Source: Oceanospirillaceae bacterium (GTDB lineage Bacteria; Pseudomonadota; Gammaproteobacteria; Pseudomonadales; Oceanobacteraceae). From it: DNA of 32,902 nucleotides. This document shows, one piece after another, positions 1 through 32,902 of this stretch. The position numbers and the translations under genes are program-made. Positions within the stretch are counted from its first letter, which is position 1. Every line of letters begins with the position of its first letter. Location: positions 1 through 32,902 of the forward strand of contig PAJK01000075.1 of assembly GCA_002706025.1 (NCBI GenBank), written 5' to 3'. Under the pieces are notes generated by a model that saw only the letters and a program-made list of their open reading frames with translations, searched no databases and had not been told where the DNA came from.

Positions 1-374
1 CCGCGCGCAGTCCGAAAGGCTGGGGGATTGGGGTTCATACCACCCGCGTGGTTCAGCATCCGGTCTGGGTCAATGACGACCTCAGTCATCTGCGTCTGAT
101 CTACAGCCACCGTGATCAGGTGGAAATTCTGCCGCAGGGTGCGCGCCGTCTGCTCAGCAGCGACTTCTGTGAAAATGCCGGTTTTTATATCGGCAATCAG
201 GTGCTGTCATTTCAGGGGCATCCGGAATTTACCGTGGAGTTTACCGAACGTCTGCTGCCACGCCGCCGTGATTGTATCGGCCCGGCGGTTTTTGATCAGG
301 GGATGGCGACGCTGTCGCAGCCGACCGAAGCGGAAACCGCCGGTCGCTGGGTGCTGGAACTGATCCGTCTCTGA
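1..374 (+). CDS. Class I glutamine amidotransferase, C-terminal part (5' end outside window)
   Basis: The reading frame is open from base 3 and ends with TGA at 372-374, so only about 123 C-terminal residues are present. The first residues read SPKGWGIGVHTTRV and are followed by HPVW and later FQGHPEFTVEF. The HPE motif supplies the catalytic His and Glu of class I glutamine amidotransferases, which release ammonia from glutamine or cleave gamma-glutamyl amides. The nucleophilic Cys elbow should lie upstream of the window. The SPKGWGIGVH type of sequence is known from stand-alone GuaA-like amidotransferases (COG0518) rather than from the GMP synthase fusion, and no synthase domain follows. 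A GTG at 48 is internal and is not the start. The substrate cannot be told from this fragment. The gene converges on the minus-strand GNAT gene. Confidence 0.8.
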   Translation, partial: ARSPKGWGIGVHTTRVVQHPVWVNDDLSHLRLIYSHRDQVEILPQGARRLLSSDFCENAGFYIGNQVLSFQGHPEFTVEFTERLLPRRRDCIGPAVFDQGMATLSQPTEAETAGRWVLELIRL

Positions 375-406
375 ACACTGTCCGGACTGTCTTAAACAGC
401 TGTCCG

Positions 407-652
407 TCAGAGAAATTTCTGCACGTACCAGCAGCTGGCTGCCAGCGAATAATTCTGTTCTCTGGCCCAGCTCAGCCCGGCTTCCACCAGCACTTCCGCC
501 AACCCCTGCCCACGCAGACCAAAGGGTACATAGGTGTGGGTAAAATCAATCTGAGTACCTCTGATGCTGTAATCCAGCACGCATTCCTTAGCGTCTTTCA
601 GCAACACAAAGCGGCTCTGCGCCGGTTGATGTTCAATCGTGTAATCGCTCAT
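407..652 (-). CDS. Small GNAT-type N-acetyltransferase (Acetyltransf_CG / COG2388 family)
   Basis: This 81-residue protein has the shape of the short GNAT family PF14542: an N-terminal beta hairpin (residues 12-37), then FTHTYVP, the acetyl-CoA pyrophosphate loop RGQGLAEVL (47-55), an amphipathic helix (56-66) and the end CWYVQKFL. In this family the last strand usually reads C-x-[FY]-V, which is seen here. Members are cytoplasmic single-domain proteins of about 80-100 residues thought to acetylate a small molecule or protein amine; the substrate is unknown. The start is an ATG at 652. The gene is separate from the DUF3301 gene upstream and converges with the amidotransferase. The family call is good, the activity is inferred. 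Confidence 0.8.
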   Translation of the reverse strand: MSDYTIEHQPAQSRFVLLKDAKECVLDYSIRGTQIDFTHTYVPFGLRGQGLAEVLVEAGLSWAREQNYSLAASCWYVQKFL

Positions 653-704
653 AAATACTCCTGGCTGCCGTTCAAAAAGACAGTGCGTCAGTCAATACAG
701 TACA

Positions 705-1013
705 TCAGTGAATGCGATGAGCCTGCAGACGCAGACCAATAATATGGCGCCCGGCCAGAGTTACCTTGCCTTCATAACGCTCGTCGCCGGTAGAGGAAAA
801 TTCAAAGCGGAACTCACGGTGCAGACGCCAGCCACCCGGACCACGGCGCACAGCCATGCCGGACATCACCAGAGTGTCATCCAGTAACTGCACATCTTCC
901 TGCTGGCAGTGTTTGCGCACGGCTTTTAGCGCCATACTTTTCGCCTGTTGCTGGCGGTTCCAGAACAGGTACAACAGAACACAGGCAGTGAGAAAATACA
1001 GCCAGCCAAGCAT
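705..1013 (-). CDS. DUF3301 domain protein, single membrane anchor
   Basis: This 102-residue protein has one N-terminal hydrophobic helix (residues 2-18, LGWLYFLTACVLLYLFW) followed by a basic, soluble part. The pattern RQQQAKSMALKAVRKHC, then VQLLDDTLVMSGM, then a half-repeat LHREFRFEFSSTGDERYEGKVTLAGR is that of the DUF3301 family (PF11743), which is common in gammaproteobacteria. The family has no assigned function. A cytoplasmic domain tethered to the inner membrane is the likely topology. The gene lies 75 bp downstream of rhlE on the same strand. A long imperfect hairpin (1047-1077) sits between them, so co-transcription is uncertain. Confidence 0.75.
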   Translation of the reverse strand: MLGWLYFLTACVLLYLFWNRQQQAKSMALKAVRKHCQQEDVQLLDDTLVMSGMAVRRGPGGWRLHREFRFEFSSTGDERYEGKVTLAGRHIIGLRLQAHRIH

Positions 1014-1046
1014 AAGGAATCTCCGCGTAAGGTCGGAGGCATGATA

Positions 1047-1077
1047 ACAGCACTCCGCTTCCCTGCGGAAATGCTGT
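1047..1077. repeat. Imperfect hairpin between rhlE and the DUF3301 gene
   Basis: Arms ACAGCA (1047-1052) and TGCTGT (1072-1077) enclose a second stem CCGC (1055-1058) / GCGG (1065-1068) with a six-base loop. It begins 12 bases past the rhlE stop codon. No clear T-run follows on the minus strand, so it may act as an mRNA 3' end or attenuator rather than a classical terminator. Confidence 0.4.
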
Positions 1078-1088
1078 CAAAGACGGGA

Positions 1089-2831
1089 TCAGGAAGGCTT
1101 ACGGCGCTGGCTGCGGCGCAGAGTTCCCTGCTGACGTTCCTCTGCCGGTTTTTCCGGTGCCACCATGCCATACGGATTCACCGCTGCTTTGGCTGGAGCA
1201 GCTGCTTTGGCAGGCTGCGACTGAGCATCGGCACTGTTCGCTGCCGGACGCTTCTGCGGGCGACGGCTGTTTTCGGCACGGCTGTTTTCTGAACGGCTGC
1301 TGTCAGAACGGCGCTCCTGACGACGGCTGTCTGAACGATTATTGTCCGCACCGTTATTGCCGGATGCATTCTGAGCAGGCTTACCGCCGCGCTGCTGCTG
1401 GCGTTTTTCCTGACCATCAGCTGACGTTTTATCAGTCGGCTTTTGTGCACCACCACGGCGGCTGCGGTTGCCATTGTTCGCCGCGTTATGTTCACTCTTG
1501 TTACCGTTACGGGCTTTGTCACCGCGCCGGGCATTGTTCTTCCGACCCTGTTCATTGCGTCCCTGTTCACTGCGACCTTGGCCATTGCGACCTTGCCCGC
1601 CGCGGTTGTCGGCACTGCGCTGCTGATCGTCTGTACGCGGTGCTTTTGCCTTCTTAGGTTTTTTCGGTTTACGCGGACGGGACACCGGCAGCGCCACCAC
1701 AGGTTCAAAACCGGCAAGGGTACGACGCTCAATCTCTTTACCGATCAGGCCTTCAATGCCTTCCAGATCTTCCAGTTCTTCTGCACAAACCAGCGACAGC
1801 GCCTGACCACTGGCCCCGGCACGCCCGGTACGGCCAATACGGTGGACATAGTCCGCCGCAACATTCGGTAATTCGAAGTTCACCACGTACGGCAGCTGTT
1901 CAATATCCAGACCGCGGGCAGCGATATCCGTGGCCACCAGTACGGCGATATCACCGGACTTAAACTCTGCCAGTGCGCGGGTACGTGCGCCCTGACTCTT
2001 ATTGCCGTGAATCGCCGCAGCACGGATATTGTTCTTTTCCAGATGCGTAGCAAGGCGGTTGGCGCCGTGCTTGGTGCGGGTAAACACCAATACCTGATGC
2101 CATTTGTTGTCCTGCAACAGGCGTGTCAGCAAAGCTGACTTCTGCTTTTTATCCGCCGGCACCAGCCATTGTTCAATGGTATGCGCCGTGCTGTTACGTG
2201 GGCTGACATCGATTTCCACCGGATCATTGACCAGACCTTTGGCCAGATCGCGGATCTCTTTGGAAAAGGTCGCAGAAAACAGCAGATTCTGGCGTTTGGC
2301 CGGCAGCAGCTTCAGAATCTTTTTAATGTCATGAATAAAGCCCATATCCAGCATACGGTCCGCTTCATCCAGAACCAGAAATTCCACCTGATCGAAACGC
2401 ACAGCGTTCTGCTGATACAGATCCAGCAGACGCCCCGGGCAGGCTACCAGCACATCGACACCACCACGCAGGGCTTTCATCTGCGGGTTGATACCCACAC
2501 CGCCAAACACCACGGTGCTGTTCAGTTGCAGATACTGGCTGTACTGCACCACGTTTTCGCCTACCTGAGCTGCCAGTTCACGGGTTGGCGTCAGTACCAG
2601 CGCACGGATACGGTTAGCACCGGCGCGTTTACCGGATTGCAGGCGCTGCAGCATAGGCAGAGTAAAACCAGCGGTTTTACCGGTACCTGTCTGCGCCGCA
2701 GCCATTACATCGCGTCCGGCCAATACCGCAGGAATTGCCTGCGCCTGTACCGGTGAAGGAGTGCTGTAGCCCTGTTCGGAAACAGCCCGCAGAATTGGAT
2801 CACACAGATCCAGATCGGAGAATAAAGTCAT
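1089..2831 (-). CDS. rhlE: ATP-dependent RNA helicase RhlE-type (DEAD box) with long basic tail
   Basis: The 580-residue protein carries all the DEAD-box motifs in order: Q motif GYSTPSPVQ (21-29), Walker A AQTGTGKT (46-53), PTRELA (82-87), motif Ib CPGR (131-134), DEAD (155-158), SAT (186-188), LVFTRTK (248-254), [10 protein letters not shown] (301-310) and HRIGRTGR (330-337). The core sequence closely follows E. coli RhlE, a cytoplasmic helicase that remodels rRNA and ribosome intermediates and works with the degradosome. Motif Ib has Cys where TPGR is usual. Residues 380-580 form a disordered, Arg/Asn/Gln/Lys-rich tail with 5-residue repeats ([20 protein letters not shown]), probably for unspecific RNA binding. 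This makes the protein longer than E. coli RhlE (about 454 residues). The ATG at 2831 has no clear Shine-Dalgarno sequence. The SDR gene lies 110 bp upstream. Confidence 0.95.
1543..1602. repeat. 15-bp in-frame tandem repeats in the rhlE tail
   Basis: Four consecutive 15-bp units (1543-1557, 1558-1572, 1573-1587, 1588-1602) diverge slightly and encode a repeated QGRxx pentapeptide in the RhlE tail. A similar 15-bp periodicity encoding SRxEN occurs around 1260-1300. The period is a multiple of three, so copy-number change would lengthen or shorten the disordered tail without a frameshift. Confidence 0.75.
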
Positions 2832-2873
2832 TAAAAAGGCAGCCGGAACGGCAAAAAAGAGGAATGAATAAGG

Positions 2874-2892
2874 GTAGAGCCGCGCACTCTAC
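2874..2892. repeat. Inverted repeat in the rhlE leader region
   Basis: GTAGAG (2874-2879) and CTCTAC (2887-2892) are perfect 6-bp arms around a GC-rich 7-base centre. The element sits about 45 bp upstream of the rhlE start. It could be an mRNA leader hairpin or an operator, and nothing else in the sequence decides between these. Confidence 0.35.
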
Positions 2893-2941
2893 TGGAAGAC
2901 AGCTGCCCCGTCCAGCGCAGCTGCCGTTTGTGTAACGCCTG

Positions 2942-3703
2942 TCACACAGCCAGATAACCGGCGTCTACCGGATAATAGGCACCGGTAACAAAAGACGCCG
3001 CATCGCTGACCAGCCAGGCCACCAGATAAGCAACTTCTTCCGGTTTACCCAGACGGCCCAGCGCGTGCTTGCTTTCCAGCATCTGCACCACTTCCGCTGG
3101 CAGGCCATTATCCACCAGCGGAGTATGAATAAAGGCGGGTCCGACCGAATTGATGCGGATACCGTCTTCTGCATGTTCCCAGGCTGCGGCTTTGGTCATG
3201 CCCACCACACCGTGTTTGGCAGCGACATAGGCCGGAGATTGTGGGAAGGCAACCTGACCGAGAATCGACGCCATATTAATAATGGCACCGGATTTCTGCC
3301 CGCGCATGGCATTGATGGCCGCATGCTGACAATAAAAGACTCCGTTCAGATTGATGTTAATAACCTTGTTCCAGTCGTCGATGGTGTAGTCACCGGATTT
3401 CGCTGAAGGACCACCGATCCCCGCATTGTTTACGGCAATATCCAGTCCGCCCAGCGCTGCGACCGTGTTATCCATGGCCGCCTGAACAGCAGCAGCATCG
3501 CTGACATCCACCACCTGGGTAATACAGGGCACATCATAATCTGCGGTGATCTGTGCTTTGGCTGCCTGCAATGCGTCTTCTGACAGGTCCCACAGGGCAA
3601 TCGCCGCACCGGACGCTGCCAGTACCTGAGCCGTCGCCAGACCAATGCCGGAAGCACCGCCGGTAATCATGGCTTTTTTGCCCTGCAGCTGGTAATCGAT
3701 CAT
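2942..3703 (-). CDS. Short-chain dehydrogenase/reductase (classical SDR)
   Basis: The 253-residue protein has the classical SDR pattern: nucleotide-binding TGGASGIG (14-21), Asp39 at the end of the second strand (which favours NAD(H) over NADP(H)), NNAG (92-95), catalytic Ser146, Tyr159 and Lys163 (YVAAK), and the closing FVTGAYYPVDAG. Such enzymes oxidise or reduce a hydroxyl/keto group in the cytoplasm; the substrate cannot be read from sequence. I chose the ATG at 3703, because AAAGGA lies 7 bases upstream (3711-3716 on the plus strand). The GTG two codons earlier would leave that site almost touching the start codon. The gene starts 50 bp after the sensor gene ends, on the same strand. 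Confidence 0.9.
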   Translation of the reverse strand: MIDYQLQGKKAMITGGASGIGLATAQVLAASGAAIALWDLSEDALQAAKAQITADYDVPCITQVVDVSDAAAVQAAMDNTVAALGGLDIAVNNAGIGGPSAKSGDYTIDDWNKVININLNGVFYCQHAAINAMRGQKSGAIINMASILGQVAFPQSPAYVAAKHGVVGMTKAAAWEHAEDGIRINSVGPAFIHTPLVDNGLPAEVVQMLESKHALGRLGKPEEVAYLVAWLVSDAASFVTGAYYPVDAGYLAV

Positions 3704-3753
3704 ATTCACATCCTTTGGTTAATGTCCGGGACGCAGCGCCTGCACTGCAAACC

Positions 3754-5658
3754 TCAGATCATGTAATCGGAATCGTTCTGCTCATACTGTTTTTGTGCGA
3801 TGCGTTCAAACGGACGTACAACAAACAGCACCAGAATCACAGGCACTGCAATTAACAGAACGGCCGCAATTATGATTACAGACAACCATAAATGTTTCAT
3901 TGATCTGGCGTAGACCTGCTCCGCAGGGATCACCAGCGCAAAATATTCCGGCGGGTTCTGCGCCCGGGTAAACACGGAAGCAAAAGAAAAATATTCCCGG
4001 CCGTTAAGAAGCACCCGCTCAACCCGCTCCAGTCCCTGTGGGTTTTCCGTCAGCAACTGCAGATGGCGATAGGGTACAACCGCCATTTTCGCCGGTTTTA
4101 TCACTTCACTTTCGGCGAACCATTTCTGCCGCAGAAATTCCCGTGAAGAGGCCGGTACAGCAGCAATAGCCTGATCCAGAATCTCTTTCAGCGGTGCCAG
4201 TTCAGGACGCACACGGATGTGCAGTGCGTGGGGTAAATCCAGTAATTGCGGCACCTGTGTGTCCAGCACCAGTCCTTTCATGTACTGCTGCTGCAGCGTC
4301 TGACGTAACACCACTTCCGCATCGATAGCAGCATCCGCTTTACCCTGCTCCACCGCCCGCAAAGCATCGCGCAGGGAACGCATACTCTGCAGTTTAATTT
4401 GTGGATATTTTTCATTAAGAACAGAAACAATCGACCAGCCGCCAATTAACGCCAGAGTTTTGCCATTGAGATCGCTTAAATCGGTAATTTCTTCCGCATC
4501 GGCACGACGTACCAAAGCAAACGGCATATCAATCACCGGCTGGGTTAATTCATCCCGGGTTTTATCAATGGCAACGACTGGCTGCAGCATTTCCAGCTCG
4601 CCGGTATTAAACATATTCACCAGTTCCGCCCAGCTATAACCATTCACGAATTCCGTTTTCAGACCGATCATGCGTGACAATACCCGGATCATATCGACGC
4701 TGTAGCCGCTGGGATCACCACCGACGGAAAAATCCACCGGCAGCCAGTCCATTTCATTGGAAACATGCAGGGTTCCCAGCGTATTGACATACTGACGCTG
4801 CTGCTCAGTTAATTTCATCGGGCTCACCGGCGGCAGCCGGCGATAGGCATTATCGCTGTGATTACTGGCCAGCAGACTGCCGTCCTGCTGGTACAGATAC
4901 AGCTCACCATAAGCACTTAATGATTGTGCGCGCAGGTGAGAAGACAGGGTGGAGAAGGTAATATCCAGTGCCAGTACGTGATCCGTTCCCGGCAGTTTTT
5001 TAACGAAGCTCTGACCCGGCGCCTGCAGATGCTGAAACAGATAAGGCCGGGTTTTGCTCACACCCTGCGCGTCGGCCCGGGTAAACCAGATGCGCTCTCG
5101 CACATCATAATCACTGCTTTCAGAGCGGGAAAAATTGAGTTCAAAGTCACGGCTGTAATATTCAAAACGACGCTGGCGCTGCGCGCCCTCTCCTTCTACA
5201 GCAATAACAACCCAACGGTCAGCCGGAGTGGCATTCAGTTGCCGACGGATAACTTCACTGCTGTTCAGGTTCACCAGCTCAAACAGATCGCCGTCATCAA
5301 AACCGACATAAAGTGCATAAAATACCGGATTAGTGCGCAGCACTTCGGCAAATAACTCCCGCGTGCCATTATTAATCCAAGGGCCGCGTTGTTTATCCTG
5401 TTTGATCAGCGCCGGGAAATGTGACAGCACCTGTACGGTTTCCACTGCACTTGCGTCCATGTGCGCAAGATAATTGCGTGTTGCTGTCGCGGTCAGACGA
5501 TATTGTTCTTCCGCGGATTCCAGCGCCATATCGCGGCTGAACCAGAAATGCAGAGAAACAGATAAAAAAGCGGTAAGTAACGTAGTCAGCACAACCACCA
5601 GCATCAGACGCTGGCGGAGTTTCAGGCTTTGTTGTTCGAACTCGTCGTGCAACTGCAT
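3754..5658 (-). CDS. Periplasmic sensor: dCache with inserted SBP_bac_3 domain, no cytoplasmic output domain
   Basis: This is a 634-residue protein. TM1 spans about 18-39. A periplasmic Cache-like region follows (about 50-280, with FYALYVGFDDGDLFELV and VLALDITFSTLSSHL). A family-3 solute-binding domain runs from about 290 to 515 (LGTLHVSNEMDWLPVDF, GGDPSGYSVDMIRVL, DLNGKTLALIGGWS, GKADAAIDAE). The second Cache part then resumes (about 530-590, VERVLLNGREYFSFASVF) and leads into TM2 (about 592-614). Only 19 residues follow (PFERIAQKQY..., the start of a HAMP-like helix) before the stop. Relatives with this periplasmic layout normally continue into HAMP plus HD-GYP, GGDEF, kinase or chemoreceptor domains. 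Here the SDR gene begins 50 bp later, so no output domain can be restored by a frameshift. It is either a deletion remnant or a sensor signalling through a partner. Start ATG at 5658, with a purine-rich GGGAG site upstream. Confidence 0.8.
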   Translation of the reverse strand: MQLHDEFEQQSLKLRQRLMLVVVLTTLLTAFLSVSLHFWFSRDMALESAEEQYRLTATATRNYLAHMDASAVETVQVLSHFPALIKQDKQRGPWINNGTRELFAEVLRTNPVFYALYVGFDDGDLFELVNLNSSEVIRRQLNATPADRWVVIAVEGEGAQRQRRFEYYSRDFELNFSRSESSDYDVRERIWFTRADAQGVSKTRPYLFQHLQAPGQSFVKKLPGTDHVLALDITFSTLSSHLRAQSLSAYGELYLYQQDGSLLASNHSDNAYRRLPPVSPMKLTEQQRQYVNTLGTLHVSNEMDWLPVDFSVGGDPSGYSVDMIRVLSRMIGLKTEFVNGYSWAELVNMFNTGELEMLQPVVAIDKTRDELTQPVIDMPFALVRRADAEEITDLSDLNGKTLALIGGWSIVSVLNEKYPQIKLQSMRSLRDALRAVEQGKADAAIDAEVVLRQTLQQQYMKGLVLDTQVPQLLDLPHALHIRVRPELAPLKEILDQAIAAVPASSREFLRQKWFAESEVIKPAKMAVVPYRHLQLLTENPQGLERVERVLLNGREYFSFASVFTRAQNPPEYFALVIPAEQVYARSMKHLWLSVIIIAAVLLIAVPVILVLFVVRPFERIAQKQYEQNDSDYMI

Positions 5659-5779
5659 TCCCTGCTCCCTGTCTTACTCATGATGACGCTCACAAGCGCT
5701 GTAAGGATCATGCTTCCACATATAAGTGTAATCAAGATATCCCTTACTGTGACCCCACGCCACGGAAATTATCTGATGA

Positions 5780-7603
5780 TCAGGTCAATTCCTCATCCAG
5801 CTCACGGCTCAGCTGCTCAACAATACGCTGACGCAGCGCTTCTGCGGCATCCCGCCCGGCAATACCTTCTGCCAGCGTCAGCTTTTTACCGTCATCACTG
5901 TGCAGCTTAAGGCGGTAATAATCTGTCTGTCGTTTACCGGAAGTGGCCGTCACCGACTTATCCAGATGAATCTGCTGTGGTGAGCGGATCGTGGCGGAAC
6001 GGCTGTACAAAGGTTTACCAAACATGCGTCGTACGATGGTCACCTGACGCCCTTCGATCTGACATTCCAGTCCACGCCCCAGTACAAACACACCAATGAC
6101 AAACAGCAGGCCGCCAATTAATGCAAACACCGGCCCCATAACCCACAAAGCCCCGCCCTCCAGGCTGGCCTGCCAGGTAAGAAAAACACCGACAGCGGCA
6201 AATATAAATCCCATGGGTAACAGGGGTAAAAAGACCGCCTTATTGCGCCCTGCCGCGCTGTCCAGTGACAAACCGCCAGCACTCGCGGTGGTGCTGATCT
6301 GACGTGCAGCTGATTCCAGCGAACGCTGCTGTTTTTCACTGCGATCCTGCGCCTGCTGACTGACCGGTGGCTGCCAGGATGAACGCTGCTGACCGCGTAC
6401 CACCGGCACCTCCCAGCTGCGGGAAAATTCCATCGTTTCTGCCGCCCCCGGACCTGCCATATTAAGCAGACCTTCGCACTGAATTTCCCAACTGACAGTG
6501 CCGCGGCAACCTTCGGTCTGTTCACTTTCCGGCAGATTATCCGGCACATCAAATACCGCCCGCAGACGCTGACCAGAGGCCAGCATATCAACGCTTGCCA
6601 CGACACTTTCCTGCCACACAGTCCGATGATGCGTGCTGCGGTTTTTGCCGCTGCCGGTGGTGTAGGTATCGATGCAGCACAAACGTATTTCCGGGCGCTG
6701 ACTGAAGCGACCGCTGTTTACTTCAAAATAGCCGCCCACCTGGCCACCACAGCAGCCAGGCAACGGATCACAGAAAAACGGAGTGGCGCCTATGCGCAAA
6801 AACCGGGAGCGCATACGAAGTCCGCCGAACACCATGCCAGCCCCGGTAAGCGGAAAAATAAGCACCAGCAGCACAGCATAATCCCCGCTGCGCAACGCAT
6901 CAGGAATGGCTGCGACCATGATCGGCAACGAAATCAGAATAAAGGGAATGCCAACAACCATCATCACCCGGTAACTGCTGCGGGCACTGCTGCGGATGCC
7001 CTGACTGAATGCCGCACGGGCCGCTGTTGCCTCATGACCACCGGCATCTGCCAGACTGCTTAATGCCGCATAACGTGAACTTTTACTGCCTGAGCGACGA
7101 CCAAACCAGATAATGCCGGCTCCGGCCAGAGCAAACACCAGACCGAACAGACTGCTGAACAACAACATCACCGGACGGATACTGCGATCCAGCACAGACT
7201 CATCAGGATTTTGCGGATTAACCCAGACAACAGCACTATTGCTTTGCTTATGCCGCTTAAGATCACTGTACAGTTCCTGCCAGTAGCTGCCGATATTGTC
7301 GTAGCCATCGTAAAGACTGGCGTCACTGCCACTGTAGCTGGCACCATTAAAATCAAAACGATAACGGGTATTCACCCGATAAGTATCGGAGTTATCGCTG
7401 CGGCGGGAATCCAGTTCAAGCATTTCGATCTGTGCACTGACCGGCAGCCAGCTTTGACTGCCATACCATTTCAGCAGCGGTGACAGCGCCATAAAGAAGA
7501 TGACAGCAAGCCCGGCGAGCAGAAAAATCCCGCCAAATACAACAATGAACCAACCTCCTCTGCGCTGTTTAACTCCCGGTTTTTGCTGTCGTCCACTGCG
7601 CAT
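5780..7603 (-). CDS. Large membrane protein with N-terminal DUF3592 domain
   Basis: The 607-residue protein begins with a TM helix (about 17-39), then a DUF3592-like soluble module (52-140: SWLPVSAQIE, YRVNTRYRFDFNGASYSG, AVVWVNPQNPDESVL) and a second TM (145-168). Two more helices lie at about 211-233 and 243-262 and a pair near 440-495, followed by a C-terminal soluble domain of PH-like appearance. DUF3592 (PF12158) has no established role. The middle soluble part contains a Cys cluster, FFCDPLPGCCGG (277-288). I chose the ATG at 7603, because AAGGA lies 8 bases upstream. The open frame extends to a GTG at 7666, but that gives a basic, non-hydrophobic extension. The sensor gene lies 121 bp downstream on the same strand. 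Confidence 0.7.
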   Translation of the reverse strand: MRSGRQQKPGVKQRRGGWFIVVFGGIFLLAGLAVIFFMALSPLLKWYGSQSWLPVSAQIEMLELDSRRSDNSDTYRVNTRYRFDFNGASYSGSDASLYDGYDNIGSYWQELYSDLKRHKQSNSAVVWVNPQNPDESVLDRSIRPVMLLFSSLFGLVFALAGAGIIWFGRRSGSKSSRYAALSSLADAGGHEATAARAAFSQGIRSSARSSYRVMMVVGIPFILISLPIMVAAIPDALRSGDYAVLLVLIFPLTGAGMVFGGLRMRSRFLRIGATPFFCDPLPGCCGGQVGGYFEVNSGRFSQRPEIRLCCIDTYTTGSGKNRSTHHRTVWQESVVASVDMLASGQRLRAVFDVPDNLPESEQTEGCRGTVSWEIQCEGLLNMAGPGAAETMEFSRSWEVPVVRGQQRSSWQPPVSQQAQDRSEKQQRSLESAARQISTTASAGGLSLDSAAGRNKAVFLPLLPMGFIFAAVGVFLTWQASLEGGALWVMGPVFALIGGLLFVIGVFVLGRGLECQIEGRQVTIVRRMFGKPLYSRSATIRSPQQIHLDKSVTATSGKRQTDYYRLKLHSDDGKKLTLAEGIAGRDAAEALRQRIVEQLSRELDEELT

Positions 7604-7738
7604 TGGCTGTTTCCTTTTCAGTCGCGATATCTGATAACTGTCTGCTGAACACAAACGCTTATGCACCGGACTTTGCCAGAATCACCGCCGTCGCACCAGC
7701 CGGCAAAAACAAAGCCGCCGCCCATCAGGTCGGGCAAA

Positions 7739-7771
7739 GCTGGTCAGGCAACGCTGGTCAGGTAACGCTGG
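7739..7771. repeat. 14-bp tandem repeat in the intergenic region
   Basis: Units GCTGGTCAGGCAAC (7739-7752) and GCTGGTCAGGTAAC (7753-7766) are followed by GCTGG. A degenerate copy appears to precede them at about 7725-7738. The repeat lies between the divergent DUF3592 gene and the 180-residue membrane protein gene. The period is not a multiple of three. Confidence 0.6.
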
Positions 7772-7811
7772 AGAAGCGGCAGACTTTGTGGCAGCCTCAG
7801 CAGAATACAAA

Positions 7812-7826
7812 CAGAGCAAAGCTCTG
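7812..7826. repeat. Perfect hairpin upstream of the 180-residue membrane protein
   Basis: CAGAGC (7812-7817) and GCTCTG (7821-7826) enclose AAA. It lies 33 bases before the start codon and just before the AAAAAGGA ribosome site, so it could be a leader hairpin or a small operator. There is no T-run. Confidence 0.35.
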
Positions 7827-7858
7827 AATAATCACAACAAACAATAAAAAGGATTTTT

Positions 7859-8401
7859 ATGAACGCCTTGCGCCGTTGGCTCGGACATCCGCTGCCTGCT
7901 GTTATTTTTCTGCTGATTTATATCGTTTCCCAGACCCTGATCGCCCGCACACTGCAGGCTGGCAACGCCGAAGCCCTGTTGTTTCAGTTCCAGTTCAGTT
8001 ACAGCGCCGCGGAGTTTAACGCCCTGCTGAACAGCATTTCCGCTGCCCAGTTAAACGCACTGCAGCAGCACTTCGCTTACGATCATATTCATCCGGTCTG
8101 GTATGGACTGCTGGCCCTGTCGCTGACCAGCTGGCTGATGAATCTCAATGAATTGTCTCCGCGCTGGTCCTGGCTGCTGCTGCCGGCCATCCTGATGGCA
8201 GCACTGGATGTGGTGGAAAACAGTATTCACGAACCCTGGCTGCAACTGCAGTCCCAGGCCAGCGATCCGTGGACGCTCATCGCCGGCGTTGCTGCCACAA
8301 GCAAATGGTCACTGGCAGCAATCTATCTGGCCGGTGCCCTGCTGCTGACCGCGCGCTATTTTTTCGTTGTCCGCCGGCACAGGGGTCAGCGTCTGCGTTA
8401 G
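7859..8401 (+). CDS. Four-helix integral membrane protein of unknown function
   Basis: I do not recognise this 180-residue protein. Four hydrophobic segments are visible: about 13-34 (AVIFLLIYIVSQTLIARTL), 78-95 (HPVWYGLLALSLTSWL), 103-122 (WSWLLLPAILMAALDVVEN) and 149-172 (AAIYLAGALLLTARYFFVV). A soluble loop of about 45 residues (FQFQFSYSAAEFNALLNSISAAQLNALQQHFAYDH) sits between the first two. The segment LDVVENS with conserved-looking charged residues inside the third helix may be functional. The start ATG is supported by AAAAAGGA 5 bases upstream. It is the only gene between the divergent DUF3592 gene and the SutA-like gene. A minus-strand overlap frame looks non-coding. Confidence 0.75.
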   Translation: MNALRRWLGHPLPAVIFLLIYIVSQTLIARTLQAGNAEALLFQFQFSYSAAEFNALLNSISAAQLNALQQHFAYDHIHPVWYGLLALSLTSWLMNLNELSPRWSWLLLPAILMAALDVVENSIHEPWLQLQSQASDPWTLIAGVAATSKWSLAAIYLAGALLLTARYFFVVRRHRGQRLR

Positions 8402-8552
8402 CACCGGGTTTAGCGACTGGTCCTGCTCTCAGGTTAATGCCGCCCGGCGCACAGAGCCCCACCGCAGCAACAACCGTGTTTGCCATGCAGAAAAGGACGC
8501 AGACTGGCCGCAGGCGAACAAATACAGGGATTTTTATTCGCGCACGATCCTC

Positions 8553-8558
8553 TATACT
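8553..8558 (+). promoter_or_regulatory. Possible -10 element of the SutA-like/antiporter operon
   Basis: TATACT lies 28 bases upstream of the ATG at 8587 and matches the sigma-70 -10 consensus at four of six positions. No good -35 is seen at 16-18 bases (only a T-rich stretch near 8531), so the assignment is weak. Confidence 0.35.
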
Positions 8559-8586
8559 GACCGTTTGACCTAACCCCGGCACTGAT

Positions 8587-8919
8587 ATGAAAAAGCATCG
8601 GAGCAAACGTGAGATACGCGAACAACTGGATCAGGAAGTTCAGGATTTCCTCGATCACGGTGGTTCCGTGCGCCAGGTTGACCGGGGGGAAACCGGCCTG
8701 GTCGATGGCCGTTATAACGACCGCTCACTGGGCTTTGAGAAACCGCGGGAAGCGCGCACACCACTGTCCGACGTGATGAAAACCCTCGATCAGCGCAAAG
8801 AAGAACGACGTCAGAACAACCGTCGCCCGGCAGCGCCCACGCGGGCGAAAAAGCCGCGCAAAAAAATTATTTACGACGATTTCGGCGAGCCATTACGCGT
8901 TATCTGGGAAGATGACTGA
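8587..8919 (+). CDS. Small charged protein, SutA-like (candidate RNA polymerase-associated regulator)
   Basis: The 110-residue, highly charged protein starts with a predicted helix IREQLDQEVQDFLDHGGSVRQV (10-31). It then has a low-complexity linker and a basic stretch (about 78-93), and ends KKIIYDDFGEPLRVIWEDD. The helix plus FLxxGGxVxxV resembles the core of Pseudomonas SutA, a small acidic-tailed protein that binds RNA polymerase during slow growth. The similarity is short, so function is inferred, not shown. The stop codon is two bases before the antiporter ATG (8922), so the two genes are almost certainly translated from one mRNA. There is no strong ribosome site before the ATG. Confidence 0.65.
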   Translation: MKKHRSKREIREQLDQEVQDFLDHGGSVRQVDRGETGLVDGRYNDRSLGFEKPREARTPLSDVMKTLDQRKEERRQNNRRPAAPTRAKKPRKKIIYDDFGEPLRVIWEDD

Positions 8920-8921
8920 TT

Positions 8922-10139
8922 ATGCTTGATACGCCAATGGCACTGATTCTTGCCGGTGCTGTTTTCACTTATGCCCTGCTGTCACGCTGGACTGAGCAGC
9001 AGGCGTTCACCGCCCCCATGTTGTTTACCGCTCTGGGCATTCTGGTCGGCCCGCTGGTGTTTAACATCGCCAACTTCGACGATGACGGCCATAACCTGAT
9101 GTTTCTCGCCGAAGTCTGTCTGGCCATTATCCTCTTTACCGACGCCAGTCAGATCAAACTCTCTCATCTGGTGAAATTTGAAATTCTGCCCATGCGTCTG
9201 CTGGCGGTGGGTCTGCCCCTGACCATTGTCGTGGGCACACTGGCGGCACAGGCGCTGTTCGCCAGTGGCTGGCTGCTGGCATTATTGATGGCGATTATGC
9301 TCACCCCCACTGACGCTGCACTGGCGCAGTCCATCTTTGGCCGCAAAGACATCGACGAATCCCTGCGCCATTCCATTACCGTAGAAAGCGGCCTGAACGA
9401 TGGCATTGCCCTGCCCATATTACTTTTTGCCCTGGCTCTGTTTATCAGCCTGCAACAACCCGATGCCAGTGTTGATCACTGGTACTGGCTGGCTTTTATT
9501 GGCGAGCAGTTTGTTATCGGCGCACTGTGGGGCTTTCTCAGTGGTCGCGGCGGCGGCTGGCTGGTGCACATTGCCTGTCGTTATCAGCTGGTAACTCCCA
9601 TGTACCAACGTCTGGCGGCCATTGCGCTGGCCCTGCTGGCTTATTCCGGTGCCGAAGCCCTGAACGGCAACGGCTTTATCGCCGGCTTTGTCGCCGGCCT
9701 GCTGATGCGCCCGGGTTATAAGAGAGTGCAGGAACGCATTAAAGAATTCAGCGAGGCCGAAGGACAATTACTCAGCCTGCTGGTGTTCTTTTTCTTCGGT
9801 CTGATTTTCGTCACCGACGCTCTGCCTGACGTTACCGTAAAGAGTCTGATCTACGCACCATTCGCCCTGACCCTGATGCGCATTATTCCGGTGCTGATTT
9901 CCCTCACCGGCTCAGGTCTGCCGCTGCGTGCCCGGCTGTTTTTATCCTGGTTTGGGCCACGTGGTATCGCCAGCATTATTTACCTGCTGTTAGTCGTCGA
10001 ACAGACCGGTATGGCAAGCCCGGCGGTGCGTGAACTGTTTGCCACTACGGTGCTCACCATTCTGCTGAGTATTTTTATCCACGGCATTTCCGCCCGCTTC
10101 TTCCATAACCTGCGCGTGCCGGGTAAGCCAGATCAATAA
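8922..10139 (+). CDS. CPA1-type cation:proton antiporter (NhaP-like)
   Basis: The 405-residue inner-membrane protein has about 11-12 hydrophobic helices. Diagnostic motifs are FTDASQIKL (72-80), TPTDAA (128-133) and ESGLNDGIALP (155-165). The ND pair in the sixth helix region marks the electroneutral CPA1 branch that exchanges Na+ or K+ for H+. The WFGPRGIASI stretch near residue 345 carries the conserved Arg of the family. There is no C-terminal TrkA/RCK regulatory domain, so it is a short form, about 405 residues against 550-600 for NhaP2 proteins. It should help with pH and salt homeostasis. It is coupled to the SutA-like gene by a 2-base spacing. No terminator is evident in the 250 bases after it. 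Confidence 0.9.
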   Translation: MLDTPMALILAGAVFTYALLSRWTEQQAFTAPMLFTALGILVGPLVFNIANFDDDGHNLMFLAEVCLAIILFTDASQIKLSHLVKFEILPMRLLAVGLPLTIVVGTLAAQALFASGWLLALLMAIMLTPTDAALAQSIFGRKDIDESLRHSITVESGLNDGIALPILLFALALFISLQQPDASVDHWYWLAFIGEQFVIGALWGFLSGRGGGWLVHIACRYQLVTPMYQRLAAIALALLAYSGAEALNGNGFIAGFVAGLLMRPGYKRVQERIKEFSEAEGQLLSLLVFFFFGLIFVTDALPDVTVKSLIYAPFALTLMRIIPVLISLTGSGLPLRARLFLSWFGPRGIASIIYLLLVVEQTGMASPAVRELFATTVLTILLSIFIHGISARFFHNLRVPGKPDQ

Positions 10140-10390
10140 CCCAGCGATATTTACCCGCCAGAACGCCAGCACTGCCACGTCACTATTTAAATGTTTCTAT
10201 CAATAGTGGACAATGCAGTTGCTACGTCCGTACCGTTACGCTTAACAAGCCAGTCCGGCGCAGCGAATATTTCAGATCGATGAACATCGGCCTGTTTCTT
10301 TCACAAATGGCGAAAGGCAGGACATTCATCAATAGCGAATCTGAGAAAATCCGTTATAGTTCTGTCAGTTGATGATTTCCGGAGCACCCC

Positions 10391-11386
10391 ATGGATCGAA
10401 AGACGCTGCTTATCCCCCTGCTGATCGTTGTGATTGCCGGAGCCACACTGGGCTGGCATTTTCTCCATCAGAATACCTTGCCGGAAGGCCTGTACAGCAC
10501 CAATGGCCGACTTGAAGCGGAACAGGTTCAGGTAGCCACCAAAACCGCTGGCAGGGTCGCGGAAGTACTGGTGAAAGAAGGTCAGCTGGTGCACAAAGGC
10601 GACCTGCTGGTACGCATGGACAACCAACAGCTGCTGGCGCGCAAACGTGAAGCTGAAGCTCAGATTGCCGCCGCCGAATTAGCCTATGAAGAAGCCGACG
10701 CCGGTGTTGAACAGCGCGAAGCTCAGCTGAAACTGGCCGACAGTGATCTGAAACGCGCCAAATCCATGTTCGCCAAAGGCGTTGCCCCTCAGGAAACCCT
10801 GGATCAGGCTCAGACCCAATACGATTCAGCCAAAGCCGCCCTGCGCCTGAGCAAAGCCACTGCTAACCGCGCGGAGGCCAGCACCGAAGCAGCCCGTGCG
10901 GCACGTGCGGAACTGATGACCCTGCTGGAAGACACTGAGATTAAAGCACCGCGCGATGGCCGCATTCAGTATCTGCTGGCCCAGGCCGGTGAAGTGCTGT
11001 CTGCCGGGGGCCGTGTGGTCACCATTCTGGATATCTCTGACGTCTACATGACAGTATTTCTGCCTGCCAGTGTGGCCGGCAAACTCAGCCTTAACGACGA
11101 AGCCAAACTGGTACTCGACCCGATCCCGCAATATGTAATTCCGGCGCAGGTCTCTTTTGTGGCAACCGACGCTCAGTTCACGCCGAAATCGGTAGAAACC
11201 AGTGAAGAACGCAATAATCTGATGTTCCGCGTCAAACTCAGCATCCGCCCGGATCTGCTGCACACCTACGAAGAACTGGTCAAAACCGGCATCCGCGGTC
11301 TGGGGTATGTGCGTACCGACCCCCATACCCCATGGACCGAAGAGCTCAGCAAGCCTCTGCCTCAGCCTGAAAACGTCAGTGAATAA
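10391..11386 (+). CDS. yhiI: HlyD-family membrane fusion protein, YhiI-type
   Basis: The 331-residue periplasmic adaptor has an N-terminal signal-anchor helix (6-22), a lipoyl-like half motif (GRLEAEQVQVATKTAGRV, 39-56; VLVKEGQLVHKGDLLVRMD, 59-77) and an alpha-helical hairpin (about 80-175, rich in Ala/Glu/Gln). The second lipoyl half follows (IKAPRDGRIQYLLAQAGEVL), then a beta-barrel domain. Family members link an inner-membrane pump to an outer-membrane channel. It lies directly before rbbA and yhhJ homologs, the same order as yhiI-rbbA-yhhJ in E. coli, so it is the adaptor of that exporter. The ATG at 10391 follows a GGAG sequence. The 250-base gap upstream has no clear promoter, although TTATAGT near 10353 is a possible -10. 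Confidence 0.88.
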   Translation: MDRKTLLIPLLIVVIAGATLGWHFLHQNTLPEGLYSTNGRLEAEQVQVATKTAGRVAEVLVKEGQLVHKGDLLVRMDNQQLLARKREAEAQIAAAELAYEEADAGVEQREAQLKLADSDLKRAKSMFAKGVAPQETLDQAQTQYDSAKAALRLSKATANRAEASTEAARAARAELMTLLEDTEIKAPRDGRIQYLLAQAGEVLSAGGRVVTILDISDVYMTVFLPASVAGKLSLNDEAKLVLDPIPQYVIPAQVSFVATDAQFTPKSVETSEERNNLMFRVKLSIRPDLLHTYEELVKTGIRGLGYVRTDPHTPWTEELSKPLPQPENVSE

Positions 11387-11427
11387 ACGCTGTCAGCGAA
11401 TAACATTGGCCCTGCGCGGAGAAAGGC

Positions 11428-14232
11428 ATGACTGATATCGCCATTGTGCACAACCTGAGTCATCGTTACGGCGATACACTGGCGGCCGATAACATCAGCC
11501 TGCGCGTGCCGGCCGGTGTCATGGCCGGATTTATCGGCCCGGATGGCGTCGGTAAATCCACCCTGCTGTCGATTATTTCCGGCACCCGTAAAATTCAGCC
11601 AGCTGAAAAACCAGGGGCGCAGAAACAGAACACAGAAGACGCCGTTAACCGCGTCGAAGTGCTTGGTGGTGATATTCAGGACGCCAGCCATCGCCGCCGC
11701 AGCCAGCCGCGCATTGCTTATATGCCGCAGGGGCTTGGCAAAAATCTCTACCCCACCCTGAGCGTGGCGGAAAATCTGAATTTTTTCGGCAACCTGTTTG
11801 GTCAGGGCGCAGAAGAGCGACAACGCCGCATTCTGCAGCTCACCAAAGCCACTGGCCTTGATCCGTTTCTTGATCGTCCGGCGGGCAAGCTGTCCGGTGG
11901 TATGAAACAGAAACTAGGTCTGTGCTGCGCGTTAATTCACGATCCCGATCTGCTGATTCTTGATGAACCCACCACCGGCGTGGATCCGTTATCGCGCCAG
12001 CAGTTTTGGCAGTTAATCAGCAGTATCCGTCTGCAGCGCCCACAGATGAGCGTTCTGGTGGCCACCGCCTATATGGAAGAAGCCCAGCAGTTTGACTGGC
12101 TGGCAGCCATGGATGACGGCAAAGTTATCGCTACCGGCAGCCCACAGGAATTACTGCAGCGCACCGGCTGCGATACGCTGGAGAGTGCGTTTATTTCCCT
12201 GTTACCACAGGAAAAACGCGACCAGCACAAAGCGGTTGTGGTGCCACCCATGACTGACGCGCAGGCAGAACCTGCCATTCAGGCATCGCATCTGACGCGC
12301 CGGTTTGGCGATTTTATTGCTGTGAACGATGTGTCATTTGATATTCAGCGCGGCGAAATTTTCGGTTTCCTCGGCTCCAATGGCTGCGGCAAAACCACCA
12401 CCATGAAGATGCTTACCGGCCTGTTGCCATTTTCTTCCGGAGAAGCACGCCTGTTTGGCCAGCTGCCGGACCCGGATGATATGGCGACGCGCAAACGCGT
12501 GGGCTATATGTCGCAGAGTTTTTCACTGTATGCGGAAATTTCCGTACGCCGTAATCTCGAGCTGCACGCCAAACTGTACGCCCTCGGTGATGAGCAATCG
12601 GCGCAACGCATTAACACAGTGATGCAGGAATTTGGTCTGCAGGATATTGCTGAACAACTGCCGGCGGAATTGCCTCTGGGTATCCGCCAGCGTCTGCAGC
12701 TGGCGGTTGCCGTGCTGCACGAACCAGATATTCTGATTCTCGATGAGCCGACCTCAGGCGTGGACCCGGTAGCCCGGGATCAGTTCTGGACCCATCTGGT
12801 GGATCTGTCACGCAACAAAGGCGTGACCATTTTTATTTCCACCCACTTTATGAACGAAGCAGAACGCTGTGACCGCATCTCGCTGATGCACGCCGGTAAA
12901 GTACTGGCGGTGGGTAAACCGCTGGCATTGGCGCAGCAACGTGGCAGTGATTCGCTGGAAAACGCCTTTGTTGATTATCTGAAAGAAGCTGCCGGAATCC
13001 GTGATGAGGAAACAGACACTGCGGACAACACTCAGGTTCTGAATGCTGACGCAGATATAGCCCGGAATCGCCTGCAACAGCACAGCCAGCAACAGCACAG
13101 CCGCGGTTTGAATTTCCGCCGTTGGTGGGCCTACGCCTGGCGTGAAAGTCTGGAGATTCAGCGCGATCCGGTGCGTCTGGTCTTTGCTTTGTTCGGCCCG
13201 CTGATTCTGATGGTCACCTTTGGTTACGGCATCACCTTTGACGTGGAAAATATCCGCTACGCCATCATAGATAACGATCATTCGCGCGAAAGCCGCCTGC
13301 TCACCGAAGGCTTATCGGGTTCGCGCTATTTCCAGCAGGAAGAAACTCCCGCCTCCTACGCCGACGCCATTGAACGCATGCGGCTGGGTAAGCTGACACT
13401 ACTCATAGAAATACCACCGGATTTCGGCAAGCATTTTATTCTTGGCTGGGAGCCTGAACTGGGCATCACCATTGATGGTGCCATGCCGTTTAAGGCAGAA
13501 ACCACCTCAGGCTATATTCAGGGATTATTGCTGCAGGAACTGCAGCAGATCGCCGCGGAAAATTCACTGGCTACGTCAGTAGCTTACCCGGTCAACGTAC
13601 AGAACCGCTTTGAATATAATCAGGCATTTAAAAGCGTTTACGCCATTGTTCCCGGCGTCATCATGCTGATGCTGGCGCTGATTCCGGCGATGATGACGGC
13701 GGTGGGCATTGTGCGCGAAAAAGAGACCGGCTCCATTGCCAATTTTTATTCCACACCTGTGTCAAGGCTGGAGTTTCTGCTGGGTAAACAGGCGCCGTAT
13801 GTGGTGATTTCCTTCCTCAGTTTTATCACACTGTTGGTTATGGCCATTGTGGTATTCGGTCTGCCCGTGCGCGGTAATGTGGCTGCTCTGGCGTTGGGTT
13901 CACTGCTCTACGTTACTGCCACCACAGGCTTCGGCATGGTGGTGTCGACCTTTACCAAAACTCAGGTCGCAGCGATTTTCGCTTCCATGATTCTGAGCAT
14001 TCTGCCGGCGGTTAACTTCTCTGGGCTGTTGTCACCGGTATCATCGCTGTCCGGCCCGGCATACCTGATCGGTAATGCTTTTCCGTCATCCTGGTATCAG
14101 CTGATCAGTATTGGTTCCTTTACCAAAGGGCTGGATATGGCGGAACTGTGGCAGAACTTTGTCATGCTCGGGGTCTTTATTCTGGTGTTTACCGGATTTG
14201 CCTGGCTCGGTCTGAAGAAGCAGGAAGCCTGA
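11428..14232 (+). CDS. rbbA: RbbA-type ABC ATPase/permease fusion
   Basis: The 934-residue protein has two ABC domains and a membrane half. ABC1: Walker A GPDGVGKS (37-44), signature LSGGM (155-159), Walker B LLILDEP (175-181). ABC2: Walker A GSNGCGKT (316-323), a degenerate signature LPLGIRQR (416-423) as in E. coli RbbA, Walker B ILILDEP (435-441). ABC2_membrane region: TM about 585-603, a periplasmic segment, and five more helices to the C-terminal LKKQEA. Length and sequence track E. coli RbbA (911 residues), a ribosome-associated ATPase that also looks like an exporter. Two differences are an insert of about 16 residues after Walker A1 (about 57-75, PAEKPGAQKQN) and a QQHSQQQHS linker (550-558). 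It ends in a TGATG overlap with the permease gene. The start has GGAGAAAGG upstream. Confidence 0.93.
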   Translation: MTDIAIVHNLSHRYGDTLAADNISLRVPAGVMAGFIGPDGVGKSTLLSIISGTRKIQPAEKPGAQKQNTEDAVNRVEVLGGDIQDASHRRRSQPRIAYMPQGLGKNLYPTLSVAENLNFFGNLFGQGAEERQRRILQLTKATGLDPFLDRPAGKLSGGMKQKLGLCCALIHDPDLLILDEPTTGVDPLSRQQFWQLISSIRLQRPQMSVLVATAYMEEAQQFDWLAAMDDGKVIATGSPQELLQRTGCDTLESAFISLLPQEKRDQHKAVVVPPMTDAQAEPAIQASHLTRRFGDFIAVNDVSFDIQRGEIFGFLGSNGCGKTTTMKMLTGLLPFSSGEARLFGQLPDPDDMATRKRVGYMSQSFSLYAEISVRRNLELHAKLYALGDEQSAQRINTVMQEFGLQDIAEQLPAELPLGIRQRLQLAVAVLHEPDILILDEPTSGVDPVARDQFWTHLVDLSRNKGVTIFISTHFMNEAERCDRISLMHAGKVLAVGKPLALAQQRGSDSLENAFVDYLKEAAGIRDEETDTADNTQVLNADADIARNRLQQHSQQQHSRGLNFRRWWAYAWRESLEIQRDPVRLVFALFGPLILMVTFGYGITFDVENIRYAIIDNDHSRESRLLTEGLSGSRYFQQEETPASYADAIERMRLGKLTLLIEIPPDFGKHFILGWEPELGITIDGAMPFKAETTSGYIQGLLLQELQQIAAENSLATSVAYPVNVQNRFEYNQAFKSVYAIVPGVIMLMLALIPAMMTAVGIVREKETGSIANFYSTPVSRLEFLLGKQAPYVVISFLSFITLLVMAIVVFGLPVRGNVAALALGSLLYVTATTGFGMVVSTFTKTQVAAIFASMILSILPAVNFSGLLSPVSSLSGPAYLIGNAFPSSWYQLISIGSFTKGLDMAELWQNFVMLGVFILVFTGFAWLGLKKQEA

Positions 14233-15356
14233 TGAATATTAAAAACGTTACCGAACTGGGATTAAAAGAACTGTTCAGCCTGCGCTCCGATCCGGTGCTG
14301 ATTTTTCTGATTATTTATATTTTCTCTATCGCCGTATATGCCGTCGCCAACGGCGTCGACTACGATGTGAATAATGCCGCAGTAGCTGTGGTCGATGAAG
14401 ACCGTTCCGCGCTTTCCCGTAATATCTCCGCCGCCCTGTTACCGCCGCAGTTCAAAACACCGGTAGAGATAGCCGCCAGTGATATTGAAGAAAAACTGGA
14501 TAAAGGCGAGTACCTGTTTATTGTGTCGTTTCCGCCACGCTTTGAAAAAGACGTGCTGGCCGGACGCCAGCCTGAAGTTCAGGTGCTGGTTGATGCCACC
14601 GCCATCGCCCAGGCAGGTAACGGTGCGAACTATATTCAGCAGATTATTCAGCGCGAAGCCATTGATGCTCTGTCTCCGGGGACACAACTGGATGATCTGC
14701 TGCCAGTAAAAACCCGTATCCGTAAACTGTTTAACCCTAACTCATCGTCCGTATGGTTTAACTCGCTGATGCAGGTGATTAACAGCATTACCATTCTGGG
14801 AGTGATTCTGACCGGTGCGGCGCTGATCCGTGAGCGCGAACACGGTACTGTGGAACATCTGCTGGTGATGCCGGTGACGCCGGCGGAAATTATGCTGGCT
14901 AAGATCTGGGCCAACAGCCTGGTGATTCTGGTGGCCTCGGTCTTATCCCTGCAGCTGGTCGTGAAGCTCTGGCTGGACGTACCGGTGCAAGGATCACTGC
15001 TGCTGTATATCTTTGCCTGTGTGCTTTATCTGTTTTCCGTGACATCGCTGGGGATCATGCTGGGAATTCTGACCAACTCCATGGCACAGTTTGCGCTGCT
15101 GCTGATCCCGATTGTCATCATTATGTACCTGCTGTCCGGTGGTACGACGCCACAGGAAAGCATGCCGGTATTTTTGCAGCGGGTGATGATGTTTTCGCCA
15201 TCCACGCACTTTGTTACCCTGGCGCAGAATATTCTTTACCGTGGTGCCGGGCTGGAAAGTATCTGGCAGGAGCTGGTGATTCTGGCAGGCATCGGTGCGG
15301 TGTTTTACAGCATTGCGCTGGCGAAATTCCGCAAAGCGATCGTGACTATGGGTTAA
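14232..15356 (+). CDS. yhhJ: ABC transporter permease, YhhJ-type
   Basis: The 374-residue protein has one N-terminal helix (about 22-42), a large extracytoplasmic domain (about 45-170: VAVVDEDRSALSRNISAALL, VQVLVDATAIAQAGNGANYIQQII), then five helices from about 180 (LMQVINSITILGVILTGAALIREREHGTVEHLLVMPVT carries the cytoplasmic coupling motif) to the end. This is the ABC2 permease layout and has the same length as E. coli YhhJ. The ATG at 14232 overlaps the rbbA stop by one base (TGATG), so the genes are translationally coupled. A longer frame opening at 14148 lies inside rbbA and is rejected. A strong terminator follows at 15466-15497. Confidence 0.92.
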   Translation: MNIKNVTELGLKELFSLRSDPVLIFLIIYIFSIAVYAVANGVDYDVNNAAVAVVDEDRSALSRNISAALLPPQFKTPVEIAASDIEEKLDKGEYLFIVSFPPRFEKDVLAGRQPEVQVLVDATAIAQAGNGANYIQQIIQREAIDALSPGTQLDDLLPVKTRIRKLFNPNSSSVWFNSLMQVINSITILGVILTGAALIREREHGTVEHLLVMPVTPAEIMLAKIWANSLVILVASVLSLQLVVKLWLDVPVQGSLLLYIFACVLYLFSVTSLGIMLGILTNSMAQFALLLIPIVIIMYLLSGGTTPQESMPVFLQRVMMFSPSTHFVTLAQNILYRGAGLESIWQELVILAGIGAVFYSIALAKFRKAIVTMG

Positions 15357-15366
15357 AAAAACACGG

Positions 15367-15410
15367 GTTAAGGGTCAGGGATTAAAAACCAGGAGTTAAG
15401 GGCCAGGGAT
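15367..15410. repeat. Short degenerate direct repeats between yhhJ and the VF530 gene
   Basis: GTTAAGGGTCAGGGAT (15367-15382) and GTTAAGGGCCAGGGAT (15395-15410) match at 15 of 16 positions and are 28 bp apart. Further fragments AGTTAAGAACTGGG and GTTAAGCACCGGG continue to about 15453. They are confined to the convergent intergenic space. The function is unknown; the look is of a decaying tandem repeat. Confidence 0.65.
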
Positions 15411-15465
15411 CAGAGCCAGTAGTTAAGAACTGGGTTAAGCGTTAAGCACCGGGAAATAAAAAGCA

Positions 15466-15497
15466 GGCAGCGCAGTTTACTGATCGCTGCCTTTTTT
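15466..15497. terminator. Bidirectional intrinsic terminator between yhhJ and the VF530 gene
   Basis: Stem GGCAGCG (15466-15472) / CGCTGCC (15485-15491) encloses 12 bases that can pair further (CAGT/ACTG). A run of six T (15492-15497) follows on the plus strand, ending the yhiI-rbbA-yhhJ transcript. On the minus strand the hairpin is followed by a T-rich TGCTTTTTATTT, so it can also stop the VF530 transcript. The plus-strand half (15477 onward) overlaps the last codons of the VF530 gene. Confidence 0.85.
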
Positions 15498-15860
15498 GGC
15501 TTTAGCCCAGGGGTCTGTTCCTGATGTTTTAGCAGCGGATGTTCTGCTGCCGGAACCGGCGCGGTTACCTGACGGCGCAGATTTTTTCGCTGACGGCTGG
15601 CTTTTTTGCTTTAAGCGCTGACGTATTTTTCCCGCGCTCTCGCCTTCTCTAAAGCCGATATAAACGGTTTCCACCTGCTCCCGGGCCCACAGCGTTTTGC
15701 GCAGAAATTTCAGACTGGATTTTATGCTGGGGTCGGAACGGAAGCAGTTAATGCGCACCAGGTCGCCCAGTGTTACCCAACCGAATTCATCGACCAGCTC
15801 TGTCAGAATGGTTTCCAGGGTAACGCCATCCAGATGGCGGCGGGGATTTTCTGTGCTCAT
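15477..15860 (-). CDS. VF530-family (DUF2132) DNA-binding protein
   Basis: The 127-residue protein has a conserved N-terminal domain (about 8-75): [60 protein letters not shown] in outline. The motif NCF[19 protein letters not shown] is diagnostic of the small helical VF530/DUF2132 family (PF09905), described as DNA-binding. The C-terminal 50 residues are a Lys/Ser/Arg-rich disordered tail longer than in typical members. The ATG at 15860 overlaps the glycosyltransferase stop by four bases (ATGA), which indicates coupled translation. Its own stop codon TAA (15477-15479) lies in the loop of the terminator hairpin. Confidence 0.85.
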
Positions 15861-17140
15861 TCATTATTACCTTGTGTATGGCGGTTTTTCGCTTCGATCC
15901 ACTGCGCCATATATTGTGTACTTTTCATGCTGTGGTGGCGCAGCATCATACCGTAAAAATGCTGCTGACGGTGGCCCGCGGGATCCTGCTGTATTTTACT
16001 TACCGCGTGCGCCAGCCGTGGTGCGTGATCGGCAAAGGCAAAGCGCTGTCCGATCAGCTGACGGCCATTAATGCTTAAGCTCTGCCACAGCGTTTCGTCG
16101 TTATACAGATGCTCCGCCTGTTGTGCAAAATCACTGGCGTTATCCGCTATCAGACCACAGGGGCTGTCAGGATGATACATGCCTTCCGCGCCAATGGCGG
16201 TTGTCACTGCCGGGGTGCCACATTGGGCCGCATCAATTAATTTACCCTTTAAACCCGCACCGAAACGCAGTGGTGCCAGCAGTACCCGGGCACTGCTGAT
16301 CACCTGATGCGCATCTTCCGCCCAGCCGCGGACCAGAAAACCCTGTTTTTCATTGTGCAGCTGAGTGGCTTTTTTCGGCGGATAAGCACCATACACATGC
16401 AGTTCCGCCTGAGGTAGCTGACGACGGATCAATGGCCAGATCTGTTCTTTGAGGTAGCGCACCGCATCCCAGTTGGGTTCATGGCGGAAATTACCGATGG
16501 ACACGAAATGCTGGCGTTCTGTCATTGCCGGTACATCCGTAGCGTCGCTTTGCTGTTCCATAAATGGCAGATACAGCAGCTGCGATTGCGGTAGCTGAAA
16601 CTGCTCTGTCAGCCACTGCATTTCAAATTCTGAAATCATCAGTGTCAGATCACAGCGCAGAATGGCAGCAATTTCGCGGATGGCCAGTTCACTGTGAGCA
16701 AACTCTGGTGTGGGCCTGAGCGGCAGAGCATCCGGCTGCGCTTTCAGCATGGCGTGGCGCGCATGACGCAGTGAATGCAGATCTTCGGTATCGAGAATGC
16801 GCACCGCCTGCGGGCAATATTTTTCCACCCGCCAGCCAAACTGCTCTTCCATCATAAAGCGGTCAAACATCACCGCCTGTGGATTCAGCTGCTGAATAAA
16901 ATCATCAAACGACGAGTGATTCAGGGCAATGGTCTGCGGCTGAATATTCATCGCCTGCAGATTAACAGCGTGGGCGCTGTGCTCCGCCGGTGACGCATAG
17001 ACCACATTAAAACCCTGCTGCTGAAAGGCACGGATCAGTTGCAACATACGGCTGCCGGCGGCCGAGGATGCCGGTTCCGGCCAGACGTAGCCGATAACCA
17101 GCAGGGTCTGTGATAAAGGAATGTCGGAAGCTTGATTCAT
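15857..17140 (-). CDS. Glycosyltransferase, GT-B fold (group 1/GT4-like)
   Basis: The 427-residue protein has an N-terminal Rossmann half starting at once with [20 protein letters not shown] (13-32) and a C-terminal donor half: [74 protein letters not shown]. These are the donor-site motifs of GT-B group 1 enzymes, which move a sugar from a nucleotide-sugar to an acceptor in the cytoplasm. Acceptor and sugar are unknown, and there is no polysaccharide cluster around it. The ATG at 17140 has no Shine-Dalgarno site. A TATAAT lies only six bases upstream (see the promoter entry), so the mRNA may be leaderless. It is coupled to the VF530 gene. Confidence 0.88.
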
Positions 17141-17146
17141 GGCGCG

Positions 17147-17152
17147 ATTATA
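17147..17152 (-). promoter_or_regulatory. -10 hexamer immediately before the glycosyltransferase start
   Basis: On the minus strand a perfect TATAAT (plus-strand ATTATA) ends six bases before the ATG. The expected transcription start is about the A of the ATG. The -35 region is poor (TGGTGA-like with an 18-base, G-rich spacer), so a second promoter further upstream cannot be excluded. Confidence 0.45.
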
Positions 17153-17212
17153 GCCGTGCCCTCCCCCTGATCACCACAGCATTCACTCTGGCATAAGATC
17201 AGCGCAAACAGA

Positions 17213-17719
17213 TTAAAACCAGCGCTGCGGATAATTCCGGCGTGCGATCAGGCGGTGATAAAGCACACCAAACAGCACGATCAGCAGGGTACCGCTCATT
17301 ACCGGTGTCAGTACAAAATTCCATCCCGGCTGCGTCAGCATCACCAGTAATGGATTGGCGCCGGCTGGCGGATGGGTGGTATTGGTCAGCATCATCAGGG
17401 CAATGCCCAATCCGGTGGCCAGCCCCAGACTGAGCGGATCAGCGCCGAAAAAATGCAGTACGCTCAAACCCGCCAACGTCGTCAGCAGATGACCACCCAC
17501 GATATTGCGCGGCTGCGCCAGTGGGCTGTCAGGCAGAACAAACAGAATCACCATGGTGGCACCAAAGGGTGCCATTACCAGCGCAGTGCTTTGCCAGTCC
17601 TGCAACAGCAACAACAGACTGATGCAGGCGGCAGCGCCACCTCCGGCAAGAAGGGCGGCGAATACGCGGCTGCCAAAGGCTGCGCTCAGCAGGGGAAATC
17701 GGGTGTCAGCGGTTTTCAT
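17213..17719 (-). CDS. HPP family membrane protein
   Basis: The 168-residue protein has four hydrophobic helices at about 16-40, 44-64, 73-110 (long or kinked) and 133-155, with the family signature THPPAGANP (115-123) in a loop. It also has WQSTALVMAPFGATMVILF and PLAQPRNIVGGHLL, both typical of HPP proteins (PF04982). Some members with extra CBS domains exist; this one is the short form. Plant and cyanobacterial relatives have been linked to nitrite transport in plastids, but the function in proteobacteria is not settled. ATG at 17719, with GGAG 6 bases upstream. The divergent TetR gene and two operator-like repeats in its promoter suggest it is the regulated target. Confidence 0.9.
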   Translation of the reverse strand: MKTADTRFPLLSAAFGSRVFAALLAGGGAAACISLLLLLQDWQSTALVMAPFGATMVILFVLPDSPLAQPRNIVGGHLLTTLAGLSVLHFFGADPLSLGLATGLGIALMMLTNTTHPPAGANPLLVMLTQPGWNFVLTPVMSGTLLIVLFGVLYHRLIARRNYPQRWF

Positions 17720-17811
17720 ATCAGGCTCCGTTTTTAAGCACAGTTTTAAGGCCGGGTTTAAGGCCTGTCAGCAGTCAGTTCTTTTACAGCGTTAATCTGG
17801 TCACCTGAAAA

Positions 17812-17857
17812 GGTAGACCGACCTGTCTACCAGTAATAGTAGACAGATTGGTCTACT
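17812..17857. promoter_or_regulatory. Two TetR-type operators in the HPP/tetR intergenic region
   Basis: Box 1 (17812-17831) is GGTAGAC-N6-GTCTACC and box 2 (17838-17857) is AGTAGAC-N6-GTCTACT. Both are perfect inverted repeats with 7-bp arms and 6-bp centres, and their centres are 26 bp apart. Read on opposite strands, the two 16-bp cores TAGACCGACCTGTCTA and TAGACCAATCTGTCTA differ at three positions. They lie between the divergent HPP and TetR genes, which is the usual place for an autoregulated TetR operator. The TAGACC/GGTCTA half sites resemble the box described for NemR-type regulators. Confidence 0.8.
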
Positions 17858-17865
17858 CTTGTCAA
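17836..17865 (-). promoter_or_regulatory. Sigma-70 promoter of the HPP gene
   Basis: On the minus strand, TTGACA (plus-strand positions 17860-17865, perfect consensus) is followed after 18 bases by TACTAT (17836-17841). Operator box 2 fills the spacer and overlaps the -10, and box 1 covers the predicted transcription start near 17829. A bound TetR dimer on either box would block RNA polymerase. Confidence 0.65.
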
Positions 17866-17914
17866 AATATTTTGCACGGGACATTTCCCCGCGCCCGCAG
17901 ATGAGAGCGAAACC

Positions 17915-18556
17915 ATGCCGGACTCACCAACCAAAGCACAAAACAAAGCCAAAGCGTCAGCCACAAACTCACCAGAGACCCGGCAGACCGGAGACAGCAG
18001 TGGCAAGCGCAGTGAACTGGTACAGACGGCTTTCCGCCTGTTTTATCAGCAGGGTATTCACGCCACCGGGATCAATCAGATACTGAGCGAATCAGGTATT
18101 GCCAAGAAAACCCTGTATCACCACTTCCCGACCAAAGACGATCTGCTGCTGGCCGTCATCGCTTATCGTGACCAGATCTTCAGTCAGTGGTTACTGACAC
18201 AGCTGCAGGAATGCGCAAGCGTTGAAGCGTTATGCGACGCCTGGTTTATGGCGCTGGATGACTGGTTCAACGACCGTGTCGATACTCTGCTCGGCTTCCG
18301 TGGCTGTTTTTTTATCAACAGCAGCGGTGAATACAGTGAACCGGATCATCCGGTATTGCTGGCCTGCCGGGCACATAAGAACAGCCTGCAGCACGCCCTG
18401 AAGAAGCTTTTGCAAGGCCTGATGGATGAAGCTGCGGCTACCGTGCTGTCAACTCAATGGTGCCTGCTGAAAGAAGGAGCTATCGTTGCTGCCACCGTCA
18501 GTGGCAATAAAAATGCCGCTCGTGATGCCCGGCAGATGGCACAAACCAGGGTTTAA
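17915..18556 (+). CDS. TetR/AcrR family transcriptional regulator
   Basis: The 213-residue protein has an N-terminal tail of about 30 polar residues, then the TetR DNA-binding domain: KRSELVQTAFRLFYQQGIHATGINQILSESGIAKKTLYHHFPTKDDLLLAVI in outline (31-82), with the helix-turn-helix at about 52-71. The remaining residues form the ligand-binding, dimerising core; FRGCFFINSSGEY and ALKKLLQGLMDEAA fit the TetR_C family seen in many AcrR-like repressors. The ligand is unknown. It is divergent from the HPP gene and shares with it two perfect inverted repeats, so it probably represses both genes. The start has only a weak GAGAG ribosome site. Confidence 0.92.
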   Translation: MPDSPTKAQNKAKASATNSPETRQTGDSSGKRSELVQTAFRLFYQQGIHATGINQILSESGIAKKTLYHHFPTKDDLLLAVIAYRDQIFSQWLLTQLQECASVEALCDAWFMALDDWFNDRVDTLLGFRGCFFINSSGEYSEPDHPVLLACRAHKNSLQHALKKLLQGLMDEAAATVLSTQWCLLKEGAIVAATVSGNKNAARDARQMAQTRV

Positions 18557-18688
18557 ACAAAAACGGCAAAACAGCTGAAACATCTCGCTAAAAGCAAAGT
18601 GCGACAAGCGCGATAAAGGGAAAAGACAAGCGCTGTGCGTCACCCATAATGACCCGGTTGGCTGCTGCACTGGCCAAATTGCCAATAG

Positions 18689-18717
18689 GTCAAAGTTGAC
18701 AAAGTTGCTAATATAAT
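18689..18717 (+). promoter_or_regulatory. Possible promoter and operator before the duplicated membrane protein
   Basis: A perfect TATAAT (18712-18717) lies 30 bases upstream of the GTG start. GTCAAAGTTGAC (18689-18700) is an inverted repeat with 5-bp arms, overlapping the direct repeat CAAAGTTG/CAAAGTTG. TTGACA is present but only 10 bases from the -10, so the -35 is unclear. The palindrome may be an operator. Confidence 0.35.
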
Positions 18718-18747
18718 CAGCACCCTGAACATTATAAGAATTCATCC

Positions 18748-19563
18748 GTGCTGATTATCGCTAAAATCCTGATCACCTTTCTGACCGTTGTTCTGCTGGC
18801 GCAGGTCGCTCAGCGTATGAGCCCACGTCATGCTGGCCTGCTGGCAGGTTTCCCGCTGGGAACGGCCATCGCACTGTACTTTTTTGGCTGGCAACAGGGC
18901 GCTGAGTTTGCCGCTGCCGGTGCTGTGTATACCCTCTCCGGCCTTACTTCGGCGATCTGTCTGGCCTTCGGTTACTGGCTGGTGATCCGCAAATTACCCG
19001 GCCTGCGCTGGCTTCCACTGGCCGTTGCCAGTGGCTTCAGCTGTTTTTTAGCATCGTCTTTTCTGCTGCAGTATCTGCCCCCATCACCGGCTGTCAGTCT
19101 GGCGGTGATCATTGCTGCGATTCTGCTGTTCCGCACCTTGTTCAAGCACATACCCGAAACCCATATCGATAACAGCGCAGCTCCGCAGAACCGTCTGAGC
19201 CAGCTGCTGGCGGGCAAAACGGCTACCCTGCTGTTCCGCGCATCCATTGCGACCGCATCCATTCTGCTGATTACCGCGCTGGCCGATGTACTCGGCCCTT
19301 CGCGGGCGGGTCTGCTGGCGGCTTTCCCGGTGAGCTTCTTCCCGCTGATTCTGATCCTGCACATCAGCCATGGCGCCAACGTCCTCAGCTGCACCATCAA
19401 ACACTACCCGGACGGGATTGGCGCGCTGGCGGTGTACGCACTGGCGGTGATTTACCTGTATCCGGCGCTGGGGCTGCATATCGGCACCGCAGCATCTCTG
19501 CTGTGCTCCGTCGCCTACCTGCTGATCTATGGTCAGCTGCGCACGCGCCTGCAAAAAAGCTGA
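18748..19563 (+). CDS. Eight-helix membrane protein with two similar halves
   Basis: The 271-residue protein is almost wholly hydrophobic. The first half contains LITFLTVVLLAQVAQRMSPR and HAGLLAGFPLGTAIALYF (about 9-45). The second half contains ATASILLITALADVLGPSR and AGLLAAFPVSFFPLILIL (about 170-210). The shared signature is GLLA[GA]FP plus a preceding Pro/Arg loop, suggesting a duplicated four-helix unit and hence a transporter-like architecture. A short soluble linker (HIPETHIDNSAAPQNRLSQLL) joins the halves. I cannot place it in a named family with certainty. The GTG start at 18748 is the only in-frame choice near the first helix, and no good ribosome site is seen. Confidence 0.72.
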   Translation: MLIIAKILITFLTVVLLAQVAQRMSPRHAGLLAGFPLGTAIALYFFGWQQGAEFAAAGAVYTLSGLTSAICLAFGYWLVIRKLPGLRWLPLAVASGFSCFLASSFLLQYLPPSPAVSLAVIIAAILLFRTLFKHIPETHIDNSAAPQNRLSQLLAGKTATLLFRASIATASILLITALADVLGPSRAGLLAAFPVSFFPLILILHISHGANVLSCTIKHYPDGIGALAVYALAVIYLYPALGLHIGTAASLLCSVAYLLIYGQLRTRLQKS

Positions 19564-19587
19564 AAAACCGCGTTCAGCTGGTACAAT
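19560..19587 (+). promoter_or_regulatory. Promoter of the ART-like gene
   Basis: CTGAAA (19560-19565), a 16-base spacer and TACAAT (19582-19587) match sigma-70 elements at four and five of six positions. The predicted start near 19594 leaves a leader of about 85 bases that can form two hairpins. Confidence 0.5.
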
Positions 19588-19591
19588 GCGA

Positions 19592-19658
19592 CTGCTGAAA
19601 AGCAGACCAGCAAAAACACTATAAGCAGAATGCCCGGCCGGACCTATGTTGCGGCCGG
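19592..19658 (+). promoter_or_regulatory. Structured 5' leader of the ART-like gene
   Basis: Hairpin 1 is CTGCT-GAAA-AGCAG (19592-19605), closed by a GNRA tetraloop and placed right at the predicted transcript start. Hairpin 2 has arms CCGGCCG (19634-19640) and CGGCCGG (19652-19658) with an 11-base loop, 20 bases before the start codon. Neither has a T-run. They may stabilise the mRNA or limit ribosome access. Confidence 0.4.
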
Positions 19659-19678
19659 CACATACCGGAACAGACCCC

Positions 19679-20248
19679 ATGAAAGAATTTACCACCCCCG
19701 ATTTTCTCAAAGACGCAGCAGACCTGATTTCCGCCGACGGCTTTGCGACCTCGAATATCTGGTATCACGGCACAGCATCCGGACTGGTCGAAGCCATCAA
19801 AACCTCTGGTCTGAAAGGCTCGGGGGATGCCGAACTGCTGCAACGTCAGATGAAAACCCTGGGAACCATTGGTCACGAAGCCAGCGATCAGCAGGACCCG
19901 CTGTTCGTCACCCAGAGTAAAGAGCTGGCGTATTTCTGGGCTAACCAGAAAGCCCATACCCGCACTCTCTACATGCAGCAGGAAGAAACACCTGTGGTGT
20001 TTAAACTGGAACTGCCGGAAGAGCTGAACAAGCTGGTCATCACCGATGCCGGTGGTGCAGCACTGCTGATGGAACCAGGCAATATTTATCTGCTGTGGCT
20101 GAAAGAGCTGTACAAAGAACTGGGACAGCAGATGCCGGAACTGAACCCGTTAAAATGCGACCGCATGGATTATCTGAACAAACTGGGTCTGGCCTATGTC
20201 GCCGGCGATGTTGATCCTCAGTATCTGACCCTGCTGCAGTCGCACTGA
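19679..20248 (+). CDS. Hypothetical protein with ADP-ribosyltransferase-like N-terminal motifs
   Basis: This 189-residue soluble protein is not one I can name. Residues 28-47 read WYHGTASGLVEAIKTSGLKG, which resembles the first strand and helix of PARP/KptA-type ADP-ribosyltransferase folds (YHGT, then a helix ending in GL). Residues 75-88, LFVTQSKELAYFWA, resemble the second core element (T-x-S-x-x-x-A-x-x-[YW]A). A strand VVFKLELPEEL (107-117) follows and could supply the acidic residue. The C-terminal third (140-189) is helical and unassigned. No toxin-like secretion signal or antitoxin partner is seen. I chose the ATG at 19679 because it opens the conserved-looking part; an ATG at 19646 lies in the leader hairpin. 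It has its own promoter and terminator. Confidence 0.7.
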   Translation: MKEFTTPDFLKDAADLISADGFATSNIWYHGTASGLVEAIKTSGLKGSGDAELLQRQMKTLGTIGHEASDQQDPLFVTQSKELAYFWANQKAHTRTLYMQQEETPVVFKLELPEELNKLVITDAGGAALLMEPGNIYLLWLKELYKELGQQMPELNPLKCDRMDYLNKLGLAYVAGDVDPQYLTLLQSH

Positions 20249-20271
20249 TCTGTGCGCTGATCTGCTCCACC

Positions 20272-20297
20272 AAAAAGCCGCTGTTGCGGCTTTTTTT
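20272..20297 (+). terminator. Intrinsic terminator after the ART-like gene
   Basis: An A-run, stem GCCGC (20277-20281), loop TGTT, stem GCGGC (20286-20290) and seven T (20291-20297) form a classical rho-independent terminator, 24 bases after the stop codon. The A-run also pairs with the T-run. Confidence 0.9.
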
Positions 20298-20450
20298 GTG
20301 CGCGCAGCGCAGTCAGAACAGCCCACACGCATGTCATATTAAGCAATTACGATATCAGCGGAACTCACAGCCACGGATACTGACAACAGGTGCTGAGTTC
20401 AGAAACTCTCATCAGCCATTCGCCACAGACAACAGAACAGGAGTTATGTT

Positions 20451-21236
20451 ATGCGGCTGCGCACACGCTGCCAGATGAAATTTGATATCAGCATTCCGAC
20501 CCCGTTTATTCTTATGTTGCGCCTGCGCAGCGGCGCCCAGCAGTGGGTAGCGAAAAAAGAATACCGCCTTGAGCCGAACATTCCGGTGTTTGAATTCGCC
20601 GATGGCTTTGGCAACCTGTGTCAGCGACTGGTCACCCCGCCCGGGCCGTTTTCCATTTATACATCGGCAGAGACGGAAACCGCAGAGCAGATGGACTCAG
20701 CGCCGGGAGCACCCTTTACCGATATCGCCAATCTGCCTCAGGACGTACTGGGTTATCTATTGCCCAGCCGTTACTGCGAATCGGACCGTTTCTGCGATAT
20801 GGCCACCGACATCGTCGCCGGACAACTGCCTGGCTACGATCAGGTCAAAGCCATCGAAAACTGGCTGAAAGCCAATATTCTTTATGCACCTGGCACCAGT
20901 GATGTACCTGTCTCGGCGGTGGAAGTGCACCAGCGTCAGTCCGGCGTATGCCGCGACCTTGCCCATCTTGGCATTGCCCTGTGCCGCAGCATCAGCATTC
21001 CTGCCCGTCTGGTGGTAGGCTATCTGCATAATCTGCAACCGATGGATATGCACGCCTGGTTTGAAGCCTATGTTGGCGGACGCTGGTACACCTTCGATGC
21101 CACCCAGGCAAATCTGCCCGGCGGTTACGTGGTGGTCGGCTATGGACGCGATGCCACAGACGTGGCTGTGTATAATCAGTTCGGCCCGCCGGTATTGCCT
21201 GTGTATCAGGAGATTGCGGTGGAAAGAATTGACTGA
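20451..21236 (+). CDS. Transglutaminase-like cysteine protease-fold protein
   Basis: The 261-residue protein has an N-terminal beta-rich region (about 8-75: [36 protein letters not shown]) and a transglutaminase core with a full catalytic triad: Cys167 in SGVCRDLAH, His201 in [10 protein letters not shown] and Asp216 in WYTFDAT. This is the bacterial Transglut_core layout (COG1305); members act as amidases or proteases rather than crosslinkers, and the substrate is unknown. There is no signal peptide or membrane helix, so it should be cytoplasmic. The start at 20451 is supported by AGGAG 7 bases upstream. The nucleoside deoxyribosyltransferase gene follows after 42 bp on the same strand and may share the mRNA. 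Confidence 0.9.
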
Positions 21237-21278
21237 TCAGCCGCATCCGCTGACAGCTTTTTCAGACTGAGGAAACCC

Positions 21279-21848
21279 ATGGCCATGAAAAAGATTTACC
21301 TCGCCGGACCGGACGTTTTTCTGCCCGATCCCCACGCAGCCGGAGCGGCGAAAAAGCATTTGTGCCAGCAGTATGGTTTTGACGGGCTGTTTCCGATCGA
21401 CAGTGAAATCAGCGTTGCTGATGATGAATCTCTGGCGTTTGCCATCAGCCGGGAAAACGAAGCCCTGATTCACCAGGCCGATATTATCATTGCCAACCTG
21501 ACCCCCTTTCGCGGCCCCAGCGCCGATGCCGGCACCGTTTACGAACTGGGGCTGGCCCGTGGCCTGGGAAAAGTTCTGGCCGGCTACAGCAATGTATCAA
21601 CGCCATTTACTGAGCGCAGCTGGCAGCACTCTGGCCATGGCGCTATGCCAGAAGACAGCGATGCTCACCTCACCGACCGCGATGGCCTGACCATCGAGAA
21701 CTTCGGCCTGCACGATAACCTGATGCTGGAAGGCGGTATTTATCTGGCCAACGGCATTTTTATTACCTGCGACGCCCCACCGGAACAGCGTTACACCGAC
21801 CTCAGCGCCTTTGAACAGATACTAAAGCAGCTGGCTGAACGGATTTAA
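21279..21848 (+). CDS. Nucleoside 2-deoxyribosyltransferase
   Basis: The 189-residue protein has the family motifs: KKIYLAGPDVFLPD (4-17, base-binding strand), ADIIIANLTPFRGPSADAGT (67-86) and VYELGLARGLGK (87-98). In this family the Glu of the YELG motif (Glu89) is the nucleophile that takes the deoxyribose. HDNLML near residues 154-159 carries the conserved Asp/Asn that contacts the sugar. It exchanges or hydrolyses the base of 2'-deoxynucleosides in salvage or in cleaning of modified nucleotides. The ATG at 21279 follows GAGGAAA; the third codon is also ATG. It lies 42 bp after the transglutaminase gene. Confidence 0.93.
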   Translation: MAMKKIYLAGPDVFLPDPHAAGAAKKHLCQQYGFDGLFPIDSEISVADDESLAFAISRENEALIHQADIIIANLTPFRGPSADAGTVYELGLARGLGKVLAGYSNVSTPFTERSWQHSGHGAMPEDSDAHLTDRDGLTIENFGLHDNLMLEGGIYLANGIFITCDAPPEQRYTDLSAFEQILKQLAERI

Positions 21849-21858
21849 ACCGTCAGCC

Positions 21859-21872
21859 GCTCAGCGCTGAGC
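21859..21872. repeat. 14-bp perfect palindrome after the deoxyribosyltransferase gene
   Basis: GCTCAGCGCTGAGC lies 10 bases past the stop codon. It has no loop and no T-run, so it is a weak terminator at best. It may be an RNase-stabilising 3' structure or a protein site. Confidence 0.4.
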
Positions 21873-21940
21873 AGACGCCTGCTGCTATGAGTTTCTGTTT
21901 CTTGTTATCCCTTTTGACTTTCTCTCCTGCTGTCATTCTT

Positions 21941-21968
21941 TTGCCAGCGGTTTAGCGTGCGACATAAT
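21941..21968 (+). promoter_or_regulatory. Sigma-70 promoter of the slyA-like operon
   Basis: TTGCCA (21941-21946) and CATAAT (21963-21968) each match consensus at five of six positions, with a 16-base spacer. The predicted start is near 21975, inside the first SlyA-type palindrome. Confidence 0.65.
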
Positions 21969-21970
21969 TG

Positions 21971-22014
21971 CTTAGCATGCTAACTATATGCTAAATTACT
22001 TAGCATGCTAACTA
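21971..22014. promoter_or_regulatory. Two SlyA-type operators upstream of the slyA-like gene
   Basis: TTAGCATGCTAA occurs at 21972-21983 and again at 22000-22011, each a perfect 12-bp palindrome. The copies sit inside an exact 16-bp direct repeat (21971-21986 and 21999-22014). They differ at one base from the TTAGCAAGCTAA site reported for SlyA. A half site ATGCTAA lies between them, and a weak copy TTTAGCGTGCG lies in the promoter spacer. Binding at the transcription start would repress the operon. Confidence 0.82.
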
Positions 22015-22040
22015 AATAACCCTCCTGCCGGGAACCTTAA

Positions 22041-22481
22041 ATGGAACAGAACCTGGGCTGGCTGCTGGCCCGCGCCGCATTCAACTGGCGTCATACCGTC
22101 GACTTCTATATGGAAGAACTGGGGCTGACCCAATCACGCTGGATTGCCCTGCTCCATCTCGGCCGTCTGAATGAAGGCTGCAGTCAGAGTGAACTGGCTT
22201 CGGATATCGGCATCGAGCAGCCCTCTATGGTACGCACACTGCAGCACCTGGAAGAATCCGGACTGATCGAACGCCGCCAATGTGCAGAGGATGCCAGACG
22301 GCGCACTCTGTGGCTGACCGAAAAAGGCCGGCAGATTCTCAGCGATGTAGAAAGCATGGCGAAAAAAGGCAGGCAGCAATTACTCAACGGGCTCTCCCGT
22401 GAACAACGTCAGGTATTACACGAATGCCTGAACCAGATTATCGACAACGCGCAACACAGTACGCAGGCAATTAAAAAATGA
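22041..22481 (+). CDS. slyA: SlyA-like MarR family transcriptional regulator
   Basis: The 146-residue protein matches the length and sequence of E. coli SlyA. It has a dimerising N-terminal helix, then LGLTQSRWIALLHLGRL (27-43), the winged helix-turn-helix with SQSELASDIGIEQPSMVRTLQHLEESGLIERR in outline (48-79), the wing (80-92) and a C-terminal dimerisation helix. IGIEQPS-VRTL is the SlyA recognition helix region. SlyA-type proteins sense small aromatic ligands and control efflux and stress genes. Two SlyA-like palindromes lie just upstream, and the stop overlaps the next gene by four bases (ATGA), so it most likely represses its own efflux operon. Confidence 0.93.
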   Translation: MEQNLGWLLARAAFNWRHTVDFYMEELGLTQSRWIALLHLGRLNEGCSQSELASDIGIEQPSMVRTLQHLEESGLIERRQCAEDARRRTLWLTEKGRQILSDVESMAKKGRQQLLNGLSREQRQVLHECLNQIIDNAQHSTQAIKK

Positions 22482-23545
22482 CGACCGATTTACACTTTAA
22501 CCGTTGGATGAAGCGCGCAGGCATTCTGTTTCTGCTGATTCTGATTTACATTCTTGTCACCGACATGACCACACCGATGAGTTCGTACTCCATGCTCTAT
22601 CGGCCGGTAGTAGCCATCGCCCCGCGGGTATCCGGCGAAGTAACGGAAGTCATCGTCGAAAATAACCAGCTGGTACATGCCGGCGATGTTCTGTTCCGTA
22701 TTGATCCGCGGGATTATGAACTGGCATTAGAGAAATCCGAACTGGCACTGCGCGAAGTAAACCAGACCAACGCCACATTAAAAGCTCAGCTGGCGCAGGC
22801 TGAAGCGAATGTCGCCGAAGCCCAGGTCAATGAAAAAGAAGCAATCCGCGAACTGAACCGTATCCGCTCTCTGGTGGAACGCAACATGGTTAGCCAGCAG
22901 GAAATTGATCAGGCACAGACTCAGGCACAGGCTGCCAAAGCCCGACTGAATGCCGCCATCGAAAACCGTAATGCCGCTGAAGTAAATCTTGGTGATGCCG
23001 GTGAGCAGAACCTGCGTGTACGCATGGCAGTGAATGAGGTAAAACAGGCGCAGTTAAACCTGTCCCGTACCGAGATTATCGCGCCGGAAGATGGTGTTAT
23101 TTCCAACCTGCAATTAATGCCAGGCGTGCAGGCCAGCGCCAATCAGCCGCTGATGTCGCTGGTTACTATCGGGCACGAACGTATTACCGCTGACTTTCGT
23201 GAAAAAAGTCTCAGCCACGTTGATCATGATGTAAAAGCCTGGGTGGTATTTGATGCCATTCCTGGTGAAGTATTTGCAGCACAATTAACCGGACGCGACC
23301 TTGGTGTTGCTCAGGGCCAGCTGCAGGCTGATGGTTTACTGGCACACCCTGATGACAGTGACCGCTGGGTGCGGGATGCTCAACGCGTCCGTGTGTATCT
23401 TGATATGGAAGAAACCAAAGTGCCGGATACTCTGGTCACCGGTTCCCGCGCAACGGTAATGCTGGCCGCCAGTGACAGCAGTATTATGAAAATGATTGGC
23501 AGCCTGCAGATGCACATTATCAGTCTGCTGCGTTATATCTATTAA
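22478..23545 (+). CDS. HlyD/EmrA-type membrane fusion protein
   Basis: The 355-residue adaptor has an N-terminal anchor helix (about 13-30) and a lipoyl half (AIAPRVSGEVTEVIVENNQLVHAGDVLFRIDPRDYELAL in outline, 46-84). A long coiled-coil hairpin follows (about 85-190, with repeated Ala/Gln/Glu), then the second lipoyl half (TEIIAPEDGVISNLQLMPGV), a beta-barrel domain and a C-terminal amphipathic end (SLQMHIISLLRYIY). It works with an inner-membrane transporter to move small molecules across the envelope. The next gene is a DUF2955/FUSC-type protein, the usual partner. Its ATG overlaps the slyA stop codon. E. coli has a similar slyA-linked adaptor (ydhJ), but there the regulator is divergent. 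Confidence 0.9.
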   Translation: MTTDLHFNRWMKRAGILFLLILIYILVTDMTTPMSSYSMLYRPVVAIAPRVSGEVTEVIVENNQLVHAGDVLFRIDPRDYELALEKSELALREVNQTNATLKAQLAQAEANVAEAQVNEKEAIRELNRIRSLVERNMVSQQEIDQAQTQAQAAKARLNAAIENRNAAEVNLGDAGEQNLRVRMAVNEVKQAQLNLSRTEIIAPEDGVISNLQLMPGVQASANQPLMSLVTIGHERITADFREKSLSHVDHDVKAWVVFDAIPGEVFAAQLTGRDLGVAQGQLQADGLLAHPDDSDRWVRDAQRVRVYLDMEETKVPDTLVTGSRATVMLAASDSSIMKMIGSLQMHIISLLRYIY

Positions 23546-23565
23546 GTCTGCGGCCGCTTCTGAAT

Positions 23566-24579
23566 ATGGAAACTAATCTCACACCGTTTGAGCAGCGCCG
23601 CCTGCTGCGCATTGCGCTTGGCAGCTGCATAGGTTTTTCAATCTGTAAAATCATGGACTGGCCGTACGGCATTTTCTTTGCCGTCTTTCCCATGCTGCTG
23701 CTGGGCATGGTGCCCATGTTTACACGCAACATATCGGTTGAATTCATCGTTGCCAGCTTATTGAACGTGGTCGAAATATGGCTGTTAAAGGTTCTGTTTG
23801 ATCCATATCCAACACTGATGATTATCGCGGTATTTTTTGTCTTTGCTTTTCACTTCCGCCTGATGGCCAGTACGCCTTACTTTATGCTCGGAGCCTCAGG
23901 TCTGGTAACCGTATCCACCGTACTGCATTTTGGCAGCTATACCGACACCAGTATAAATGACATGATGATTGCCACCGTACTGGCCAGTCTTATTTCAGTA
24001 TTCAGTGGTGTGATTCTGTATTGGTTAATCCCGGAACATGAAACGCCGAACATGCCGCCAAGGCCTCCACTGACACCATCGCAGATCAATCATCGCACGG
24101 TGCTGGGTGCTATATTGGCAACTTTATCCTACATAATATTCCAGATCTTTGATTTACGGGATTCTCTTTCTGCTCAGGTAGCCACCATTCTGATTCTGTT
24201 CCCGATGACCTATCAGGGCTCCATTACAAGTGCGATTAACCGCAGCAAAGGGGTAGCCTATGGCTGTGCGCTGGGCATTACTGTGCAGTTGTTACTGAAT
24301 GATTTAATTGAGCATCTGGCGCTGGTTGTAGTGGCCATGTTTATTACCGTATTAATCGCCGCCAAACTGCACCTGCTGGAGCGCAGTGGATCCGCTGTTG
24401 GCTTTGGCGCGCTGACCACGTTGGGTATTTTATTCGGCCAATATCTGTCACCCCACGGCGACATGCTGTATTCGGCTATTTACCGTTTCACGTCGGTAAT
24501 TGTGGCAGTTACTCTGGTGCTTATTACAGCTTATATACTTGACCACTTTCTCAATCGTTTTGAGCTGACCCGAAACTGA
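23566..24579 (+). CDS. DUF2955 / FUSC-like inner-membrane transporter subunit
   Basis: The 337-residue protein shows two blocks of hydrophobic helices: about 12-150 (LRIALGSCIGFSICKIMDWPYGIFFAVFPMLLLG and further) and about 180-330, separated by a short polar linker (PEHETPNMPPRPPLTPSQINHRT). The second block starts like the first, so the protein looks duplicated, as FUSC/aromatic-acid exporter proteins are. PF11168 (DUF2955) is the family I assign from the N-terminal pattern. The partner is the HlyD-like adaptor 20 bp upstream. The likely substrates are aromatic acids or drugs, but this is inference from the FUSC relatives and the SlyA regulator. It ends convergently with the PepSY gene. Confidence 0.85.
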   Translation: METNLTPFEQRRLLRIALGSCIGFSICKIMDWPYGIFFAVFPMLLLGMVPMFTRNISVEFIVASLLNVVEIWLLKVLFDPYPTLMIIAVFFVFAFHFRLMASTPYFMLGASGLVTVSTVLHFGSYTDTSINDMMIATVLASLISVFSGVILYWLIPEHETPNMPPRPPLTPSQINHRTVLGAILATLSYIIFQIFDLRDSLSAQVATILILFPMTYQGSITSAINRSKGVAYGCALGITVQLLLNDLIEHLALVVVAMFITVLIAAKLHLLERSGSAVGFGALTTLGILFGQYLSPHGDMLYSAIYRFTSVIVAVTLVLITAYILDHFLNRFELTRN

Positions 24580-24609
24580 TCCGCTGTCTGGGCATCCGTC
24601 ATTTATGCG

Positions 24610-26307
24610 TCAGCCTTTAGCGGCAGCCGTTTCTGTAAGCGCCGCGGGTGATGTCTGTTCATTATCTGCGGTTGTCCAGACAGTATCCCTGTTCGCAGAC
24701 TGAAGGCGCTTTGCTGTGCGCCGGGCAGCAAACCAGAGCATCAGCGCCAGCACAAAAGCAGTAGCATCAACGGCCAGGCTGGCCGTGTCGGTATTAATCC
24801 ACAGTCCGTTATTTATTCCGGTTAACGGGGCAAGCAGCGCCAGCAGACTGCTGAAGGGAATTGCAGCCGTTAATCCTGCACACACAGTCAATAATGGCAC
24901 CGACGCCCTGGCAGCACCACGCCAGAACGCCCAGACAACATAAGCAAGAAAGACACAGTAATACACCTGCGGATACAGCGCATTGGTGTTATGGTAATTA
25001 AAAGCAATCGACCACTTGCCTGCCAGCATAGCAGCAGCGACTCCAGCCATACTGCCCAATGCGATGCCGACTGTAGCGGATGCCATTAACCGGGTATTCA
25101 TTGGCTGCTGTACTTGCGGCTGATCACGTTTCTGCTTTTTACGGCGGCTTTCTACCCACAGAAGATTACCGGAATAGAACAGAAACGCACCGCTTAAACC
25201 CAGCAGAAAATACACCCAGCGTACCGGTGTTCCACCATAACTGCCAAAATGCAGGGCAAAGAAATGCATCACAGTTTCTGCCCAGGGCGTACCCTTACCC
25301 GGCATATAATTATCCGAAGTCACTTCGCCGGAATAAGGGTCCAGTGTAAGGTAAGCGGTTACCGGCCCGCGCACCAGATAATCCGGATGGTATATGTACG
25401 CCCTGACCGCCGCCCGCGGACCATCCAGCCCCATATAACGCAGCTGAGTGAGTTGGTATTCCGGTGCCTTTGCATGAATATTAGCAATCAGCAAAGACGG
25501 CGCAGCCAGCGTTTTTTCCTGTGCATTCAGCGGTGTATTACCGGAACCACCACGCGCCCTGGCGGCATTACCACCGAACATTGGCTGCTCCTGATAAACG
25601 ACTTCCTGCAGCCCGGCATAAAGTTCGTCATGAAAGGCAAACACCACGACGGTCAGAGCAATTAATAAATGAAATGGCAGGCTGGTAATACCAATCACAT
25701 TATGGGCATCAAGCCAGAAACGTTTACGATTTTTTCCCGCGCGAACGATAAAGAAATCTTTTACCAAAGACGGCAATAGAATAATCAGCCCGGAAATCAG
25801 CGCAACAAAATACAGAGCACCGGCAATGCCCATTAAGTATGTACCCCAATGCGGATCAGGAAATCCGGCGGTGCGGTGCAGCATATCGATTAAGTCACCG
25901 AGCTTAGACGGCTGAACCGGCTCAGCAATCAATGTATTGTCTGTATTCAGAGTCGCCTGCCAGATGTCAGCATCCAGATCGAGACGGTGATGTCCACGAC
26001 CACCGCCCTCTTCCGGCTTTTCCCAGACCATAGGGGCCGACACCTGTGCGTCATCGGTTAAATACAGTGAGAAACCACGCCCGGCCTCCGGATGCTGCGT
26101 CAGCACCTGAGGTACTAACAGATCCAGCTGCGCCGTACTGACCTGATTGAGTTTTTGCTGCGGCGGGCTGACCCAGGCATCAACAGGCTGCTTAAACATG
26201 GTCAGCGCGCCGGCAAAGAAACCGATAAATAACAGCAGCCCGGAGGTAATCCCTACCCAGGTGTGCGGTGTTTTGTACACACGGATAATATCGCTGCGGA
26301 TTTTCAT
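24610..26307 (-). CDS. PepSY-associated TM protein (iron-regulated operon)
   Basis: The 565-residue protein begins with a membrane helix (17-37: WVGITSGLLLFIGFFAGALTMF), a periplasmic PepSY-like domain (about 45-160) and further helices near 165-190, 215-240 and 360-380, then three to four more in the C-terminal third. IGLHRWTG-type PepSY_TM features are present in changed form: PFHLLIALTVVVFAFHDELY and MHFFALHFGSYGGTPVRWVYFLLGL, with His residues that could bind haem or iron. Related proteins are ferric-siderophore reductase-like and are found beside TonB receptors. I chose the ATG at 26307, which overlaps the DUF3649 stop (ATGA). The longer frame to 26565 runs through that gene and is rejected. 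It is the last gene of a Fur-box operon. Confidence 0.85.
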   Translation of the reverse strand: MKIRSDIIRVYKTPHTWVGITSGLLLFIGFFAGALTMFKQPVDAWVSPPQQKLNQVSTAQLDLLVPQVLTQHPEAGRGFSLYLTDDAQVSAPMVWEKPEEGGGRGHHRLDLDADIWQATLNTDNTLIAEPVQPSKLGDLIDMLHRTAGFPDPHWGTYLMGIAGALYFVALISGLIILLPSLVKDFFIVRAGKNRKRFWLDAHNVIGITSLPFHLLIALTVVVFAFHDELYAGLQEVVYQEQPMFGGNAARARGGSGNTPLNAQEKTLAAPSLLIANIHAKAPEYQLTQLRYMGLDGPRAAVRAYIYHPDYLVRGPVTAYLTLDPYSGEVTSDNYMPGKGTPWAETVMHFFALHFGSYGGTPVRWVYFLLGLSGAFLFYSGNLLWVESRRKKQKRDQPQVQQPMNTRLMASATVGIALGSMAGVAAAMLAGKWSIAFNYHNTNALYPQVYYCVFLAYVVWAFWRGAARASVPLLTVCAGLTAAIPFSSLLALLAPLTGINNGLWINTDTASLAVDATAFVLALMLWFAARRTAKRLQSANRDTVWTTADNEQTSPAALTETAAAKG

Positions 26308-26672
26308 AACAGGGCTCCGCGCACAACAAACAACAGCAGCTGACTTATTGCAGCGCAGCCCCCCAGCCAAATAAGCGCCTGATTTCCGCTGCGAAATAAG
26401 AAAGTGAAAGAGAAAATCAGCAGCCACAGCAGTGCCGCCATCCACATATTGAACTGCACTTTGTCCGTGGCGCTGATACCACCCGGACCGGCCCAGGCAA
26501 AAATACCCACCAGACCATAAGCCGTAGCGCCCCCCAGCACAGTGCCGGCAAAAATTTTGCGCCACCAGTCAGGCTGTAACTTATCCCGCACTACTGCCTT
26601 CCCATCACTGTTCAGCACTGGAGCCTTGTTTACTGTGTTCTGATCAGCGGCCACCAGTGTGATCTCCGGCAT
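26304..26672 (-). CDS. DUF3649 membrane protein
   Basis: The 122-residue protein has a polar N-terminus, then WWRKIFAGTVLGGATAYGLVGIFAW (about 36-60), a loop GPGGISATDKVQF and two more helices (76-93, 97-118). This three-helix pattern is that of DUF3649 (PF12365), found with PepSY and DUF3325 proteins in siderophore loci. Its function is unknown; it probably forms part of an inner-membrane iron-reduction or uptake complex. It overlaps the DUF3325 gene by 29 bases and the PepSY gene by 4 bases, so the three are translationally coupled. Confidence 0.82.
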   Translation of the reverse strand: MPEITLVAADQNTVNKAPVLNSDGKAVVRDKLQPDWWRKIFAGTVLGGATAYGLVGIFAWAGPGGISATDKVQFNMWMAALLWLLIFSFTFLFRSGNQALIWLGGCAAISQLLLFVVRGALL

Positions 26673-26919
26673 CCGGCTTTAACAGAAAAGCAAATGGCAG
26701 CAGACCAATCACCAGCATCATCATAACCAGCCAGGCAAACAAGGCAGCATTTACCGGCAGGTAGCTGATGGCCACCAGCAACCCGGTGATCACCAGTACC
26801 AGTCCTGACCAGCGCCCACCGATAACCGGTAACGGTCTTGCAAGCCAACGTTGATTGGGATGACTCAGATACAGCAGAACACAACCCAGCAGCGTCATTA
26901 TCAAAAACAGTGCAGCCAT
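26644..26919 (-). CDS. DUF3325 membrane protein
   Basis: The 91-residue protein has three hydrophobic helices (about 2-17, 36-52, 59-79). The loop YLSHPNQRWLARPLP (17-31) is characteristic of DUF3325 (PF11804), a small inner-membrane family in iron-uptake operons. The ATG at 26919 has a GGAGGA site just upstream, the best ribosome site of the operon. It is the first gene after the Fur-box promoter at 27033-27061. Confidence 0.85.
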   Translation of the reverse strand: MAALFLIMTLLGCVLLYLSHPNQRWLARPLPVIGGRWSGLVLVITGLLVAISYLPVNAALFAWLVMMMLVIGLLPFAFLLKPDAGDHTGGR

Positions 26920-27032
26920 TTTATCCTCCGCAAAAACACAGACGTGGCATAAGCCAGATACTGGCGTGGTTTAATCCGGGACACAGCTGTGCCATATACA
27001 GGCAGCTGCATCCGCGCATAAAAGAAGCCGTC

Positions 27033-27061
27033 ATTATACATAAATGCAAATGATTATCAAA
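27033..27061 (-). promoter_or_regulatory. Fur-regulated promoter of the DUF3325-DUF3649-PepSY operon
   Basis: On the minus strand TTGATA (27055-27060) is followed after 16 bases by a perfect TATAAT (27033-27038). The spacer contains TGATAATCATTTGCA, which matches the 7-1-7 Fur pattern TGATAATNATTATCA at 12 of 14 defined positions. The 20-mer AAATGCAAATGATTATCAAA (27042-27061) is repeated exactly at the receptor promoter. With iron, Fur should cover the -35 and spacer. Confidence 0.85.
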
Positions 27062-27166
27062 GGCAATTGTTATATTTGCTGCTTTCCACCCCCGCCTCTG
27101 CCATTCCCCGAACCAACTCCTTAACCAACACCAGAGCCGGGCCTGAACAGCGGCCAGGAAGGTGAC

Positions 27167-29131
27167 TCAGAAGCTGTAAGTACCGCTGATGTAGTAGTTA
27201 CGGCCCAGCTCATTGGTGGAATAGGTGAGTGCACCCTTCTCCATTTTATCGGTACGCGAATCGCCTATGTTTTTCACGCCTCCACGCAACGTAAAGGCGC
27301 TGTTGAGCACAGAGGTGACGCCAAGATCCGTATGAAAATAGCTGGGCAGACTACCCGTTTGTGTAGCACTGCCTGTCCAGGCGCTGCTTTGCATGCCGGC
27401 AATATAGTTAGTGGTTACTGTCGCGGTCAGCGCATCTGTCGCACGCCAGTCAACACTGAGGTTGGCCTGATGTTGCGGGCGGTCTTCGACATAGGCATCG
27501 TCGCCGTCTTTGGCGATCAGACGGGTATAGTTTCCGGACACAGATAAACTGCGCATAACGTCTGCAGACGCCGCCAGTTCATAACCCCTGGTTTCGACTT
27601 TATCGATGTTAATCCAGGAAGCGTCGTAAGGGTCAGCAGCCGTACCACTCCCAAGCAGAAGACGCTGAATCTGGTCTTTTACGTTGTTTTTAAATACGGA
27701 GGCGGTCAGATCCCAGGAGGCCTGGCGAACTTCAACACCAGCTTCGTAACTGGTACTGGTTTCCGGGTCGAGATCAGGGTTACCGGGAATATAACAGCCA
27801 CCATGGCAGCTGATTTCGTGATATTCCGGGCTCAGCTCACGGCCGTCTGGTGCTTTGAAGGCTTTGCTGACGCCACCTTTCACTGTGATCGAATCTGTCA
27901 CGTGGTACAGGGCGTAAATTTTTGGAGAGAAGTGATTACCGAACACTTCGTGATTATCCAGACGGCCACCCAGCGACAGGGTGAAATCACCAAAAGAAAC
28001 ATCGTCCTGCGCAAACGCTGCCAGCTGATCGATAGAATAACCGCCGGATTCTGTGTAATTCACATCGTCGCTCAGGTCCTGATGGCGGTAGTCCACCCCG
28101 GCCACCAGATTATTCCAGTCAGAAGCAAGGGAGGCATAAAACTTGGCGTAGGTGTTCTGCTCCTGAGTATTGTGCTGCACAACGTTATAACTGGTGTTGT
28201 AATCATCCACGCGGCTGTTTTCACGCTTGATATAAGCCGAAGTCGAACCCCAGCCCCAGTTACCGGTATGAGTCAGCGCCAGGTCCACACGATTCAGCTT
28301 TTGTGCCCGTACAGCACCATCACTGCTGTAAATACCGTAAGGGCGGTCGTCTTTAACGTAACCAAAATCCATATCCAGTTTTTGGTTATCCGTCAGCTCC
28401 AGCATCAGGGTTGAGCGCAGATTGGTGGTGTCTTTTTCTTCCATCAGCGGCGCTTCGTCCGCCGACTCGGCATCGTCATCGGAAAACCAGGCATCGCGCT
28501 GCAGACGCTCCACCGTCACATCAAACCCCACTTTATCGGTCATCTTGCCGGAAAGGTTGCCACTGACGCGGAACTGGTCACCACCATCACCGGAAACAAC
28601 ATCACGGTACTCGCCGGTAACCGAGCCGGAGAACCCGTCGGTCGGCGCTTTGGTAATAATATTCACCACCCCGCCGATGGCATCAGAGCCGTAAATCGCT
28701 GCCATCGGCCCGCGGATCACTTCAACACGCTCGATATTGTTCAGCGGGAAGGAGCTTAAGTCGGCATCGCTGCCTTTGGCGAAAGCACCGCCGGACGACA
28801 CCCGCTTACCATTCACCAGCACCAGCGTGTATTCACCACCAAGACCCCGGATCTGCAGTTCATCACGGCCAGCGGCGTTACTCAGGTTGTTCACGCCGAC
28901 TGTGTTACGCAGCAGATCCGGCAGACTGTTAACCGAGGTTTTGGCGATATCGTCGGCAGTGACTACGGTCGTAAATGCCGGGACATCCGCAGATGAACGG
29001 GCACTCAGGGTGGCCGTAGTGACCACGTTATCCAGTGCTTTTTCATCATTGTCGGCCAGCGCTGGCCGGGCTGCCAGCAGAGTAAAGTTTCCGGCAATCA
29101 CCAGAAACAGAAGGTGGTGAATAGGCTTCAT
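27167..29131 (-). CDS. TonB-dependent siderophore receptor, CirA-like
   Basis: The 654-residue outer-membrane protein has a signal peptide (about 1-26, cut after ARPALA) and a TonB-box-like ALDNVVTTATLS (32-43). The plug domain (about 45-160) carries ELQIRGLGGEYTLVLVNGKRV and VEVIRGPMAAIYGSDAIGGVVNIITK, and a 22-strand barrel ends in Phe (YISGTYSF). The plug sequence is closest to CirA/catecholate receptors as I remember them. An extracellular loop contains CHGGC followed by GNPDLDPETS. It should bind a ferric siderophore and import it with energy from TonB-ExbBD. The ATG at 29131 is preceded by AAGGAG; the GTG/ATG opening at 29161 would put the leader in the Fur region. Fur boxes lie upstream. 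Confidence 0.93.
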   Translation of the reverse strand: MKPIHHLLFLVIAGNFTLLAARPALADNDEKALDNVVTTATLSARSSADVPAFTTVVTADDIAKTSVNSLPDLLRNTVGVNNLSNAAGRDELQIRGLGGEYTLVLVNGKRVSSGGAFAKGSDADLSSFPLNNIERVEVIRGPMAAIYGSDAIGGVVNIITKAPTDGFSGSVTGEYRDVVSGDGGDQFRVSGNLSGKMTDKVGFDVTVERLQRDAWFSDDDAESADEAPLMEEKDTTNLRSTLMLELTDNQKLDMDFGYVKDDRPYGIYSSDGAVRAQKLNRVDLALTHTGNWGWGSTSAYIKRENSRVDDYNTSYNVVQHNTQEQNTYAKFYASLASDWNNLVAGVDYRHQDLSDDVNYTESGGYSIDQLAAFAQDDVSFGDFTLSLGGRLDNHEVFGNHFSPKIYALYHVTDSITVKGGVSKAFKAPDGRELSPEYHEISCHGGCYIPGNPDLDPETSTSYEAGVEVRQASWDLTASVFKNNVKDQIQRLLLGSGTAADPYDASWINIDKVETRGYELAASADVMRSLSVSGNYTRLIAKDGDDAYVEDRPQHQANLSVDWRATDALTATVTTNYIAGMQSSAWTGSATQTGSLPSYFHTDLGVTSVLNSAFTLRGGVKNIGDSRTDKMEKGALTYSTNELGRNYYISGTYSF

Positions 29132-29143
29132 GCTTCTCTCCTT

Positions 29144-29166
29144 AATAATATTGGTTATCATTTGCA
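29144..29166 (-). promoter_or_regulatory. Second Fur-like box before the receptor gene
   Basis: On the minus strand TGATAACCAATATTA matches the 7-1-7 Fur pattern at 11 of 14 defined positions. It is downstream of the main promoter box, in the predicted leader, where a second Fur dimer pair could extend repression. Confidence 0.5.
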
Positions 29167-29175
29167 GTTGCCGAC

Positions 29176-29204
29176 ATATTACTCAAATGCAAATGATTAT
29201 CAAA
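29176..29204 (-). promoter_or_regulatory. Fur-regulated promoter of the TonB receptor gene
   Basis: On the minus strand TTGATA (29198-29203), a 16-base spacer and TAATAT (29176-29181) form a promoter whose -35 and spacer contain the same 20-mer (29185-29204) as the DUF3325 promoter, with the Fur core TGATAATCATTTGCA. The two promoters have identical spacing. Confidence 0.85.
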
Positions 29205-29302
29205 TAAGAATTGAGACTTTATTGCTACTCCGGGCAAAAAGAACGACGATACAGCTAAGGCATATGACTGAAGATATGCGAGAAGTCGTGTGCTACAGGC
29301 AT

Positions 29303-29332
29303 AAAAAAACCGGCCATAAAGGCCGGTTTTTT
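29303..29332 (-). terminator. Intrinsic terminator of groES-groEL
   Basis: AAAAAACCGGCC (29304-29315), loop ATAAA and GGCCGGTTTTTT (29321-29332) form a 12-bp perfect hairpin ending in T-runs on both strands. It starts 26 bases after the groEL stop and separates groEL from the receptor promoter. Confidence 0.93.
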
Positions 29333-29358
29333 CAGCGTATTAAGTAGCCGGGGGATGA

Positions 29359-31011
<1,653 letters not shown>

Positions 31012-31051
31012 TTAAATCTTGAATCAGTTGTTAGTCAGTATGGTTGCCGGA

Positions 31052-31345
31052 TCAGGCTTCCAGTACGCCGTAGATTTCGCTTTCGTTCAGGATCAGCAGT
31101 TCTTCACCGTCGATTTCGATGGTGTTGGAACCGGAGTATTTGCCGAACATAACGGTGTCACCGACTTTCACAGACATAGGCTGAACTTCGCCATTGTTGG
31201 AAATACGACCCGTACCGACGGCAACCACTTCGCCCTGATTAGGTTTTTCAGCCGCGGAACCTGGCAGCAGGATACCGCCAGCTGTGGTTTGCTCTTCTTC
31301 CTTGCGACGAACAACGACGCGATCGTGTAAAGGACGGATTTTCAT
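31052..31345 (-). CDS. groS: Co-chaperonin GroES (10 kDa)
   Basis: The 97-residue protein begins [18 protein letters not shown]. It has the mobile loop [12 protein letters not shown] (20-31), which binds GroEL, and the base motif [12 protein letters not shown] (61-72) with DGEELLIL (79-86). It caps the GroEL cavity as a heptamer. It is first in the operon, with a sigma-32 promoter upstream (31443-31471) and a GGAGATAACC ribosome site. Confidence 0.99.
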
Positions 31346-31442
31346 CTGAGGTTATCTCCAATGGTTAAAGCAATATTGTATGTTTGCTGTTAAGCGGAGC
31401 GGCAGACTCATATCAGCAGCTCCAAATCTCTTGTGTTTCGCT

Positions 31443-31471
31443 TACTGGGGGTGAAGCCAACAGATTTCAAC
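31443..31471 (-). promoter_or_regulatory. Sigma-32 heat-shock promoter of groES-groEL
   Basis: On the minus strand GTTGAAA (31465-31471) is followed, after a 13-base spacer from the TTGAAA hexamer, by CCCCCAGTA (31443-31451). This fits the RpoH pattern CTTGAAA-N11-16-CCCCAT. No CIRCE inverted repeat is present, as expected for gammaproteobacteria. Confidence 0.8.
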
Positions 31472-31506
31472 ACCCCAAAGTGAAAAAATTTCGCTTTTGG
31501 CGCAAA

Positions 31507-31986
31507 TCAGTCTTCGCGCTTGTACTCACCGTCAATCACTTCCGGACGGTGAGGATGATGCGGAATCTCACTGTCACGCTGCGGATGTACTTCGCGCTCT
31601 GGCTGACGGAAGGTCTGGTGCATGCCGCCCACCGCTCTTACTTTCAGCATATTCATCACCGAACCAGCCATAGCTCCCCGTACACCAGGCACTAACAGAG
31701 CAAAGCCAAAAGCATCGGTCACAAAGCCAGGCGTCAGTAACAGCGCGCCGGCCAGGGCCAGCAGAAAACCTTCGGCCAGCTCACGGGCTGGCAACTGACC
31801 GTCCTGCATACGCTGACTGGCGCGCATCAGGGTCGCCAGCCCCTGCACCCGCAGCAGGCCAACGCCGATAAACGCAGTCAGAAGAATCAGCGCAACAGTC
31901 CACAGTACGCCGATGTAAGAGCCCACCTTGATCAGCACAGCCAGCTCAATCACGGGGACAATGATAAAAATCAGTAGAAAAGGCAC
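31507..31986 (-). CDS. fxsA: FxsA family membrane protein
   Basis: The 159-residue protein has the FxsA core (about 2-110): PFLLIFIIVPVIELAVLIKVGSYIG, WTVALILLTAFIGVGLLRVQG, then AEGFLLALAGALLLTPGFVTDAFGFALLVPGVR. It ends in a charged, His/Glu-rich tail (about 120-159). FxsA is an inner-membrane protein known for relieving phage T7 exclusion by the F plasmid; its normal role is unknown. I chose the GTG at 31986 because a GGAG lies 6 bases upstream and the known family begins at this point. The open frame continues to 32307 only by chance and includes tandem repeats. As in E. coli it lies upstream of groES. Confidence 0.88.
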   Translation of the reverse strand: MPFLLIFIIVPVIELAVLIKVGSYIGVLWTVALILLTAFIGVGLLRVQGLATLMRASQRMQDGQLPARELAEGFLLALAGALLLTPGFVTDAFGFALLVPGVRGAMAGSVMNMLKVRAVGGMHQTFRQPEREVHPQRDSEIPHHPHRPEVIDGEYKRED

Positions 31987-32254
31987 AGGCAACTCCAGGT
32001 TGTCTTCAGAGTGAGTGGTTTCACCAACACACTCATTGATTGTGGTTTCTGATATATGGCCGCTTGAGGCAATTACAAGGGTCAGCTGACGGAAGTCAGC
32101 GATCAGCGGATAGCAAAGCTTAAGCGTAACCGGTGTGAAGGTATGAAAGATGATCGGCGCGGAGGTTCCGGCCAACCGCAAAGACGGTGGGCGTAACTGT
32201 GGGCATAAATGGCAGAAGCCCGCCCAATGACACCGGTGAAGAAAGGTACTCAGG

Positions 32255-32329
32255 CAAAAATTGCAGGAAGCCCCTGTGGCAATAATCGCAGGAAGCCCCT
32301 GCGGCAATAATTGCAGGAAGCCCCTGCGG
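32255..32329. repeat. Three 25-bp tandem repeats, each forming a hairpin
   Basis: Units at 32255-32279, 32280-32304 and 32305-32329 are nearly identical (2 differences between units 2 and 3 or fewer; unit 1 differs at a few more sites). Each holds GCAGG-AAGCC-CCTGC, a 5-6-bp stem with a 5-base loop, next to an AT-rich CAATAATTG-like stretch. They follow the hydrolase gene on its strand. They may act as mRNA 3' structure, a protein-binding array or a REP-like element. Confidence 0.85.
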
Positions 32330-32357
32330 CCCTGGCAACGGGGGCTGAACGTCAGAC

Positions 32358-32372
32358 CAGACTGTCAGTCTG
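32358..32372. repeat. Hairpin just after the hydrolase stop codon
   Basis: CAGACT (32358-32363), GTC and AGTCTG (32367-32372) form a perfect 6-bp stem 11 bases beyond the minus-strand stop. There is no T-run, so it is not a classical intrinsic terminator. Confidence 0.4.
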
Positions 32373-32383
32373 CAGCGCGTTGG

Positions 32384-32902
32384 TCAGTTGGTCTGCAAGG
32401 CGGCGACGTCCGGATGACGCTCCTGCCAGTGGTCGATTAAGTCCTGCTGGTTGATATCTGAGGGGTGAAAGCCCGTGCGGAAGTACTGCCGCAACGAGCG
32501 CATATTCTCACGCAGAATGCCTTTCCTGCCCCAGAAGAAGCTGAAAGCCCCGCGCCATTCTTTCCATGACGGGAAGTGGCCATCCGCTTTCAACAGGCGG
32601 AACTGGTAATAACCGATCCGGACAAACAGCGAAGCCATGGCAATCACCATCACCCGCTTACGCATAAATTCGTTGTTCACCTTCTGACGGTAAACATCGA
32701 ACGCTACGGATTTATGCTCGATTTCTTCCACCGCGTGCCAGATCAGCATCTTACGGATGGTGTCGTCGGCATCATCAAGAATTTCCGGGTATTTCAGCAG
32801 ATACTCAGCCAGTGCTGCGGTGAAATGCTCCATCGCAGCGGTCAAAGCCAGCTGACGTGCCGGGCCAAAACTGCGTTTGAGAAACTCCACCCGTTTCTGC
32901 AT
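32384..32902 (-). CDS. Metal-dependent hydrolase, PF10118-type (N-terminal part outside window)
   Basis: The 172 residues seen are the C-terminal part. LTAAMEHFTAALAEYLL (20-36) and WHAVEEIEHKSVAFDVYR (55-72) are the two helices with Glu/His pairs that define the PF10118 family, a di-metal (ferritin-like) group annotated as metal-dependent hydrolases. Family members are about 270-300 residues long, and the region with GQEAQH-type ligands should come before the part seen here, so the ATG at the very edge (32900-32902) is most likely internal. No membrane anchor is certain, though a hydrophobic stretch (VMVIAMASLFVRIGYY) lies at about 84-99. Function is unknown. Confidence 0.8.
   Translation of the reverse strand: MQKRVEFLKRSFGPARQLALTAAMEHFTAALAEYLLKYPEILDDADDTIRKMLIWHAVEEIEHKSVAFDVYRQKVNNEFMRKRVMVIAMASLFVRIGYYQFRLLKADGHFPSWKEWRGAFSFFWGRKGILRENMRSLRQYFRTGFHPSDINQQDLIDHWQERHPDVAALQTN

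Follow-up and report, generated by a model that had tools for sequence, protein, structure and literature searches.

The 32,902-nucleotide stretch of Oceanospirillaceae DNA analyzed here (the window) carries a gene whose product an initial annotation had read as a possible ADP-ribosyltransferase (ART)-fold protein of an unnamed family, raising the question of whether that fold is real and what such a protein would act on. The mechanical open reading frame (ORF) comprises 200 aa from an ATG at 19646; since homologs begin at the MKEFTTP position, the ATG at 19679 is preferred as the start (Table 1). The reading frame and the motifs that had singled it out, WYHGT, a following GL (residues 44-45), and FVTQSKELAYFWA, are real, and the family is indeed unnamed, with no match of the window protein in Pfam (0 families at E ≤ 1), NCBIfam, PHROGs, or PADLOC.

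Table 1. Coordinates of the ART-fold gene, its conserved sites, and its flanking signals in the window.
Feature	Position	Strand	Remarks
ART-fold gene	19679..20248	+	189 aa, stop included in coordinates; from ORF listing, start from homologs, predicted fold
WYHGT motif, residues 28-32	19760..19774	+	Each of five residues 111/111 distinct members; HGT as in KptA and diphtheria toxin
Invariant Asp50	19826..19828	+	111/111 distinct members
FVTQSKELAYFWA segment, residues 76-88	19904..19942	+	Core strand 75-78, then helix 81-99 in model
Invariant Arg95	19961..19963	+	111/111 distinct members
Nearly invariant Glu103	19985..19987	+	Glu 105/111; 4 Asp, 1 Gln, 1 Gly
Invariant Asp123-x-Gly125	20045..20053	+	111/111 distinct members
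Invariant Arg162	20162..20164	+	111/111 distinct members
Invariant Tyr173	20195..20197	+	111/111 distinct members; late strand 171-174 of model
Promoter-like CTGAAA-16-TACAAT, TG before second hexamer	19560..19587	+	1 found vs 0.7 expected by chance
Intrinsic terminator hairpin	20272..20297	+	Fold -16.7 kcal/mol for 20262-20302, z -3.63

Searches of genome contigs found 135 relatives of the ART protein, from which 80 loci were kept, with identities among the kept members down to 41%; the closest named relative, from Thalassolituus sp. UBA1087, is 79% identical. With the window's own genome counted each time, the gene occurs in 30/55 genomes of a sample of relatives, in 32/293 of an order-level sample, and in 8/369 of a class-level sample. 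We rejected a viral origin, as a pattern scan of IMG/VR and a tblastn search of phages returned no relatives at the sensitivities used, and one match lies on a plasmid (Vibrio sp. THAF190c). PADLOC, which covers described defence systems, likewise gave no match for two family members, and the matches of the single protein in a PDB sequence search (designed repeats, SOX, mu-crystallin) read as chance. This is a real and previously undescribed family.

Conservation was counted over 111 distinct members, the window protein included. Within FVTQSKELAYFWA, Ser80 and Trp87 are present in 111/111, Gln79 in 106/111, and Glu82 in 102/111. The bait peptides used to collect the 80 loci were WYHGT and TQSKELA, so the conservation of these segments there is partly built in; among 17 further distinct proteins from the class and order samples, gathered without baits, His30, Ser80, Trp87, Arg95, Asp123, Arg162, and Tyr173 are each present in 17/17, and Gln79 and Glu82 fall to 12/17 and 10/17. 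Of the candidate active-site residues listed by the initial annotation, His30 and Ser80 therefore stand, each 111/111 as are Gly31 and Thr32, and Tyr85 stands in part (Tyr in 50/81 sequences, Phe in 29/81, another residue in 2/81). The proposed glutamates are not conserved, with Glu at position 111 in 13/81, at 114 in 55/81, and at 115 in 41/81. Rows dropped from the sets were L018 (contains an X) and L026 (no in-frame start codon) from A1, and L039 from A2; set A4 holds 49 of the available members.

The fold was predicted with AlphaFold2 for the window protein, using 80 aligned sequences (pLDDT 86.5, pTM 0.84), and for a diverged member, L105, using 49 (pLDDT 88.7, pTM 0.85). Both models contain the split β-sheet of the ART fold around an NAD pocket; in that of the window protein, His30, invariant in the 111 distinct members, lies in the first core strand (residues 27-33). 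VIA-align places KptA/Tpt1 first for both models, at Z 9.0 (rmsd 2.1 Å over 87 residues) and Z 9.5 (2.5 Å over 87 residues), followed by Arr at 7.4 and 7.1 and then by toxins, PARPs, and DarT at about 4.4 to 6.5. Foldseek returned no match at E ≤ 0.001 for either model; ARTs (KptA/Tpt1, DarT1, pertussis toxin, cholera toxin) fill its best 20 and best 27 rows. Structure prediction and fold search on two models thus put ARTs on top, as the proposed kinship with KptA had anticipated, and on the strength of these models the family almost certainly adopts an ART fold.

At the sequence level, profile comparison recovers a weak similarity to KptA around WYHGT...GL, the stretch that had prompted the comparison. 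The KptA family PF01885 is touched by 57/80 members at E-values up to 1 (best 0.0014); the same Pfam scan also yields FAM25 for 24/80 members and, at comparable E-values, unrelated families for others, which leaves the PF01885 matches with little weight of their own. Homolog L105 matches the KptA model NF002014 at E 0.0017, with 18.2 bits against a cut-off of 239; a profile of the 80 members matches the KptA structure 6e3a at E 0.0076; and hhalign gives 88.9% over 22 columns against seven KptAs and 78.2% against three. Where shown, the matched stretch is WYHGT...GL, to which the L105 and 6e3a matches add about 20 residues. Scores remain far below the KptA family cut-offs of PF01885 and NF002014, and global hhalign alignment to KptA finds no sensible extension past the first motif. 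At one locus, L149, an ORF at 2021-2584 on the minus strand, presumably a NADAR-domain-like protein, overlaps the start of a gammaproteobacterial KptA at 1462-2028.

The likeness to KptA covers the NAD lobe alone: in nearly all rows, the KptA side of the structural alignment starts at chain residue 86-95, and the model of the window protein reaches its first core strand after only 26 residues. In Tpt1, Arg18, His19, and Arg66 (CthTpt1 numbering) lie ahead of the NAD lobe, according to a passage of PMC6333775. An N-terminal RNA lobe with counterparts of these residues is absent from the window protein, and we therefore reject its identity as KptA; it is an ART-fold protein nearest to KptA in fold, yet not a KptA.

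A clue to function comes from isocitrate lyase (ICL), an enzyme that enables bacterial growth on fats and acetate. This neighbor could not be seen from the window. When ORFs of at least 80 aa around the ART gene were clustered, a threshold that a very small antitoxin could escape, ICL was the sole frequent neighbor (55/80 loci), followed by an antisense ORF inside the ICL gene (28/80), a LysR-like cluster (20/80), and a malate synthase G-like cluster (15/80). The enzyme is of the NCBIfam PRK06498 type (NF005074, 830 bits from a partial ORF against a cut-off of 446). A tblastn census finds ICL in 57/80 loci, directly upstream and on the same strand in 56/80; in the one other, L067, a lone ICL gene lies 3.4 kb downstream of the ART gene. 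Of the 23/80 loci without ICL, L070 starts at a contig end and the others are mostly from Thalassolituus, Oleispira, Bacterioplanes, and Bermanella. In the two Neptuniibacter loci L061 and L069, and in genome G570, ICL genes flank the ART gene on both sides, on the same strand.

The pairing recurs in loci L112-L147 of the whole-genome samples, which were chosen without bait peptides; the samples overlap partly with the 80 loci, since nine of their ICLs are identical over a 240-residue core to one from that set. Here ICL lies within 1.5 kb of the ART gene in 28/36 loci. Family f1, that of the window itself, accounts for seven of the eight misses and G446 for the eighth, so that the count outside f1 is 28/29. 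On the 1.7-Mb plasmid pTHAF190c_a of Vibrio sp. THAF190c (locus L151), ICL (4517-5797) and the ART gene (6001-6525) again lie side by side; the plasmid ICL shares 86% identity with the one from an uncultured Oceanospirillaceae bacterium (L106), and PLSDB lists no gene between 4517 and 6525.

Other genes found in the 80 loci are malate synthase G (21), malate synthase A (6), a LysR-type regulator (24), and AceK (6), the last always downstream of the ART gene on the same strand. Six loci from Zhongshania and Spongiibacter (L053, L054, L059, L082, L083, L086) have on one strand the order ICL, ART, a gene that we take to be RraA-like, and AceK, and in L053 a presumably flavin-type oxidoreductase-like ORF precedes AceK. 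We also considered the ART as the toxin of a toxin-antitoxin pair and rejected this, there being, among ORFs of at least 80 aa, no adjacent antitoxin and no frequent neighbor other than ICL.

The neighbors named in the initial annotation, a transglutaminase-type protein and a nucleoside deoxyribosyltransferase, are real (Transglut_core, 1.2e-24; Nuc_deoxyrib_tr, 6.5e-32), and the deoxyribosyltransferase cluster is local, being found in 9/80 loci. The gene at 18748-19563 encodes a membrane protein of 271 aa that reaches no Pfam cut-off, and it adjoins the ART gene in 10/80 loci. We rejected these window neighbors as functional partners because they are local (deoxyribosyltransferase 9/80, membrane protein 10/80). 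Further upstream, at 15477-17140, a gene for a VF530 DNA-binding protein overlaps a glycosyltransferase gene, and relatives of the two occur near the ART gene in 6/80 and 10/80 loci.

The gene had also been described as a stand-alone unit with its own promoter, structured leader, and terminator. The first and last of these are broadly supported. The terminator hairpin is more stable than chance would give (Table 1) and is not listed by the consensus scan; the promoter-like site of the window is by itself at chance level, and the corresponding TANAAT box is enriched family-wide, occurring within 90 bases upstream of the ART gene in 39/56 linked loci (shuffles: mean 13.8, maximum 22) and in 11/21 unlinked loci (mean 1.9, maximum 7). 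The leader does not fold above chance (z -0.90). In linked loci the gap between ICL and ART measures 95-690 bases and holds a terminator-like hairpin in 54/56 cases, against 0/56 after mononucleotide shuffling. With these gap hairpins and the TANAAT enrichment, stand-alone organization seems to hold across the family, and from these sequence signals ICL and ART look adjacent but separately transcribed, an arrangement that would allow the modulator to be produced on its own schedule.

Beyond adjacency, the ART gene tracks one lineage of ICL. In a tree of 242 ICLs, a single clade with support 1.0 contains 76/76 sequences from gene-bearing genomes and 0/166 from gene-lacking ones, the latter comprising 162 of the 167 order-sample genomes with an ICL over cut-off plus four from the relatives sample. 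Enlarging the tree with order- and class-level ICLs gives 103/105 gene-bearing and 0/166 gene-lacking in the clade (support 0.96), and the largest tree gives 103/105 and 0/187 (support 0.83); the 105 include repeats, with 91 distinct by the 240-residue core. The trees leave out L044, L058, L065, L100, and L108, whose ICLs are too short, and L061, L068, and L069 gave two pieces each; the largest also leaves out G053 and G418 (already present), G311 and G229 (no locus), and G248 (a fragment). The clade's sister group consists of ICLs from the gene-lacking genomes G098 and G238; ICLs right beside the lineage thus exist without the ART gene, which weighs against the proposed pairing. Eleven ICL positions come close to being diagnostic (present in at least 95% of the 76 gene-bearing against at most 5% of the 166 gene-lacking sequences), and residues specific to the clade include F60, A218, H238, V276, A345, N445, and S528 (L053 numbering). 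The closest solved ICL structure is 6g1o, which we take to be the ICL of Pseudomonas aeruginosa.

The two gene-bearing ICLs outside the clade, G211 and G321, are of one genus, and no ARTs in the set diverge more than theirs (distance at least 1.24 to any other), as expected of a jointly diverging pair. Genomes with and without the gene occur together in at least four genera, the members compared being 3 + 2 (g301), 2 + 1 (g9), 1 + 1 (g308), and 1 + 3 (g330), bearing plus lacking. Within these genera, ICL identity between the two states is 74-79%, and their gene-bearing ICLs share 86-89% identity with ICLs from gene-bearing genomes in general, a split that, judged from these identities, is not easily accounted for by species descent alone. 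In the order sample, ICL is strong in 31/32 gene-bearing genomes and over cut-off in 167/261 gene-lacking ones (p = 3.7e-5, uncorrected for descent).

Such a pattern might also arise if the ART had an unrelated function and were merely co-inherited with a linked ICL, a reading to which the physical linkage in most lineages and the separate transcription units would lend themselves. Family f1 speaks against it: in the f1 loci examined the two genes are unlinked, and both are nonetheless kept, with ICL over cut-off in 25 of 28 gene-bearing genomes, fragments on separate contigs in two, and none in one, the window's own. All 20 f1 ICLs sampled fall inside the ART-associated clade. Nor does any of the 187 gene-lacking ICLs fall there, so that in this sample the putative target lineage is not seen without the ART gene. 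The ancestral pairing could partly reflect inheritance as a linked block; we regard co-inheritance as the whole explanation as very unlikely, and hold the family to be, with high probability, a functional partner of ICL.

The window's genome, a draft assembly of 4.25 Mb in 118 contigs at 93% completeness, shows malate synthase G and no ICL, its best match (1.2e-8) resembling a related lyase of about 297 aa found elsewhere. Because 8/8 relatives of the same genus have ICL, an assembly gap is likelier than loss.

The presence of AceK is unrelated to that of the ART gene in the order sample (14/32 gene-bearing against 110/261 gene-lacking genomes, p = 0.85); the ART thus does not require AceK, and we reject the idea that it stands in for AceK. 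This independence points to ICL, not isocitrate dehydrogenase, as its partner. The genomic tie of the ART family to a central metabolic enzyme is strong and specific, and the function behind it we infer.

What the protein would do to ICL depends on its active site. As described in part of PMC6333775, Tpt1 and diphtheria toxin hold the adenosine 2'-OH through the His and Thr of their HGT motif; in the present family the motif is invariant (111/111), the adenosine-ribose contact being known for Tpt1 only. Because global profile alignment to KptA failed to map the catalytic triad, we assigned it by eye as H30-F76-A172, which is neither H-Y-E nor H-H-V. By this mapping, the second position is Phe in 108, Tyr in 2, and Cys in 1 of the 111 members, and the third is Ala in 103, Gly in 5, and Val in 3. 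On this assignment the canonical triad looks degraded, and, to judge from these residues, the family may lack catalysis.

This leads to the main rival interpretation, a pseudo-enzyme: the ART-fold protein would be a regulatory subunit that senses NAD(H) or nucleotides and attaches to ICL, with no transfer of ADP-ribose. The H-F-A triad (again by eye), the invariant pocket motif, and the pairing with ICL are all compatible with it. The invariance of the polar residues Asp50, Ser80, Arg95, Asp123, Arg162, and Tyr173, however, suggests chemistry, and KptA itself works with an H-H-V triad that has no catalytic Glu, according to an excerpt of PMC8946771. We consider the pseudo-enzyme a doubtful reading, if a serious one. 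Less likely again is a KptA-like activity directed at RNA or at a small molecule, such as a glyoxylate-pathway metabolite, and not at the ICL protein. In its favor, no fold is closer than that of KptA, and a section of PMC9503650 assigns to the H-H-h clade mainly RNA repair, the modification of small molecules, and action on soluble ADP-ribose derivatives; the part of Tpt1 bearing Arg18, His19, and Arg66 is absent here, however, and an RNA role would leave the tracking of one ICL lineage unexplained.

Two considerations lead us to favor an NAD-dependent modification of ICL: the pocket motif and several polar residues do not vary, and an ICL lineage dedicated to the ART implies that the two proteins are in direct contact. 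The main reading, to which we give a probability of roughly 50%, is that the family is an NAD-binding ART-fold modulator of its cognate ICL, probably an ADP-ribosyltransferase. The ART would bind NAD+ and modify the ICL, most likely by mono-ADP-ribosylation, or, if it performs no catalysis, would bind ICL in an NAD-dependent manner; carbon flow through the glyoxylate shunt would thereby follow the NAD state of the cell. The fold and the pairing with one ICL lineage are well supported; as to the chemistry, we infer it, and enzymatic ADP-ribosylation of ICL itself is a tentative proposal. Somewhat more speculative is its fullest form, in which an NAD+-consuming ART reversibly ADP-ribosylates one ICL lineage in marine, often hydrocarbon-degrading Gammaproteobacteria and so gives the isocitrate branch point a second post-translational control, one that couples shunt flux to NAD status. 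On the main reading, the ART would play towards ICL the role that AceK plays towards isocitrate dehydrogenase.

None of the literature matches listed joins, in title or abstract, an ART-fold protein to isocitrate lyase. If the proposal is true, an NAD-fold modifier dedicated to ICL would be new, and endogenous bacterial ADP-ribosylation, outside toxins and defence, would gain a metabolic target; the family is probably an unnoticed controller of the glyoxylate-shunt switch that permits growth on fats and acetate. Two purified proteins would be enough for a direct test of the hypothesis.

Among known systems, KptA/Tpt1 (PF01885) shares with the family the ART fold (Z 9.0-9.5), the HGT motif, and the helix and GL that follow it. 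In contrast to KptA/Tpt1, the family has no N-terminal RNA lobe, has Phe in place of His at the second triad position (by eye), and has a longer C-terminal half with several helices. The rifampicin ADP-ribosyltransferase Arr is also a small single-domain ART, second in fold similarity for both models; it differs in that the Pfam scans gave no sequence match to it, and nothing points to drug modification. DarT, ParT, and RES toxins have the ART fold in common with the family and appear in the Foldseek lists, whereas the family has neither a constant small partner gene nor a PADLOC match, its frequent neighbor being a metabolic enzyme. In the textbook scheme, control of the glyoxylate branch falls to AceK, which phosphorylates isocitrate dehydrogenase and is a kinase/phosphatase whose chemistry involves no ART. 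AceK would be alike by hypothesis, as a modifier enzyme encoded at a glyoxylate-bypass locus, and differs from the present family in fold, the presence of the two genes being uncorrelated. ICL of P. aeruginosa is itself under robust allosteric control, as stated in a portion of PMC11982470.
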